Positions 1-64,000 of a DNA stretch of 64,000 nt are shown here, piece after piece. How positions within the stretch are numbered: the stretch's first letter is position 1; every line of letters starts with the position of its first letter. This stretch comes from Clostridium sp. (lineage in GTDB: Bacteria; Bacillota; Dethiobacteria; Dethiobacterales; Dethiobacteraceae), in NCBI GenBank assembly GCA_018335695.1, contig JAGXRV010000013.1, positions 1-64,000 on the forward strand. The letters run 5' to 3'. Below the pieces are notes generated by a model, which had not been told where the DNA came from, did not search any database, and worked only from the letters and a program-made list of their open reading frames with translations. The translations under genes and the position numbers were made by a program.

Positions 1-56
1 GGCAAAAGGCAGAAGCTAAGGGCTAAGGACAAAGGTGAAGGTAATGACCAGAGCAA

Positions 57-276
57 CTCTCCCCTCACCCTCGCTGCGCTCCACCCTCTCCCGTGGGGAG
101 AGGGTAAAATTAGAGGAACTCCCCTCTCCCTCTACAGATCCCCTACAATTCCCCTCTCCCTCTACAGATCCCCTACAACTTCCCTCTCCCTCTACAGATC
201 CCCTACAACTTCCCTCTCCCTCTGGGAGAGGGTTAGGGTGAGGGCAATGGGAGAGGGTTAGGGTGAGGGCAAAGGG
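57..276. repeat. Interspersed CCCTCTCCC/GGGAGAGGG repeat cluster with 31-base tandem units
   Basis: Intergenic block with no supportable gene. It holds one hairpin-type copy (about 57-110), then about three tandem units of roughly 30 bases beginning CCCCTCTCCCTCTACAGATC (about 121-211), and then two GGGAGAGGGTTAGGGTGAGG ends (about 212-270). The ends are inverted (CCCTCTCCC against GGGAGAGGG), so single copies can fold. The same family recurs at many intergenic sites in this window. A 68-codon open frame across it is only translated repeat. Confidence 0.85.
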
Positions 277-2007
277 CTAAGGGTAAACGTCCCGCGCTCG
301 CAAAACGAGCGGCTCTCTTTCAGGCGTGGCAGTGCCGCCGCTGCCGACAAACACCGTCGTCCAGTCCCAGCGTCTCAGAAAACGCCAATCATGATAAAGA
401 GGTCTTGGGTCATAGTCGCGGAGTTCCACAAGCTCCAGCAGCCGCGCCCCGGCGCTGCTCCTCTGCACCTGCAGGCTAAAATCCCAAGCATTGCCGTAAA
501 TTTGTCCGTCAACCGTCAGCCTGCCGTAAACCATCTGCACTAAGGTAGCAGGCTGAGTAGCTGGGCTGGCGTGCAGCCGCACTCTGAAAAAACGATTTTG
601 CCCTGTTTCATTGACTACCCTTCCTGCTACCGTAAAAACATTCTCCGGCGGGACTGCGGGAGGGTGCCTGCGCACATCAAAATGGCGCGGCACAATTTCC
701 AGCAGATCGTCGGCAGTCGCCATAACTCCGTCCTGACCGGCGCTGATGATTTTTAACGTCTGCTCCGGCGGCGGTTCGGCGTCAGCAGCATGACTAAGCC
801 GAAAAGTCAGCGGCATGCCCCAGGCATCCCGCAGCAGCTCTGATGCCCCGCTTCCTTCAGGAGGCGGCAAATACTCTCCGCGCCAACCAAAACCAAGCAG
901 CACACTCCCGGCGGCAGCCGGGTCAGGCGGCAACGGCAAATCAGCCGTCCCGTTCCCGTCGGTATCACGCGTCCACAGACCGCGCGGCTGACCGTAAACC
1001 GCTCCGTCTAGCAAATCCGCCGCTGTCGGCGGTACCCAGACCGGATCTCCCTCAGCGTTCTGCTCCCAGCGACCTGTTACCTGTCGCCACGGGACCTGCC
1101 CATCCTGCCAAACTAACAGCTCCGGCCAACGTCCGTGGTCGCCCACAAAGCCACCGAGCAGCCCTCGACCCAGCCGGTCAACCGGACCGAAACGTCCCAC
1201 CAGCGCGTCGGCAGCAGTCTGCAACAACCGTCTAGTTTCCACTTGCCGCGCCTCATCATGCCACTCCTGCGGCGTAATCACAAGCACCAGATTGTCTTCA
1301 TTCTCCGGCGTATCAAGCCGATAGGCAGGCCAACTGCTGCGCAGGTCTTGTCCTTCGCTGACGACATAGACGGTAGTCTGCACTGTTGCCGTACCCTGAA
1401 ACAATTCCGTCCCCGCCTCCCCGGGCGTTACATAGAAAAAGAGCAGTGACCTGCCCCAAGCGTCAGCAAGCCTCCCCGCCGTCTGACGCATTTCGATTTC
1501 CCTGTTTGCCGTAAACTGCGCATCTGTCAACTGCCCGCCGAATGTCCAGCGCAGGTGCTCCGCGTTAGCCGGAAATTCATCGCGCGGCTCCGGCAAATAA
1601 GGTCCCTGCCAGCGCACAGCATCAGGCGGCGCCAGCCACAGATATTGCGGCTGTCCCATCCCGCTTGCCCAGAAAGCGTTCGCCTCCTGCTCAGAAGCAA
1701 AAGGAATGTCCCACTCCCAGCGCTTTACGCTGTCATTCCAAACGGAGCGGCGTAAAGGCGGCAAGCCGCCCAAATCACCCGCATAACCAGCCAAAACCCT
1801 CCTGCCGCCGGCATCAAGCGCGCCGCGCGGCCCTAGCATAGCCTCGCGCACAGTAGTAAGCAAACGTTCCGTTTCCCGCTCCCGCCCCCGCGCCTCCAGC
1901 CGCCCCGCAAGCGGTACAGCCATCGCAGCAAACATCGCTAAAATCGACAGAATTATTATCACTTCCAGCAAAGAAAAACCTTCTTCGCCAGCCTTTAGCG
2001 GCATCAT
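277..2007 (-). CDS. Pseudopilin-like protein with a duplicated GspG-like domain
   Basis: A type II secretion/type IV pilin-like substrate: a short leader, then the prepilin signature GFSLLEVIIILSILAMF at about residues 11-27, cut by a prepilin peptidase after Gly, with the hydrophobic helix behind it. The rest (576 residues, far longer than a normal GspG of about 140) shows two copies of one pattern: an R/E-rich helix, a GD.G..P segment, W.GPYLP or WRGEYLP, a DAWGRSL or DAWGMPL motif, and VSEGQDL or SAGQDGVMATADD. I chose the start at 2007 (or the adjacent ATG at 2004) because a GGGAGG ribosome site lies just upstream; the frame is open to 2103 but has no site there. Last gene of the operon led by the PstS-like gene. 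The secretion partner is not in the window. Confidence 0.8.
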   Translation of the reverse strand: MMPLKAGEEGFSLLEVIIILSILAMFAAMAVPLAGRLEARGRERETERLLTTVREAMLGPRGALDAGGRRVLAGYAGDLGGLPPLRRSVWNDSVKRWEWDIPFASEQEANAFWASGMGQPQYLWLAPPDAVRWQGPYLPEPRDEFPANAEHLRWTFGGQLTDAQFTANREIEMRQTAGRLADAWGRSLLFFYVTPGEAGTELFQGTATVQTTVYVVSEGQDLRSSWPAYRLDTPENEDNLVLVITPQEWHDEARQVETRRLLQTAADALVGRFGPVDRLGRGLLGGFVGDHGRWPELLVWQDGQVPWRQVTGRWEQNAEGDPVWVPPTAADLLDGAVYGQPRGLWTRDTDGNGTADLPLPPDPAAAGSVLLGFGWRGEYLPPPEGSGASELLRDAWGMPLTFRLSHAADAEPPPEQTLKIISAGQDGVMATADDLLEIVPRHFDVRRHPPAVPPENVFTVAGRVVNETGQNRFFRVRLHASPATQPATLVQMVYGRLTVDGQIYGNAWDFSLQVQRSSAGARLLELVELRDYDPRPLYHDWRFLRRWDWTTVFVGSGGTATPEREPLVLRARDVYP

Positions 2008-2430
2008 GCAACCTCCCTTGTCAAATACCGGCGAAAATGCCGTGCTATCTATTTTTATTCGGCCTGAGCAGAAAGCATCCTGCCTATTTTCAGAGTTAAC
2101 CAAAATATAACATTAAGCTAACAAAAGCTGAACATTGCTTTAAAAATTTCCTACTAATCCCCTCTCTTTTTCTCTACTAAATCCCCTCTCCCTCTGGGAG
2201 AGGGCTAGGGTGAGGGCTAGGGCTAGGGTGAGGGCATCTCCCAAAAGAATCTCCCTCACTGACATAAACGCAGGCAGAGGCCGACTGACGACCCCTGCCT
2301 GCACTGACTGATATTTTTGCCGGCACATTTGCCGGCACACACATGTGCCGCTTTAAATCCGGCTCTCACCCTAGCCCTCTCCCAGGGGGAGAGGGGACTG
2401 GCGAGAAAGGGAGAGGAGATTCTTAGAAGT
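2008..2430. repeat. Intergenic region with two CCCTCTCCC-family copies and an inverted repeat
   Basis: Between the two pseudopilin genes. Copies of the GGGAGAGGG family lie at about 2160-2238 and 2365-2402, in opposite orientations. Between them, CGGCACAT and ATGTGCCG (about 2324-2352) can pair into an 8-bp stem, a possible processing or attenuation site inside the operon. No gene is supported. Confidence 0.65.
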
Positions 2431-3336
2431 TTACTGGATAGTCCAGACGGCTGCCGGCGGCACGGTTCTGCCTTCCGGGCTGAGCACAGTCAATTCAAAA
2501 TTGCCTTGTTGCTCCGTCAGGTCGAAAGTTTCTTGCTGCCCGGCAGCGTTGCTCGCGGTGATTTCCAAGACATTCGGACCGCGGGCGATAGTGCTTGCCA
2601 AGCGCGGCAAGACGAGCAGATAGTTGTTGAAAACATAATTGTCGGTCTGTGTGCCCTGCGGACTGATCGCAGCACCCTGCAACTGTCCGGCGGTCACCAG
2701 TTCGCTGTCCTGACCGAAGCCGAGCACGATGCGGTATGCAAGCGTGGGGTGCAGGATATTCCGGTCGGCGACAAAGCTGTCCGCCCAACCGCCGGCATCA
2801 AAACCGCCGCCGATCATCAGTACCGGCGTACCTGCTTCGACGGGTACCCTTGCCAAAGTAGGCTCAACGGCAGGCACACCGTTAAACAGCGGGTCAACGG
2901 CCGTGCTTGGGTTCAGGTTACGCACTTCGGTAATTCCCAAGCGGGCAAGCTCGGCGGCTTCCGCCTCGCTCAACAGGTGGATATGCAGCGGCAGACTGGC
3001 CGCCAGTTCCGCAGACAAAGCTTCTTTACCGTCAGCCGGATTATTATTGCTGACGTTCAGCCCCTGATACTCATCGGGACCGGTCTCGGAAACAAGATTG
3101 GTCATTTCGGCCGGCAAACGACCGGTACGCTCCTGGAACTGACTGGTCGCTTGCAGCAGACGGCTGATATTCGTATCGTCCGCATTGCGCTGCGCACCGG
3201 CTACCACCCCGGCCAAGCGGGGTGCAATCATCGCTACCAAAAAGCCCATAATCGCCAGCACCACGACAAGTTCGAGCAGTGTGAAACCGCCGGTGGATGC
3301 GCGCAGGCTATGCAATAATTTACGCAAACCTCTCAC
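2431..3336 (-). CDS. Prepilin-type N-terminal methylation protein (pseudopilin)
   Basis: Secreted pilin-like protein of 301 residues. A basic leader ends in GGFTLLELVVVLAIMGFLVAM (near residues 16-36), the classic prepilin cleavage/methylation motif with Glu at +5 and a hydrophobic assembly helix. The remaining 265 residues are not recognisable beyond a mixed, Ala/Pro-rich globular domain. An AAGGAG site sits directly against the GTG at 3345, which makes that codon too close; the GTG at 3336, eight bases downstream of the site, fits better. It follows the PstS-like gene by 48 bases and is probably co-transcribed with it. Role (minor pilin, secretion pseudopilin or adhesin) cannot be told. Confidence 0.8.
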   Translation of the reverse strand: MRGLRKLLHSLRASTGGFTLLELVVVLAIMGFLVAMIAPRLAGVVAGAQRNADDTNISRLLQATSQFQERTGRLPAEMTNLVSETGPDEYQGLNVSNNNPADGKEALSAELAASLPLHIHLLSEAEAAELARLGITEVRNLNPSTAVDPLFNGVPAVEPTLARVPVEAGTPVLMIGGGFDAGGWADSFVADRNILHPTLAYRIVLGFGQDSELVTAGQLQGAAISPQGTQTDNYVFNNYLLVLPRLASTIARGPNVLEITASNAAGQQETFDLTEQQGNFELTVLSPEGRTVPPAAVWTIQ

Positions 3337-3384
3337 TTCTTTCACTCCTTAAAGATTATTTAGAGTCAAATCTGAAACTACAAG

Positions 3385-5217
3385 TTAGTTAACGCGGATG
3401 GTGCCAAGCAGTCTTGCGACTTCGCGCTTCATCGTCGGGGTCAGCGGCGCCATATGCAGTCTGCGGGCTTCCGCGTCGCCGAAGCCTTCAACTACAGCCC
3501 AGTCAACAAAGTCGGCGACAATGGCGTTGCGCTGAACGGCAGCCTCAAGGTCTGTACCAGTCAGAGCAGGTTGTGCTAAGATAAGATTATCATTTAATGT
3601 AGCAACCTGCACAGAGTCGCCGATCGGCTTCGCTACGCCGGGGTCTCTTTCCACTAAAATCCAGGTTAAGCCTGTAATCGGATAAGCGCCGGGATTGGCG
3701 GAATTTACCGGGTGGCGCAATACGTTGCCGTGCCCGATACCGGCTGCGTACACATTGCTAATCAGCGGTAGAGTGAAGATGCCGGCGCGGTTTTGCACAC
3801 GGGCGATACCGAAAGGACCTACCGGTGCAGTCGTTACATTACGACCGGTAACGTCACCAAAGCTGACAAAACCGATGGAATTTTCGGCTGCTGCCACCCT
3901 GCCCCGCAGAGCGCTACCACCGTCTGTAGAAGCTGGTGCCTGCGTCCGGGTACGGTCAGCTAATAAGGCAGCCGTCCAGCCACCGACGCCAGGGGTAAAG
4001 ATAGAGGTGGCTCCGGGACCTTCCATATCAACTGTTGTTTCCTGTTCTGTTGTGAGGGTATCCCGCCAAACGCGAGAAGCGGCGGCTAGGTAGGCGGTGA
4101 AAATTTCCGTGGTGCCGGAAACATCCGGACGCCAGTTGACCTGAATTGGTGTAGCGGGCAACGCTACGCGCGGATTGAGACGCACAAGGGCTGCGTCATT
4201 CCAATGGCTGATTTGTCCAAGGAAAATACGAGCAATAACATCGGCAGTCAGGTTCAGGTTAGTAATGCGGACGCCGTTTCTGTCGACCAGGTTAAAGATG
4301 ACAGCTACGCCGCCTTTGGCGGTGGGGATGGCCGGGAAGGCCTCCAGAACGGCGGCAGGCACTTGACTGATCATATCGGTGCCGCCAAAATCGGCAAGGC
4401 GCAAGCGCACGGAGTCGACGCCCATGCCGGAGCCGCTTGTTGCGCCACCGGCGGGAATGGTATCCAGCGTTGTAGCGCCGCCTACTGTAATCCGGTTATA
4501 ACCAACGCGTGCCTCAGGGTTAAGGCCGGAGGACAAGTCTTGGGAAGAGAAGAAGTAGCGCTCAAGCCATGGATTGGCAGGAGCTGCAAGGTCGGTACCG
4601 GCAAAAGCGCTGCCGTAGAGAGAATTGGGGAAGGTGGCGCCGCGACCGATCATACGCGCAGCATCTTGATAAACACCGGTGGTAACTACATTACGCTGTT
4701 GACCGGCTGCAGTAAAATCAAACGCCGCATCCGGCGCATCATTGCGCACTGTGGCGACACGGGCGCTGGTGAAGCTGCCGCCCAAATGACGCACTACATC
4801 TGCAAAGGGTACGAACAGATCACGCGCCGCCACTGTACGCGGCAGAGCTGTTAGGGTAACGTTTCTGGTACTTGGGGAAGCGGTGCCGATGCCGGTCGTC
4901 AAAAATGCGGTACGGCTGTCGGCTAAGATAAACAGTTCGCGGCTGCCATGACGCACGAGCATGGAACCGGGAGTGATCTCGACTACAGCTGAAACACTGG
5001 CATGCTGCAATGCTGTACGGAGCGATGAAGCGAGTGCCAGCTCTACGCCGCCGCGGCCGCGCTGTGCGCCGATGCGACGGGTGTCGACTGCCTGACCGTT
5101 AATAGTCGGGCGGGCGGATGCTTCCGCCGGTGCTGCCAGCGGTGCCACACTGCCGAACACGAGGGAGAGGACGAGCATGGCTACTATCAGAGAAACGGAT
5201 TTAAATCTTTTCTTCAC
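3385..5217 (-). CDS. Secreted protein: copper-amine-oxidase-like N-domain plus PstS-like domain
   Basis: 610 residues. A signal peptide (basic KKR, hydrophobic core, cut near residue 31-34) marks export. Residues about 35-150 resemble the copper amine oxidase N-terminal/stalk domain (DLFVPFADVVRHLGG matches the usual VPLRAV...LGA pattern). From about 190 on it looks like a PstS phosphate-binding protein: GATFPNSLYG, an FGGTDM stretch, GGVAVIFNL, IFLGQISHWNDAALVRLNP, and DVSGTTEIFTAYL. Start is GTG with AAGGAGG seven bases upstream. There are no pstCAB transporter genes nearby; two pseudopilin genes follow instead. Binding of phosphate is inference; it may be a surface or scaffold protein built on a PstS fold. 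Confidence 0.75.
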   Translation of the reverse strand: MKKRFKSVSLIVAMLVLSLVFGSVAPLAAPAEASARPTINGQAVDTRRIGAQRGRGGVELALASSLRTALQHASVSAVVEITPGSMLVRHGSRELFILADSRTAFLTTGIGTASPSTRNVTLTALPRTVAARDLFVPFADVVRHLGGSFTSARVATVRNDAPDAAFDFTAAGQQRNVVTTGVYQDAARMIGRGATFPNSLYGSAFAGTDLAAPANPWLERYFFSSQDLSSGLNPEARVGYNRITVGGATTLDTIPAGGATSGSGMGVDSVRLRLADFGGTDMISQVPAAVLEAFPAIPTAKGGVAVIFNLVDRNGVRITNLNLTADVIARIFLGQISHWNDAALVRLNPRVALPATPIQVNWRPDVSGTTEIFTAYLAAASRVWRDTLTTEQETTVDMEGPGATSIFTPGVGGWTAALLADRTRTQAPASTDGGSALRGRVAAAENSIGFVSFGDVTGRNVTTAPVGPFGIARVQNRAGIFTLPLISNVYAAGIGHGNVLRHPVNSANPGAYPITGLTWILVERDPGVAKPIGDSVQVATLNDNLILAQPALTGTDLEAAVQRNAIVADFVDWAVVEGFGDAEARRLHMAPLTPTMKREVARLLGTIRVN

Positions 5218-5468
5218 TTTGCTTCCTCCTTAGCTCATTTTACTCATTTTTTGCTTAAAGACTTTTTTGGGCTTTTTCCTGTAGACAGAACTACTCTGCA
5301 ATATTCAGTTTTCGGTCACCGGAACGCTTCTTAAACTCGGTCAAGTCAGGCTGCTTGCGGCAGGCAGACTGGATTTACATTGCTCTGCCGGCTATCCTCT
5401 CACCACCTTAAAGCGAAGTCGCCTCTGTCTGCAGTTATCTGCAGACCTCCAGGGTTTTCACCCTTTCC
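5218..5468 (-). promoter_or_regulatory. Long structured 5' leader, possible riboswitch or attenuator
   Basis: About 250 transcribed bases lie between the promoter and the GTG of the PstS-like gene. On the minus strand it can form AGGGT-GAAA-ACCCT (a GNRA-capped hairpin, about 5453-5466), then GTCTGCAG-ATAA-CTGCAGAC (a perfect 8-bp stem, about 5432-5451), then a short GGCGA/CGCT hairpin, then a GGATAGCCGGCAG segment. I compared it by eye with c-di-GMP-I and II, c-di-AMP, TPP, lysine, SAM, FMN and cobalamin classes and could not match a conserved core. Confidence 0.5.
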
Positions 5469-5474
5469 TCATCC

Positions 5475-5503
5475 AGTATAACAGTGCAATGTTAAATTGC
5501 CAG
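5475..5503 (-). promoter_or_regulatory. Extended -10 promoter of the PstS-like/pseudopilin operon
   Basis: On the minus strand TGTTATACT at 5475-5483 is an extended -10 (TGn plus TATACT). The region 17 bases upstream (CTGGCA) is a poor -35, as is common with extended -10 promoters. Transcription would start near 5468. Confidence 0.5.
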
Positions 5504-5599
5504 GCAAGTTATATTAACTGTGGTTAAATTTTCCATGAAATTTCTGCTTTTTCAGGTTACATAATTTTTCTAAGCAGCAAAAAAATGGAGTAAGAGCAA

Positions 5600-5741
5600 G
5601 CTCCCCCTCTATTCCAGATACCCTCTCCCGCGGGGAGAGGGGATCTGGAATAGAGGGATAGGGTAAAAATTGGGGGATGAGGGGAGTTTTCTTTTGTTTC
5701 CTCTCCACCCTCTGGGGGGAGAGGGTTAGGGTGAGGGGGGA
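5600..5741. repeat. CCCTCTCCC-family repeat copies
   Basis: Two or three copies: CCCTCTCCCGCGGGGAGAGGG near 5620-5640 as a near-perfect hairpin, and a GGGGGGAGAGGGTTAGGG end at about 5710-5735. It separates the tRNA terminator from the pseudopilin operon promoter. Open frames here are artefacts. Confidence 0.8.
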
Positions 5742-5782
5742 TAAGGAAGAGACGAAGAAACTCGAGTACCCTCCATTTTTAC

Positions 5783-5824
5783 AAAAAAAAACAGCGGCAA
5801 GACGTTGTAAAACATCCTGCCGCT
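5783..5824 (-). terminator. Intrinsic terminator of the tRNA cluster
   Basis: On the minus strand AGCGGCA pairs with TGCCGCT around a partly paired loop, followed by a run of about nine T (complement of 5783-5791). It lies directly after the last tRNA. Confidence 0.8.
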
Positions 5825-5836
5825 ATTATTTTTTAA

Positions 5837-5912
<76 letters not shown>

Positions 5913-5916
5913 TAAG

Positions 5917-5991
5917 TGGTGACCCCTACGGGAATCGAACCCGTGATACCGCCTTGAAAGGGCGGTGTCTTGACCGCTTGACCAAGGGGCC
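5917..5991 (-). tRNA. tRNA-Glu (anticodon TTC)
   Basis: Minus-strand cloverleaf: acceptor GGCCCCT/AGGGGTC, anticodon loop CTTTCAA giving TTC, T-loop GGTTCGATTCC, encoded CCA. Four bases separate it from tRNA-Val. Confidence 0.95.
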
Positions 5992-6007
5992 ATGCATGTT
6001 GTTAAAG

Positions 6008-6083
6008 TGGTGGGCCCACTAGGATTCGAACCTAGAACCGACCGGTTATGAGCCGGCAGCTCTAACCGTTGAGCTATGGGCCC
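6008..6083 (-). tRNA. tRNA with CAT anticodon (Met, or Ile2)
   Basis: Minus-strand cloverleaf: acceptor GGGCCCA/TGGGCCC, anticodon loop CTCATAA giving CAT, T-loop GGTTCGAATCC, encoded CCA at 6008-6010. It lacks the three G-C pairs of the anticodon stem of initiator tRNA, so it is elongator Met or the lysidine-modified Ile2; sequence alone does not settle which. Confidence 0.9.
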
Positions 6084-6158
6084 TGGCTCCCCGAGTAGGA
6101 TTCGAACCTACAACCTACCGGTTAACAGCCGGTTGCTCTACCGTTGAGCTATCGAGGA
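6084..6158 (-). tRNA. tRNA-Asn (anticodon GTT)
   Basis: Minus-strand cloverleaf: acceptor TCCTCGA/TCGGGGA, anticodon loop CTGTTAA giving GTT, T-loop GGTTCGAATCC, encoded CCA at 6084-6086. First tRNA of the cluster, directly abutting the CAT tRNA. Confidence 0.95.
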
Positions 6159-6186
6159 AAACGAGCTTCGTAGTAGCGCAATGTTT

Positions 6187-6215
6187 ATTATAGCTAAATC
6201 CAAAACAATAGTCAA
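6187..6215 (-). promoter_or_regulatory. Sigma-A promoter of the tRNA cluster
   Basis: Minus strand TTGACT (6210-6215), 17-base spacer, TATAAT (6187-6192), about 30 bases upstream of tRNA-Asn and just after the rpoD stop. Near-consensus, as expected for a stable-RNA promoter. Confidence 0.85.
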
Positions 6216-6245
6216 CCCACAATTTTTACGTGTTTTTTCAGACAA

Positions 6246-7364
6246 TTATTCAAGATAATCCTTTAAACGCTTGCTGCGCATCGGGTGACGCAACTTCCGC
6301 AGCGCTTTAGCCTCAATTTGACGAATCCGCTCCCTGGTAACGCCAAAAATCTGACCAACTTCCTCTAAGGTGCGCGATCGGCCGTCGTCAAGCCCAAAAC
6401 GCAGTTTAAGCACTTTCTTTTCCCGCGGGGTAAGCGTTTCCAGAACGTCGTCGAGCTGTTCTTTTAGCAGCTCGAAGGCGGCGGCTTCCGCCGGCGCCAA
6501 GGCATCCTGGTCTTCAATAAAGTCTCCTAAGTGAGAATCGTCTTCCTCACCGATAGGAGTTTCCAGAGAAACCGGCTCTTGGGCGATTTTTAAGATTTCA
6601 CGCACTCGTTCCTCAGAAGTACCCATCACATGCGCAATTTCTTCCGGCGAAGGCTCTCTGCCCATTTCCTGCACCAGTTGGCGTGAAATGCGAATCAATT
6701 TGTTAATCGTTTCCACCATATGCACAGGAATGCGAATCGTTCTTGCCTGGTCGGCAATTGCCCGCGTGATTGCCTGTCGAATCCACCAAGTGGCATAAGT
6801 GCTGAATTTGAACCCTTTGCGGTGGTCAAATTTTTCTACCGCTTTAATCAACCCCAAATTGCCTTCCTGAATCAAATCAAGGAAGAGCATGCCGCGTCCC
6901 ACGTATTTTTTGGCGATACTCACCACAAGACGAAGGTTGGCTTCCGCCAAGCGGCGCTTAGCTTCTTCATCTCCCGCTTGCATTCTTTTTGCCAACTGAA
7001 TTTCATCATCGGAGCTTAAAAGCGGAATTTTCCCAATCTCTTTTAGATACATCCGCACGGGATCATTAACGCTGATCCCTTCGGGAACGGTCAGGTCAAT
7101 TTCTTCTTCAATGATAACTACTTCTTCATCTTTTAATTCTTCCTCGTCTAAGGCAACCAATTCGCCGGATTCATTGACAACATCTATCCCCAGTCGGGCA
7201 AGGTGTTCGTAGACTTCGTCTATTTCTTCCGGAGACAAATCCAATTCCTGCAGCGGTTCAATAATTTCTCTGTATGTGAGCAGACCGCTTTTCTTGCCAT
7301 GCTGGACAAGCTCAAACTGAATTTGTTTCAATAACTGTTCTTTTTCCAAATCTTTAGCCAACAC
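6246..7364 (-). CDS. rpoD: RNA polymerase primary sigma factor SigA/RpoD
   Basis: Housekeeping sigma factor, 372 residues, the usual length for Firmicute SigA. Short region 1.1 followed by an acidic stretch, region 1.2 ([16 protein letters not shown]) near residue 101, regions 2.1-2.4 with [20 protein letters not shown] that bind and melt the -10, and region 4.2 helix-turn-helix [24 protein letters not shown] that reads the -35. Start GTG at 7364 follows AAGGAGG with five to six bases. Its start overlaps the end of dnaG by 11 bases, the classic dnaG-rpoD (macromolecular synthesis) arrangement. Confidence 0.97.
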
Positions 7365-9156
7365 CTTTACCTCCTTCCCTGGGATTATTGATTGCTTCTT
7401 CTTGTTTACGCAGCTCCAGCCACTTTCTCGACAACTCAGCTATTTCCCCTTTCGCAGCGACAGGGTCCAACTTCGCAATTTCTTCCTCCAGCTCTTTGCG
7501 TCGGCAGGCGATACGGACTGTTTTTAGCAGCCTGACACAATCGGCCACCGCTTTTTTTGCGAGTTTTTCTTCATAATGGTCATCTATCAACAACCGGCTC
7601 AGTGTTTGCCGGTACTTTCCCGGCGGCAGCAATTCTAATATATTAGCGGGTGAAAACAAATCTGCGCCTTCTTTGGCTGCCGTCAACAAAAACCTCAATT
7701 CTGCGGGAAAATCAGCTTCTTCCAACTCGACTGCAAAGTTCTGCAGGGAGGGAAAACGTGACCAGAGTGCTACAAGCTGCAACGGTGCCTTATCAACAGC
7801 ATTTTCAATCTGCGCCGTTACTCCGGTGAGCCGGTTTATTTGTGAACGTTCTGCAGCAGGCTGTTTTCTCTTCCGCAACTCCTCCCTGATGGCGGCGGCG
7901 GGCAAAGCAAGTCTGGCGGACATTTTTTCTATATAATCTTCCCGCTCCATAGCATTTTCCACAGAAGCAAGAATGTCGCTAATCTTGGCAAAAAGACGAA
8001 TCCTTTCGTCGGCATTTTCCGGGTTAAATTGCTCGGTCAAGCTAGACAATTGGTAGTCTACCAACAATTGTGATTTGCCAATCACTTCCCGGCGAAACAT
8101 TTCGCCGCCAAAACGGCGAAGATAATCATCCGGATCAAGACCGACAGGCAGGCGTCCTACCTTCACCAGGCAACCGGCTTGCCGGAGAACCTGTACGCCG
8201 CGCCAAGTGGCAGCTTGCCCGGCAGTATCGGCGTCATAAACTATTACCACTTCTTCGGCTTGGCCACGCAGCAGGCGAGCCTGCGCTTCTGTAAGTGATG
8301 TGCCAAGCGAGGCGACCACATTGGTAATTCCTGCCTGATGAGCAGCGATTACATCCAAATAGCCTTCAAAGATAACCGCCTGTTTATTCAGGCGGATTGC
8401 TCCCTGTGCCAGGTGGAGGGCATAAAGATGTTTACTTTTATCAAAGAGCGGCGTTTCCGGTGAGTTCAGATATTTAGGTGTTCCTTCACCGAGAATACGT
8501 CCGCCAAAAGCAATAATTTCGCCGCGCCGATTACAGATTGGGAATGTCACCCGCTTGCGAAAGCGGTCATAAGTCCTTTTCTCCCCTTCTGTAAGTATCC
8601 CGGCGTCAAGCAGCTCTTGTTCGCTGAATCCCTTTTTTAACAAAAACTGCTTGCCTGTATCCCAACTGTCCGGCGCAAAGCCAAGGCCAAACTGATGAAT
8701 AATCTCCGCCGACAGTCCCCGCTTTTTAAGATATTGCTCTGCGGCATTGCCTTTGGGGTTTTCCAAGTAGTGCCGGTAAAGCCTTTGCGCCCAACTGACG
8801 GCTGCCAACAGCCGCTCGCGCGTGCGCTGAGCGCGCTCTTCCGCCGGAGATAAAGCAACTTGCGGCAGAGAAAGACCGGCTCGTTTGGCAAGGACAGTAA
8901 CGGCTTCCGGAAAGGTAAGGCTGTCTGCCTTCATGAGAAAAGAAAAAACATCCCCACCTTCCCCACAGCCAAAGCAATGAAAGATTTGCTTATCCGGGGA
9001 GACGCTAAACGAGGGAGTTTTTTCCCCATGGAACGGGCAGAGCCCGAAATAATTACGCCCGGATTTTTTTAACTGCACATACTCAGAAATAAACTGGACA
9101 ATATCATAATTAGTTCTAACCTCATCCAAAAACCGGCTCGGTAGATTCCCCACCAT
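7354..9156 (-). CDS. dnaG: DNA primase DnaG
   Basis: Makes RNA primers at the replication fork. 600 residues from the ATG at 9156. N-terminal CHC2 zinc finger with Cys40, His43, Cys61 and Cys64; TOPRIM catalytic core with [16 protein letters not shown] (the metal-binding Glu) and [10 protein letters not shown]; a C-terminal helicase-binding region. The frame stays open to 9267, but that extension runs through an interspersed GGGACGGTTCT repeat and has no ribosome site, so I reject it. Upstream of 9156 only a weak GGGTGAGA site is visible, so a start at GTG 9153 or 9165 is possible. Confidence 0.95.
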
Positions 9157-9178
9157 TACTCTCACCCATTTTTCTTCG

Positions 9179-9347
9179 AACCAAGGGGACGGTTCTTCTG
9201 GTATACTTTTAACCAAGGGGACGGTTCTTCTGGTATAAAAAAACCTCAGCCTCCACCCTGCCCTCACCCTAACCCTCTCCCAGAGGGAGAGGGGATCTGT
9301 GAACCAAGGGGACGGTTCTTCTGGTATGAAAAAAACCTCAGCCTCCA
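9179..9347. repeat. Three GGGACGGTTCT repeats, two flanking a CCCTCTCCC element
   Basis: Copies of a 26-base unit (AACCAAGGGGACGGTTCTTC and following TGGTAT) lie at 9179-9204, 9211-9236 and 9302-9327. The second and third are each followed by the same AAAAAACCTCAGCCTCCA stretch (about 9238-9255 and 9330-9347), and the DNA between them holds one CCCTCTCCC-family copy (about 9257-9297). So a segment is duplicated on both sides of the GC-rich element, directly upstream of dnaG. Confidence 0.8.
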
Positions 9348-9582
9348 GGAGAGAGACGAGGTCCGCATCGGGCTGCCGTACTCAGCTTTGCCTCTCTTAA
9401 GCCCTATTGTCTAACTGTTTCCTCCTTTATCTGAGACACCGGTAAGGGGAGTCAGACTTTAGCAAATAATTTCTACATTGGATGAATGATTCCTTCTTTA
9501 TCAAAAAATATAAAGCTAATCGTGCTAGATATTATATGCCAATTCTTGCTTTATATACGATATTGCGCTTATTTTCAAGGTT
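9348..9582. other. Intergenic region between dgt and dnaG, no gene seen
   Basis: On the minus strand GGGCT...AGCCC and GCTG...CAGC can pair at about 9365-9400, and an ACCTC/GAGGT stem is followed by T7 at about 9330-9370, which could be a terminator or folded dnaG leader. A short AGGAGG-like stretch (about 9418) has no frame behind it. Nothing here could be assigned to a known RNA. Confidence 0.4.
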
Positions 9583-10581
9583 TTAGACACTTTTCCACGG
9601 TTTCGGCAAAAAAAACTCTTGGTAACGAGCCAAAATATAGCGATCCGTCATCCCGGAAACATAATCGCAGACTGCAACCGGCAAGCCTTCCGCTTCCGCC
9701 CGCCGCTTAGCATCTTCCGGCAGATATGCCGGATTTTCCAGTAAATGACTATACATCAACTGAATAACATGGCGCGCGCGTTGCTCTTCCAGCTTGGCTC
9801 CGGAACCGATATATACATGGCGAAACATGAAGTCCCGCAAATTATTCATCACTTCGCTCATTGCCGGACCGGGAGAAATCAGATTGTTTTGCCATGAATG
9901 CTCAATGATTGCTCTGACCATTTTATTAATGCGGGCAGATGAATTCTCCCCCAAAGCTTTAATTTCAGCAAGAGGCAGGTCACTGAAATGCAGCAAGCCC
10001 GCTCTCAGCGCGTCATCAATATCATGATTAATATAGGCTACCCGGTCGCAAATTTTAACAAGCTGACCTTCGAGTGTAAAAGGAGTAAACGGTCCCGTAT
10101 GATGCAAGATGCCGTCTCGAACTTGAAGCGTAAGATTTAAACCGTTTGCGCGTTCAAGAAAATCAACTACGCGCAGGCTCTGTTCATTATGCTGAAAACC
10201 TCCCGGATGGATTTCATTTAATATGTCTTCGCCCGAATGACCAAAAGGCGTATGACCCAAATCATGACCTAAAGCAATCGCCTCGGTTAAATCTTCGTTT
10301 AATTTTAATACCCTGGCAATCGTACGGGCAATCTGGCAAACTTCAAGCGTATGAGTCAGGCGAGTTCTGTAATGATCGCCTTCCGGCGCAATAAACACCT
10401 GCGTTTTATGCTTTAATCGCCGGAACGCTTTAGAATGAACAATCCTATCGCGGTCACGCTGAAATGCAGTCCGCACACTGCATTCTTCCTCGCAGTGTAA
10501 CCTTTCAGCCGTCCGACTTTTTGCCGCAACATCTGAAAGGATTTTCTCCTCTTGCACTTCCGCCTGCTTACGAAGAAGCAA
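9583..10581 (-). CDS. dgt: dGTP triphosphohydrolase-like HD protein
   Basis: dNTPase of the Dgt family, cleaving dGTP (or other dNTPs) to the nucleoside and tripolyphosphate. 332 residues. N-terminal DRDRIVHSKAFRRLKHKTQVF and DHYRTRLTHTLEV nucleotide-binding motifs, and the metal-binding HD pair in ALGHDLGHTPFGHSGE. The frame opens at a GTG at 10602, but a GGAGGA site lies inside that stretch, six bases before TTG 10581, so I take the TTG. In Clostridia a dgt-like gene commonly lies just upstream of dnaG-rpoD, as here. Substrate choice is not readable from the sequence. Confidence 0.9.
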   Translation of the reverse strand: MLLRKQAEVQEEKILSDVAAKSRTAERLHCEEECSVRTAFQRDRDRIVHSKAFRRLKHKTQVFIAPEGDHYRTRLTHTLEVCQIARTIARVLKLNEDLTEAIALGHDLGHTPFGHSGEDILNEIHPGGFQHNEQSLRVVDFLERANGLNLTLQVRDGILHHTGPFTPFTLEGQLVKICDRVAYINHDIDDALRAGLLHFSDLPLAEIKALGENSSARINKMVRAIIEHSWQNNLISPGPAMSEVMNNLRDFMFRHVYIGSGAKLEEQRARHVIQLMYSHLLENPAYLPEDAKRRAEAEGLPVAVCDYVSGMTDRYILARYQEFFLPKPWKSV

Positions 10582-10795
10582 AACATCTCCTCCATTTCGC
10601 ACTTACTTGAATCTATTTTCGCCTCCGGTATCCAAAAAACCTTCATATAGGGTACAAGCGCGAGAAATTTCATGCTTTATTCACAATCTCAACAAACTTG
10701 CGCTATACGCTTAAATTTACAACCACTTAACAATTCTGCAGTTATTATTTATAAACTGTTCCTTTTTTGTTCACGAAGCTGACACATTTCCTGCT
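10582..10795. other. AT-rich intergenic region upstream of dgt
   Basis: About 210 bases of low-GC DNA between dgt and the putative small RNA. It must hold the minus-strand promoter for dgt, but no clear -35/-10 pair could be picked. No gene is supported. Confidence 0.4.
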
Positions 10796-10804
10796 TATAA
10801 TTAA

Positions 10805-10880
10805 ATTAAGCCACATGATGTGGGTCGTGTGGCAAGAAGCACAGGAGCAACGTTGTGGCAAACGTTGTTCTATTTTTTTT
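10805..10880 (+). ncRNA. Possible small RNA ending in an intrinsic terminator
   Basis: About 75 bases that fold into GCCACA...TGTGGC (10810-10833) followed by a terminator CAACGTT-GTGGCA-AACGTTG (10848-10867) and a T-rich tail ending in T8. TATAAT at 10796-10801 and CTGACA at 10779-10784 are candidate promoter elements, but their spacing is not ideal. No plus-strand gene lies upstream for this terminator to serve: the nearest gene, dgt, points the other way. Could instead be a solo terminator or a leader remnant. Confidence 0.4.
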
Positions 10881-10890
10881 AGATTAAAGA

Positions 10891-10936
10891 AAAACCCTGC
10901 CTAGGCTGAATCGGTTTGCCGGCAGGGTTTTTTATT
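10891..10936. terminator. Bidirectional intrinsic terminator
   Basis: ACCCTGCC (10894-10901) pairs with GGCAGGGT (10921-10928), flanked by A-run and T-run, so it works on both strands. It would end the minus-strand histidine kinase transcript. Confidence 0.75.
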
Positions 10937-10947
10937 ATACTACCCAG

Positions 10948-10990
10948 AAAATCCCCTCTCCCTCTGGGAGAGGGTCAGGGTGAGGGGTAT
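10948..10990. repeat. Single CCCTCTCCC-family repeat
   Basis: CCCCTCTCCCTCTGGGAGAG hairpin followed by GGTCAGGGTGAGGG, directly downstream of the histidine kinase gene. Confidence 0.85.
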
Positions 10991-11035
10991 TTTCATCCTT
11001 CCGCTGGTGCCGCAGGCGGCATGGGTGTCTTCTTG

Positions 11036-12793
11036 TTATGCTTTGTTAAGTGTCAGATGAAAGGTAGAGCCTTGCCCCGGCACACTCTCAAGACCTACTG
11101 TGCCGCCATGGGTTTCCACGATCTGCTTGACAATAGAAAGTCCTAGTCCCGTGCCGCCGAAACGGCGGGTACGGGCTTTGTCAACTTTGTGGAAACGTCC
11201 CCAAATTTTTTCCTGTTCCTCAGGCGGGATTCCCACACCTGTATCGGAAACGCTAAGGCGAACCATTTCCGCCGCAGGGACAGCAGCCAGTGTAATCTTG
11301 CCGCCGGCAGGAGTAAACGAGACCGCATTGCCGAGCAGATTAATCAGCACCTGTTGGATTCTGTCTTTGTTTCCTAAAACAGCAGGCAAATCCCCGTCAA
11401 CTTTAATTTCCAGCGTCAGATTCTGTCTTTCCAGTTGAGGCTGGAATTTGGCTGCAACCTGTTCAAAAAGCGGCCTAACAGCTACTTCTTCCATCGGCCA
11501 GGAAACTTGGCGCGCTTCAAGCTGCGAAAGATCAAGCAGATCGTTGACTAAAGAGTTTAATCGTACTGTTTCGTCCAGGATAATGTTTAAATAGCGGTTT
11601 TGACTCTCTTTATCCTCAGCCAATCCGTCAAGCAGCGCTTCGACAAACCCCTGGATAGATGTCATCGGAGTCCGCAATTCATGCGAGACATTGGCTACAA
11701 AATCTCTGCGCATCTGTTCCAACCGCCGCACCTCCGTCACATCCTGTAAAATCCCTACGGCACCCCAAGTGCGGTCAGCCCGACGCAGCGGAGCAATCTG
11801 CAGAAAGAGAATTTTCCCATCGGAAAGATGATATTCCGCAGATGCAGTCTCGCTGGTAATGATAACTTGCCGATATAGTTCAGACATCGCCTCATTTTGC
11901 AGCAAAGAGTGAATCTCTCTGCCGGTAAAATCCTTCTCCATAGATTGCAGAAGCAGTTTAGCCTGAGGATTGGCAAGAATCACCTGTCCCTGCCGGTCGA
12001 CGGCAAGCACGCCTTCATTCATGCTCAGCATAATATTTTCCAACTTTGCCTTTTCATGCGATAATGCTTCCACCGTCTGCTGCAAAGTCGACGACATATA
12101 ATTAAACGTCCGGGCCAACTGTCCCACTTCGTCAAGAGAAGCAACTTCCACCTGTTGCTGATAATTGCCGCCTGCCACTTCCAGGGCGGCACGGTTCATA
12201 AGTTGCAGCGGCTGCGAGATAGACTTTGACATATAGAAGCCGACAATCATCGCCAAGATGGTAGCGGCAAGAGCGGCATAAGCAATCATGTTTCTCACTT
12301 GTGCGACTGTGGCTGAAATTCCTGTCAGCGGAGCAATAAGAAAAATGCCACCCCAAACATCATTCATGGCAAAAATCGGCACTACCACAGTAAGCATTTG
12401 TTCTCTCGTCTCATGGTGAAAGCTCCGCTTTGAGACTACCTGCCCGTTTAACACCTGACCCAACTCATCGTCAGTTAAGCGCAAACCCGTCTCGTCAAAA
12501 CCGGCGCTTGAAGCAAGCAGTAGCATGTCTTTAGGCATTAAATGAACATCGGCATCCATAAAGCGGCGCAAAGCAAAAAGCAGGTCGTCTGAAATGCGCG
12601 GATCCTGAAGACCGAGAATCATATTGGAAAAAATTTCGGAAACCTGCCGGCCTTTAAGCGACAACTCCCTTTCGCGGGCATCATAGAAATAAGTTTGAAA
12701 AAGCTGTGTTAAAAAAAGCCCGACAACAAGCAAGGTGATCAGAATGATCACCAAGTAAGTTGTCAGCAGCTTGCTGAAGATGTTTGTTTTCAC
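11036..12793 (-). CDS. Membrane sensor histidine kinase (WalK/PhoR/ResE type)
   Basis: 585 residues. TM helices at about 11-33 and 168-188 enclose an extracellular sensor of about 135 residues; then HAMP (189-241), PAS (about 250-355), HisKA with the phospho-acceptor His371 in NVSHELRTPM, and HATPase with DTGVGIPPEE and GGTGLGLSIVKQIV. It autophosphorylates and passes phosphate to the response regulator encoded just upstream; the GTGA overlap of four bases shows translational coupling. Domain order fits WalK, PhoR and ResE alike. No walH/walI genes follow, so the precise stimulus cannot be named. Confidence 0.92.
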   Translation of the reverse strand: MKTNIFSKLLTTYLVIILITLLVVGLFLTQLFQTYFYDARERELSLKGRQVSEIFSNMILGLQDPRISDDLLFALRRFMDADVHLMPKDMLLLASSAGFDETGLRLTDDELGQVLNGQVVSKRSFHHETREQMLTVVVPIFAMNDVWGGIFLIAPLTGISATVAQVRNMIAYAALAATILAMIVGFYMSKSISQPLQLMNRAALEVAGGNYQQQVEVASLDEVGQLARTFNYMSSTLQQTVEALSHEKAKLENIMLSMNEGVLAVDRQGQVILANPQAKLLLQSMEKDFTGREIHSLLQNEAMSELYRQVIITSETASAEYHLSDGKILFLQIAPLRRADRTWGAVGILQDVTEVRRLEQMRRDFVANVSHELRTPMTSIQGFVEALLDGLAEDKESQNRYLNIILDETVRLNSLVNDLLDLSQLEARQVSWPMEEVAVRPLFEQVAAKFQPQLERQNLTLEIKVDGDLPAVLGNKDRIQQVLINLLGNAVSFTPAGGKITLAAVPAAEMVRLSVSDTGVGIPPEEQEKIWGRFHKVDKARTRRFGGTGLGLSIVKQIVETHGGTVGLESVPGQGSTFHLTLNKA

Positions 12794-13485
12794 TTTTCAT
12801 GCACCTCGAATTTATAGCCCACACCCCAAATTGTTTTTACCCGGGGCGAGGCGCCTTCACGCTCCACTTTTTCCCGTAAACGTTTAATATGGGTATCAAC
12901 CGTGCGTAAATCACCGAAATAATCATATCCCCAAACTGCCGTCAGCAACTGCTCCCGCGTAAACACTTTGCCCGGTTTTTTTGCAAGAAACCACAAAAGA
13001 TCAAATTCCTTGGGGGTCAGCGTGACCTCTTGTCCTGCTACAAACACTTCCCTGGAAGCCATGTTAATCACCAGCCCGGGATAGTTTACCATTTCAGCGA
13101 CAGGGGCAGTCCCGTCATGACTGGTTCTGCGCAGGATAGCTTTAACCCGGGCAACCAGCTCCCTCGGGGAGAAAGGCTTTGTCAAATAATCATCGGCGCC
13201 AAGCTCCAGACCAAGCACTTTATCAAACTCTTCACCTTTAGCAGTCAGCATAATAATCGGTGTCTCCGAAAATTTTCGCACTTCGCGGCAAACATCCCAC
13301 CCACCCATTTTGGGAAGCATAATATCGAGGATAATAAGTTGGGGGCTGATGGCTTTAACCTTTTGCAGCGCTTCCTCGCCGTCAACGGCTAAAGCTACCG
13401 CAAAGCCTTCCTTTTCCAGATACAGCCTGACCAGTTCCCGGATATGTTCTTCATCGTCGACAACGAGAATCAGTGCTTCGCTCAA
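12790..13485 (-). CDS. OmpR/PhoB-family response regulator
   Basis: 231 residues. Receiver domain with acidic Asp10/Asp11, phospho-acceptor Asp54 (LIILDIMLPKMGG), Thr81 and Lys103 (LTKPFSPREL); C-terminal winged helix from about 130, with the recognition-helix region YFGDLRTVDTHIKRLREK. It partners the overlapping kinase gene downstream. Start looks like TTG at 13485 with a GGGAAG site. A CCCTCTCCC repeat cluster sits in its upstream region, so its promoter must lie within or beyond the repeats. Confidence 0.93.
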   Translation of the reverse strand: MSEALILVVDDEEHIRELVRLYLEKEGFAVALAVDGEEALQKVKAISPQLIILDIMLPKMGGWDVCREVRKFSETPIIMLTAKGEEFDKVLGLELGADDYLTKPFSPRELVARVKAILRRTSHDGTAPVAEMVNYPGLVINMASREVFVAGQEVTLTPKEFDLLWFLAKKPGKVFTREQLLTAVWGYDYFGDLRTVDTHIKRLREKVEREGASPRVKTIWGVGYKFEVHEK

Positions 13486-13548
13486 GGCACTTCCCTTCTT
13501 TCCTCCGCATCGCTAGCGCCATACGGTAAAATGCCAAAACTTAAAAAT

Positions 13549-13748
13549 CTTTCCCCCCTCACCCTAGCCCTCTCCCCCCAAAGGGTGGAGAGGGTATTGG
13601 GTATCCCCTCTTCGAGAGGGTATTGGATCCCTATAATTCCCCTCTGGGAGAGGGTATCGAGTACCAACGCTCCCTCTAATTCCCCTCTCCCTCTGGGAGA
13701 GGGTTAGGGTGAGGGCATCTTACCACAAGAACCGTCCCTGCGGTTGTC
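13549..13748. repeat. CCCTCTCCC array plus one inverted GGGACGGTTCT copy
   Basis: Three to four GC-rich units (13549-13715), of the CCCTCTCCCCCCAAAGGGTG type and the CCCTCTGGGAGAGGG type, followed at 13722-13748 by ACCACAAGAACCGTCCC, which is the reverse complement of the GGGACGGTTCTTGTGGT element at 41089-41112. No gene lies here. Confidence 0.85.
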
Positions 13749-13969
13749 TAAGGATGAGGAACATTTTTATTCCTAATTATACAGGAAAAAGACGAATTTC
13801 ACAATTCACTGCAGCGCAAATTCTGTTACAGAAAAAAGGAGATTCTGTGTCTAATCCATTAAGAATTTTTGTTAAGTTTTCCTGCTTTTTTAGCTAGATT
13901 CTTCACAGCTTTTCAGATAATATTAAAGAGAACTGTAGAAAAATTATTTTTGCGGGAGGTAGTTAATCA
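13749..13969. other. Upstream region of the D,D-carboxypeptidase gene
   Basis: AT-rich. AGGAACATTTTTATTCCT near 13755 is a small hairpin. The promoter of the downstream gene must be here, but no sigma-A or sporulation-sigma pair is clear enough to call. Confidence 0.35.
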
Positions 13970-15130
13970 ATGAAAAAACGCCTTTGCTCTCTCATCATCA
14001 TTTTTGCCTTGCTGTTCGTCTCTATGCCTGCTTACGGGCAGGCTTTCGATACCGCCGCCGGTGTTGCCGTGCTAATGGAAGCGGCATCAGGACAAATACT
14101 CTTTGCTAAAAATGGAGACGTCCCTCGGCCACCTGCCAGTATAGCTAAAATGATGACACTGCTTTTGGCGTTTGAAGCGTTGGAGCGCGGCGATTTGTCA
14201 TGGGATGAAACTACCACCGTCTCAAGAAATGCCTGGAGCAAAGAAGTCGAAGGCTCCAAAATGTTTTTGGATATTAACCAAGTAGTGAGTATTCGCGATC
14301 TGATCAGCGGCATTTCCATCGTTTCCGCAAATGACGGCTGCATTGCCCTTGCTGAACATCTCTACGGCAGTGAAGCGGCGTTTGTCCAACATATGAACCG
14401 ACGCGCCCAAGAACTCGGCATGACAAACACCGTCTTTAAAAATTCTACCGGACTCCCGGCTGAAGGCCAGGTAATGAGTGCCATGGATATTGCCATATTA
14501 GCCAGAGAGTTGGTCAATAATCATCCGGAAATTCTGACGATTGAAATGGAAAGAGAATTTACTTTTAACAATATCAGGCAACATAATCGCAATCCTCTGC
14601 TTGGTCGCTTCCCCGGCGCTGATGGACTTAAAACCGGCTGGACAACAGAATCAGGCTTTAGCTTAGTGGGGACGGCAAAGCAGGCAACGCCGGACGGCGC
14701 AGAAAGGCGCCTGATTTCTGTAGTGCTCAACACAGGCAGCGACCAGGAGCGCCTGAGCGCCAGCCAGGAGTTGTTGAACCATGGATTTAATGGATTTAGG
14801 CTGACGACTGCGGCAAAAAAGGGAGAGACGGTTGCGCAGGTGCCGGTAAAAGACGGCAGGCGATTGAATGTTCCCGTAACAATAGAAACAGATGCCTCCG
14901 CCGTAGTTCCCAGAGGGCGCGAAAATGATCTTAAACTGGTCGTTGAGCAGCAAGAGCTGGCTGCGCCGCTTGAGATAGGCGCCCCCGCAGGTTATCTGCT
15001 GCTGCAATTAGACGGAGAAACTCTGCGGAGAGTACCTCTGAAAACTGCCGAGGAAATGGGTCGCGCAAACTTTTTTGTACGTACATTTCGTGGTATTCTT
15101 GCTTTCTTCCGCGGCTTGTTAAACGGTTGA
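13970..15130 (+). CDS. dacF: D-alanyl-D-alanine carboxypeptidase, S11 family (DacF-like)
   Basis: Penicillin-binding carboxypeptidase that trims the terminal D-Ala of peptidoglycan stem peptides outside the membrane. 386 residues. Signal peptide at 1-24 (cut near AYG-QA); active-site tetrad Ser57-x-x-Lys60 (ASIAKMM), Ser119-Ala-Asn (SANDG), and Lys221-Thr-Gly (KTGWT); C-terminal beta domain and a last hydrophobic helix that likely anchors it. GGGAGG lies nine to ten bases before the ATG. It is transcribed away from the two-component genes. DacF versus vegetative DacA cannot be separated by sequence alone. Confidence 0.92.
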   Translation: MKKRLCSLIIIFALLFVSMPAYGQAFDTAAGVAVLMEAASGQILFAKNGDVPRPPASIAKMMTLLLAFEALERGDLSWDETTTVSRNAWSKEVEGSKMFLDINQVVSIRDLISGISIVSANDGCIALAEHLYGSEAAFVQHMNRRAQELGMTNTVFKNSTGLPAEGQVMSAMDIAILARELVNNHPEILTIEMEREFTFNNIRQHNRNPLLGRFPGADGLKTGWTTESGFSLVGTAKQATPDGAERRLISVVLNTGSDQERLSASQELLNHGFNGFRLTTAAKKGETVAQVPVKDGRRLNVPVTIETDASAVVPRGRENDLKLVVEQQELAAPLEIGAPAGYLLLQLDGETLRRVPLKTAEEMGRANFFVRTFRGILAFFRGLLNG

Positions 15131-15160
15131 GCTGAAAGGGTAATGCAAGAAGCCGCAACG

Positions 15161-15192
15161 ATTTAAGGCGTGCCTGACGGCACGCCTTAAAT
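15161..15192. terminator. Strong hairpin terminator between convergent genes
   Basis: A perfect 14-bp stem, ATTTAAGGCGTGCC and its complement, with a TGAC loop, followed by GTTTTAATTAATTTTT on the plus strand. It separates the convergent dacF-like and ppdK genes and may serve both. Confidence 0.85.
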
Positions 15193-15199
15193 GTTTTAA

Positions 15200-17839
15200 T
15201 TAATTTTTGAGACGCGCGTGAGCGGCCGCGAGGCGGGCAACAGGGACTCTGTAGGGCGAACAAGAAACATAATCCAAACCGACAAGATGACAAAATTCAA
15301 TTGACGAAGGGTCTCCGCCGTGTTCTCCGCAGATGCCAAGCTTTAGTTCCGGTTTTACGCTGCGGCCTTTTTCCGCGGCAATTTTCACCAAAGCGCCTAC
15401 CCCTTCACGATCAAGTACGGCAAAAGGGTTTTCCGGCAAGATTTTTTGCTGCAGGTAATGCAGCAAAAATTTGCCTTCCGCGTCATCACGCGAATAACCT
15501 AAAGTGGTCTGAGTCAAATCATTGGTGCCAAAAGAGAAGAAATCTGCAGCGGTGGCAATTTGTTCTGCCGTCACACAGGCTCGGGGCAGCTCAATCATTG
15601 TTCCGACCTGATACGCAAAGTTAATGCCTGTTTCCTGCATCACTTCTTCCGCCGCTTGAGTCACCAATTCCCGCATCAGCTTAATTTCAGTCTCGTGCCC
15701 GACCAGCGGAATCATCACTTCCGGAATGACGGTGATATCCTGGCTGATCAATGCGGCGGCAGCGCGGAAAATCGCCAGCGCCTGCATACGGTATATTTCC
15801 GGAGTGGCAATTCCCAGACGGCAGCCACGATGACCTAACATCGGATTAAATTCATGAAGGGAGCGTACCTGCTTTAATAATCCTTCTTTTTCTCTCAGCC
15901 GCTGCGGGTCGTTGCCCCTTTCTTTAAGAAGCGTAACTTCTACCAACAACTCTTCCTGATTGGGCAGAAACTCATGCAGAGGCGGATCCAACAGACGAAT
16001 AGTCACCGGCAAACCTGCCATGGCGGCAAAGATTCCCTCAAAGTCACCCTGTTGCATCGGCAGCAGTTTGTCAAGAGCCCTCTCCCTCTGAAGCTTATCT
16101 TTGGCTAAAATCATTTCTTGCACGACCGGCAGCCTGTCTTGAGACATAAACATATGCTCTGTACGGCAAAGACCGATACCGGCGGCACCGAATTCTCTGG
16201 CTTTTTTCGCATCATCCGGTGTGTCGGCATTAGCGCGCACACCGAGCATTCGCACCTCGTCAGCCCAAGTCAACAACTTTTCAAACTCAGACGAGAGCTC
16301 CGGGTCGATTAAAGGCACGCTGCCCGCATATACTTCCCCGGAAGAACCGTCAATGGAAATGATATCTCCCTCATGGAATGTAAGGCCATTGACAGACATA
16401 GTTTTGGCAGTCAGGTCTATGATGATTTCTTCACTGCCGGAAACACAAGATTTACCCATCCCGCGAGCCACCACCGCAGCATGGCTGGTCATACCGCCGC
16501 GGCTGGTGAGAATCCCTTGAGCGGCCACGATGCCATGAATATCATCAGGAGTAGTTTCCGGGCGAACAAGAATCACTTTAACCCCTTCGCTGGCCAGCCG
16601 TTCTGTTTCATCGGCGTCAAACACTATTTGACCTGATGCGGCTCCCGGTGAAGCAGGCAGTCCTTTGGCAATCGGTGTCAAAATCGCATCAGGATCGATG
16701 CGGCGGTGGAGCAGTTGGTCAAGTTGAGCCGGATTAACCCGCAGCAGCGCTTCATCTTTGCTGAGTAATCCTTCTTCCGCCATGTTGACGGCAGCCTTGA
16801 CGGCGGCGGCGGCGGTACGCTTACCGTTTCTCGTCTGCAGCAGAAAGAGTTTGCCTCTCTCCACTGTAAATTCGATATCCTGCAAATCACGATAGTGATT
16901 TTCAAGCAGTGCGCACAGCTTGACAAACTGCCGGTAAACATCAGGCATATACTCATTCATCCTGGCGATAGGCAGCGGGGTGCGAATCCCGGCCACCACA
17001 TCTTCCCCTTGGGCGTTAATCAAAAACTCACCGTAGAGTTCCTTATTGCCATTAGATGGATTGCGCGTGAAAGCCACGCCTGTACCCGAATCTTCACCCA
17101 TATTGCCAAACACCATAACCTGCACATTTACTGCCGTGCCCAAATGATCAGGAAGGCGATGAATCTGACGGTAAACCATAGCCCGCTGGTTATACCAGGA
17201 ATCAAAGACGGCACGGATTGAAAGCATTAACTGTTCCAAAGGGTCTTGCGGGAAAGGCTGTTTTGTTTCCCTCGTTACGATTTGCAAATAAGTTTCGATT
17301 ACGGCTTGTAAAGCGGCAGCGTCTAACGCCGTGTCATCTTTAACACCGAGCTGATGCTTTTTTTCCTCAAAAACACGGTCAAAATGATATCGCTCAACTT
17401 TCAACACCACATCAGCAAACATTTGAATAAAACGACGGTAACAGTCATACGCAAAACGCGGATTGCCGGAAACTGCGGCCAACCCTTCCACCGTTTCCTG
17501 ATTAAGCCCTAAATTTAGCACAGTATCCATCATTCCCGGCATAGAAAACACGGAGCCGGAGCGCACAGAAATCAGCAACGGATTTTCCTTTTCCCCAATC
17601 TTCTTGCCGGTAACAGCCTCCAATTCAGCTAAGGCAGCGATACATTCCTGGCGCAGCCCATCCCAAAGCTGTTGCCCGCAACGAAAATACTCGCGACAGG
17701 CTGCCGTCGAAACGGTAAAACCAGGGGGCACCGGCAAACCGATATTCGTCATTTCAGCCAGATTTGCGCCCTTTCCTCCTAAAAGCTCACGCATACCGGC
17801 GTTTCCTTCTTGAAAAAGATATACATTCTTACTAAGCAT
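15200..17839 (-). CDS. ppdK: Pyruvate, phosphate dikinase
   Basis: Converts pyruvate, ATP and phosphate to PEP, AMP and PPi, reversibly; in anaerobes often used in the glycolytic direction. 879 residues, the full family length. N-terminal ATP-grasp part (ELLGGKGANLAEM, SGSVFSMPGMMDTVLNLG), the central swivelling domain with the phospho-His in GGMTSHAAVVARGMGKSCVSG, whose Thr is the regulatory site, and the C-terminal PEP/pyruvate barrel with FGTNDLTQTTLGYSRDD and the CGEHGGDP catalytic Cys. The start overlaps ppsR by eight bases, so the enzyme and its regulator are translationally coupled. Confidence 0.97.
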   Translation of the reverse strand: MLSKNVYLFQEGNAGMRELLGGKGANLAEMTNIGLPVPPGFTVSTAACREYFRCGQQLWDGLRQECIAALAELEAVTGKKIGEKENPLLISVRSGSVFSMPGMMDTVLNLGLNQETVEGLAAVSGNPRFAYDCYRRFIQMFADVVLKVERYHFDRVFEEKKHQLGVKDDTALDAAALQAVIETYLQIVTRETKQPFPQDPLEQLMLSIRAVFDSWYNQRAMVYRQIHRLPDHLGTAVNVQVMVFGNMGEDSGTGVAFTRNPSNGNKELYGEFLINAQGEDVVAGIRTPLPIARMNEYMPDVYRQFVKLCALLENHYRDLQDIEFTVERGKLFLLQTRNGKRTAAAAVKAAVNMAEEGLLSKDEALLRVNPAQLDQLLHRRIDPDAILTPIAKGLPASPGAASGQIVFDADETERLASEGVKVILVRPETTPDDIHGIVAAQGILTSRGGMTSHAAVVARGMGKSCVSGSEEIIIDLTAKTMSVNGLTFHEGDIISIDGSSGEVYAGSVPLIDPELSSEFEKLLTWADEVRMLGVRANADTPDDAKKAREFGAAGIGLCRTEHMFMSQDRLPVVQEMILAKDKLQRERALDKLLPMQQGDFEGIFAAMAGLPVTIRLLDPPLHEFLPNQEELLVEVTLLKERGNDPQRLREKEGLLKQVRSLHEFNPMLGHRGCRLGIATPEIYRMQALAIFRAAAALISQDITVIPEVMIPLVGHETEIKLMRELVTQAAEEVMQETGINFAYQVGTMIELPRACVTAEQIATAADFFSFGTNDLTQTTLGYSRDDAEGKFLLHYLQQKILPENPFAVLDREGVGALVKIAAEKGRSVKPELKLGICGEHGGDPSSIEFCHLVGLDYVSCSPYRVPVARLAAAHARLKN

Positions 17840-18659
17840 CCGGCTGTTCCTCCCTTACGATCTGCAAAATTTTATTAGCTACTTCTTCTACAGCTTTATT
17901 TGAAACATCGAAAATAGGACATCCCACTTTGCGCATAATCTTTTCAGCATATTCTAACTCTTCGAGAATCCTCTCCATACTGGCGTAGTTAGCTTGGGCA
18001 TGAAGCCCCAAAGCCTTTAAACGCTCCTGACGAATTTCATTGAGTTGCCGGGGATTAATGGTAAGGCCAATCACCTTGTTTGGTTGCACCCAATATAGTT
18101 CCTCCGGGGCTTCCACTTCCGGCACAAGCGGCAGGTTGGCGACTTTCAGCCGCTTATGGGCAAGATACATGGAAAGCGGTGTCTTAGAAGTACGGGAAAC
18201 GCCTACCAGCACCACATCAGCCTGCAACAAACCGCGCGGGTCTTTGCCGTCATCATATTTCACCGCAAACTCAATCGCAGCTACCCGGCGGAAATATTGT
18301 TCGTCGAGGCGACGCACCAGGCCGGGTTCCAGGCGGGGATCAATATTCAAAAAGTCACCGAAGGCATCCATCATCGGACCCATTACATCCACGGTGATCA
18401 GATTGCGGCGTTTGCTTTCCTCCTGGATTACCTTCCGCAGCTCGGGCAGCACCAAAGTATATGTAATCATCGCCTTTAGCTGACTAGCTTCTTCAATCAC
18501 ATCTCTGATAATTTCCACATCGGTCACAAACGGCACACGTTTGATTTCCACATGCCCGGAATTAAACTGACTGGCTACCGCTTTAACCACAAATTCAGCC
18601 GTCTCACCGATGGAATCGGAGAGAACATAGACAATCGGCTTACGCTTGATTTGTTGCAA
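17832..18659 (-). CDS. ppsR: PPDK regulatory protein (kinase/pyrophosphorylase, DUF299)
   Basis: Bifunctional regulator: ADP-dependent kinase that switches off pyruvate phosphate dikinase by phosphorylating its regulatory Thr, and Pi-dependent pyrophosphorylase that restores it. 275 residues; the P-loop-like GVSRTSKTPLS motif is at 153-163, N-terminal YVLSDSIGETAE is typical. It directly precedes and overlaps ppdK, its substrate. Start is TTG with AGGGTGG seven bases upstream. The ppdK neighbour makes PPDK, not PEP synthase, the likely target. Confidence 0.93.
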   Translation of the reverse strand: MQQIKRKPIVYVLSDSIGETAEFVVKAVASQFNSGHVEIKRVPFVTDVEIIRDVIEEASQLKAMITYTLVLPELRKVIQEESKRRNLITVDVMGPMMDAFGDFLNIDPRLEPGLVRRLDEQYFRRVAAIEFAVKYDDGKDPRGLLQADVVLVGVSRTSKTPLSMYLAHKRLKVANLPLVPEVEAPEELYWVQPNKVIGLTINPRQLNEIRQERLKALGLHAQANYASMERILEELEYAEKIMRKVGCPIFDVSNKAVEEVANKILQIVREEQPDA

Positions 18660-18674
18660 ACTCAGTCCACCCTT

Positions 18675-19286
18675 TCACCGGCCTTCACCTAATTCCATCA
18701 ACAGGCGGGCCAAATTAGCTTTAGTCACCCTGCCAACCACTTTGTATCCGCGCTGGTCCTGCAAGCGAATGACCGGCAAGGAGTCCACTTCATTTTCACA
18801 AATTCGCCTGACTACTTCGAGGACCGATTCATCTTCAGAAACGGTGTAAACCTGCGGCAAGCGAGTCATGATGACTGCCACCGGCACTTTGTGCATATCG
18901 CCGCCGCCAAGCGCCATTTTCAGGAAATCCTTGCGGGAAACAACACCCTGGAGCAAACCCTCCTCATCGACCACAAAAAGAGTGCCAACATTTTCCAAAA
19001 AAAGCATCACGATGGCGTCATAAACCGAAACATCTTCGCGAATCACGGAAGGGCGGCTTTTGATATCGTTTGCCGTTAAATCCTTTAGCGCATCAAAGAC
19101 ACCGTTTGGTGCGTTGCCGGCGTAAAAATAGCCTACACGCGGACGCGCGCCAATCATCCCCCAAGTAGTCAAGACTGCCAGGTGCGGCCGCAAAGCAGCC
19201 CGAGAAAGATTAAGCCGAGTCGCAATTTCCTCGCCGGAAATAGGCCCGTCTTGTTTGATAATTTCCAATATTTCTTTTTGGCGCAC
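18675..19286 (-). CDS. ccpN: CcpN-type HTH-CBS transcription repressor (YqzB family)
   Basis: 203 residues from GTG 19286. N-terminal winged helix (ISGEEIATRLNLSRAALRPHLAVLT, then ARPRVGYFYAG) followed by two CBS domains (about 75-195) that usually bind adenine nucleotides. In Bacillus subtilis CcpN represses gluconeogenic genes; here it heads the ppsR-ppdK unit, which suits PEP/pyruvate control. A GGGAGG site lies 20 bases before GTG 19286, too far; in-frame upstream codons read LTIELSV, matching the family start region, but offer only CTG (19304) or ATC (19298). See findings. Confidence 0.88.
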   Translation of the reverse strand: MRQKEILEIIKQDGPISGEEIATRLNLSRAALRPHLAVLTTWGMIGARPRVGYFYAGNAPNGVFDALKDLTANDIKSRPSVIREDVSVYDAIVMLFLENVGTLFVVDEEGLLQGVVSRKDFLKMALGGGDMHKVPVAVIMTRLPQVYTVSEDESVLEVVRRICENEVDSLPVIRLQDQRGYKVVGRVTKANLARLLMELGEGR

Positions 19287-19347
19287 ACTGAGTTCGATGG
19301 TCAGGACCTCCCGCTAAATAGGCTACGCTATCTCTATTTTATGAAAC

Positions 19348-19365
19348 ATATAGTATATACTATAT
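19348..19365. promoter_or_regulatory. Perfect 18-bp palindrome, candidate operator
   Basis: ATATAGTATATACTATAT is a perfect inverted repeat about 50 bases upstream of the CcpN-type gene. Its half sites resemble the AT-rich half sites bound by CcpN. It could mediate autoregulation of the repressor-ppsR-ppdK unit. Function is inference. Confidence 0.5.
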
Positions 19366-19400
19366 AAATTTAACGTTTCCTGCAAAAACCGACTATTTTT

Positions 19401-21479
19401 TTATTGGACGATTTTACCTAGGTCGCCAAGCACAAGAAACAAATCTCTCACATAGCCAAGCAGCGCCAGTCTGTTTTCCTTGACGGCCTCATCCTCCGCC
19501 ATGACCATTACAGCGCTAAAAAAGCCGTCAATCGGCAAAGAAAGCGGTGCAAGCGCGGCAAAAACAGCCGCAAGATCACCCCTAGCCGCTGCTGGCTCAA
19601 GGGTCGCAGCCGCCTGCTTGGCGGCTCGGTAAAGTTCTTCTTCCGCCAGCGAGACAAAAAGCTGCGGCAGCACAATACTCTCAGACCGACCTTTTGTCAG
19701 ATTGGCGGCACGAGCAAAAGGTGTCAAAATCCGTGTCAGCTCAGGCGTATCCAGCTTTGACTGCAACAACTCGGCTCTGGAGAGCAGCCCCGGCAAGTCG
19801 CTACCCTTTGCACCCAATGCGGCATCAATCACATCGTAGCGCAAAGATTTCTCCGCAAAAAGAAAACGAACACGCTGCAGGAGAAACTCTTCCATCTCGC
19901 GCGCCACCTCGTCGACCGGTCTTGTGATTTCGGCCGACAACTCCGCCAACGCGATTTGACATATTCTGCTAAGCGGCACCGTCAGGGCGTGCGCCAAAAT
20001 AGTAGAAACCACACCTAAAGCACTGCGGCGCAGGGCATAAGGGTCCTGGGAACCGCTGGGAATCAGTCCCAAGCCAAAACAAGCAGCCAAAGTATCCATC
20101 TTGTCAGCAATCGCCAAAATAGCGCCCGGCAGCGTCTTCGCCGGGGAGTCGGCAGCATGGCGGGGGGCGTAATGTTCAGCCACAGCGCAGGCTGCAGCGT
20201 CGCTTTCACCCGAAAGGCGAGCGTAATGCATCCCCATCATCCCTTGCAACTCAGGAAACTCGTAGACCATCTGTGTCAACAAATCGGCTTTTGCCAGAAA
20301 AGCGGCACGCTCAACCGTCTCGCTCTGCTTTTTAGAGAGGCCCACTTCCTCGGAAAGGCTGCTGCACAACCGCAGCAAGCGTTCTGTTTTCTTGCGCATG
20401 GTACCAAGCGGTTCCAGAAAAACAATTTCATCCAGTTTAGCCACATATTCTGCGAGCGGCAGCTTACGGTCTTCGGCAAAGAAGAAGCGTGCATCAGCCA
20501 AGCGAGCGCGCAGCACGCGTTCATTCCCCGCACGCACATTATCAAGATATTCGTCCCGCGTGCCGTTACTGACAGCGATAAAATAGGGGAGCAAATTGCC
20601 TTTTTCCTCAAAGACAGGAAAATAGCGCTGGTGGGCACGCATGGCGGTAATTAACACCTCTTGCGGTATTTCTAAATATTCAGCGGCAAACATTCCCACG
20701 ACGGCCTTTGGGTATTCCACCAGATTTGTTACTTCCATCAGCAGTTCCTGGTCAACAATTGAGCGGCCGCCGACTGACGCAGCCGCCTGTTCAACCTGCC
20801 GCATAATCTCCCGGCTGCGACCGACAGGGTCTACTAAAACAAAATGCTCCTCCATTACGGACAAGTAAGCTGTGGCGTTTGCAAGAGCCAGCGGACCCGG
20901 TGCCAAAAAGCGATGTCCCATTGTTTTTCTGCCTGCAACAAGACCGGCAAAGGAAAAGGGAATCTCCGCCGAACCGTACAAGGCGGTAAGCCAGCGGATT
21001 GGTCGAGCAAAGCGAATCTCCTTGCTCTGCCAAAACATAGGTTTAGGAAAACTTAGAGAACGAATCAACTCTTCGCATAACTGAGGCAGCACGGCGAAGA
21101 CATCTTTACCGGCCTGATGCTTTGAGGCAAAAACGTACTCCACGCCGTCCACCGCCTGTATTGTTAGCAGATCAACAGTTACCCCTTGGGAACGCGCAAA
21201 GCCAAGCGCAGCATTAGTCGGGCTGCCTGCGGCATCAAAAGCAGCTTTCTTAGCCGGGCCTTTCTTCAGTTCGTCTAAATCCTCCTGCTTCTCACACAAT
21301 CCTCCCACAAGCAGAACTAGTCGTCGAGGTGTGCCGTAGGTGCAAATTTCTTCCCACTTCAGACGTGCCTCTGTCAAAGCGTCACAGGCATTTTTCTCCA
21401 ACTGTGCCAAAGCAGGTCCGATAAAGCGAGCCGGAATCTCTTCTGTGCCGATTTCCAGCAAAAAAGTTTCTTTACGCAT
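19401..21479 (-). CDS. glyS: Glycyl-tRNA synthetase beta subunit
   Basis: 692 residues, the usual length. Carries tRNA-binding and HD-like domains; with GlyQ it forms the alpha2-beta2 enzyme that charges tRNA-Gly. Typical features: [14 protein letters not shown] at the N-terminus, TPRRLVLLV, the HRFLAPGP stretch, and a C-terminal anticodon-binding DALR-type region. Its start overlaps glyQ by eight bases. Controlled with glyQ by the T-box leader. Confidence 0.96.
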
Positions 21480-22362
21480 GCTTGCTCCCCCTTTCCTTGC
21501 GCAGCAACGGAAAGCCTAATTCTGTGCGCTGAGCAAGATAACTCTGGGCGCAAAGCCTGGCTAAGGTACGCACTTTGCCGATATAGCCGGTACGTTCCGC
21601 CACGCTAATGGCGCCCCGGGCATCTAAAAGATTAAACGTGTGAGAACATTTAAGCACTTGATCGTAGCCCGGCAGTACCAATCCTTTTTCCAGAAGCCGC
21701 TGCGCCTCTTTGGCATACATCCCAAAAAGCGTAAAAAGCATAGCTGTATCTGCCTCTTCGAAGCAATAAACCGAATGTTCCACTTCCGCCTGCCGGAAAA
21801 TCTCGCCGTAGCTCAGTTCGCCCGCCCAACAAATCTGATACACATTTTCCTTCTGTTGGATATACATGGCAATTCTTTCCAAGCCGTATGTGATTTCCAC
21901 TGAAACGGCATCAACGTCAATACTGCCCACTTGCTGGAAATAAGTAAACTGAGTGATTTCCATGCCATCAAGCCATACTTCCCAGCCCAGTCCCCAAGCA
22001 CCCAGCGTGGGAGATTCCCAGTTATCTTCAACAAAGCGGATGTCATGCTCTTTTGGCATGATGCCAAGTTCCTGCAAACTCTCAAGATAAAGCTCTTGAA
22101 TGTCGGGCGGAGAGGGCTTAATAATCACCTGAAATTGATGATGCTGAAACAAGCGGTTGGGATTTTCTCCATATCGCCCGTCAGTCGGGCGGCGGGACGG
22201 TTCGACATAAGCGACAGACCAAGGTTCCGGTCCGAGAGCACGCAGAAATGTTGCAGGGTTCATCGTACCCGCCCCTTTTTCAATGTCATAAGGCTGAGCC
22301 AAAATACAATTCCTGCGAGCCCAGAAACTTTGCAATTTTAGTACCATCGTCTGGAAATCCAT
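21472..22362 (-). CDS. glyQ: Glycyl-tRNA synthetase alpha subunit
   Basis: 296 residues, class II catalytic subunit: activates glycine and transfers it to tRNA-Gly. Near-invariant family stretches are present: [60 protein letters not shown], and [18 protein letters not shown]. Start follows an AAGGAGG site about seven bases upstream. First gene of the glyQS operon behind a T-box. Confidence 0.97.
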
Positions 22363-22412
22363 TTATTTATCCTCCTTCCTTATTAAGCAAACCGGAGCAA
22401 TTCCTCTGCACA

Positions 22413-22623
22413 CAAAAAAGGAACCTCCGTCCATATAGGGACGGGAGTTCCCGCGGTTCCACCCTATTTGGCATGGTTACCATGCCCTCTCTTACCTTTT
22501 GCCTAACTTGGGAAGCACCTTCCAACGTCCGCCTGACCGGGCTCACACCTTTCCCGGCTCGCTGACAGGCTAAATAACGAAGTACTCTTCTTCCATGGCA
22601 ATACTATTTGTTTTTCAACTATT
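22413..22623 (-). promoter_or_regulatory. T-box leader of glyQS
   Basis: Minus-strand leader with the T-box sequence AGGGTGGAACCGCGGG (22450-22465), immediately followed by a terminator hairpin (GGAACTCCCGTCC type, 22419-22449) ending in T6. Upstream, the Stem I distal loops AGCCGGG...GGTGTGAGCCCGGT are seen at about 22532-22563, enclosed by GCCTG/CAGGC. Uncharged tRNA-Gly would favour the antiterminator and read-through. I could not fix the specifier codon with certainty. Confidence 0.92.
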
Positions 22624-22629
22624 GAATTA

Positions 22630-22658
22630 ACTTTAGCAAAAACAATCTCCCCCGTCAA
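22630..22658 (-). promoter_or_regulatory. Promoter of the glyQS T-box transcript
   Basis: Minus-strand TTGACG (22653-22658), 17-base spacer, TAAAGT (22630-22635), just upstream of the T-box leader. Confidence 0.6.
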
Positions 22659-22687
22659 GATTTTATGAACTATTTATTTATTAAAAG

Positions 22688-23104
22688 CTAATTTCCCGCA
22701 TCTTCCTTTACGTCTACTTTCATGCTGTATTTAGCCATCAGCAACGCCAGGGCGCTTAACGCAATCGCCTTTGGAGCTAAAAGCGCGCCGACAATTCCTA
22801 AAGTTGCCGGAATCTCAAGCAATGTCCCTTCTTGGTTACTGATACGGATGCGTGTACGGTTTCCGTGACTAAGCACCTTCTTCACAGGAGCAAACAGATT
22901 GTCGGAGACCATTTCTTTCATTCTTTCTTTATTCAGTTCAATGCCTCTTCCCAAACTTATTTCACCCTCCCTCTCCTCTTCATCCAAGATTACCAGTGCC
23001 TCCACCACATCGCCGCTTGCTTCCTCGAGAAGCTCCCGGGCATCCGCATAGTTCAAACCGGTGCGCTCGCGAATAAGATCAATTTGCTGCAGATTTATTT
23101 CCAT
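22688..23104 (-). CDS. DUF4342 protein with UBA/TS-N-like N-terminus
   Basis: 138 residues. Residues 1-40 (IDLIRERTGLNYADARELLEEASGDVVEALVIL) look like a UBA/TS-N three-helix domain as found at the EF-Ts N-terminus; the rest, with SHGNRTRIRISNQEG and a hydrophobic segment (about 100-125), matches DUF4342, of unknown function. Acidic linker in the middle. It lies alone between recO and the glyQS T-box with AGGAGG upstream. Role not known. Confidence 0.8.
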   Translation of the reverse strand: MEINLQQIDLIRERTGLNYADARELLEEASGDVVEALVILDEEEREGEISLGRGIELNKERMKEMVSDNLFAPVKKVLSHGNRTRIRISNQEGTLLEIPATLGIVGALLAPKAIALSALALLMAKYSMKVDVKEDAGN

Positions 23105-23161
23105 ATTTTACCGTCCTCCTTAGCTTTGCTGTTTTAGTTTGTCACTAAAAGAACAAATTCA

Positions 23162-23905
23162 TTAAACTTTTTCGATATTTGCCAGAAAGGAACGGCTTTT
23201 AATTTCCGCAAGGCCAAGAGAAGTTCGGAAAATACCGGCGCATACTCTGCCAATTTCATCATTAACGACGTCAGAGACAGCACAGATAGACAGTCTATGG
23301 AATCCTTGTTTCAAAAAACGTTTCATCACAGCAACTGCAGCACCGCTGATTAAAATACTGTCCTGACTTCTTGGACATTGACCGCAAACAATTGCGCCGT
23401 GAGCAAAATCAAAATAATAAGGGTTTAACTGCCGGCCGCAGTGAAAGCAGCCTTCAAGCGCGGGGCAAAAACCTAGTTCATCCAGTAAATTCAGCTCAAA
23501 ACAGCGAGCCACGCGAGCGGGGTTTGCGTCTTTCTCCAGTATTTCCAGTGTCGCCACTAACAAAGTAAATACCGCCGAAGCCGGTTCATTGTTCGGCAGC
23601 GACCTTTCCACCAACTCACAAAAGTATTGAGCTGTGGCATAATGCAGCAAACTCCCCTGCAGTGAAAAATAAGGTTTTACAATTTCCCCCTGGATAAGGA
23701 TTTCCATAGATTTTCCTCGGCGCAAAAGATAACGGCCCAGCGTCAAAGGTTCAACTAAGGCTGCAAACTTACTTTTACTTTTTTTAACGCCTCGCGCCAG
23801 CACTGTAATTTTACCGGCGTCACACGTAAGCAGTGTAACCAGCCTGTCCGCCTCCCGCCAATCCCTGCTGCGCAGAACGAGAGCGTCGCTTCTCAGCTCA
23901 GCCAT
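23162..23905 (-). CDS. recO: DNA repair protein RecO
   Basis: 247 residues. RecO loads RecA with RecR/RecF at gaps and anneals strands. N-terminal OB fold (LVLRSRDWREADRLVTLLT), a helical middle part, and a zinc site formed by CFHCGRQL and CGQC near 150-180. Starts 10 bases after era, as in other Firmicutes (era-recO). Confidence 0.94.
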   Translation of the reverse strand: MAELRSDALVLRSRDWREADRLVTLLTCDAGKITVLARGVKKSKSKFAALVEPLTLGRYLLRRGKSMEILIQGEIVKPYFSLQGSLLHYATAQYFCELVERSLPNNEPASAVFTLLVATLEILEKDANPARVARCFELNLLDELGFCPALEGCFHCGRQLNPYYFDFAHGAIVCGQCPRSQDSILISGAAVAVMKRFLKQGFHRLSICAVSDVVNDEIGRVCAGIFRTSLGLAEIKSRSFLANIEKV

Positions 23906-23914
23906 ACCTATCCC

Positions 23915-24799
23915 CTATTCCAGGCCAAATGTCCGCCATGATGCTTCTTTATTACGCCAATCCGCTTTAACCTTTACCCACAACTCAAGAAAAACAGGTG
24001 TGCCTAAAATCGCCTCTATTTCCAGGCGTGAACTCTTTCCTACGGTTTTCAGCATGGCTCCATTTTTACCGATGATAATTCCCTTCTGGGAATCGCGCTC
24101 TACCCAAATATTTGCTTGGATATCTACAAGCTCCCGCCCTTCCCGTTTTTTCATGGAGATAACTTCGACCGCTACCGCATGCGGTACTTCTTCTCTGGTG
24201 GACTGAATAATTTTTTCTCTTATCAACTCGCCCACAATCAGGCGCTCCGGTTGATCAGTTGCCATATCAGTTGGGTAGTACTGCGGCCCCTCAGGCAAAT
24301 ATTTAACTACCAGTGCCAGCAGTTTTTCCAGATTATCTCCGGTAAGAGCAGATACAGCCAGCGCATGGGCGAAAGGATAAAGCGCGCAGTAATCAGGCAA
24401 CAACTTTTCCGCATTAATTATCCCGGTCTGATCCGCCTTGTTCGCCACTAAGATAACCGGCGTCTCAACGGCTGCCAACTGCCCAATCACATATTCGTCG
24501 CCGGCTCCCCGACCGGCTGCCGCATCTATCAGCAGTAAAATCAGATCCACTTCCTTTAGTGTGCGCACCGCAACCTGAACCATTTTCTCACCCAACTTAT
24601 GCTGCGGTTTATGGATGCCAGGTGTATCAAGAAAAACCGCTTGGTATTTTTCAGTAGTCAAAATACCGCGAATCTGATTGCGCGTAGTCTGTGGCTTATC
24701 GGAGGTGATTGCCATTTTTTCACCGATAAGCGCATTCATCAGCGTAGATTTGCCCACATTCGGCCGGCCAATCAACGCTACAAAACCGGAATAAAACAC
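23915..24799 (-). CDS. era: GTPase Era
   Basis: 294 residues. Essential GTPase that binds the 3' end of 16S rRNA and aids 30S maturation. G1 GRPNVGKST at 11-19, switch I/G2 TTRNQIRG, G3 DTPG, G4 NKAD, C-terminal KH domain with IIIGKNGAMLKTVG. Neighbouring ybeY, rsmE, lepA and other ribosome-assembly genes are in the same window. Confidence 0.96.
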   Translation of the reverse strand: MFYSGFVALIGRPNVGKSTLMNALIGEKMAITSDKPQTTRNQIRGILTTEKYQAVFLDTPGIHKPQHKLGEKMVQVAVRTLKEVDLILLLIDAAAGRGAGDEYVIGQLAAVETPVILVANKADQTGIINAEKLLPDYCALYPFAHALAVSALTGDNLEKLLALVVKYLPEGPQYYPTDMATDQPERLIVGELIREKIIQSTREEVPHAVAVEVISMKKREGRELVDIQANIWVERDSQKGIIIGKNGAMLKTVGKSSRLEIEAILGTPVFLELWVKVKADWRNKEASWRTFGLE

Positions 24800-24973
24800 T
24801 TTTCGACCTCCCGATGATAATTTCTGCAGCGCGCTTAAGTTATCCTCCCCTACTTAGTTTAACAATTTCCATGATTAACTCAAAAAATATTTTTACGTCT
24901 AAAAAATATGCAATCCCTCACAAACCTATACGGCTAGGACGTTTGTCCTGCTAAGCAGCAAAAATCGGCCTTA

Positions 24974-25003
24974 TTGACATTTTTTAGTTGAACAGAGTAT
25001 AAT
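24974..25003 (+). promoter_or_regulatory. Near-consensus sigma-A promoter
   Basis: Plus-strand TTGACA (24974-24979), 18-base spacer, TATAAT (24998-25003). Both hexamers are perfect. It would drive the small membrane-protein gene at 25263 through a leader of about 250 bases, which contains a repeat. Confidence 0.8.
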
Positions 25004-25052
25004 AACAGCAAACATGTGAATCTTTTAACTGCTATTCACAGGCGAACTAATC

Positions 25053-25113
25053 AATTCCCCTCTCCCTCTACTCTACAATTCCCCTCTCCCTCTGGGAGAG
25101 GGTTAGGGTGAGG
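25053..25113. repeat. CCCTCTCCC-family repeat in the leader of the small membrane gene
   Basis: One and a half units, CCCCTCTCCCTCTACTCTAC and then CCCTCTCCCTCTGGGAGAGG plus GTTAGGGTGAGGG. It sits between the strong promoter at 24974 and the gene at 25263. Confidence 0.85.
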
Positions 25114-25262
25114 GCAGGTCTAAAGTAGACTGAGGAAGAGTGGAAATGGTATCGGGAATCCACGCTCCCTCCATCCTAACAATATTAAACCAACCGGACG
25201 GCTACTTGCCTCTTTGCTCCAGGAAAAGCCGCAAACTAAAACTTGCAAAAGGAGGTGCGAAC

Positions 25263-25463
25263 ATGACCGGCATAGACAATGGCTCAAACAATGATCTGGA
25301 GCAACTGCATCAAGAAGGAACAAAAGCCCTCTGGACAAATATTGCTTTCTTTGTTGTCCTTTTTATCGGCATTCTGCTTGTACCCATACTTGGCTTCGGG
25401 TTTTCCGCTGTCGCCATTGCTTTAGCATTTATCGGCTCACTGCTCTACATTTACCTGACATGA
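25263..25463 (+). CDS. Small two-helix membrane protein, function unknown
   Basis: 66 residues. A hydrophilic acidic head (about 1-23), then a hydrophobic run with two likely TM helices (about 25-42 and 46-65). The ATG is set by AAAGGAGGTG, five to six bases upstream; the open frame that begins at 25140 has no such site. A perfect promoter lies 260 bases upstream and a strong terminator (25974) downstream beyond a repeat array. No family recognised; codon use and the good ribosome site support a real gene. Confidence 0.65.
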   Translation: MTGIDNGSNNDLEQLHQEGTKALWTNIAFFVVLFIGILLVPILGFGFSAVAIALAFIGSLLYIYLT

Positions 25464-25487
25464 ACCTTTGCCTTCACCCCTAGTCTT

Positions 25488-25920
25488 TCCCATGATAACA
25501 ATCCCCCCTCACCCTTGCCCTCTCCCCCCAAAAGGTGGAGAGGGTATTAGATTATCCCCCTCACCCTTGCCCTCTCCCCCAAAAGGTGGAGAGGGTATTA
25601 GATTATCCCCCTCACCCTTGCCCTCTCCCCCCAAAAGGTGGAGAGGGTATTAGATTATCCCCCTCACCCTTGATAATCAATTCCCCCCCTCACCCTTGCC
25701 CTCTCCCCCCAAAAGGTGGAGAGGGTATTAGATTATCCCCCTCACCCTTGATAATCAATTCCCCCCCTCACCCTTGCCCTCTCCCTCTGGGAGAGGGTAT
25801 TAGATTATCCCCTCTCCCTTGATAATCAATTCCCCCCCCCTCACCCTTGCCCTCTCCCCCAAAAGGTGGAGAGGGTATTAGATTATCCCCTCTCCCTCTG
25901 GGAGAGGGTTAGGGTGAGGG
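25488..25920. repeat. Six-unit CCCTCTCCC-family array
   Basis: Six copies of a unit containing CCCTTGCCCTCTCCC...GGTGGAGAGGGTATTAGATTATCC; the first three spaced about 51 bases, the later ones 70-80 because of an added TTGATAATCAATTCCCCCCC stretch. The last unit ends in the usual GGGAGAGGGTTAGGGTGAGG. Not a CRISPR: repeats abut with no unique spacers. Open frames across it are artefacts. Confidence 0.9.
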
Positions 25921-25973
25921 AGAACTTACGCCTCTATAAATCGATAAAAACACATAGCTTCGCACCAAGACTG

Positions 25974-26005
25974 AGGCCGCCTTGGCTCAAGGCGGCCTTG
26001 TTTTA
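25974..26005 (+). terminator. Intrinsic terminator
   Basis: AGGCCGCCTT-GGCTC-AAGGCGGCCT (25974-25998), a perfect 10-bp stem, followed by TGTTTTATC. It lies between the repeat array and the convergent cdd gene. Confidence 0.8.
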
Positions 26006-26023
26006 TCTATCTACTCAAACTAC

Positions 26024-26413
26024 TCAAATTTTTGCCGAAAAAGCAGCAGGCAAAAGCTCGCCAAGTTGATATGTGCGCTGCTTACCCTGCAAATTAGCCG
26101 TAACAATCCACATGTTTGGCGAAAACTCATAGAGAGCCTGGCGGCAGGCGCCGCAAGGGGTCACAGGTTCCGGGGTATCCGTCACCAAAACCATTCCGCT
26201 AAATTGACGCTTTCCGGCAGCTACTGCGGAACAAAGCGCCGTCCGCTCCGCACAGAGAGTAAGGCCAAAAGAAAGGTTTTCCACGTTGCAGCCGGCGAAA
26301 ATTTCGCCATCCGATGTTAAAAGGGCAGCGCCAACAGGAAAACGGGAATACGGGCAATACGCCTGTTCCCTGGCTTTACGGGCACTGTCAAACAATTCTT
26401 CAAGCATTTCCAC
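26024..26413 (-). CDS. cdd: Cytidine deaminase
   Basis: 129 residues. Deaminates cytidine and deoxycytidine in pyrimidine salvage. Zinc site: Cys in GCNVENLSFGLTLCAERTA (the CAE motif with catalytic Glu) and the CGACRQ pair. YCPYSRFPVGAAL is the substrate-site stretch. Start GTG at 26413 with AAGGTGGG upstream. The era-cdd-dgkA order is conserved in Firmicutes, but here era and cdd are split by the small membrane gene and repeats. Confidence 0.95.
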   Translation of the reverse strand: MEMLEELFDSARKAREQAYCPYSRFPVGAALLTSDGEIFAGCNVENLSFGLTLCAERTALCSAVAAGKRQFSGMVLVTDTPEPVTPCGACRQALYEFSPNMWIVTANLQGKQRTYQLGELLPAAFSAKI

Positions 26414-26429
26414 AAACGTCCCACCTTAA

Positions 26430-27482
26430 TTAACGAGTAAGAGCAGGCAAAGTCAGATTGTCAACTTTTTCAACTTCAAAGTTTAAGTTGCGTGATACTT
26501 CCAGTGTAATCCTGATGATATCCAAGCCACTGGCCAAAACGTCCGGAGCGCCCACAGCAGAAATTACGACGGGATTTACAGCAATACGTTCGTCATTTAC
26601 CAGGATGGACGGGCCTACACAACGAATGGCTGATGTGACAGTCAGGCGTTGGCCGCCAACCGCAATGCCTTTTGCCCCGGTGGCAAACAGTTCGTTAACC
26701 ACATCCCGCACATCAGTTTCATGAATGATGGTGTCATTTGTAAAACCATTGGAAGCATCATAAATACGGACTATAATCCCCGGACCGCTTAACGCGGCTT
26801 GACCAGCGCCCGCCCGCAGCTCATGAAGCGTGACCCGCAGAGCGTCAAGCTCGCGGGTAAGCGTTTGGATTCGCTCCATCGCATTAACCGGCACAAGCAG
26901 GCGACCGCGACCTTCCTCCATTCTAACTTCTACCGTCAAGTCGCGGGTCAGTTCACCCAACTCAATCGCCTCTGTGATGCGCAATAATGTTTCTTCTTGC
27001 AAGATACCTGCCGGCTCGACCTGAATCCCTTGATTGCGGCTAAGCTGCAAGGCAAGCGACTGGTTACCCTTAACCTTTCTAATTTCAGGGTCTTGATTAA
27101 TAATGGCCAGTACGATCTCCCGCTGCCTTATATCATATTCTTCCAGAATTCTTTGCTGCGTCCTGCTGCCGTTGGCAAGAATCGCTTTACTTAAATCGTC
27201 AAAGTTAGTCGCCAACTCAATTTCATAACTAAAGCGGGAAAGAGCCTCATGAACCTGAGAACGCGTATCCACACCCTTGCTTCTCGCCAAACGACGGTTA
27301 TAGTCAACCAACTCTTTGGCTAATTCTTGTTTCAGCAAAAAATCTTCAGTTGTAAGCGCGTAACGGCTGTTGAACAGATAGAGCCCTGCAGCTAGCAGTA
27401 ACGTGTTGATAAAAAAAATAACCAGGATGATGACTAAAATTTTTCTCTCCGCCGACATGTTGGAATCAGCCTTTCGCACCAA
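26430..27482 (-). CDS. DUF881 membrane-anchored coiled-coil protein
   Basis: 350 residues. One N-terminal TM helix (about 14-36, ILVIILVIFFINTLLLAAGLY), a long charged region with predicted coiled coil, then the DUF881 domain (about 200-345) with SGPGIIVRIYDASNG and ELFATGAKGIAVGGQRL. The outside domain probably faces the wall. GGGAGG lies six bases before TTG 27482 and nine before GTG 27479; both are usable. DUF881 genes often sit near cell-division genes; here one is placed between dgkA and cdd. Function not established. Confidence 0.85.
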   Translation of the reverse strand: MVRKADSNMSAERKILVIILVIFFINTLLLAAGLYLFNSRYALTTEDFLLKQELAKELVDYNRRLARSKGVDTRSQVHEALSRFSYEIELATNFDDLSKAILANGSRTQQRILEEYDIRQREIVLAIINQDPEIRKVKGNQSLALQLSRNQGIQVEPAGILQEETLLRITEAIELGELTRDLTVEVRMEEGRGRLLVPVNAMERIQTLTRELDALRVTLHELRAGAGQAALSGPGIIVRIYDASNGFTNDTIIHETDVRDVVNELFATGAKGIAVGGQRLTVTSAIRCVGPSILVNDERIAVNPVVISAVGAPDVLASGLDIIRITLEVSRNLNFEVEKVDNLTLPALTR

Positions 27483-27561
27483 CCAAAGCCTCCCGTTGCC
27501 AGAATAATTGCACAGTTAACTTAGTATACCAAGCATCTATTAGAAAATTTTTATTAAAGTG

Positions 27562-27939
27562 TTAAAAAATATTAATTTTATCTGCAAGCAGAGGGAGAAA
27601 AATCAAAAAGCCGACAACTAAAGCATACAGGGACGCCAGCAATGCGGCGCCGGCTGCGGCATTTTTCGCCAAGCGGGCAAGCGGATGGTATTCCTTAGTA
27701 AAAAGATCAACTACCCGCTCCAGAGCAGTATTTAGCATTTCCATAGTAACGACTAAAAAAATAGCAGATAATAAAAAGAGCCACTCCGACCTGTCAAGCC
27801 CTAGCCAAAAACCGGCAGCCACAGCCAACGCCGCCGCAAAAGAGTGAATGCGCATATTCCTCTCGCTCTGCCACGCGTCCGCCAAACCACAGAGCGCAAA
27901 GCGAAAACTTGCACGGATATCTTTTGCTTTAAAGCCCAT
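27562..27939 (-). CDS. dgkA: Diacylglycerol/undecaprenol kinase
   Basis: 125 residues, three TM helices. Integral membrane kinase of the DgkA family; in Gram-positives the substrate is mostly undecaprenol. Family signature VTMEMLNTALERVVDL with the catalytic Glu at the membrane edge. The ATG at 27939 has GGAGG nine bases upstream; the in-frame TTG at 27948 touches that site and is unlikely. Overlaps the end of ybeY by 11 bases. Confidence 0.94.
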   Translation of the reverse strand: MGFKAKDIRASFRFALCGLADAWQSERNMRIHSFAAALAVAAGFWLGLDRSEWLFLLSAIFLVVTMEMLNTALERVVDLFTKEYHPLARLAKNAAAGAALLASLYALVVGFLIFLPLLADKINIF

Positions 27940-28390
27940 GTCGTTCAACCTCCACCACGGTTAACAGCAATTCTTCCATCTCACGCATCTCTTGCCGTTC
28001 CGCGTCATTAAGATGGTCATAGCCAAGCAAATGCAGAATGCCATGAACAAATAAATATAACAGTTCGCGCTTTAAACTATGACCGAAATTAGCAGCCTGA
28101 CTGGCAGCCCGTTCCATGGAAATAACTACGTCTCCCAGCAGCAGCTCACCTTCCGTCCTCAATTGCAGATCGTCCAGCAGAGGAAAAGAAAGCACGTCGG
28201 TTGGAGAATCGACTGAACGCCACTGCCTGTTTAGAGCATGAATAGTCTCATCAGTGCAAAGCATCAGGCTGACTTCCGCTTCAATCGGCAAATTATGTCG
28301 CAAAAGAGCCTCCTGCGCAAGACGCTCCAAATCGGCCAGTAAATTCGGCGGCAGAGCTTGTCCCTCTTCAATATTGAAACTAACCGCCAT
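27929..28390 (-). CDS. ybeY: Endoribonuclease YbeY (rRNA maturation factor)
   Basis: 153 residues. Single-strand RNase for 16S rRNA 3' processing and ribosome quality control. Zinc site HGILHLLGYDH (three His) near residue 120. Start is ATG 28390 with GGGG eight bases upstream; the upstream TTG at 28408 lies within the end of pgpH. Overlaps pgpH by 11 bases and dgkA by 11, so coupled translation is likely. Confidence 0.94.
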   Translation of the reverse strand: MAVSFNIEEGQALPPNLLADLERLAQEALLRHNLPIEAEVSLMLCTDETIHALNRQWRSVDSPTDVLSFPLLDDLQLRTEGELLLGDVVISMERAASQAANFGHSLKRELLYLFVHGILHLLGYDHLNDAERQEMREMEELLLTVVEVERHGL

Positions 28391-30494
28391 TTTTTCTGCC
28401 CCTTTCAATTTCCGCTTTCAATTCACTTTCCGGATATTTGATTCTGGTGTGATAAATCCCCGAGAGAATTTTTACAAAAACAATCGACATCTTATCCAAA
28501 TCCCTTAATGTTAAATCGCAATTGCTTAATTGTCCGTCGTTTAATTTTTCCTTAACAATTTTACGTACGACGCCTTCAATCTTGCCGGAAAAAGGTTTTG
28601 GCATTGACCTTGCGGCTGCTTCCACCGAATCAGCCAGCAAAATAATGGCCGCCTCCTTGCTTTGCGGCAGCGGAGCTTCGTAGCGGAAATCGTCTTGGCA
28701 TAACTGATTTTTGCCGTTTTGAGATATTTCCGCTTGGCGGTAAAAGTAAGAGACAAGACTGTTGCCGTGGTGCTGGACGATAATATCCTGAATTACCGGC
28801 GGCAGTCTGTAGCGACGCGCCAACTCCAGGCCATCTTTAATGTGAGAGGTAATAATCAGAGTACTAAGATTAGGGGAAATTTTTTCATGAGGATTTTCCC
28901 CCAACTGATTTTCAATAAAAAAGTAAGGTCTTTTTAGTTTGCCGATATCATGATAGAAAGCACCTACGCGAGCAAGCAACGGATCTGCAGAGACTTCCTC
29001 GGCTGCAGCTTCCGCCAAATTTGCCACCACCAAGCTGTGATGATAAGTGCCCGGCGCCGTCATTAGCAACTTTTTTAAGAGCGGGTGATTCGGATTGGCC
29101 AACTCCAAAAGAGAAACAGCCGTAGTCAAGCGGAAACTGCTTTCCAAGTAAGGCAGCAAACCAATGGCCATAATAGCGGAAAACAAGCCGTTAACAATGG
29201 CAGCGAAGATTCCCACGCTAAATTCCCTAAGCGAAAAAAATTCCATCCGCAGCGTCCCCATATACAAAAACAAACCCGCCACAGTAAGCACGTTTAGCGC
29301 CGATACATAAAAACCTGTCCTTGTCAGGCTGGCTCGCCGACTTATTTGAGAAGTGCTGTAAGCAGCTATCAATCCGCCAAAAAGGGCCACCAACATAAAG
29401 CGCAAGTCATTGCCTGTAATCAGTGCGGTAAATACGGCAAAGACTACGCTCATCAGTACTGCAAGACTGGAATTTAACAAGACGGCAATTAAAATCACAC
29501 CCATTGCCGTCGGCACAAGATAACCGGAAAAATAATTGGCGGCAATGGCAAATGTGAGCGTAATCAGCACAATTAGTCCAAGCAACGTCAAACGTGACAT
29601 ATCAGCATAAAGATTTTGCTGGAAAGCAAACAAATAAACTCCAACGATAATAAACATAACCAGCAAAAGAAGCGCAAGACCAAAAAAAGCAGAATATCCT
29701 ATTGTCTCACGCAAAAGACCAAGCGCTTCAAGCTGAGCTATATGCTTCTCAGTCACCATTTCCCGCTCACCGACAATTTCGGTGCCCCTCAGAATGAGCA
29801 CTTGCTTGACAGCCTGCCTGGCCGCCTCTCGCGCTCGATTTGTAGCCTCCGCATTGTAAAACATATTCGGCAAAATGACAGCATGAGACAAATGACCGAG
29901 CACACGTTTCTGGTCATGCGAGAACAAGAAAAAACTGATTTCCTGCACAGCCTGCCGCCTAGCCGTCTCCAGACCCTCCGGCTTTATCCCTTGCTCCAGC
30001 AGCATCGTTAAAACTTCCAGCAACTGTTTCTGCATTTCCCGCAAATCTTCAGGCCGAGACTCAATCAACGCTGCCGCCTGAAGTTGATTTAAGCCAATTT
30101 CGGTCGCCGCTATCAGCTTTTCCTGCCGCGCTGCCCCGTCCAATTCCTGTTCATTTTTTACTGTCCAGACTTTGTTAAAAAATGTGTCAACCCGTTCCTG
30201 CGCACGACTTAGAACTGTAGGGTCATAATCAAACGATTCGGCGACCGCCTTTGCTGCTTCTGCCCGCAGCAGCTCCGTAGTATAAGTGTCTACCGCATCC
30301 CATTCGGCAACAATCTTGCGTGGGCTGAGCCTGCCAACTTCCAGGTCAACCCTTGCAGCCACCATTGACAAATGAAGAACAAGCAGCAAAAATCCGTAGA
30401 GTATTACCGCTAACAGCGCGCGCTGCCGGCGAGGGTTTTCCGTTATCAGCCGTTTTTTGGCTGCCATCCACAGGAAAAACTCTTTAAAGCCCAA
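28380..30494 (-). CDS. pgpH: 7TM-HD cyclic-di-AMP phosphodiesterase PgpH
   Basis: 704 residues. N-terminal TM helix, a large extracellular 7TM-HDED domain (about 60-270), seven TM helices (about 275-470), and a cytoplasmic HD domain with HHSLVVANLAE, FYHDIGKLKRPYFF and VQHHG. It hydrolyses c-di-AMP to pApA, tying second-messenger turnover to osmotic/wall status. TTG start at 30494 with AGGAG nine bases upstream, the site overlapping the phoH stop. Order phoH-pgpH-ybeY is conserved. Confidence 0.95.
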   Translation of the reverse strand: MGFKEFFLWMAAKKRLITENPRRQRALLAVILYGFLLLVLHLSMVAARVDLEVGRLSPRKIVAEWDAVDTYTTELLRAEAAKAVAESFDYDPTVLSRAQERVDTFFNKVWTVKNEQELDGAARQEKLIAATEIGLNQLQAAALIESRPEDLREMQKQLLEVLTMLLEQGIKPEGLETARRQAVQEISFFLFSHDQKRVLGHLSHAVILPNMFYNAEATNRAREAARQAVKQVLILRGTEIVGEREMVTEKHIAQLEALGLLRETIGYSAFFGLALLLLVMFIIVGVYLFAFQQNLYADMSRLTLLGLIVLITLTFAIAANYFSGYLVPTAMGVILIAVLLNSSLAVLMSVVFAVFTALITGNDLRFMLVALFGGLIAAYSTSQISRRASLTRTGFYVSALNVLTVAGLFLYMGTLRMEFFSLREFSVGIFAAIVNGLFSAIMAIGLLPYLESSFRLTTAVSLLELANPNHPLLKKLLMTAPGTYHHSLVVANLAEAAAEEVSADPLLARVGAFYHDIGKLKRPYFFIENQLGENPHEKISPNLSTLIITSHIKDGLELARRYRLPPVIQDIIVQHHGNSLVSYFYRQAEISQNGKNQLCQDDFRYEAPLPQSKEAAIILLADSVEAAARSMPKPFSGKIEGVVRKIVKEKLNDGQLSNCDLTLRDLDKMSIVFVKILSGIYHTRIKYPESELKAEIERGRKNGG

Positions 30495-30500
30495 GCCAAT

Positions 30501-31475
30501 TCACTCCTGATTAGCTCCCTGCTCATAGTCAGCATAAGCACGAATAATTTTCTGTACCAGCGGATGCCGGACGACATCTTGGTCAGAGAGGTGGATAAAT
30601 GAAATTCCCGGCACTCCGGATAAGATCTGCTCAATTTGTGCCAGTCCGGAAAAACGACCCCTCGGCAAATCTATCTGGGTGACATCGCCTGTGACAATGG
30701 CTTTTGAACCAAAACCGAGCCGCGTCAAAAACATCTTCATCTGCTCGGCCGTTGTATTCTGCGCCTCGTCCAAAATTATAAAAGCCTCATCAAGTGTCCG
30801 CCCGCGCATATAAGCAAGAGGCGCGATTTCAATAATTCCTTTTTCCATATATGCTTTGTAAACATCAATCCCCAAAAGATCATGCAATGCGTCATAGAGC
30901 GGCCGCAAATAAGGGTCCACTTTTTCCTGAAGATCGCCTGGTAAAAAACCCAGATTCTCGCCCGCTTCAACCGCAGGACGAGTCAAAATTAACCGTTGCA
31001 CAGAACGCTCTTTTAATGCTTTAACCGCCATAGTCATGGCCAAATATGTTTTCCCGGTACCTGCAGGCCCAATGCCAAAGACAATATCATGCTTGCGAAT
31101 TGCCTCGACATAACCTTTCTGCCCTAATGTCTTCGGTTTAATTTTCTTGCCCCGGGGAGTAATAAACACCATATCGCCAATCAGTGTGCGCAGCTTGTCT
31201 GCTTGCCCCGTACGAATTAATTCTATGGCATATTCCACATCCGGCAAACTGGGAACTTGCCCCTGCCTTAACAGCAAAAGAAGTTCCTCAAATAAGAGGG
31301 CGACATTCTCCACATCCTGCTTTTCGCCTTCCACCACAAGCAAATTGCCCTGCGGAATCACTCTCACATTGAAATAGCGGTCTAAGAGGGTGATATGCTG
31401 ATCAAACTTACCTAAGAGCAAACGAGTTTCCTCATTGTTTTCCACTGAGATGGTCTTACGGAACTGTTCTATCAA
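30501..31475 (-). CDS. phoH: PhoH-family ATPase
   Basis: 324 residues. Cytoplasmic P-loop protein with FGIGPAGTGKTYLAM near residue 134-148 and Walker B FIILDEAQNTT near 235; the TGDVTQIDLP motif is typical. Probably an RNA-linked ATPase/helicase associated with ybeY in ribosome quality control; the exact reaction is not settled for this family. TTG start is likely. Lies six bases after yqfD. Confidence 0.94.
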   Translation of the reverse strand: MIEQFRKTISVENNEETRLLLGKFDQHITLLDRYFNVRVIPQGNLLVVEGEKQDVENVALLFEELLLLLRQGQVPSLPDVEYAIELIRTGQADKLRTLIGDMVFITPRGKKIKPKTLGQKGYVEAIRKHDIVFGIGPAGTGKTYLAMTMAVKALKERSVQRLILTRPAVEAGENLGFLPGDLQEKVDPYLRPLYDALHDLLGIDVYKAYMEKGIIEIAPLAYMRGRTLDEAFIILDEAQNTTAEQMKMFLTRLGFGSKAIVTGDVTQIDLPRGRFSGLAQIEQILSGVPGISFIHLSDQDVVRHPLVQKIIRAYADYEQGANQE

Positions 31476-31480
31476 AACCC

Positions 31481-32686
31481 TTAATCGCCTCCCGAATCTT
31501 CATCTTTCGCTATGTTCTCTCTGGTTTCCAAAACGTGGCGGACACCGACAAACCCTTCACGACCCGGGTCTTGATCTGTTACTGTAACAGACAAAACAGC
31601 AACGCCTGCCGGCAATTGGCTCTCCGCCAAAAAACGGGCGCGTTCCGCCGCCAGTTTACGCGCCTGTTCCGGCGCCAGCCTCTGCTTGCGGCGCTCAATT
31701 TCATAGCTTGACTCTGTTAACAATTCGACAGGGAAAGGCAGAATCCCTCTAAAAAGAGCTGACCTAACGGCAGACCGTTCATAATCAATGTAAGGTATCT
31801 GCTGACGTCCTACTCTTAAGACAGGCTGTCCGTCAATAAGCAGTGTCCAGACACTCACATGCCGCCCCGTCGGGATACGCTCTGTTTCCACAAGGGCAGC
31901 CTCACCATAACCTTCATACCAAACTTGCGCCCACACTTCACCGCGAGCACGAACAGCAACGGCTTGCGGGATAGCTGTGCCGTCTTGCTGCGCCTGGGGC
32001 CGCAGAGCGCCCTCAATTAAAAGCTGCCCCTTGCTGACTGTATCACCGGGAGCAACACGTGCCACACCGGAAATCACCATCACTCTATAAACCAACCCGT
32101 CCTTTGCTGCCACAAGATGTCCCGGCCGCTCAAGAGCGACCGGTGGTTTAATTTTCTCCTTCACCTCTATCACCATACGCGTGCCGCGCATTTGCACGCC
32201 TACCCATGCCAGTTCCGGTTCGGCAAGTATCAGTTGATGAGCAAGCTCATCTTTATTTAGTCGCCATTTTGGCACACCGGGACGCGCACCCGCATCGGCT
32301 GCCAGGCGACGGATGTGTTCTGAATCAATCCTTTCATTACCCTCCACACTGACAAACAGCACGAAAGAAGAAAGAGTGTAGAGGGTGGTCACAAAAAAAA
32401 GCAAACCTATTACCAAACCGCGGCGGCGAATCAGGCGGCTGATTAAAAATGCCAGACCTGCTCTGCGCTTAATCCGCAGACGGCAGCCGCTTCTTTTGGC
32501 CAAATGGCGCAAATCAAAAAAACTATCGACATCGGCGTTCAGCACGGCATATTCCGGCCCATGCCGAATATTCCATAAAGGTATTCCCTCTTGCATAGCA
32601 AGATTAATAAATTTTTCTGTCGCTCTTCCGGTTACGGAAATCTCCAGATAACCGGTGACTGCGTAACGTATTTTCGGGATAGACAC
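31481..32686 (-). CDS. yqfD: Sporulation protein YqfD
   Basis: 401 residues. Membrane protein with an N-terminal domain (about 1-85), one TM helix at about 90-110 (LVIGLLFFVTTLYTLSSFVLF), and a long outside part. Family yqfD, needed for efficient spore formation in Bacillus under sigma-E control. Start GTG 32686 with GGGGGAG seven to eight bases upstream gives the normal length (about 398 in B. subtilis); the frame is open to 32746 but overlaps yqfC. The forespore/mother-cell role is known for the family only. Confidence 0.92.
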   Translation of the reverse strand: MSIPKIRYAVTGYLEISVTGRATEKFINLAMQEGIPLWNIRHGPEYAVLNADVDSFFDLRHLAKRSGCRLRIKRRAGLAFLISRLIRRRGLVIGLLFFVTTLYTLSSFVLFVSVEGNERIDSEHIRRLAADAGARPGVPKWRLNKDELAHQLILAEPELAWVGVQMRGTRMVIEVKEKIKPPVALERPGHLVAAKDGLVYRVMVISGVARVAPGDTVSKGQLLIEGALRPQAQQDGTAIPQAVAVRARGEVWAQVWYEGYGEAALVETERIPTGRHVSVWTLLIDGQPVLRVGRQQIPYIDYERSAVRSALFRGILPFPVELLTESSYEIERRKQRLAPEQARKLAAERARFLAESQLPAGVAVLSVTVTDQDPGREGFVGVRHVLETRENIAKDEDSGGD

Positions 32687-32708
32687 GCCTTCTCCCCCCA
32701 CTCCAGCG

Positions 32709-32990
32709 TTAAAACTCGTAGCGCACCGTGTTGATAGTACCGTCAATCGCTATCTCTTCGCTGCCGAGATAGCGGATTATCAAGTCTGAACCGCTGATAA
32801 TCAGCTCTCCACCGTTAACGGAAAGTCGGATTATTTCAGAGCTGTATTCTATCACGCCACGGTGGTTCTCCAGATAACACTGCAAATTGCCGATTACTGT
32901 CAGCCGCGGCAGGTTCAGCACAATTTCCCGCGGCAACTCAAGCAAATCAGCAAGATTTTGACGCCATTTCCCCGCACTTTTGCCGCTCAC
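32709..32990 (-). CDS. yqfC: Sporulation protein YqfC
   Basis: 93 residues, the usual size. Recognised by LPREIVLNLPRLTVIGN, the repeating beta pattern and IRYLGSEEIAIDGTINTVRYEF at the C-terminus. Pairs with yqfD 22 bases downstream. A strong minus-strand terminator ends the preceding transcript, so a promoter of its own, perhaps sigma-E type, must lie in the roughly 50 bases before the start. Confidence 0.92.
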   Translation of the reverse strand: MSGKSAGKWRQNLADLLELPREIVLNLPRLTVIGNLQCYLENHRGVIEYSSEIIRLSVNGGELIISGSDLIIRYLGSEEIAIDGTINTVRYEF

Positions 32991-33039
32991 GCTCTCGCCC
33001 CCCGTCTTTCAATAATATGCACGGTTTAGACGGTGTATG

Positions 33040-33073
33040 AAAAAAGCGCCCCGCGCTATACGCGGGACGCCTT
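33040..33073 (-). terminator. Intrinsic terminator before yqfC
   Basis: Minus strand AAGGCGTCCCGCG-TATAG-CGCGGGGCGCTT followed by T6. It ends the nfeD-floA-hypothetical transcript and isolates yqfCD. Confidence 0.85.
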
Positions 33074-33083
33074 ACGAACCAGC

Positions 33084-33500
33084 CTATTTTCTATATTTCC
33101 ACCGCTTTTTTGCGCGGGGCGAACCAAACACTTCGGCATAGATTATTCCTTGAAAAACAGTCGCCGCCAAAGGGCGAAACAATTGCTCTTGACTAAATAC
33201 CTCGCCCGATTTCAGCGCAGGTTCCACAACTGCAGGCTCAGAAATTATTGTTTGCGCAGGAAACAACACTTTTTCGGGAATCGTTTCTTTTTTTGTTGCT
33301 TCGGCAGCAAAAAATGCCTCTTGATATTCCGGCGGAAGCTTTATAGTCTGTATCGGCGGACGCGGCAAGCGTGGAACAGGGGGCACGGGCAATCCTGCCG
33401 GCTTGCTGCCGGGCTTCTGCCCCGTTTTTTGCCAATTCTCGGCTAAGGTGCGCAGCGCAGAAAAAATGATAAAAATGATAAAAATTATCAGATTTTCCAT
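33084..33500 (-). CDS. Hypothetical N-anchored proline-rich protein in the yqfB position
   Basis: 138 residues. N-terminal hydrophobic run (about 3-18) likely anchors it, then a short proline/basic linker (PVPPVPRLPRPPIQ) and a mixed C-terminal part ending in basic residues (RAKKRWKYRK). No family recognised. It lies 17 bases after floA and before a terminator, in the slot of yqfB in B. subtilis, though not visibly related. The context suggests a partner of FloA/NfeD. Confidence 0.6.
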   Translation of the reverse strand: MENLIIFIIFIIFSALRTLAENWQKTGQKPGSKPAGLPVPPVPRLPRPPIQTIKLPPEYQEAFFAAEATKKETIPEKVLFPAQTIISEPAVVEPALKSGEVFSQEQLFRPLAATVFQGIIYAEVFGSPRAKKRWKYRK

Positions 33501-33517
33501 TAATTAACCCCCCGGGC

Positions 33518-34498
33518 TTACTTATTTGGCACTCCCTCTTCTTTGCCGCCCAATCTGCCGATAGCATCGCGCATCTCTGTGTCTGCTTTAATATTTTGCA
33601 TATTGTAGTAATCCATAATTCCCAGATGACCTTCCCGCAAAGCTTGGGAAAAGGCAAGCGGAACTTCCGCCTCCGCTTCCACCACTTTGGCGCGCATCTC
33701 CTGAACTCTGGCAAGCATTTCCTGTTCATGAGCCACAGCCATCGCCCGGCGTTCTTCCGCTTTAGCTTGAGCAATCCGTTTATCAGCTTCCGCCTGGTCT
33801 GTCTGCAACTGAGCGCCGATGTTTTTACCCACATCCACATCGGCAATATCGATAGAAAGAATTTCAAACGCCGTGCCGGAATCAAGCCCCTTGCCCAGCA
33901 CCATCCGGGAAATACTATCCGGGTTCTCCAATACTTCCTTATGCGTTTCAGCTGAACCGATAGTAGTGACAATCCCCTCACCCACCCGGGCAAGAATAGT
34001 CTCCTCACCGGCACCGCCGACCAGCCGTTCTATATTGGCTCGAACAGTAACTCGAGCCTTAGCCTTAACTTCAATGCCGTTTTTCGCCACAGCGACGACA
34101 ATCGGCGTCTCAATTACCCGAGGGTTTACGCTGACCTGTACAGCCTGCAACACATCACGTCCGGCCAAGTCGATGGCGGCGGCACGTTCAAACCCCAAAT
34201 CAATCCCTGCCCGTTGGGCGGCAATCAAAGCGTTTACCACACGATCGACATTCCCGCCAGCAAGATGATGACCCTCCAGCTTGTTTACATTCAGATCCAA
34301 CCCGGCTTTATTCGCTTTAATAAGCGGATTAACAATTCTTGCCGGTGCCACTCGCCGCAGACGCATCCCCACTAAGGTGATGATACTGATACGGACGCCG
34401 GCGGCTAAAGCCGAAATCCACAGACCAAGCGGGATAACACTTAACAGTAAAGACATACCCAGAACAATCAAACCAATCAGAATTAGAAATTCAACCAT
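33518..34498 (-). CDS. floA: Flotillin-like protein FloA
   Basis: 326 residues. Forms membrane microdomains (functional rafts). N-terminal hydrophobic hairpin (about 4-40), SPFH/PHB-like domain, then a coiled-coil of A/E/K/R repeats ([21 protein letters not shown]). Start: GGAGG eight bases before ATG 34498; the frame begins at 34513 but that ATG overlaps the site. NfeD is encoded just upstream, the standard floA-nfeD pair. Confidence 0.95.
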
Positions 34499-34502
34499 CG
34501 AA

Positions 34503-35825
34503 TCAACCTCCATTCATTTTTTTCTCACGGACAACAACGCGCGTTCCTTCTACAGCAGTAACAATAACTGCCGCTTCCTGGGCGATAAACCCTCCTTCAC
34601 TAACCACATCTGTCCGTTCACCGTTAATTACCGCCGTGCCTGAGGGACGAAGCGGCGTCAGTGCCACACCCTCCTGTCCCAACAAATATGTCATATCGGC
34701 AGGACCAACATACCCCTGCTCCCTTGTCTCTGAAAATTGCAAAATCAACTGTGTCCAGAGTCCTGACCGTTTAAGAAAACGCAAAGCAATAAGCAGTATC
34801 AATACTGAGAAAAGCATGGCCGTAGCAAACATCCGCAACCCCTCTTGCGCGGTTGAAGCTGAAAGCACCACTGAGGCAACTATGGCTGTAACGCCGGCGA
34901 GACCGATAATCCCAAAATTAGGGAAAAAGGCTTCAACCAGCAGCAAAACCACCCCGAGCATAAATAATAAAATCACTTCCATCCCGGCAAAACCGGCTAT
35001 AATGTGACCGCCAAAAAAGAGTGCGAAAGCTAACAAGCTAATCAGCCCAGCCACTCCAAATCCGGCAGTCATCACTTCAATCATCAGCGCAGCCAGCCCA
35101 ATGGTAATAAGCAAGATAGCCACGGTAGGATGTGTGATAAAGCGAGCCAATCTTTCAGCCGGGCTTTGCTCCGCCAGTATTACCGCCGCATCTTGATAGC
35201 CTAAGTGAGCCAATAAATCTGCGCGCGATGCAAAAATTCCGTCGGTAAAACCAATTTCCTCCGCCTCGGCGGAAGTAAGCGTCAGCAATTCTTCGGCGGT
35301 GTCAAGACCTTCAATTTCTATTTCACGCCGCACCATGGCCGCCGCTATTTGCGGATCCTTACCCTGACGCTCAGCGACCGTCCGCATTTGACTCTCCCAG
35401 TAGGAAAGCTCTTTCTCACCGACTGCTTCCCCGGTGAGATCGCGCAGTTCGGCAGCGCCGATGCTGCTGCCGGGCGCCATATACAGCGCCTGACAAGCCA
35501 GCGCCAAAAATGCGCCTGCTGAAATCGCGCTATAGCGGACATAGGCATAAATCGGAACAGGGGAATCGAAAATCAAATCACGAATAGCCGAAGCTGAGTC
35601 CACCCTGCCGCCCGGTGTATTAAGCTCCAATAAAATAATTTGAGCTCCTGCGCGCTCCGCGTCCTGAAACGAACGTTCAAGAAAGCTATGCAGGCCCGGC
35701 TCGACAGGACCGGTCAACGGAATAACATAGACAACTTGTTCGGCGGGGGCTGCAGTGCCCGGTATCGCCCAGGCAGGCAGTCCGGAAAAAAGAACGATCA
35801 AGAAAAGTGCTATAAATTTTTTCAA
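34503..35825 (-). CDS. NfeD-family membrane-bound serine protease
   Basis: 440 residues. Signal peptide or TM ([19 protein letters not shown]), a ClpP-class protease domain with [20 protein letters not shown] and the Ser region in [14 protein letters not shown] (about 100-112), five or more TM helices (about 230-370), and a C-terminal OB-like NfeD domain from about 380. Start is TTG 35825, six bases after a G-rich ribosome site; ATG 35840 overlaps it. Partner of FloA, its coupled neighbour. Confidence 0.92.
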
Positions 35826-35983
35826 CAGAAATCCCCCCATATGTCAGAACCCATTTTAATTATACCTTATCTAAGCATAAAAGAAAACATCGTCCTAAAT
35901 ACTGTCGACTTTTCCGGTTCGAAACTATTTTTGCAAACAACTTTATCCCCTTGTTATCTTGCGGCAAACAATTATGGCTAAAT

Positions 35984-36013
35984 TTGACAAAAGGGTAGAC
36001 GTTAAAATATAAT
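35984..36013 (+). promoter_or_regulatory. Near-perfect sigma-A promoter of the hepT remnant/mntA
   Basis: Plus-strand TTGACA (35984-35989), 18-base spacer, TATAAT (36008-36013). Both hexamers are consensus. The broken hepT starts about 15-25 bases downstream. Confidence 0.85.
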
Positions 36014-36036
36014 CTGGGTATGAATAAGAATATAAA

Positions 36037-36228
36037 CTTTTAGGAACCTCAGGATTCCTCGAGCAGGACTTGGCGGAACGCCTGGCAAAAATGACCGCTT
36101 TTCGCAACCTTTTGGTTCATGGGTATGGCAAGGTGGATGACGAACTAATGTTTAAAATTATGCTAAACGATTTGTACGACCTCGATTTACTGTTAAGCGG
36201 CATACGTCGACTGTTAAATCAGGAGTGA
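36037..36228 (+). pseudogene. hepT: 5'-truncated hepT (HEPN RNase toxin) remnant
   Basis: Open, coding-like frame from 36028 (preceded by TAA) to TGA 36226-36228 with no good start codon. The translation LAERLAKMTAFRNLLVHGYGK shows the HepT catalytic RX4-6HXY motif (RNLLVHGY), then a helical C-terminus (LNDLYDLDLLLSGIRRLL). A complete HepT is about 135-140 residues, so the N-terminal half is missing. The promoter TATAAT lies directly before it, so a deletion has joined the promoter to the second half. A short product from TTG 36070 or ATG 36091 cannot be excluded. Confidence 0.7.
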
Positions 36229-36233
36229 CTATT

Positions 36234-36653
36234 TTGAAAACAAAAATCACCCTAAAAAAAGGCGATATTGACTACTTTTTAACGATCATCAAAGAAGAAT
36301 TATTCGCCTGCCGATCAATCATCTTCGCCTATTTTTACGGCTCCGCAAAAGAGCGGCTTACCGTCGGCGATCTCGATATTGCCCTCTATTTTGATAAGGA
36401 AGTTTTACCGGAAGAAAGACTCGAATTAGCTCTAGCCTTATCAACCGGCCTGAGCGCCAAGCTGGGTCTGGAGGTAGATGTGCGTCCCCTAAACAATACT
36501 TCTGTCGGCTACCGCTTTGAAGTAACGAGCGGAGAACTTTTATTCTCCCGTGATGAGGAACTGCGCTCTGAGTTTGTCGAGCGAACCAGGCAGGAATATT
36601 TTGATTTCAAGCCGTTTTTGGAACAAAATTTACGAGATCTGCTTGAACCTTGA
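36234..36653 (+). CDS. mntA: MntA-like nucleotidyltransferase antitoxin
   Basis: 139 residues. Minimal nucleotidyltransferase with the motif YGSAKERLTVGDLDIALYFD (GS...DxD). In HepT/MntA systems the MNT protein adds AMP to the HEPN toxin. I chose TTG 36234, eight bases after AGGAG; GTG 36225 overlaps that site and the hepT stop. With its toxin truncated upstream, it looks like an orphan antitoxin. A copy of the 84-base repeat lies downstream. Confidence 0.82.
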   Translation: MKTKITLKKGDIDYFLTIIKEELFACRSIIFAYFYGSAKERLTVGDLDIALYFDKEVLPEERLELALALSTGLSAKLGLEVDVRPLNNTSVGYRFEVTSGELLFSRDEELRSEFVERTRQEYFDFKPFLEQNLRDLLEP

Positions 36654-36689
36654 TTTTACCTCTTTTGATGAGCAGACATGGAAGTCTTG

Positions 36690-36722
36690 CTGGGCGGGTT
36701 TCAAACCCGCCCGAAAACTGCG
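36690..36722. other. Small hairpin after mntA
   Basis: GGCGGGTTT-CA-AACCCGCC at about 36694-36712: a possible terminator of mntA without a T-run, or a repeat fragment. Confidence 0.35.
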
Positions 36723-36758
36723 ACACCGCCTATTACGTCGGAAACAATATAGTTTCCT

Positions 36759-36842
36759 GCTACAAAAATTCCCCTCCCCTGGAGGGGTGCCCGCAAGGGC
36801 GGGGTGGTCGCATGGACGAGTGGGACAAATCACCTGTCCCCC
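36759..36842. repeat. 84-base dispersed repeat, copy 1
   Basis: Begins GCTACAAAAATTCCCCTCCC and ends in CACCTGTCCCCC. Identical to 51802-51885 except one base (CGCATGG here, CGCGTGG there). Contains a CCCCTCCCCTGGAGGGG hairpin, a CCCGCAAGGGCGGGG hairpin and GGGACAAATCACCTGTCCC. Lies 106 bases after the mntA stop. Confidence 0.92.
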
Positions 36843-36884
36843 TAGGTGTGTCACAGAATGCTGAAGCGAGCGTTAAGTTAAAGC

Positions 36885-36930
36885 AAAACACCCGGCTCAA
36901 GGCTGTTGCTTCCCGCCGGGTGTTTCTTTA
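36885..36930. terminator. Bidirectional intrinsic terminator
   Basis: AAACACCCGGC pairs with GCCGGGTGTTT; T-rich on the plus strand (TTTCTTTATT) and TTTTGCTTT on the minus strand. Between mntA and rpsU. Confidence 0.75.
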
Positions 36931-36980
36931 TTGCCGTTTCCTATTGAACCAGAGCTTTTGCTGCCGCAAACTGTCACTAC

Positions 36981-37009
36981 TAAAAGAGCCGCCCTTCATT
37001 GAGGGCAGC
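36981..37009 (-). terminator. Terminator of rpsU
   Basis: Minus strand GCTGCCC-TCAATGAA-GGGCGGC followed by TCTTTTAG, 14 bases after the rpsU stop. Confidence 0.7.
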
Positions 37010-37022
37010 CCTCATTGTCTGC

Positions 37023-37211
37023 TTAACCGAACCGTTTTTTGTTATTATTCTTCCGGGCAGCCTCTGATTTTTTCTTCCTCTTCACACTTGGTTTTTCATA
37101 ATGCTCACGCTTTCTGACCTCGGCCAGAATGCCTGTCTTCGCGCATTGTTTTTTAAAACGGCGAATCGCACTGTCTAACGTTTCATTTTTACCAACCTTG
37201 ATTTGCGTCAA
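37023..37211 (-). CDS. rpsU: 30S ribosomal protein S21
   Basis: 62 residues, standard length. Small basic protein near the 3' end of 16S rRNA that helps mRNA binding. Typical [24 protein letters not shown]-terminal core, then a basic tail ([13 protein letters not shown]). In the usual Firmicute order rpsU-yqeY-floA it would be next to yqeY, which is absent here; the hepT/mntA locus stands in that region. Confidence 0.96.
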
Positions 37212-37339
37212 CTGCTTTCCCTCCCCTCAATACCAACCTGCACGACGACTTGCCGGGATGCAAGAGAGAATAACTATTTCTAAAATGCTTTTTTGATTAT
37301 ATCGTTTCCGCCTCTTTCTGTCAACCACACCGGTCTGCT

Positions 37340-37672
37340 TCAAGGGACAAACTTTTTTCCGGAAAGAATATGAAAGTGGAGATGATAAACCAATTGACCG
37401 GCCGCTTCGCCGCAATTAGAGACCAGCTTATATCCGCCGGTCACACCTAATTTTGCCGCAACGTCTTTAACCCGCAACAGCAATTCTCCCGCCAACGCAG
37501 CGTCACTGTCGGACAAATCGTCCATAGATTCCAGATGCCGTTTGGGGATTAGCAGCACATGAGTCGGTGCCAACGGATTTATATCTTTAAATGCCAAGAC
37601 ATGTTCATTTTCGAAAATCACTGTGGCAGGCAAATCCCCCTTGACAATCTTGCAGAATACACAATTTTCCAT
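37340..37672 (-). CDS. HIT-family nucleotide-binding protein (HinT-like)
   Basis: 110 residues. Purine nucleoside phosphoramidase family. CVFCKIVKGDLPATV near the N-terminus binds zinc in some members; histidine triad HLHFHILSGK at about 98-107 is the active site. Start at ATG 37672, six bases after GGGGGG; the frame extends to 37840 but without a site and across the divergent gene's promoter. Neighbour of rpsU, as in many Firmicutes. Confidence 0.94.
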   Translation of the reverse strand: MENCVFCKIVKGDLPATVIFENEHVLAFKDINPLAPTHVLLIPKRHLESMDDLSDSDAALAGELLLRVKDVAAKLGVTGGYKLVSNCGEAAGQLVYHLHFHILSGKKFVP

Positions 37673-37802
37673 GATTACACCCCCCTTTCGATAGCTATAT
37701 AATACCATTTTATTTAGGCGACGGCAAACATTCCGGAACAGAAAGAACACACGCAAGCAACCGGACATACTATAAAGTACTACTGTACGAAAGGAGAAAA
37801 TT

Positions 37803-38891
37803 ATGGAAAACTGCCAAGAGCTTTTTGCCGGCGGAAACACCTGCCGCGGCTTTTATTCCCTCTTCCGCTACATACCTGGACGGGAAACCGACAGGATGAT
37901 TATTATCAAGGGCGGGCCGGGCACGGGAAAATCCACACTGATGAAACAGGTGGGACAGCTGGCAAGGGAAAAAGGCCTCTTTACGGAGTTATTTTACTGT
38001 TCTTCTGACCAGAACTCTCTTGATGGCTTATCTGTGCCAGCCATTGGACTTGTACTTGTCGACGGGACTGCGCCGCATGTAATTGACCCGAAGCTCCCGG
38101 GTGCCTACGATGAAATCATCAATCTGGGAGATTGTTGGGATGCAGCGGCTTTGCGCCCATTCAAAAAAGAAATTGCCGCCTTGATCGACAAAAACGGCGA
38201 ATGGTTTACCCAAGCATATCAATACTTACAGGAAGCCGGAGTCGTACTCGAAAAGATCCGCTACTTTATGCGGCAGGCCATGGATTATCCTGCACTCTCT
38301 CAGATGAGCCACCGCTTGCTTAACCAATTGGTTGCCTCCTTGCCGCCGGCAAACGGCAATCGACAGGAACGTCATCTTTTTGGCGGCGCGATTACTCCGG
38401 GCGGCCTGATTAACTTCTATCCGTCAATTTTTCAGGATTTTAAGCGTTTCTACCTGCTCATAGGAGACCACGGTTCAGGCAAATCAACTCTGCTCCGCCA
38501 GATCCATGAAGCAGTAATTAGTGCAGGACATAGCACGAATGTCTACCGCTGCGCCTTTGACCCGGATCGCTTCGACGCAGTCGCAATTCCGGTTCTGCAA
38601 ACAGCATTCGTCAAAGCAACTTATCCACATAGCTTTGCGCTGCCGTCCTCTCAACCTCCGCAAGAGCAACATATCTTAGCACTTAGCCGCTTCACAAATC
38701 CTGCCATCTTGAAATCCTTTGCTAATGAACGGGCGGAAAATCAAGATCGATTCTGGTACCTGCTTGAAAAAGCGGTTACAATGATCCGCAACGCCAAGGA
38801 GAATCATCAGCGATTGGAAACCTTCTATACACGCTCCATGGATTTTAGCAAAGTAGCCGCAGTCCGTCAAAAACTGTTTGACCTTTTTTGA
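37803..38891 (+). CDS. Double P-loop ATPase, PRK06851-like, unknown function
   Basis: 362 residues with two nucleotide-binding halves: Walker A GGPGTGKST at 37-45 and GDHGSGKST near 220-228, each followed by a similar beta/alpha pattern (LVDGTAPHVIDP; the second half CAFDPDRFDAVAI). This looks like an internal duplication. AAAGGAG lies six bases before the ATG. It diverges from the HIT gene and stands alone. Family members are spread among spore-forming Firmicutes with no established role, so I assign none. Confidence 0.8.
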   Translation: MENCQELFAGGNTCRGFYSLFRYIPGRETDRMIIIKGGPGTGKSTLMKQVGQLAREKGLFTELFYCSSDQNSLDGLSVPAIGLVLVDGTAPHVIDPKLPGAYDEIINLGDCWDAAALRPFKKEIAALIDKNGEWFTQAYQYLQEAGVVLEKIRYFMRQAMDYPALSQMSHRLLNQLVASLPPANGNRQERHLFGGAITPGGLINFYPSIFQDFKRFYLLIGDHGSGKSTLLRQIHEAVISAGHSTNVYRCAFDPDRFDAVAIPVLQTAFVKATYPHSFALPSSQPPQEQHILALSRFTNPAILKSFANERAENQDRFWYLLEKAVTMIRNAKENHQRLETFYTRSMDFSKVAAVRQKLFDLF

Positions 38892-39230
38892 AAATCCCCG
38901 CTCCCTCTTGCCCTCTGCAACCCCCCCCTCACCCTAGCCCTCTCCCCCCAAAGGTGGAGAGGGTTGTGTGTCTTGGATGCCTGAAAATCCCCGCTCCCTC
39001 TTGCCCTCTGCAACCCCCCCCTCACCCTAGCCCTCTCCCCCCAAAGGTGGAGAGGGTTGTGTGTCTTGGATGCCTGAAAATCCCCGCTCCCTCTTGCCCT
39101 CTGCAACCCCCCCTCACCCTAGCCTTCTCCCCCCAAAGGTGGAGAGGGTATTATATTTCCCTCTCCACCTTTGGAGAGGGTATTAATATTTAGTCCCCTC
39201 TCCCTCTGGGAGAGGGTCAGGGTGAGGGCA
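38888..39230. repeat. Three-unit direct repeat of the CCCTCTCCC family
   Basis: Three near-identical units of about 92 bases starting GAAAATCCCCGCTCCCTCTT (about 38889, 38981 and 39074), each with AACCCCCCCCTCACCCTAGC and a GGTGGAGAGGG end; the first two units share GGTTGTGTGTCTTGGATGCC. Then two single copies up to 39230. Lies directly after the ATPase stop. Confidence 0.9.
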
Positions 39231-39262
39231 AGGCGAGGTTAGGCGTGAAGCGGAAATCCCCG

Positions 39263-39306
39263 ATAATAAGTTAAGGCATGCCGGGAGGCATGCCTTAACT
39301 TATTAT
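39263..39306 (-). terminator. Very strong intrinsic terminator
   Basis: A 20-bp perfect stem (ATAATAAGTTAAGGCATGCC and its complement) with a GGGA loop; it begins inside the stop codon of the 39303 gene. Possibly works for both strands. Confidence 0.8.
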
Positions 39307-39842
39307 TTCCTGGGAGCTTCTACTGCCATTGTTTCCTTGACTCCACCCACTGTAAACCGTTCCAGGATATTCCCTCTCCTGTCCACAAAAGTCCAGGTTA
39401 CTTCTCCACCCTGCATCGTTACATCGGCAGCCGGCACTGTTACCACATGGAAATAGTCGCGTTTCGGATTAACACGCACTTCCACATCCATTGACCCTGC
39501 CGACTTAGCGAGAGACTTTAGGCTTTCCACTTCAGCATGAAGCGCAAAAAGCGCGACTTCGTGCTGTGGTTGGAAAGGATACTGCGGCAAGACAATAGAC
39601 CATTCGTCCACAACTGCAGCCCAGCCTGCCTGGTCAGCCGCCACGCGGAAAGAAGGATTATCCTTCATCTCCCCCTTATCGGCTGTAGTGAAACTAACCT
39701 GTCCTTTCGCTGCGGCATCCTCCGGTTTTACTGTAGGGCTGGCACGAAACGTGTCGTACACCGAGAGAGAAACCAGCAATACCAGGAGGAACAACAGCGG
39801 GAGCAGTCGTCTCGCTTCCACCACAAGCAATTTTTTACCCAT
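39303..39842 (-). CDS. Hypothetical membrane-anchored protein
   Basis: 179 residues. Short basic start, one TM helix (about 13-33, LLPLLFLLVLLVSLSVYD), the rest outside. No recognised domain, though FTVGGVKETMAVEAPRK at the end and the WTFVDRRGNILERF beta-type pattern suggest a small beta-rich domain. Start at ATG 39842, preceded by GAGGTGG; frame opens at 39890. Alone between repeats and a divergent kinase gene. Confidence 0.65.
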   Translation of the reverse strand: MGKKLLVVEARRLLPLLFLLVLLVSLSVYDTFRASPTVKPEDAAAKGQVSFTTADKGEMKDNPSFRVAADQAGWAAVVDEWSIVLPQYPFQPQHEVALFALHAEVESLKSLAKSAGSMDVEVRVNPKRDYFHVVTVPAADVTMQGGEVTWTFVDRRGNILERFTVGGVKETMAVEAPRK

Positions 39843-39999
39843 ATTGCCACCTCTTTTCCAATCCTCTTTCTTCGCTTCCATCCTATTCACGGCGAAGAAA
39901 AAATATGTCCCTGGAAAAGAGTGGATATACTTGCAGGAAAAATTTAATAATTAGCGAAGAATACAAAGTATTCAGAGGATAGAAACGAGGCTAAAATCA

Positions 40000-41133
40000 A
40001 TGCCTGAATATTACACAAAACGTTTCTTTTCAGAGCGCTCCTACCCTTTAGCCTTTAAAATAGTGATTTTCGTCACAACCGTCCTCCTTTTTGCCTTTCT
40101 CCTCCTTGTCTATCGGCAGGAATGGCTTACTATCGAGGAATGGCGGCTGATTCTTTATCTATTATATTTGCTGATTTTTGCAAATACCTATTATTGCGGT
40201 TTTGCACCAGGACTCACCTCAGCCGTGTTTGCCACGCATCTTGCCGCAACCGTCCTTGCAACGGAAACAGCAAGCCCTAAATATTTTTCTTTTGCCAATC
40301 CGGCAGTCTTCCCTTTGATGACAAAATATTTTCTGCTGACAATTATCGCGAACTGGATACGAAATGTTATTGAACTTTTGCAGCAGCAAATTTTGGCAAA
40401 CAAGCAGCTCCAAGCACATACGCAACATTTAGAAAAACTGACTCTTGCCGGAGAGATTGCCGCGGGAGTAGCTCATGAAATCCGCAATCCGCTCACAGTA
40501 ATCCAAGGATACCTCCAACTGATTGAAAGCAGGTGTAAAAAACTGTGCAATACGCCAGAATCATTTACTTTGCTGCAGGATGAGTTAAGACGGACTAATC
40601 AGATTATTTCCGACTTTCTCCGCTTTAGCCGGCCGGATAAACCACAAAGAACGCTGACACAACTACATACTTTGCTAAAATCAGCATCCTCCCTGCTCTA
40701 CGGTGAATTTTTGCATAAAAAAGTACGGATTGAAATTTTTCCTGCACCAGATATGCCGCAAATTTACCTTGATGAAAATCAAATTATCCAAGTATTCCTT
40801 AACCTTTTTAATAATTCTATCCAAGCCATGCCACACGGAGGAACTATCTCTGTCTATACCTCTTATGATGAAAAAACAGAATCGGTTACAATCCGCATTT
40901 CTGACAGCGGGATAGGAATCGCACCGGAAATAATGGAACGGATTTTCACGCCTTTTTATACGACAAAAGAAACCGGCACCGGCATGGGTCTTGTCATCAC
41001 CCAAGCAATCATCCTTGCCCACGGCGGCAAAATCCAAGCGGAAAGCTCACCCGGCGAAGGAACCTCTTTTACGATAAATTTACCAACCAACCACAGGGAC
41101 GGTTCTTGTGGTGAGGGGAATATTATTCGTTAA
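40000..41133 (+). CDS. Orphan membrane histidine kinase (sporulation-kinase type)
   Basis: 377 residues. Three to four TM helices (about 15-37, 48-65, 72-92, 103-125), no PAS domain, then HisKA with LAGEIAAGVAHEIRNPLTVIQGYLQLI (His near 162) and HATPase (DSGIGIAPEIMERIFTPFYTTKETGTGMGL). The HEIRNPL box is that of NtrB and of KinB-type kinases feeding Spo0A. No response regulator gene next to it. The last residues (TNHRDGSCGEG) are encoded by an interspersed repeat. Overlaps the convergent mtaB by four bases. Confidence 0.9.
   Translation: MPEYYTKRFFSERSYPLAFKIVIFVTTVLLFAFLLLVYRQEWLTIEEWRLILYLLYLLIFANTYYCGFAPGLTSAVFATHLAATVLATETASPKYFSFANPAVFPLMTKYFLLTIIANWIRNVIELLQQQILANKQLQAHTQHLEKLTLAGEIAAGVAHEIRNPLTVIQGYLQLIESRCKKLCNTPESFTLLQDELRRTNQIISDFLRFSRPDKPQRTLTQLHTLLKSASSLLYGEFLHKKVRIEIFPAPDMPQIYLDENQIIQVFLNLFNNSIQAMPHGGTISVYTSYDEKTESVTIRISDSGIGIAPEIMERIFTPFYTTKETGTGMGLVITQAIILAHGGKIQAESSPGEGTSFTINLPTNHRDGSCGEGNIIR
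41089..41112. repeat. GGGACGGTTCTTGTGGT element inside the kinase 3' end
   Basis: AACCACAGGGACGGTTCTTG plus TGGT, the same family as 13722-13748 (inverted) and 9179-9327. It codes for NHRDGSCG at the C-terminus of the histidine kinase. Confidence 0.8.
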
Positions 41134-42425
41134 AGCTCAGTTGTTCCATAGAGTCCGTCGTTCTGTTCTCCTCCGACTCTAACGGCGGCAATTTCGCCTA
41201 AAATGGCTTCCGGTGCGTTGGCGGTTACCCGGACATAATGCTCCGTCAGCCCCACCAACTTACCTTCGCCGACAGTTTCTTCAAATAAGACATCGACAGT
41301 TTTGCCAATAAACTGCCGACGGAAAGCAGCAGAAAGTCTACTGCCTAAAGCAATCAAGCGCCTGCTTCGTTCTTCCTTTTGCGCCGCCGTCACCTGTTCA
41401 GGAAAAGCGGCGGCAGGGGTACCCTCCCTCGGCGAATACTTAAAAACATGGACGCGGCTAAAAGCGCTTTTCTCCACAAGACCCAACGTATGTTTGAACT
41501 GTTCTTCCGTTTCGCCCGGAAAGCCTACCATCACATCGGTTGTCAAAGCAATACCGGGCAATTGCGACCGCAGCCAACAGACAAGTTGAAAAAACTCTGC
41601 CGCGTCATATTTTCGGTTCATCCTGCGCAATACAAGATCGTCACCGCTTTGCAAGGGAATATGAAGGTGGCGGCAGATGCTTGGGTTATCCGAGATCACT
41701 TCAATTAAATCCGGCGTAATTTCCGTTGGTTCAATAGATGAAATACGAATCCGGCGAATTCCGGAAAGAGACGCAAGCTGTCTGAGCAGATCGCTTAGAG
41801 CAACTTCTCCCGGCAGATCAGCGCCGTAGGAACCAAGGTGGACACCGGTGAGCACCAATTCATGAAAACCCTGTTTAGCCAATCGTTTTACTTCCATAAC
41901 CGTCTCTTCTGGCGGGCGACTATAAATAGATCCTCGGGCATGCGGAACAATGCAGTAGGAACAAAACTGACGGCAACCTTCCTGAATTTTTAAAAAAGCT
42001 CTTTTCCGACCTTCTGTTTGCGCAATAGGCAAAGCTTCAAAACTCTTTTTCTCTGCTAAAGGCACTACACAGTTGAGGCGGCCTTTTTTTGCTTCTTCTA
42101 TAAGTTCGGGCAACCTGTCGCGCGCATGTGTGCCGACGACTAAATCTACCTCGGGAATTTTCAGCACATCATCCGGGGAAACCTGAGCATAACAGCCTGT
42201 CACAACAATTACAGCAGCTAAATTAGCTCTCCTTGCGCGGCGAATCATTTGCCGTGACTTTCTGTCGCCTAGCTGAGTGACGGTACAGGTATTGATTACA
42301 TAGACATCAGCAAATCCATCAAAAGGCACCGGCTGATAACCCGCTTCCACAAAAAGCTGCTGAAGAGCCGCAGTTTCCGTCTGGTTCACCTTACAGCCCA
42401 GCGTAAAAAAAGCTGCCGTCGCCAT
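41130..42425 (-). CDS. mtaB: tRNA t6A37 methylthiotransferase MtaB
   Basis: 431 residues. Radical-SAM enzyme making ms2t6A at position 37 of ANN-decoding tRNAs. N-terminal UPF0004 domain with Cys at GCKVNQTE, NTCTV and GCYAQ (second 4Fe-4S cluster), radical-SAM CRQFCSYCIVP (CxxxCxxC), and a C-terminal TRAM domain. Last gene of the heat-shock operon cluster; starts three bases after rsmE. Confidence 0.95.
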   Translation of the reverse strand: MATAAFFTLGCKVNQTETAALQQLFVEAGYQPVPFDGFADVYVINTCTVTQLGDRKSRQMIRRARRANLAAVIVVTGCYAQVSPDDVLKIPEVDLVVGTHARDRLPELIEEAKKGRLNCVVPLAEKKSFEALPIAQTEGRKRAFLKIQEGCRQFCSYCIVPHARGSIYSRPPEETVMEVKRLAKQGFHELVLTGVHLGSYGADLPGEVALSDLLRQLASLSGIRRIRISSIEPTEITPDLIEVISDNPSICRHLHIPLQSGDDLVLRRMNRKYDAAEFFQLVCWLRSQLPGIALTTDVMVGFPGETEEQFKHTLGLVEKSAFSRVHVFKYSPREGTPAAAFPEQVTAAQKEERSRRLIALGSRLSAAFRRQFIGKTVDVLFEETVGEGKLVGLTEHYVRVTANAPEAILGEIAAVRVGGEQNDGLYGTTEL

Positions 42426-42428
42426 TCT

Positions 42429-43169
42429 TTACCCTCCCATCTCCCCCACCTGATAAAGAGAAACTGCCAACGCAACGAGAGCGGCAGTTTCCGCCCGCAG
42501 AATCCGAGGACCAAGTGTAACTGACTCTAAACCGTGACTTTTCGCTGCAAATACCTCTTCTTCACTAAAGCCGCCTTCCGGCCCAGTCACCAACAGAACC
42601 CGGCTCTTAGGCTGAGGATTCTGCAGCACAGCGCAAAGACGCTTTCCTCCCTCGCCTTCCCAAAAGAGCAATGCCTTATCAAAGCTTTTAGCCAGCTCGA
42701 GGAGTTGCAGCCAGGAGGCCGGTGACTGAATGGGCGGAATGAGACTGCGGCGCGACTGGGCTGCGGCACTGCGAATGATTTTCTGCCAGCGCTGCCTGCG
42801 ATTTTCCATCTCTTTATCAGGTCTAACCACAGTCCGACCGCTGGTGAAGGGAATAAAACCTGCGGCACCTAACTCGGTAGCTTTTTGTAAAATAAACTCT
42901 GTCTTATCTCCTTTCAACAAACCGAAAGCGACACTAAACTGAATAGAAGACTCACTGTCAGACAAAAAGTCTCCTAAACGGCAAAGAACGCTGTTTTTAT
43001 CAATAGCAAGAATCTCAGCCCGACGACACACGCCTGTCTCGCAGCATAACTCCAGAGTTTCTCCGACGGAAGCGCGCAGAACACGCAGCAGATGATACGC
43101 TTCCTCACCGCTTAATTTGACAGTGTCCTCATTTTCAAGCTGGCTTGGTGTATAAAAAAAACGATTCAT
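42429..43169 (-). CDS. rsmE: 16S rRNA m3U1498 methyltransferase RsmE
   Basis: 246 residues. SPOUT methyltransferase acting on U1498 of 16S rRNA. N-terminal PUA-like domain (MNRFFYTPSQ), then the knotted domain with LLVTGPEGGFSEEEV and LGPRILRAETAALVAL. Two ATGs in tandem (43172 and 43169) follow GGAG; the second gives the common MNRFF start. One base overlaps the prmA stop. Confidence 0.94.
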   Translation of the reverse strand: MNRFFYTPSQLENEDTVKLSGEEAYHLLRVLRASVGETLELCCETGVCRRAEILAIDKNSVLCRLGDFLSDSESSIQFSVAFGLLKGDKTEFILQKATELGAAGFIPFTSGRTVVRPDKEMENRRQRWQKIIRSAAAQSRRSLIPPIQSPASWLQLLELAKSFDKALLFWEGEGGKRLCAVLQNPQPKSRVLLVTGPEGGFSEEEVFAAKSHGLESVTLGPRILRAETAALVALAVSLYQVGEMGG

Positions 43170-44101
43170 CATTTCAGCTCCAGCAGAAGTGTCACCCACT
43201 CGCCGGCACTTCGTTTTTCTTTAAGCTGATAACCTTCGCGCAAAAAAGCTGCCAGAACTTCGCCTTGACGGTGACGCACAATCCCGGAAACAATCAGCCG
43301 CCCGCCCGGAAACAATAGCTGGCGAAGGCGGCTGCTTACAGTTAGTAACGCATCTGCTGTTAAATTTGCGGTAATAAGATCTGCCTGTTTGAGTACACTC
43401 CATACTTCTTCGCTAAATAAGTCAGCACGGATAAAGGTTAGCTGCATCCCATTCAGCTCAGCATTTTTAGTGGCGGCACGAATTGCCGCCTCCTCGAGAT
43501 CAACACCCAAAACATCACCCGCACCAAGCAGTTTAGCGGCCAAAGCCAGAATCCCAGAGCCGCTGCCCAAATCACAAACTGTCTCTCCGCCTAAAATTTC
43601 GGTTTCCATCAATTCCAGGCAGAGCTGTGTACTCTCATGTGTTCCGGTACCAAAAGCAGCCCCGGGATCGAGACGGAGAACGAGTCTGCCCGGCCACGGC
43701 AAAGCATCCAGCCACGCCGGCAGAATCATCAGCTTATCTCCTACCGGTGTTGGCTCCCAGTATTGTTTCCATGCCTGCTCCCAGTCCGGGTCTTCAAGCC
43801 GGCTGATTGAAAACACAGCCGGCGCCAGGCCAAAAGAAGGCAGCGCCGATAAAAATGATTTTAATTCTTCTTCTTTGCCCTCCTCTAAAAAAGAAAGGGG
43901 GAAATATCCCTTAATCGTTACCGGGTCACTTTCGGCTGCAGGCAGGGCTGGGAAAATTTCACCCAGTCCTGCGTGTTTGGCAGCCGCCCAGTCCATTTGA
44001 TCATGGACGGACACACCTCCCGCACCAAGACTCATCAGCTTTTCCGAGACTGCTTCGGTGCTCTCCCGTCCTGTAACAACTTTAACTTCTAACCATTGCA
44101 C
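43169..44101 (-). CDS. prmA: Ribosomal protein L11 methyltransferase PrmA
   Basis: 310 residues. Class I SAM methyltransferase that modifies lysines and the N-terminus of L11. Substrate domain at about 1-110; SAM motif VCDLGSGSGILALAAKLLG, then GVDLEEAAIRAATKN, and LITANLTADALL. Directly after dnaJ (one-base gap), the normal place. Confidence 0.95.
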   Translation of the reverse strand: MQWLEVKVVTGRESTEAVSEKLMSLGAGGVSVHDQMDWAAAKHAGLGEIFPALPAAESDPVTIKGYFPLSFLEEGKEEELKSFLSALPSFGLAPAVFSISRLEDPDWEQAWKQYWEPTPVGDKLMILPAWLDALPWPGRLVLRLDPGAAFGTGTHESTQLCLELMETEILGGETVCDLGSGSGILALAAKLLGAGDVLGVDLEEAAIRAATKNAELNGMQLTFIRADLFSEEVWSVLKQADLITANLTADALLTVSSRLRQLLFPGGRLIVSGIVRHRQGEVLAAFLREGYQLKEKRSAGEWVTLLLELK

Positions 44102-44102
44102 G

Positions 44103-45224
44103 CTATTTTCCTCCTAGCGCGTCCTTCATCTTGTCAATTATACCTTTATCATGATGGCCGATTTCTTCGCCGGCAAGCTTAGCGTATTCACGCAACAGTT
44201 CTCGCTGCTTCCCCGCAACCTTTTTTGGAATAACCACGTTCACCCGGACATGCTGGTCGCCCCTGCCATAGCCGCGTAAACGGGGAATCCCTTTGCCGCG
44301 CAGGCGAAATAAAGTGCCCGGCTGAGTTCCCTCAGGCACTTTAATGCGCGCCTTCCCATCAAGTGTCGGCACTTCCAGTTCCGTACCCAGTGCGGCTTGA
44401 GCAAACGAAACCGGCATTTCGACAATAATGTCATCACCGTCGCGTTTAAAAAGCTGATGAGGCTTAACATGAATAAACAAGTACAAATCTCCGGGAGGAC
44501 CGCCGCGGCTGCCTGCCGCTCCTTCACCTGAGACACGCAAACGGGAGCCTGTATCAACCCCCGCCGGGATTTTGACTTCAATTTGCCGCTCATGCTGCCG
44601 ACTCCCGCTGCCCTGGCAAGCGGGGCAGCGTTCTTTTATAAAAGTCCCCTCTCCGCGACAGGCTTCGCAAGTCCTGGCACTGACGAAACGGCCAAATGCC
44701 GTATTACGAACAACCTGCTGCTGCCCGCTGCCGTTACAATATGTGCATGTTTCAGGCTGAGTGCCGGGCTTTGCCCCACTGCCACCGCATGTGTCGCATG
44801 ATTCGGCTCTTGGCACTTTTACAATTGTTTCCAATCCGAATGCAGCGTCTTCCAAGCTGATTTCCAAATCTAAGCGCAGGTCTGCTCCCCGCTGCGGGCC
44901 GTTTGCTCTGCGTCCGCCGCCACCGCCAAAAAATGTGTCAAAGATATCTTCAAATCCAAAGCCGCCGCCTTGCCCAAAACCGTTAAAACCGCCGGCTCCT
45001 TGTTCGGCCGCATGACCAAAGCGGTCGTAATACTCACGACTGCTTGGCTCACTAAGCACGTCAAAGGCTTCTTTCATTTCCTTAAATTTGTTCTCCGCGT
45101 CCTGATCACTCTGATTAACGTCCGGATGATATTTCCTTGCCAATTTCCGGTACGCTTTTTTTATCTCGTCGGAAGTGGCGTCCTTTGACACGCCCAGGAC
45201 ATCATAATAATCTCGCTTAGCCAT
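44103..45224 (-). CDS. dnaJ: Chaperone protein DnaJ
   Basis: 373 residues. Co-chaperone that delivers clients to DnaK and stimulates its ATPase. J domain with YHPDVNQ (HPD), a G/F linker ([15 protein letters not shown]), four CxxCxGxG zinc repeats ([32 protein letters not shown]), and C-terminal client domains. Start at ATG 45224 with GGGAG five bases upstream. Confidence 0.97.
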
Positions 45225-45249
45225 TTTTACTCCCATTCCTTACGCTTCA

Positions 45250-47088
<1,839 letters not shown>

Positions 47089-47107
47089 CTATAATATCTT
47101 TAAAAAA

Positions 47108-47635
47108 TTATTTTGCCACTTTTACCATGCTGGGACGAAGCAAACGCTGGTTAAGCCTGTACCCTTTTTGCAACTCTTCTACGACCATATTTTCCTGCTC
47201 AGCGCATTCCAACTGCATAATAGCATGGTGGCAAGTGGGGTCAAACTGAACGCCGCATGCTTCAATTGTGCTCAGCCCATGCTTGTTTAGCACAGACAGA
47301 AACTGTTTAGTCACCAAATCCACCCCGGAGAGCAATGATTCAGCGGAACCACCTGCCTCCAAAGCACGTTCAAGATTATCAATCACAGGCAAAAGTTCTC
47401 TAACAATCTCGCAGACCGCCTGTGCAGTCCATTCCTGCTTTTCTGCTTTCACCCGCTTTCTATAATTATCAAAATCTGCCTGCAGACGCTGCAACCGGGC
47501 AAAAAGCTGGACATTCTCCTCCTGCAACCTGACCAATTCGGAACTATCAATGTTGTTTGGCGTTTGCCTGCTTTTTTCCGGCTCGCCGGAAAGCATTTCT
47601 TCTTCAGTAAAAATCTTTTTTTCTTCCTCACTCAT
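47108..47635 (-). CDS. grpE: Nucleotide exchange factor GrpE
   Basis: 175 residues. Homodimer that releases ADP from DnaK. Long N-terminal coiled coil (about 30-90), then the beta-wing domain; AQAVCEIVRELLPVIDNLERAL is the family signature and ends with PSMVKVAK. GAGGTG lies upstream of ATG 47635. Follows hrcA by 17 bases. Confidence 0.96.
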   Translation of the reverse strand: MSEEEKKIFTEEEMLSGEPEKSRQTPNNIDSSELVRLQEENVQLFARLQRLQADFDNYRKRVKAEKQEWTAQAVCEIVRELLPVIDNLERALEAGGSAESLLSGVDLVTKQFLSVLNKHGLSTIEACGVQFDPTCHHAIMQLECAEQENMVVEELQKGYRLNQRLLRPSMVKVAK

Positions 47636-47652
47636 CTACATCACCTCACCCA

Positions 47653-48681
47653 TCATAGATCTTGCACCACAAAATTCAAGTGACTGGCAATATGTTCAAT
47701 TATTGTGATTACCCGGGAGTATTCCATACGGGTAGGCCCCAATACGCCAATTGCTCCGACAGGACGATTATACAACTGATAGGTAGCGGTAATTAAGCTG
47801 CAGTCACTCATTTCGGTAATAACATTTTCGGTGCCGATGCGAATCGAAACGCCCTCCGAAGATGTTTCCAGGACAAAAGAAAGCCTGCTGCCTTCCTCAA
47901 ACAAAGTTAAAAGATGTTTAACTTTCTCAACATCCTTAAATTCCGGCTGGTTAAGAATGTTGGAAGTCCCCCCGAGAAATACTCTCCCTTCACCGTCAGT
48001 CGAACTCTCCTCCAGAAGTTGCAACAATTGACTGAGCAAATCAATCCGGGCATAAAGGTCGCTGCGCAACCGCCTCAGCCGGGTTGCAGAAAGACTTTCA
48101 ATCGTTTGACCCGCCAGCTGCTCATTAAGATAGCTGACAATCTGGCCTAGTTCCTGGTCGTTTAGCGCCTGCGGCAGATTAATTACTCTATGCTTAATAT
48201 GCCCGGTACTTGTAATCAGTACTACTAAAGCTTTTTCCTCATCTAAAGGCACCAAGCGCATCTGTTTAAATGTGCTGTGACGAAACTGCGGACCCAGTAC
48301 CAACGACGTATAACTGGTCAATACCGATAATACCTTGGCCGTCTGCTGAATAATTTGATCGATTTCCCGCATTTTTTGCAACTGGGTAAAAACATTAGCC
48401 AGATATGCCTCTTCCTGCCGTGACAAACTAGGCGGACCCATCAGAGCATCCACATAAAAACGGTAACCCTGCTGTGAAGGAATCCGGCCCGCCGACGTAT
48501 GGGGTTGAGTCAAAAAGCCTAGCTCTTCCAGATCCGACATTTCATTACGAATGGTAGCTGCGGAGAGATCCAATTTATAGCGCCTGGAAATAGACCTGGA
48601 ACCTACCGGTTCAGCCGTTTGGATATAGTCGGTAACAACGGCTTTGAGGATTTTTTGTTTTCTGTCACTCAATCCAGCCAT
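47653..48681 (-). CDS. hrcA: Heat-shock repressor HrcA
   Basis: 342 residues. Binds CIRCE and represses the dnaK operon; needs GroEL to stay active. N-terminal winged helix (YIQTAEPVGSRSISRRY), GAF-like middle, and dimerisation insert. ATG 48681 with AAGGAGG eight bases upstream. First gene of the operon, so it controls its own synthesis via the CIRCE just upstream. Confidence 0.96.
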   Translation of the reverse strand: MAGLSDRKQKILKAVVTDYIQTAEPVGSRSISRRYKLDLSAATIRNEMSDLEELGFLTQPHTSAGRIPSQQGYRFYVDALMGPPSLSRQEEAYLANVFTQLQKMREIDQIIQQTAKVLSVLTSYTSLVLGPQFRHSTFKQMRLVPLDEEKALVVLITSTGHIKHRVINLPQALNDQELGQIVSYLNEQLAGQTIESLSATRLRRLRSDLYARIDLLSQLLQLLEESSTDGEGRVFLGGTSNILNQPEFKDVEKVKHLLTLFEEGSRLSFVLETSSEGVSIRIGTENVITEMSDCSLITATYQLYNRPVGAIGVLGPTRMEYSRVITIIEHIASHLNFVVQDL

Positions 48682-48697
48682 TTGTTTTCCTCCTTAT

Positions 48698-48724
48698 TTA
48701 GCACTCTCTGTTAGTGAGTGCTAA
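48698..48724. promoter_or_regulatory. CIRCE operator
   Basis: TTAGCACTC-N9-GAGTGCTAA, a perfect match to the consensus, between the promoter and the ribosome site of hrcA. Confidence 0.98.
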
Positions 48725-48734
48725 AGCTATTACA

Positions 48735-48764
48735 AAAATACCATTTCAGGCAGGTTGTTGTCAA
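48735..48764 (-). promoter_or_regulatory. Promoter of the hrcA-grpE-dnaK-dnaJ operon
   Basis: Minus-strand TTGACA (48759-48764), 18-base spacer, TATTTT (48735-48740). CIRCE lies just downstream, around the transcription start. Confidence 0.75.
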
Positions 48765-48766
48765 GA

Positions 48767-49906
48767 TTAGACAGTGATAAACTCGGCAAAAACCAGGTTG
48801 GCTAGCGGCAATCCTTGCCGGCTGAGGCGAATTGCCTCCGAATCACATTCAATTAAACCTCTCTCCACAAGCCTGCTGATTTCTTCGGCAAACAACATGC
48901 GCAAGTCAAGCCTAAAGCGGCGCTGAAATTCTTTATAGGACACTCCCCGAGTAAGCCTGAGCCCAAGCATCATTGTGTCTTCCATTTCCTCGCGTTTTTG
49001 GACAGGTTGGCTAATCGCCGGCGGCAAAATACCAGCCAGCAGAGAATTTTGGTAAAGCTGAAAATCTGCCGTATTGCGGCAACGGCAGTTGCGCAAGTAA
49101 GAATGTGCGCCCAGTCCCACACCCAGATACGGGCGATTTTCCCAGTAGCGCAAATTATGGCGGCATTGATGACCGGGTTTGGCAAAATTAGCAAGCTCAT
49201 AATGATTAAAACCGTGTGCAATCAAAATCTCCCTGCCCTGTTGCATCATAAGCAGCGTTTCCTCTTCTGAGGGAAGAGTTAACTCTCCTTGCTCCAGCAA
49301 CTCGTCAAGCCTGGTGCCTGCCTCCACTTTTAATCCGTAAAGAGAAAAATGATCCGGTTGCCAAGCACAAAGTTCCCGCAGCGTTTCTGCGGAATCAGCC
49401 GCTCTTTGACCGGGCAAGCCAATCATCGCATCTACAGATAAAACGTCAAAAAACTTTCTGCACAAAGAAAAGGCTTGCCTGGCCTGAGAGAAGGTATGTG
49501 TCCTCCCAAGGAGAGCGAGCCTGTCGTCGTTTATGTCTTGAACGCCTAGGCTGATACGGTTTACGCCGCCGGCACGCAACACAACGGCTTTATGGTGGTC
49601 AATAGTGCCGGGATTAACTTCGACAGTCCATTCTGTATCATTGGCTAACGGCAAATATGTCCGGCAGGCAGACAAAAGCGCAGATAACTCAGATGCGGAA
49701 AGCACTGTCGGTGAGCCGCCGCCAATATAGACGGTATCGGCCAAAGCGCCTTCCTCCCGCAGTTGCCGACTGCGCAAAACAAGTTCCTGCTCGAGCGCAC
49801 GCAAGTATGCTGCCGGACTGATTGACAAATTAGGAAAAGAGAGAAAATCGCAGTAAATACATTTTGATGCACAGTAGGGAATATGGATGTAAACTGCAGT
49901 TTTCAT
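48767..49906 (-). CDS. hemW: Heme chaperone HemW (radical SAM)
   Basis: 379 residues. Radical SAM family related to HemN, often misannotated as coproporphyrinogen oxidase; HemW acts as heme chaperone. Cluster motif YCASKCIYCDF (CxxxCxxC with the HemW-type Cys), GGGSPTVL, and C-terminal HemN domain. Starts two bases after lepA, as is usual. Start MKTAVYIHIPY at ATG 49906. Confidence 0.93.
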   Translation of the reverse strand: MKTAVYIHIPYCASKCIYCDFLSFPNLSISPAAYLRALEQELVLRSRQLREEGALADTVYIGGGSPTVLSASELSALLSACRTYLPLANDTEWTVEVNPGTIDHHKAVVLRAGGVNRISLGVQDINDDRLALLGRTHTFSQARQAFSLCRKFFDVLSVDAMIGLPGQRAADSAETLRELCAWQPDHFSLYGLKVEAGTRLDELLEQGELTLPSEEETLLMMQQGREILIAHGFNHYELANFAKPGHQCRHNLRYWENRPYLGVGLGAHSYLRNCRCRNTADFQLYQNSLLAGILPPAISQPVQKREEMEDTMMLGLRLTRGVSYKEFQRRFRLDLRMLFAEEISRLVERGLIECDSEAIRLSRQGLPLANLVFAEFITV

Positions 49907-49908
49907 GC

Positions 49909-51705
49909 TCAATTAATCCGCAGCACAGCCATGAAGGCTTCCTGTGGAATCTCCACATTGCCTACTTGTTTCATCCTTTTTTTGCCGGCTTTCTGCTTTT
50001 CCAAAAGCTTTCGCTTACGTGTGATATCGCCGCCGTAACACTTATCAAGCACATTTTTACGCATGGCTTTAATCGTTTCCCGCGCGATAACCTTCTGTCC
50101 GATGGTGGCTTGGAGCGGCACCTCAAACATTTGTCGCGGGATAATTTCCCGCAGCTTCTCAGTCAACCCACGCCCCCGCTGATAGGCTCTGTCAACATGG
50201 CTAATAAATGACAACGCATCTACCGCTTCACCGTTAATCAGCAGATCAACTTTTACCAGTTTGGAAACACGGTAGCCCAATAATTCGTAATCTAAGGAAG
50301 CATAGCCTCGTGTCTTCGATTTAAGCAAGTCAAAAAAGTCAAAAACAATTTCTGAAAGAGGCATCTCATAAGTCAAGACCGCCCGTGTGGCTTCGAGATA
50401 CTCCATATTGACAAAGATACCCCGTTTCTCCTGACAAAGCTCCATTACCTGACCGACATACTGGTTTGGCACTATAACGCGTGCTGTGACATATGGTTCC
50501 TCAATAGAAAGAATCTCGGCAGTGTTTGGCAGGCGTGCGGGATTATCAATGCTGACCATATTTCCGTTATGCAAATTTACCCGATAAACAACGTTTGGAG
50601 CAGTTGTGATCAGCGTAAGCTGATACTCCCTCTCCAACCGCTCCTGGATAATCTCCATATGTAGAAGCCCCAAGAAACCGCAACGAAAGCCAAACCCCAA
50701 CGCTGCCGATGTTTCCGGCTCATAAGTAAGCGCGGCATCGTTTAGATTAAGCTTCTCCAATGCGTCCCGCAAATCTTCATAATCGGCGCTGTCTACAGGA
50801 TAAAGCCCGCAGAAAACCATGGGATTAGCGCGTCGGTAACCGGGCAGAGGTTGGATTGCAGGCCGCTCTGCCGCAGTTATAGTGTCGCCCACCCGGGTAT
50901 CTTTCACATTTTTGACTCCGGCTACCAGATAGCCTACTTCGCCGGCATTCAAAGTATCTATCTTAGTCATCCTCGGGCGAAAAACGCCTACCTCCGCCAC
51001 CTCAAATACTTTGCCGTTGCTCATCATCTTTATTTTCATGCGCTCCTTAATTTGACCTTCCATCACTCGCACATATGCCACAACACCGCGGTAGGCATCA
51101 TAATGAGAGTCAAAAATTAAAGCGCGCAACGGTGCATCAACTTCGCCGGTCGGCGGCGGTATCCTATTTACGACAGCCTCCAGGACTTCCTCAATCCCAA
51201 TGCCTGCTTTAGCCGAGGCAAGCACCGCGTCATCTCCCGCCAAGCCGATAATCTCTTCAAGTTCCCGCTTTGCCTTATCCACATCGGCGCTAGGCAAATC
51301 TATTTTATTAATCACCGGGATGATTTCCAGATTGTTTTCGAGCGCCAGATAGACATTAGCCAATGTCTGCGCTTCAATCCCCTGAGCCGCGTCAATTACG
51401 AGCAGCGCCCCTTCGCAAGCCGCTAAGCTACGGGAAACTTCATAAGTGAAATCAACGTGTCCCGGCGTATCAATCAAATTTAAGCTGTATTCCTGCCCGT
51501 TTTTGGCAAGATAACGCAGACGCACCGCCTGCAGTTTAATTGTAATTCCACGTTCCCTTTCCAAATCCATCTGATCAAGAACCTGCTCAGCCATCTCCCG
51601 CTTCGCAAGCGCGCCGGTATATTCCAGCAGACGATCGGCTAATGTGGATTTACCGTGATCTATATGGGCTATAATACTAAAATTGCGAATTTGGCTTTGC
51701 TGCAT
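49909..51705 (-). CDS. lepA: Elongation factor 4 (LepA)
   Basis: 598 residues, normal length. Ribosomal GTPase. G1 [14 protein letters not shown]3 DTPGHVDF, G4 NKIDLP, and the LepA-specific C-terminal domain ([22 protein letters not shown]). Start: AGGAGG six to seven bases before ATG 51705. The frame is open to 51876, but the extra 57 codons run through the 84-base repeat and have no homologous look. Confidence 0.97.
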
Positions 51706-51801
51706 CGTCATCCTCCTGTCAATCCTCGAGAACATTATAGCATTCCGGCAGGAGAGTGACAAGCAAACCATGATTTTACTGTGAACCATGATTCCACCAG
51801 T

Positions 51802-51885
51802 GCTACAAAAATTCCCCTCCCCTGGAGGGGTGCCCGCAAGGGCGGGGTGGTCGCGTGGACGAGTGGGACAAATCACCTGTCCCCC
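51802..51885. repeat. 84-base dispersed repeat, copy 2
   Basis: 83 of 84 bases match 36759-36842, same orientation. It covers the lepA-HEPN gap and runs into the end of the HEPN gene, encoding its last codons and stop. Confidence 0.93.
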
Positions 51886-52283
51886 ATGCGCGGCCGGACG
51901 AACTCGATAGTTTTTTCTGCCAAACGCAAAGCTTCTTCCGCCGGTTTTCTGGTATAAACTTTGGCCGGAATACTATCGGGAATTCCGTTAGGATAACGTG
52001 TGGGAATATAGTAACCGTCCAAAATGGCAACTTCATCTCTAAGCGCGGCAAAAGCTGCGTCAAATTGCTCTGCCCAGGTTGCCAGAGCTGTCACGGAATG
52101 GCCGGTGACTATCTGTTCTCCCCGAGCATAAAGAAAAGCTTTAATAGCTTTTTCTGCAACCTGCTGAGCGATAAAGCATGCCAAATGGTATAGATTATTA
52201 TCAAATAAAACTTGTACACCGAGCAAATCTGCTTCGGACTGCTCGAACCAACGCAAACCTTCGTCCTTAGGGCTCCGTTTCAT
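51873..52283 (-). CDS. HEPN-domain protein (toxin-type partner of MNT)
   Basis: 136 residues, all helical. HEPN family (PF05168 type), recognised from [44 protein letters not shown], and [11 protein letters not shown]. It lacks the RX4-6HXY signature of HepT; the RGEQIVTGH region is the nearest. Overlaps the MNT gene by 17 bases. The last codons (GDR, stop) are encoded by repeat copy 2, so the original C-terminus may have been altered. Such pairs are toxin-antitoxin-like; activity here is unproven. Confidence 0.85.
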
Positions 52284-52617
52284 AAAGTATTCTCCCCTCC
52301 CGTAACGCGTTTTTCAAAAACATATTACTTTCTTTCATCTCGTCAAACTCTGCGGGAGTATAAACTAACAAATCAACGGCCGCTTTCGGCCTGATTTTTT
52401 TATACAACGCGGCGATCCTGTCAGGAAAATTCTCTTCGCTTGGGATAACGACAATCAAATCAAGGTCACTGTCCAGGCCAGCCTCACCGCAAGCAGAAGA
52501 GCCAAAATGAATAATCCTTTTGGCACCCATAACTATTAATTCTTTTAGAATCCTATCCAATTCACTATGCAGAAGGACAATGTTCCTCAACTTGCGCATT
52601 TCAAGCATATTTTCCAA
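52267..52617 (-). CDS. Minimal nucleotidyltransferase (MNT) of a HEPN/MNT pair
   Basis: 116 residues. FGSSACGEAGLDSDLDLIVV is the GSx10DxD catalytic motif of the pol-beta MNT fold. The frame opens at 52647, but a TATAAT -10 sits inside that stretch, so translation must begin later; TTG 52617 follows GAGGTGG by six bases. Probably adds nucleotides to, or neutralises, the overlapping HEPN partner. Confidence 0.85.
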   Translation of the reverse strand: MENMLEMRKLRNIVLLHSELDRILKELIVMGAKRIIHFGSSACGEAGLDSDLDLIVVIPSEENFPDRIAALYKKIRPKAAVDLLVYTPAEFDEMKESNMFLKNALREGRILYETEP

Positions 52618-52635
52618 GATGCCCACCTCAAAGAC

Positions 52636-52664
52636 ATTATACCGCACGCAACTGGAAATGTATA
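52636..52664 (-). promoter_or_regulatory. Promoter of the MNT/HEPN pair
   Basis: Minus-strand TATAAT (52636-52641) and TATACA, 17 bases upstream (52659-52664). Short leader before TTG 52617. Confidence 0.65.
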
Positions 52665-52704
52665 GAAAAAGGCGCTTTTTGTGTGTTTAGTCTGTGATTT
52701 TACG

Positions 52705-52917
52705 CTACCAAGGCCAAGTTGGCAACTGCCACTCTTGCCCGGCAAATACCAAAACCCAGCCACCGGCATTATTGCGATATACGCGGAGCGCCTGAGGCGC
52801 ACCTTGCCGCCCGCTAACTTGCTGTGAGCCCAGTTCAGTGACGCGAAGCCCCGCAGACAAAAGAAAAAGAGAAAACAAAAGCATCAGAAAAAAGGCACAA
52901 ACCGTTTTCCTTTTCAT
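52705..52917 (-). CDS. Small secreted or anchored protein, unknown
   Basis: 70 residues. Basic start MKRKTV, hydrophobic core VCAFFLMLLFSLFLLSAG (6-24), then a short exposed part ending WQLPTWPW. GGAGG lies about 12 bases before ATG 52917, rather far. It is 68 bases downstream of spoIIP and may be in its transcript. No family recognised. Confidence 0.5.
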   Translation of the reverse strand: MKRKTVCAFFLMLLFSLFLLSAGLRVTELGSQQVSGRQGAPQALRVYRNNAGGWVLVFAGQEWQLPTWPW

Positions 52918-52985
52918 TTTTAAACTTTTCCTCCGCAAACACAAGACTTTGTTTATTTATGCCAATACAAATAATTATCTATGCA

Positions 52986-54077
52986 TCATATTCCCGAGTT
53001 GTACAGATCCGCCAAAGCTGTAGCCAGATGGGGAATAGTGCGCAAGGCTTCCGCCAAAGAGTTTTCATGCCCTCCCACCTCAATCAGCAGAGCCCCTTGA
53101 TGAATATGCTGATTGTATACCAAAGGGCGCTCGCGAACGCCACGGGAAAGACCCGGAGCCAATTCTTCCAGCCGCTGGTGCAAAAACATTGCCTGCTGAT
53201 AATTCTGCTGCCAGTTTGGATGCCTGGTACCCACCACAAACATCACCCGACCGGCTGCATTCCCGTCCAGTTGGGTAGTGCTCACATTTCTTGCTACCCC
53301 GTCTCTATGCAAGTCAATCACAAGCCGGGCATCAGGGTTGGCCGCCAGCATGGACTTAATCGTCGGCAGAGCAATTTGATAAGCTGTGCTGCGGGGAAGG
53401 TCGTGAATCGTTTTGTCATGCAACACGGGAATGCCATGCTCAGTACGCAAAATATTAGCCAACGTCTCCCCCAGATGAGCGACCGTCAACTCTAAATTCT
53501 GCGTAAACTTCAGCCCGGATGTCGGCACAAAAGACTCTGTCGTATGAACATGGTAAATCAGCACTTTCCCCTGCCCAGCCAATGGGCGCTGAACCGGGAA
53601 AATAACTCTGGCTTCTGCGGAAACTTGCTCCCCGGAAGATTGCTCCGTGCCTACTTTTTGAACAGCGGTTGACGACGGCAGATTTGCATCTACCAAAAAA
53701 GGGATTTGCGTTGCTAAAATATGCTTCGGGTCACTTGGATTTGCAAATCTACCTGCTTTGATAAAGCCTTCCTCCGCAAGGACTGCATCTCCAACTGCTT
53801 CCCGGGGAAAAGCTTCCTGAAAACCGGGGATCACTTGGGCAAGTATCCGCAAGTAAAGGGTGGAATCAAAAAACGGCCTCACTTCTGCTAAGGCGGCGCT
53901 GCCTGTTATTGCCGGCAAGACAGGTTGTGTAAAAGAAGCGGGCGAACGCACCGCTAGTGCTACCAGAGCCAGAGTTAATACGAGAACTGAGATTAAAATT
54001 AAATAATTCCTACGCTTTTTTCTGTTTTTCCCCGACCATTTTTTGCTGCGTATCCTAAAAAATGCACTTTTGGCCAC
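52986..54077 (-). CDS. spoIIP: Stage II sporulation protein P (SpoIIP)
   Basis: 363 residues. Amidase/endopeptidase that degrades septal peptidoglycan during engulfment, with SpoIID and SpoIIM. One TM helix near 24-42 (LILISVLVLTLALVAL), then the amidase domain: YHVHTTESFVPTSG, IHDLPRSTAY, VIDLHRDGVARN, LLIEVGGHENSLAEA (zinc and catalytic residues). Start GTG 54077 with GGGAGG seven bases upstream. Lies after gpr, standard order. Confidence 0.94.
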   Translation of the reverse strand: MAKSAFFRIRSKKWSGKNRKKRRNYLILISVLVLTLALVALAVRSPASFTQPVLPAITGSAALAEVRPFFDSTLYLRILAQVIPGFQEAFPREAVGDAVLAEEGFIKAGRFANPSDPKHILATQIPFLVDANLPSSTAVQKVGTEQSSGEQVSAEARVIFPVQRPLAGQGKVLIYHVHTTESFVPTSGLKFTQNLELTVAHLGETLANILRTEHGIPVLHDKTIHDLPRSTAYQIALPTIKSMLAANPDARLVIDLHRDGVARNVSTTQLDGNAAGRVMFVVGTRHPNWQQNYQQAMFLHQRLEELAPGLSRGVRERPLVYNQHIHQGALLIEVGGHENSLAEALRTIPHLATALADLYNSGI

Positions 54078-54157
54078 GTCAATCCCTCCCGCTATCCCAA
54101 AATAATTTGCTGCATCTCTAATTTGTATGCTGACTTTGTGCAGATATGCTATAAGCA

Positions 54158-54191
54158 AAACAGGGAAGCGCTCCGAACGGCTTCCCTGTTT
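54158..54191 (-). terminator. Terminator between gpr and spoIIP
   Basis: AAACAGGGAAGC and GCTTCCCTGTTT form a 12-bp stem with a short loop, with TTTTGC following on the minus strand. Confidence 0.75.
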
Positions 54192-54216
54192 AGTCTATCT
54201 TCTTTCTGTTTTTACG

Positions 54217-55212
54217 CTAATGCAAATATTTTCCTGCTTCTTCACTTTCAATAGACGGATGCATAGCGGCGTTAATACCGCCCGCTATCAGCCTAGCCAC
54301 ATCTTCGATCATCGTGTCTATATCTTTAGGCGTAACCATCAGTTTCCCGCCGTATGGCTCTAAAACTTCCTCCATAACACTGCGTTTATCACCTTCGGCA
54401 ATACTTTTGACTACCGCATAAACCGGAGACTCCTGCCCTGCCTCTCTCATAACGGCCGACAAAAAGTGGTCTACCAAGTCATCGGCGATAGTTACCGCAT
54501 CTACTACGGTAGGCACACCCACAGCGATTACAGGAATACCGATTGTTTCACGGGTGATGCCCTTGCGCTTATTGCCCACGCCTGAACCCGGAGTAATTCC
54601 GGTATCGGCTAATTGAATTGTAGTGTGCAATCTGCTCAAGTTACGCGCAGCAAGCGCATCGACCGCAATCAGCAAGTCAGGTTTGATTTTCTCAACCAGC
54701 CCATGAATAATCTCGCTGGTTTCAACGCCGGTAATTCCCAAAACACCGGGGGCAATCGCTCCTAACGGGCGGAAGCCTTTTCCCAGCACATCCGGCTGCA
54801 ATTCGAGAATATGCCTGGTAACAAAGAGATCTTTTACTACCCGCGGCCCTAAAGCATCGGGCGTCACATTCCAGTTGCCCAAGCCCACTACCAAAACGGT
54901 GGCATCAGGCGATAATTCCAACATGGACTGAAGTTCCCGGGCAAAACGTCGGGAAACGGCTTCCTGCAGTGTTGTGTTTTTCTGCCGCAAACCGGGTACT
55001 TCCAGCGTAATATATTTACCCTGTTTTTTCCCCATTTGCTCTTCCGCTTCCGCAGTAGTAATAAATACTCTTGTTACATGTATTTCACCAAAATCCTCAG
55101 TTTCGCTTTTTACTCCCGGGATTTCCTCTTTAACTTGACCCATCAGCATTTCCCGGGCTTCAATAGCCAAGTCTGTGCGAATATTGCGGCGGCTGCTGCC
55201 TACTTCGGTCAC
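54217..55212 (-). CDS. gpr: Germination protease GPR
   Basis: 331 residues. Spore endoprotease that degrades small acid-soluble proteins at germination; made as a zymogen in the forespore. RTDLAIEAREM at the N-terminus, VVGLGNWNVTPDALGPRVV and LIAVDALAARNLSRLHTTIQ with the conserved acidic residues. AAGGAGG lies seven bases before GTG 55212. Strong evidence for a spore former. Expected sigma-G control; no clear promoter seen by eye. Confidence 0.96.
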   Translation of the reverse strand: MTEVGSSRRNIRTDLAIEAREMLMGQVKEEIPGVKSETEDFGEIHVTRVFITTAEAEEQMGKKQGKYITLEVPGLRQKNTTLQEAVSRRFARELQSMLELSPDATVLVVGLGNWNVTPDALGPRVVKDLFVTRHILELQPDVLGKGFRPLGAIAPGVLGITGVETSEIIHGLVEKIKPDLLIAVDALAARNLSRLHTTIQLADTGITPGSGVGNKRKGITRETIGIPVIAVGVPTVVDAVTIADDLVDHFLSAVMREAGQESPVYAVVKSIAEGDKRSVMEEVLEPYGGKLMVTPKDIDTMIEDVARLIAGGINAAMHPSIESEEAGKYLH

Positions 55213-55228
55213 GTGTTAACCTCCTTGG

Positions 55229-55555
55229 TTATCGCAGCTCGGTAGGGACAAAAGCGTCAATTAGCCCGATAACAAGAGCAGCCAAAGCAGCTCCCAAAAC
55301 TGTGATGTTCATCGCTGGAACTACAAACTGCGCCAAGTAAATCACAATAGCAGAAACGAGAAAGCCAACAAGCCCTCGGTTATGGGGAGAAATCTTTTTC
55401 CCAAAAATACTCTCAACCACAAAACCAAGAATAGCAATTACGATCGCCGCTGCCAGTGCCGCACCAAAACCCAACGTGGCAAACCCGGGCAAAAGAAAGC
55501 TTACCAGCATCAACACAATAGCAGAGACTATAAAGCGAACAATCAAACCAATCAT
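55229..55555 (-). CDS. Small four-helix membrane protein (PF04020/YvlD type)
   Basis: 108 residues, four TM helices (about 3-20, 26-47, 57-77, 82-103). Called phage holin family in annotation, but PF04020/YvlD proteins are chromosomal with unknown role. AGGAGG precedes ATG 55555; GTG 55558 is another option. Sits between rpsT and gpr, 16 bases before gpr, so it may be transcribed with it. Confidence 0.75.
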   Translation of the reverse strand: MIGLIVRFIVSAIVLMLVSFLLPGFATLGFGAALAAAIVIAILGFVVESIFGKKISPHNRGLVGFLVSAIVIYLAQFVVPAMNITVLGAALAALVIGLIDAFVPTELR

Positions 55556-55793
55556 CACTTTCCACCTCCTAGATAATTTTGCTACTCCTAGCTTAACCAA
55601 ACCATTTTTGCCTATACGCCACTTTTTGTTGCATTTTAAAGGAACGCATGGTAGAATTGTTGTGTCCTGCACTACAAAGCACGCTCACTCTTGGCGTGAG
55701 AGTGATACATGGGAAATCTTTTTATAGCTAAGTAGTGTTGCCGCCAACAGCGGAGCATAATGGTTTCAAAGCAAGATTTAAGGAGGTGAACGC

Positions 55794-56075
55794 ATGCCTA
55801 ATACAAAGCAAGCATTAAAGCGCATGAGAGTAACCGCAAAACGGACAGCACGCAACCGACATATCAAGAACACTTTTAAAACTGCTGTGCGCCGTTTCAG
55901 CGACACACTGGCTCAAGATGACCTTGCCACAGCCGGTGATAGATTGCTGACTGCCAAAAAAACGATTGATAAAGCTGTCAGCAAAGGGGTGCTGCACAAG
56001 AACGCGGCTGCCCGCAAAAAATCTCGTCTTGCAAAACGCCTGAATAAGGCAGTTTCCGCAGCAGCAGCAAAGTAG
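55794..56075 (+). CDS. rpsT: 30S ribosomal protein S20
   Basis: 93 residues. Primary 16S rRNA binder. MPNTKQALKRMRVTAKRTARN and HKNAAARKKSRLAKRLNKA are typical. AAGGAGGTG lies five to six bases before the ATG. Transcribed opposite to gpr, followed by a good terminator. Confidence 0.97.
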   Translation: MPNTKQALKRMRVTAKRTARNRHIKNTFKTAVRRFSDTLAQDDLATAGDRLLTAKKTIDKAVSKGVLHKNAAARKKSRLAKRLNKAVSAAAAK

Positions 56076-56085
56076 TATAACTAAA

Positions 56086-56116
56086 AGCAGCACGCCTCCG
56101 GCGTGCTTTATTTTTT
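56086..56116 (+). terminator. Terminator of rpsT
   Basis: AGCACGCC-TCC-GGCGTGCT followed by TTATTTTTT. Confidence 0.85.
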
Positions 56117-56212
56117 GTATAGAAAATTATATCGTCCAGGGAAGCTACGATCCTAATCCTATCCTATGCCACAAAAAACCCCAGACGAAAAATAGTCCGG
56201 CACAGATCCTTG

Positions 56213-56587
56213 CTAAATACTATAGGGCACTTCAATAAATGTGTGCTCTTTAGGATCAAAATCCTTGGTATTCCTTGTGCACAACTTTAAATGATGGGTT
56301 AACGCGAGTGCTGCCTGGAAAGCATCAGGGAGTTTCCAACCATAAGCGCGCCTCAGCACTGCGGTTTTTTCTGCAATTGCTCTGTCAATCCTTAATAGCT
56401 CGTAATGGAACAACAGGGCTTTCGCTTTTTCCGCAGCAGCGCCTTCAAAACCAACAAGGATTTCGGCATAAGTGATAACTGAAATGGCTGTTTTAGCAGG
56501 GTCTAAACCAAAAACAAAGGCTGATGCCTGGGAGACGCCATTGAAGTGGTCAATCAGGATAACAGAATCCAAAAGCCGCTCCGGCAA
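56213..56587 (-). CDS. vapC: PIN-domain toxin (VapC-like)
   Basis: 124 residues. PIN RNase fold: LDSVILIDHFNG holds the first Asp, YAEILVGFEGA the Glu, KLPDAFQAALAL the later Asp, CTRNTKDF the last Asp. I take TTG 56587, eight bases after a G-rich site, which begins two bases after the antitoxin stop; GTG 56602 would overlap it. Pairs with the RHH protein upstream. All four acidic positions are kept, so it may be active. Confidence 0.85.
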   Translation of the reverse strand: MPERLLDSVILIDHFNGVSQASAFVFGLDPAKTAISVITYAEILVGFEGAAAEKAKALLFHYELLRIDRAIAEKTAVLRRAYGWKLPDAFQAALALTHHLKLCTRNTKDFDPKEHTFIEVPYSI

Positions 56588-56589
56588 AA

Positions 56590-56826
56590 TTATGACCCCC
56601 ACTCGCTTCTTAATTGTTCCTGATATTCCAACCCATCTCCTTTTGCCCAGAGCCCCATCGTTTCATTGACTGTTTTTTGATACAGTGCCTGGCTCTGAGA
56701 TTCTTTGAGATAGGAAATTCCTTCTCGTATAGCCTCCGCAATGGAAATGTTGTGCGCCTTGCTATAATTTCCAAGCCATTGCTTCTCTTGCTCTGAAATA
56801 GTGATAATCATTCTTTTGCTTGCCAC
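56590..56826 (-). CDS. vapB: Ribbon-helix-helix antitoxin of the PIN pair
   Basis: 78 residues. N-terminal strand RMIITISEQEKQWLGNYSKA and a helix (SIAEAIREGISYL) form an RHH DNA-binding fold; the C-terminal tail would block the toxin. Start GTG 56826 with GGAGG seven bases upstream; the frame is open to 56865. Family of VapB is not fixed by eye. Confidence 0.8.
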   Translation of the reverse strand: MASKRMIITISEQEKQWLGNYSKAHNISIAEAIREGISYLKESQSQALYQKTVNETMGLWAKGDGLEYQEQLRSEWGS

Positions 56827-56914
56827 AATAAGACCTCCTGACAGTCTCGGAATGTTGCTTTGCATATATCATACATCTATATCATCTGCCTGTCAAATCT
56901 TACAGCCATTAAAG

Positions 56915-56948
56915 CAAAGACTCCGGGGCAACTTCCCCGGAGTCTTTG
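56915..56948 (-). terminator. Terminator of the feo operon
   Basis: A perfect 14-bp stem CAAAGACTCCGGGG with a six-base loop. On the minus strand it follows the HD-GYP gene and has TTTGCTTT. Confidence 0.8.
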
Positions 56949-56951
56949 ATT

Positions 56952-57578
56952 CTAGGCCTGAAGACCGCTAAAAAAAATATCAAGCGCTATCCCGACAAGC
57001 ATCGCGTCAAACTGCCCATCCCTACCCGCCAATAGTTGCTCACGGCATTGTTCCGTAGTAAGCGCCTTCCTGTAAGGACGATCAGAAAGCATTGCTTCGA
57101 TAGCATCGCAAATAGCAATAATTCTTGAACCGAGTGGAATAGCAGTCCCCTGCAGTTTAGCCGGATAACCCCGCCCGTCCCAACGTTCATGATGGTGCAA
57201 AACCAGCATTGCCACATCATGCAGATGCCGTGAAGAGCAAAGAATTTTGCTGCCAATCACCGGATGTTGCTCGATAACCGTTCTTTCCTCCGCAGTCAGC
57301 AAGCCTGTTTTAAACAAAATTGCATCCGGGATGGCGATTTTACCTATATCATGCAAGTGAGCGGCTATATGAATAGTTTCCAACTCAGCGGCAGTCAGCT
57401 TAAAACCCTGAGCCATCAGTACGACCATGTCAGCTACCCTAGAGGAATGCCCTCTGGTATATTGATCCCTGGCATCGAGAGCAGCCGTCAGGCATTCAAC
57501 GGTGTCATGATATACTTCATATATGTGCAGAGAATCCTGACTTAACAACTTTCGCTCAAGTATCGCCGTCTTTTTCAT
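56952..57578 (-). CDS. HD-GYP domain phosphodiesterase
   Basis: 208 residues from ATG 57578. Whole length is an HD-GYP domain: HSSRVADMVVLMAQ, HLHDIGKIAIPDAIL (HD), HHERWDGRGYP (the GYP-like loop), and AICDAIEAMLSDRPYRKALT. Such enzymes hydrolyse c-di-GMP (some, other cyclic dinucleotides), often with a di-iron site. No sensor domain is attached. Its start overlaps the zinc-ribbon gene by 23 bases. Last gene of the iron operon. Confidence 0.85.
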   Translation of the reverse strand: MKKTAILERKLLSQDSLHIYEVYHDTVECLTAALDARDQYTRGHSSRVADMVVLMAQGFKLTAAELETIHIAAHLHDIGKIAIPDAILFKTGLLTAEERTVIEQHPVIGSKILCSSRHLHDVAMLVLHHHERWDGRGYPAKLQGTAIPLGSRIIAICDAIEAMLSDRPYRKALTTEQCREQLLAGRDGQFDAMLVGIALDIFFSGLQA

Positions 57579-57744
57579 GGTGCCTTGACCCTTCTCTTTC
57601 TTTATTCTTTCCAGCCGCAGTTGAAGGGCAGCGTCCACACTTATGGCAGTGTTCATGCAACAATGTCTGCCGGCAGCGAGGGCAAGCTAGCAGCAATCGC
57701 TCGGTTCGGAAATCACATTGCGGGCAAAAACTTCTGGAAGCCAT
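57556..57744 (-). CDS. Small zinc-ribbon protein in the feo operon
   Basis: 62 residues. Three or four Cys pairs: FCPQCDF, ACPRCRQ, CHKCGRC, plus His residues; then a charged tail (KNKEREGSRHHEKDG). It should bind zinc or iron. Eight bases after feoB, AGGTG upstream of the ATG. Its 3' end overlaps the HD-GYP gene, so both are coupled. Not FeoC and not the usual FeoB-associated Cys-rich membrane protein; I know no name for it. Confidence 0.65.
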   Translation of the reverse strand: MASRSFCPQCDFRTERLLLACPRCRQTLLHEHCHKCGRCPSTAAGKNKEREGSRHHEKDGDT

Positions 57745-57752
57745 TTTTTCAC

Positions 57753-59603
57753 CTATGCCAGCAAACGGGCAACAAGACCGCCTACCAGAAAAGCAATAAC
57801 AAGCGAACCGCCCCAGATAGCAGTGCCGTCTTTCCAGCCACGCTCTTTCACCATCACCATAATGCAGGCTATGCAGGGCACAAAGAGAGTGATAGTAACA
57901 AGCCCCACCATTGTTTGCAGCGGCGTCAGCATTAAATTATACAGTCCTGCGGCGCCAAAGTCCCTCCGCATGATCCCCATCACAAAAGCTGTGCTCGCCT
58001 CTCTTGGGAGTCGCAACCAGCCTTCAGTCAACGGTGACAACCAATTTTGCAGCCCTGTCAATGCGCCTGTATATGCCAGCACAGTTATTGCCACCGCAGC
58101 CAGTAAAAACAGCGGTGCGGCTTCTTTAATAAAAGCTAAAGATTTTAGGTATGTCTTGGTAAGCACATTTTTAACCTGCGGCAAACGCAGGGGCGGCAAA
58201 TCAATCAGCAAGTGCGTAGATTCTCCGGGCAGAAGCTTATTTAAAACCGTACCAAGAAAAACAAAAACAGTAAATATTATTAATATATAAACGGCAAGAT
58301 AGCCAAAACCAAGGGGGGCAATCAAGCCGGCAATAACACCGATTTGAGCCGAACAAGGAATGGTGACTCCAAGCAGCGCTGTGGCAATCATCCTCTCGCG
58401 TTTCGAACCGAGCAAGCGTGTAGTGATGGTAGCCATAGTTACGCAGCCAAAGCCAAGTATCACAGGGATAATGGCGCGCCCGTTCAAGCCTAAGCCGGTG
58501 AGCATTCTGTCAACTAAGGTTGCCAGCCGAGGCAGGTAGCCCGAGTCTTCCAGCAATGATAATCCTAAATAAAAACCGACCACGAGCGGCAGGAGCAAGC
58601 CAAACAAGTAAACAGGCGCCATAGTCAGCAAGCCGAATTCCCCGGCTAATAGTAAACCAAAGAATCCTTCCGGGGAGAAAAAACGGAAAATTAGTGCCGT
58701 AATAAATTCGCTGTATATTCCCAGCATAATAGTCTCTTCTGTCAGACCGACCACAGTCTGCGCGACAAAGACGCCAATAAACCAATACATGGCCATTAAA
58801 ATTGCAAAAAGAATCGGCACACCTGTAACGGGGCGGACAGCCCACTGTCCAAGCAGCCTATTCCATTTCTTGATAACTTGTTTAGCCTGGACGACGTCAT
58901 CAATAATTGCATTGACCCGCTGACGCCGGCGCAGGTAAATTTCCTCTCGCAACGGCAAAGCTTGCTGACCATGGCAAAAAGCTACTTCCTCATCTCCTTC
59001 AAGAATCAGCAGCGCATCTCCTCGCCCCATTCCTGTCGCCATCAGCCGCTCAAGCTCCGGCTGAATACGCGCATCTGCATACCCTAAAGCAGCTTTAGCA
59101 ATGGCAGCCTTCAACTCACGGAGGCCTTCCTTCTTTACTGCCACTGTAGGGATGACAGGAACACCCAAATGCTTACTGAGCTTGGCAACATTAATCGTTT
59201 TTCCGCTCCGGACAGCCTCATCCATCATATTCAAAGCAACCACAGTAGCGATGCCCATGTCTATTAACTGTTGAGTTAAAAATAAATCCCGCTCCAAATG
59301 AAGCGCATCCACAATATTAATCACTATATCGGCATGTAAGATAATATCACGAGCGACGCGCTCCTCATCATTAAACGAGGAAACACCGTAAACTCCCGGT
59401 ATATCCATTAAAATGTAGTCGCCGTAAGGCGCAGTATGAATTTCAACCGTCGTGCCGGGGAAATTGGAGACATCAACATATTTGCCTGTCAATTCATTAA
59501 AAAATACAGACTTACCAACATTAGGATTACCCACCAGCACAAGACGCTTTTTGCCCTGCGGCAGCTCCATAGTTTCAGCAAGATTATGGCAATGCTTGTT
59601 CAT
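57753..59603 (-). CDS. feoB: Ferrous iron transporter FeoB
   Basis: 616 residues. N-terminal G domain (G1 GNPNVGKS at 25-32, G3 DIPGVYG, G4 NMMDEA), GDI-like linker, and about nine TM helices with the two Gate motifs (about 290-610; GCVTMATI, GVTIPCSAQIGVIAG). Start ATG 59603 follows AGGAGG by about five bases; the open frame to 59795 overlaps feoA. Follows feoA by 25 bases. Confidence 0.96.
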   Translation of the reverse strand: MNKHCHNLAETMELPQGKKRLVLVGNPNVGKSVFFNELTGKYVDVSNFPGTTVEIHTAPYGDYILMDIPGVYGVSSFNDEERVARDIILHADIVINIVDALHLERDLFLTQQLIDMGIATVVALNMMDEAVRSGKTINVAKLSKHLGVPVIPTVAVKKEGLRELKAAIAKAALGYADARIQPELERLMATGMGRGDALLILEGDEEVAFCHGQQALPLREEIYLRRRQRVNAIIDDVVQAKQVIKKWNRLLGQWAVRPVTGVPILFAILMAMYWFIGVFVAQTVVGLTEETIMLGIYSEFITALIFRFFSPEGFFGLLLAGEFGLLTMAPVYLFGLLLPLVVGFYLGLSLLEDSGYLPRLATLVDRMLTGLGLNGRAIIPVILGFGCVTMATITTRLLGSKRERMIATALLGVTIPCSAQIGVIAGLIAPLGFGYLAVYILIIFTVFVFLGTVLNKLLPGESTHLLIDLPPLRLPQVKNVLTKTYLKSLAFIKEAAPLFLLAAVAITVLAYTGALTGLQNWLSPLTEGWLRLPREASTAFVMGIMRRDFGAAGLYNLMLTPLQTMVGLVTITLFVPCIACIMVMVKERGWKDGTAIWGGSLVIAFLVGGLVARLLA

Positions 59604-59628
59604 AAAACACCTCCTGCCAATAAAAATT

Positions 59629-59853
59629 TCAAGATGCTTCCTTAACAGTGATTTTGCAGGCGATACTGCGACCGATTGCCAGTTCCTGCCACCCTGCATA
59701 AACAACCACCGGTCCGGCAGGCAACTTTTCCCCGCAAGTAACCACACTTCCTTCACATAAGCCGAAGCGAATAGCCTGAGCGCGCACTCGTTCATCTGCT
59801 ATTTTACAAATTTCCACTTTCTTGCCGCGCCTTACTTTGTCAAGCGTTGTCAT
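59629..59853 (-). CDS. feoA: Iron transport accessory protein FeoA
   Basis: 74 residues, SH3-like fold. VEICKIADERVRAQAIRFGLCEGSVVTC resembles the typical FeoA turn pattern. GGAGG lies six to seven bases before the ATG. First gene of the operon, behind Fur-like boxes. Confidence 0.93.
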   Translation of the reverse strand: MTTLDKVRRGKKVEICKIADERVRAQAIRFGLCEGSVVTCGEKLPAGPVVVYAGWQELAIGRSIACKITVKEAS

Positions 59854-59868
59854 AAAAACACCTCCAAA

Positions 59869-59883
59869 TGATAATCGTTCTCA
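59869..59883. promoter_or_regulatory. Fur box 1
   Basis: TGATAATCGTTCTCA, a 7-1-7 inverted repeat with 13 of 15 positions as in TGATAATnATTATCA, 15 bases before feoA. Confidence 0.7.
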
Positions 59884-59915
59884 CTAAAAAATAAAAAAAA
59901 GATAAAATGAAACCT

Positions 59916-59936
59916 GTTCTCATTTTCAATGATAAC
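59916..59936. promoter_or_regulatory. Fur box 2 overlapping the feo promoter
   Basis: TTCTCATT and AATGATAA as inverted halves. On the minus strand a TTGAAA -35 lies inside, 18 bases from TTATCT, so Fur would block RNA polymerase in iron-rich cells. Confidence 0.65.
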
Positions 59937-59953
59937 TAAAGCACTTTTTCCTG

Positions 59954-60985
59954 TCAAGCACTTTTTTCTCCTAAAGCAACAAGCAATGTTTCAAGCGCCA
60001 GCACCTGGTCGATTTTCCCACGTTTGATATCCAAATCGGTCTGCAGCAGCAATTCGACCGCACGGCAAAGCATGGCATCAGTCGCATAGGCGGCCTGGCC
60101 GGCTAATTTCTCCGCAGCGTAAGGATGAATCCCTAACTGAGCGGAAAGATCAGCCGCTTGACAGCCGTTTTCGAGTAATTCACGAGTCTGCCCCAACATA
60201 CGAAACTGTCTGACAAGCATGGCGAGAATCCGCAGAGGCGGTTCACCTGCAGACAATAAATCTTTAAGCAAAAAGAGCGCTTTTGGGGTGCGTCCTAAAA
60301 CTGCCGCATCCGTCAGCGCAAAGATATCTCCCTGAATCGAACGAGAGGTAGCGAGCAATACGCTGTTTTCATCAATTTCTTTTTTACTGCCTAAATATGT
60401 AAAGAGTTTTTCCAATTCACCGTCGAGCCGGCGCAAATCCCGCCCAATCCGCTCAAGCAAAAGATCCAAAGTCGGTCTGTCCGCAGTTTTCCCGGCGGCG
60501 GCAATCCGCTCCCGCACCCAAGCGTAGAGCGCCGCAGCCTTTAACGGTTCATAAAAGTAGAGAGCACCTGCCGCCATCAGCGCTTTTGCGGTTTTATTAG
60601 TTTTAAGTAAATCGTGCGCACAAATTACAATGCAGGAACTGGAGTCCCCCCGAGTGTGGTAAGCTGATAATCTGTCCAGCGCGTCTTTATCATCAGCATT
60701 TTTAGCAAAATACGGAGCATCCGACACGACTATCAGTCTGCTTGCACTAAAGAGAGAAACTGTCTCCGCCAGATCGAGGACATGACTCAAAGAATAAACT
60801 TTCCCGTCAATACGGGTAACATCGACAGTACCGTTTTTGCACTCCATCAACCGCCGGACTGCCTGAATTGCTTCATCCATTAAGAAATCTTCACTGCCGG
60901 AAAAAATATAGACAGCTCTGACAAGCCCAAGGGCTTCCTCTCGCTTCAGACGCAAAAAATCAGGCTCTTTATTATAGGAATTCAT
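59954..60985 (-). CDS. holA: DNA polymerase III delta subunit
   Basis: 343 residues. Clamp-loader wrench opening the beta sliding clamp. YIFSGSEDFLMDEAIQAV near the N-terminus, helical C-terminal collar (LRILAMLVRQFRMLGQTRELL). Start ATG 60985 with GGAGG five to six bases upstream. Conserved holA-rpsT order, here split by the feo and PIN genes. Confidence 0.93.
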   Translation of the reverse strand: MNSYNKEPDFLRLKREEALGLVRAVYIFSGSEDFLMDEAIQAVRRLMECKNGTVDVTRIDGKVYSLSHVLDLAETVSLFSASRLIVVSDAPYFAKNADDKDALDRLSAYHTRGDSSSCIVICAHDLLKTNKTAKALMAAGALYFYEPLKAAALYAWVRERIAAAGKTADRPTLDLLLERIGRDLRRLDGELEKLFTYLGSKKEIDENSVLLATSRSIQGDIFALTDAAVLGRTPKALFLLKDLLSAGEPPLRILAMLVRQFRMLGQTRELLENGCQAADLSAQLGIHPYAAEKLAGQAAYATDAMLCRAVELLLQTDLDIKRGKIDQVLALETLLVALGEKSA

Positions 60986-61051
60986 CTTTGGCCTCCGCCG
61001 TATCACAGTGTACACATTAATTCCACACTACGACACAGATTCCTGCCAAGA

Positions 61052-62749
61052 TTACATTTTTGACTGCACCATTGCTGTAGGTCCCGTCAAAGGGTCATCC
61101 AGCCAAGCCGGTTCTCCATGATGGGGACGGATTACTGCCGCTTCCAAATCGTCCGGTACCGGCTGACCGCATTCAAGGTAAGCATTGAGCAAATGCTTGC
61201 GAAACAGTGCCTCAAAAGGCGCCGACAGATAATAGGGCATACTGTCTACCCACCAGGTATAATCGCTGCCCTCAGCTATCAACAGATTTTCTTTAGCGCG
61301 CAAAAATCGTTCCGGCGAAATTGTTCCGCGGATTTCCTCCAACATTTTGCGGGCGTCAAGCAGCATTTCCCATAGACGATTTTTACTTTCACTGCCTATC
61401 CAGCGGGTAACGCTATGGTCGACCCATGAGCCGGAGTGCAGATGAGTCAGTTCCCGCTCCGGCGGATGTGCAGCCAAGAATTCCGCCAGTGTTACAGTCT
61501 TTAGCAAAGAATCTGTGGAAAGACGACTGTAGAGGCGGTGCAAAAAGCCCTGTTTGTCGTCGGGATACCACTCCCAGGCATTTTCTCCGTCAAGCGCAAT
61601 GGTAACAAGATGCGCTCCGTGATGACCGGCTACGCTCTCCCGAATCTTGTGCAAACGGTGAATCAGATCATCTACGGCATGGTCAAGACACATCTGATGA
61701 TAGACAAAGCCAATCCGATCTGAGAGGTGACGATCCCGGAAAACTATGCTGATTTCCCTGTCTTGCACCTTTGCTTTATATGGCCGATAAAGCTCATCGG
61801 CATTCAGAACGTGTCCGAAGCCGTCGCGGTAAATTTCTGTGTGCAGCGAGTGTGCCAAAATCTCTTCATCACTCACAGTCCAAAGAAAACCATATTCGGC
61901 AAACATGGCGACCGCTTCCGGACTGACTGCCTGTTCCGGCGGCCAGACGCCCAAAGGAGAGCTGCCGAAATGCCGGCGAAACTGATTTATCGACCGCACA
62001 GTCTGTTCCGCGGCATCTTCAGGATAACTAAACGTACGCGGCAGAGGCAGCCCGGGAGATGCCCTTAAGGCGGAGCTGCTGTCAATGAGCAGCGGAATAA
62101 TGGGATGATAAAAGGGAGTGGTGATTAGTTCTATCTGGCCTTTCTCGGCTAATTCACGATGAACCGGCACCACTTGCCGGATAATCTCCCATTGTTTCTC
62201 GATAACAAGTTTCTTATCAGCTTCACAAAAATGTTGCCCTTTTTTCTGCAACGCCGCAAGCTGAGCGTCCTGCTGGCGAATTTCCGGATCAATCCAAGCA
62301 AGGTTAAACCAGACCTGCAAATCCAAATAATCCTGGTCTGTAAAACGAGCCAGAGCCGCGTCGACAGAAGCCGGTTCTCTGCAGCGCCCCTGCTTTGTCA
62401 ATAATTCACTGTAGCGAGGCCAGCAGCAAATCACACGCTCCCAGTGAATATCAAAATAATGTTGGAGCAGAAAACGTTTTTCTTGCCTGGACAACTCATT
62501 TACGGCTTTGTTTGCCCGCAAATAATAGTCATCCGCACCGGCAAGGTAATCATCAAGCTGCGCAAGCAGGGAAGGCGTAAGATTAAATGTCTGACGAATC
62601 TCCGGATAATTACGGAGAATAGCGGCCATCTGGTAATAATCTTTTGTCGCGTGCAGCCTTACCCAAGGCATTATATACTCTTTTTTTACTCTGTCTTGGT
62701 AATAAGGTTGATGCTGGTTCCAGATAAAGGCGATATGCAGCGGTTTCAA
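61052..62749 (-). CDS. Glycoside hydrolase family 57 protein
   Basis: 565 residues. GH57 (alpha-amylase/alpha-glucanotransferase/branching-type) barrel: IAFIWNQHQPYYQ (region 1), a GVWPPEQAVSP segment with the nucleophile Glu near 277, and IALDGENAWEWY (region 4, acid Asp). It starts at TTG 62749 with GGAGGTG upstream, directly after the next gene's stop. Acts on alpha-1,4-glucans, possibly storage glycogen; no signal peptide, so in the cytoplasm. Confidence 0.88.
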   Translation of the reverse strand: MKPLHIAFIWNQHQPYYQDRVKKEYIMPWVRLHATKDYYQMAAILRNYPEIRQTFNLTPSLLAQLDDYLAGADDYYLRANKAVNELSRQEKRFLLQHYFDIHWERVICCWPRYSELLTKQGRCREPASVDAALARFTDQDYLDLQVWFNLAWIDPEIRQQDAQLAALQKKGQHFCEADKKLVIEKQWEIIRQVVPVHRELAEKGQIELITTPFYHPIIPLLIDSSSALRASPGLPLPRTFSYPEDAAEQTVRSINQFRRHFGSSPLGVWPPEQAVSPEAVAMFAEYGFLWTVSDEEILAHSLHTEIYRDGFGHVLNADELYRPYKAKVQDREISIVFRDRHLSDRIGFVYHQMCLDHAVDDLIHRLHKIRESVAGHHGAHLVTIALDGENAWEWYPDDKQGFLHRLYSRLSTDSLLKTVTLAEFLAAHPPERELTHLHSGSWVDHSVTRWIGSESKNRLWEMLLDARKMLEEIRGTISPERFLRAKENLLIAEGSDYTWWVDSMPYYLSAPFEALFRKHLLNAYLECGQPVPDDLEAAVIRPHHGEPAWLDDPLTGPTAMVQSKM

Positions 62750-62750
62750 A

Positions 62751-64000
62751 TCAACTCACCTCCTTTTCCAGCTTAGAAACTTGCTGTATAAATGAAAGCG
62801 AGACTGCCTCACCGGACTGCAAGCCGAGCTGCCAGGCGGGCAATAATGTCGACCCTTGATAGACCCGCTCCAAGCCGTCTTCCGACTGAGAGACAGTTTC
62901 GAGCGGCATCCGCCAGAGCTTTACAGGCTGGGCAAAACTAAACCGGGTAGAGATGCCAAGCCACTCATCCACAAGACTTATCTGCTCCACCTGAGGCAAT
63001 TCACCGCGTGAGGAAAGATTGCGCTCTTGCAACTCTACACCCGGCAGATGATAATAACGATCCTGTGCCTGACCGGCCAAAAAATTAAGATTAAACTCTA
63101 CAGCAAAGAACACAGCTAATTGGCTTTCCCCAAAATTTATCAGCCGATAATCATAACGTATTTCACCGCTCTGCGGCTGATAAGTCAGCATTTTTTCCAC
63201 CCTTACCGGCCATATCTGTCCGGCGATGCCGACTGAGCCATCCCGCCCAAGGCTGATACGAGCCGCACCATTTTTTTCTTCGGCTTGAAGCAGATAAGGA
63301 CTGCCGGCAAAGTTACCCAATTCAACTGTGCCAAGCCCGTGCAATAAGTCTTCCAGTCCGGTGTCGACAGAAAAAAAATGATCAATCAATGAGGCTTTAC
63401 GGTAATTGTCATAAATCAATAATTGCTCCAATCCTGCCTCTTTAACCCGGGTGATTTGATGAATTGTTTTTATTTCCGAGTTGTCGCACTGCCCGGCAGC
63501 AAGCTCAAAAATATTGCAATGATATGCTTCCGGACGGCGGCTGAGCACATCAAAAAGATTGAAGCGGAGCGGTTTATAATCCAGTTCAAGCAAAGAACCG
63601 CCTTGTGCCGGGGAAAGAACAAAAGCAAGTTCCGGGCCGCTCACTAAAACTTCCTCCGCACCGTCGAAATCAAAGTCTTTCTTCTCCAGTTCCAGCCAGC
63701 TTTGCTGCGGGTGTAAAAAGCGGTCAATCACAGTTTCCGCAGCAATTATTCTGCTGTAGAGTGCGGAGCGAAGAAAATTTAAGTATAGCCCGCCAAACAC
63801 CCCATGCCAGTAAGCACAGTTGCACTGACTTGCCCAAAGGTGTTCCCGCGCCTCTTCTTTCTGCGGACCGTCCGGCAAGAGCTCCAGCTTTTCCCGCACA
63901 TGCAGCATTCTTTTATGAATTTGGTTGCTCTCCGGATAACGGATAAAAAAGTTTCTCCAGAAACCTCCTGACCACTCCATCATCTCGCGGTAAGAACCGG
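62751..64000 (-). CDS. GH57 4-alpha-glucanotransferase-like, C-terminal part (cut by window end)
   Basis: Partial: frame is open to base 64000. Visible part has GFWRNFFIRYPESNQIHKRM and ASQCNCAYWHGVFGGLYLNFLR, typical of the middle of archaeal/bacterial GH57 4-alpha-glucanotransferase or alpha-amylase, and then the beta-sandwich C-domain (DUF1925/1926; GGSLLELDYKPLRFNLFDVLSR). The catalytic barrel lies beyond the window. Overlapping translation signals with the next GH57 gene suggest joint expression. Confidence 0.85.
   Translation of the reverse strand, partial: GSYREMMEWSGGFWRNFFIRYPESNQIHKRMLHVREKLELLPDGPQKEEAREHLWASQCNCAYWHGVFGGLYLNFLRSALYSRIIAAETVIDRFLHPQQSWLELEKKDFDFDGAEEVLVSGPELAFVLSPAQGGSLLELDYKPLRFNLFDVLSRRPEAYHCNIFELAAGQCDNSEIKTIHQITRVKEAGLEQLLIYDNYRKASLIDHFFSVDTGLEDLLHGLGTVELGNFAGSPYLLQAEEKNGAARISLGRDGSVGIAGQIWPVRVEKMLTYQPQSGEIRYDYRLINFGESQLAVFFAVEFNLNFLAGQAQDRYYHLPGVELQERNLSSRGELPQVEQISLVDEWLGISTRFSFAQPVKLWRMPLETVSQSEDGLERVYQGSTLLPAWQLGLQSGEAVSLSFIQQVSKLEKEVS

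Follow-up and report, generated by a model that had tools for sequence, protein, structure and literature searches.

Gene content of the locus

The window analyzed here, a stretch of 64,000 nucleotides, carries on its minus strand an operon that begins with a gene for a secreted PstS-like protein and continues with two pseudopilin genes, and that is preceded by a long leader, an extended -10 promoter and tandem TTAAC-type repeats (Table 1). Base 1 of the window is the end of contig C13 and lies inside the operon. The original prediction of a secretion/pilin-type operon with two pseudopilins was right, two ORFs with class-III signals following the PstS-like ORF, but the operon is larger than described, since GspL/M-like genes, PilT, PilB and PilC come after them; neither the Pho-box repeats 5′ of the -10 nor the interruption by the contig end had been mentioned.

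Table 1. Features of the pseudopilus operon, its promoter and leader, and the candidate regulator genes in the window
Feature	Position	Strand	Remarks
Contig edge	1..75	-	Reverse complement and bases 1-75 of contig C6 are identical
Pseudopilin 2, up to 608 aa as listed	277..2103	-	N_methyl 19.3 bits, just under cut-off
Pseudopilin 1, 304 aa	2431..3345	-	N_methyl above cut-off; GspG-like N-terminus
PstS-like secreted protein, 610 aa	3385..5217	-	Signal peptide without lipobox
5′ leader, about 250 nt	5218..5468	-	Predicted start near 5468; no Rfam match
Shared leader block TTAAGAAGCGTTCCGGTGACCGAAAACTGAA, 35 nt	5303..5337	-	Only block above chance against G010
Third small hairpin	5410..5425	-	
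Perfect 8-bp hairpin GUCUGCAG-AUAA-CUGCAGAC	5427..5446	-	Without conservation in relatives
5′-terminal hairpin AGGGU-GAAA-ACCCU, 5 bp	5451..5464	-	GAAA-capped
-10 TATACT (extended, TGTTATACT)	5475..5480	-	9 bases past the last TTAAC-type repeat
Predicted Pho box	5490..5527	-	TTAACC 5527-5522, TTAATA 5517-5512, TTAACA 5495-5490; from pst-like repeat spacing and matrix score
Intrinsic terminator of upstream tRNA cluster	5790..5827	-	5′ boundary of the operon
Candidate PnpS/WalK/PhoR-type kinase	11036..12793	-	Models below equivalog cut-offs
Candidate PhoB/YycF-type response regulator	12790..13485	-	Models below equivalog cut-offs

The 610-residue protein matches PBP_like_2 (2.3e-14) and the PstS model TIGR00975 (2.3e-34), the latter with 118.9 bits against an equivalog cut-off of 205, and is therefore called PstS-like and not PstS. 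PstS structures (PDB) match its central part, and the phosphate-site motifs GATF, GSG, DFGGTD and RPDVSGTT are retained, in keeping with membership of the PBP family; the protein stays below the equivalog cut-offs and may lack phosphate binding. Full-length relatives are present only in genomes G010 (72%) and G018 (45%), and the nearest paralogues are CAO_N-PstS fusions heading the pstCAB operon in the same genome and its relatives, the copy in genome G003 having a Pho box of its own. It had been described as a CAO/PstS protein: the PstS part of that description holds as PstS-like, while the CAO domain belongs to a PstS paralogue encoded at another locus and is not recognized by Pfam in this protein. 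The profile alignment to the CAO_N-PstS paralogues begins at residue 89, so that a degenerate part of the domain is possible.

Orthologues of pseudopilin 2, which is probably translated from the ATG near 2010, were found in both G010 and G018. The latter has the uninterrupted order PstS-like, pseudopilin 1, pseudopilin 2, GspL/PilM-like, GspM/PilN-like, PilT, PilB, PilC. In the genome studied here the GspL/M-like, PilT, PilB and PilC genes lie on contig C6, with a PilB 84% identical to that of G010; the contiguity of C13 and C6 is only likely, since their 75-base overlap is a repeat present twice in C6. In G010 the second half of the operon has a Pho box to itself some 450 bases ahead of it, and the interval contains a terminator-like hairpin together with a fragment of a pseudopilin gene. 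Dispersed repeats of the CCCTCTCCC/GGGAGAGGG type (window 1-300 and 5600-5720; contig L148, 1-430) break the assembly between C13 and C6 and are also found just upstream of the promoter.

PilT exceeds the cut-off of its subfamily, PilB and PilC match their families below the equivalog cut-offs, and PilB contains an MshEN c-di-GMP-binding domain above cut-offs; the GspL/PilM-like and GspM/PilN-like labels were assigned by gene order with weak matches, and the operon showed no short major pilin. A further PilB, at about 42% identity, is present in nearly every genome of the family, which makes this operon a second system. It has the pseudopilins, GspE-type ATPase and GspF-type protein by which type II systems are recognized. 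No secretin (GspD, PF00263) was found in the 20 genomes searched, with control searches positive in 6 of 14 known genomes, and the cell is thus probably monoderm; taking the secretin as criterion, the operon as sequenced is not a type II secretion system.

A promoter with the architecture of pst promoters

The extended -10 that had been proposed is present, and the sequence upstream of it has the order TTAACC-N4-TTAATA-N16-TTAACA-N9-TATACT, to be compared with TTAACA-N5-TTAACA-N16-TTAACA-N9-TATAAT in the typical pst promoter of the same genome and its relatives. The N16 and N9 spacings are identical in the window promoter and in the pst promoters of its own genome and eight relatives (TTAAyA-N16-TTAAyA-N9-TATAmT), the operons compared being pstSCAB-phoU or, in G010, a pstB-phoU unit. 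A comparison of the three upstream regions shows that TTAAC-type repeats are kept in all three pseudopilin operons, which have in common the N4 between the first two repeats, the sole consistent difference from pst (N5). Across 20 genomes, sites matching TTAAYA-N16-TTAAYA-N9-TATAMT without mismatch are those of pst promoters and of this operon (in 3/3 genomes having it), plus one in G010 upstream of pil genes and one in G003 before a ugp-like operon. With a matrix trained on the relatives' pst promoters only, the window site scores 24.1, as against a maximum of 20.2 over 300 random 64-kb windows.

As expected for members of one Pho regulon, the genome's own pst operon has tandem repeats at an equal distance from its -10, and by spacing and score the repeats upstream of the window -10 are a predicted Pho box. 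The first two of them are separated by 4 bases (10-bp period), where pst has 5, and TTAAyC-NN-GrTTAA also fits a palindromic reading; this part could therefore be the site of a different regulator.

The Pho box of Bacillus subtilis PhoP is made of TTAACA-type repeats. Tandem TTAAC-type repeats, CTTAACCT, also make up the box of cyanobacterial SphR (PMC1906773). The repeats described here resemble both in their tandem arrangement 5′ of pst and other phosphate genes, but their spacing of 10 or 11, 22 and 15 is that of the pst promoters of Dethiobacteraceae relatives, and the regulator is a candidate only. The nearest candidate for PhoR/PhoP is the predicted kinase and response regulator pair encoded in the window, which scores equally well with WalK/YycF models and could be WalRK instead of PhoPR.

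A long leader with a 5′-terminal hairpin

The roughly 250 untranslated bases of the original prediction were confirmed up to the SD AAGGAGG and the GTG start, as were its GNRA-capped stem, perfect 8-bp stem and small stem, which follow one another at leader positions 11-65. Folding of the leader held up in part: over its first ~60 bases local stability exceeds that of shuffles (z -4.4 for the best 60-nt window, selected among those tested), and over its entire length it does not (z -0.92 and -0.53 in two runs), the whole leaders of the two relatives being likewise unremarkable (z -0.65 and -0.06). In these relatives the leader at the equivalent place measures 229 and 226 nt, giving a range of about 226-257 nt in three species, as opposed to some 50 nt for the genome's own pst leader.

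Type IV pilus operons of Clostridia are known to carry c-di-GMP riboswitches, and the leader, correctly said to be without the known core of these, had been taken for a new or divergent riboswitch or a protein-binding attenuator. This idea fared poorly. Rfam at curated (gathering) thresholds returned only the four upstream tRNAs; at permissive thresholds nothing credible appeared in the window leader and nothing at all in those of the relatives, and the c-di-GMP riboswitch models gave no match in the three leaders. Attenuation and a leader peptide were rejected, as the small ORFs are not conserved and no intrinsic terminator is present inside the leader.

A new metabolite- or cyclic-dinucleotide-sensing element controlling the pilin operon could account for the length of the leader in three species, for the row of stable hairpins in the window copy and for the 35-nt block conserved in G010, where block AGTTTAAGAAGCGTTCCGGTGACCGAAAACTGAA was equalled in 4 of 1000 shuffles and the two-sequence consensus fold is better than column shuffles (5/300 as good). 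Such an element is nonetheless very improbable, given the lack of any Rfam match and of overall stability (z -0.06 to -0.92) in the three leaders. The sequence diverges fast: only the G010 leader aligns well, the two having a single short block and the 5′-terminal hairpin in common; similarity to that of G018 is not above chance; a model of the shared block recovers just its two source sequences from the 20 family genomes; and no second copy was found by BLAST of the genome and its genus or with a covariance model over the family genomes. Both-sided changes affect only 4 of 28 consensus pairs, with two alignable sequences, and no conserved helix sequestering the SD was seen.

With no Rfam match, no overall fold signal and little conservation, the most likely reading of the leader is a long UTR of the ordinary kind, possibly stabilized by its 5′ hairpin. 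Protein binding, processing or mRNA stabilization by the leader, as a post-transcriptional adjustment added to Pho control, is conceivable, if somewhat doubtful. All three species have retained a long leader, and a hairpin stands just past the predicted start in 3/3, in G018 with an unrelated sequence; yet the combined p of about 0.008 is of modest significance and was chosen post hoc, and the remaining hairpins are not shared. C-di-GMP may instead act on the system through the MshEN domain of the PilB ATPase.

A probable phosphate-starvation operon

The promoter shared with pst and the gene content and order suggest that the promoter and long 5′ UTR belong to a phosphate-starvation operon, in which the Pho box controls expression and the leader is not the switch, a reading that we give a probability of about 0.8. 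At low phosphate, a phosphorylated PhoP/PhoB-type regulator would bind the TTAAC repeats, which would substitute for a -35 element, and recruit RNA polymerase to the extended -10. The induced transcript would encode the PstS-like protein, both large pseudopilins and the GspL/PilM-like, GspM/PilN-like, PilT, PilB and PilC proteins, and these products would together form a second and dedicated pseudopilus resembling a type IV pilus, which would carry the PstS-like protein, release it or operate beside it for phosphate scavenging. The 5′ hairpin would most plausibly shield the mRNA end, the rest of the leader being a fast-evolving UTR.

What the machine does is a separate matter. One tentative idea, to which we give less credence than disbelief, is that a Pho-induced pseudopilus, gated by c-di-GMP at PilB, extrudes or displays a phosphate-binding protein past the monoderm wall, as a separately arisen Gram-positive-type counterpart of the Hxc/Psp system discussed below. 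The operon may alternatively encode a standard type IV pilus, serving motility, adhesion or DNA uptake, that happens to be under Pho control, DNA being a phosphorus source and the PstS-like protein a separate scavenger. The presence of PilB and PilC and of a PilT above its subfamily cut-off agrees with this, and retraction suits uptake more than secretion; an ordinary pilus is still rather unlikely, because the PstS-like gene stands first in the operon in 3/3 genomes, the pseudopilins are unusually large (304 and up to 608 aa), the operon shows no short major pilin, and the PilB at about 42% in nearly every family genome is a possible housekeeping system.

Comparison with known systems

Type IVa pilus loci of Clostridia contain PilB, PilT, PilC and PilM/N-type genes and no secretin, in a Gram-positive-type cell. 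The operon described here resembles them in having PilB, PilT, PilC and PilM/N-type genes without secretin, but differs in its PstS-like lead gene, large pseudopilins and Pho-box promoter, and no c-di-GMP riboswitch was detected in it.

In gene content and promoter, the operon is also comparable to two systems of diderm bacteria. The psp gene of Pseudomonas fluorescens SBW25 encodes a DING/PstS-like protein, is induced by Pi limitation from a predicted Pho box, and adjoins the Hxc type II system, through which Psp is mainly secreted; Hxc is a Gram-negative 11-gene system whose hxcR is not Pi-induced (PMC2225411). Both cases have a gene for a PstS-like exoprotein beside its own secretion-type machinery, and a predicted Pho box; unlike in Hxc, the PstS-like and machine genes here form one run behind the Pho box and include PilT, and the genomes yielded no secretin. 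In Caulobacter crescentus, ElpS is a phosphate-starvation-induced extracellular protein, an outer-membrane lipoprotein of a diderm host, whose gene adjoins a type II system (PMC2996285). The likeness lies in gene context and the link to phosphate starvation, a proposed one here, apart from any homology comparison of ElpS with the PstS-like protein, whose host, in contrast, is probably monoderm.

The Hxc/Psp and ElpS parallels being known already, what appears new is a Pho-box-driven PstS-like/pseudopilus operon in a probably monoderm host; in the literature covered, which lies outside most subscription journals, no paper joining Pho box, PstS and pilus in Firmicutes was found. If our reading is true, phosphate hunger in these uncultured Bacillota induces an entire pilus-type machine and, with it, a secreted phosphate-binding protein; this would be a parallel to Pseudomonas and Caulobacter among cells in which no outer-membrane secretin is recognizable, and a defined case in which to study the function of pseudopili in monoderms. 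The leader as riboswitch would then be a false lead and not the first thing to pursue.

Distribution of the operon and further Pho-like sites

The operon is present in 3 of 20 family genomes (this one, G010 and G018), with no wider relatives beyond these three among 398 phylum or 98 class genomes; a scan of species genomes returned only the record of G010 and a weak partial match.

The second-best Pho-like site of the window (27523-27565, minus strand; score 19.9, inside the null range) precedes a 350-aa ORF without NCBIfam match and has close counterparts in G001, G002 and G003 of the same genus; as its CTAATA repeat deviates from the box, it may be an ordinary conserved promoter. Short contigs of G003 (L110, G003:C60; L111, C142; L112, C171; L113, C182) carry dense arrays of TTAAC at 11-bp intervals, which precede a ugp-like transporter operon or lie near a large 5′-nucleotidase-like gene and elsewhere; these contigs possibly come from a different organism that has a similar Pho box and contaminates the MAG. 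In G010, pstB-phoU lies immediately 3′ of a Pho box (L069, 7370-8905), with no pstS, pstC or pstA at the locus. In the same genome, from G010:C39:19445 on (L115, 446-600), a perfect Pho box precedes, by no more than about 100 bases, a terminator-like GC hairpin with a T run, past which lies a pseudopilin fragment; the site could be a second operon head, duplicated and since decayed, or else the source of a short Pho-driven RNA.
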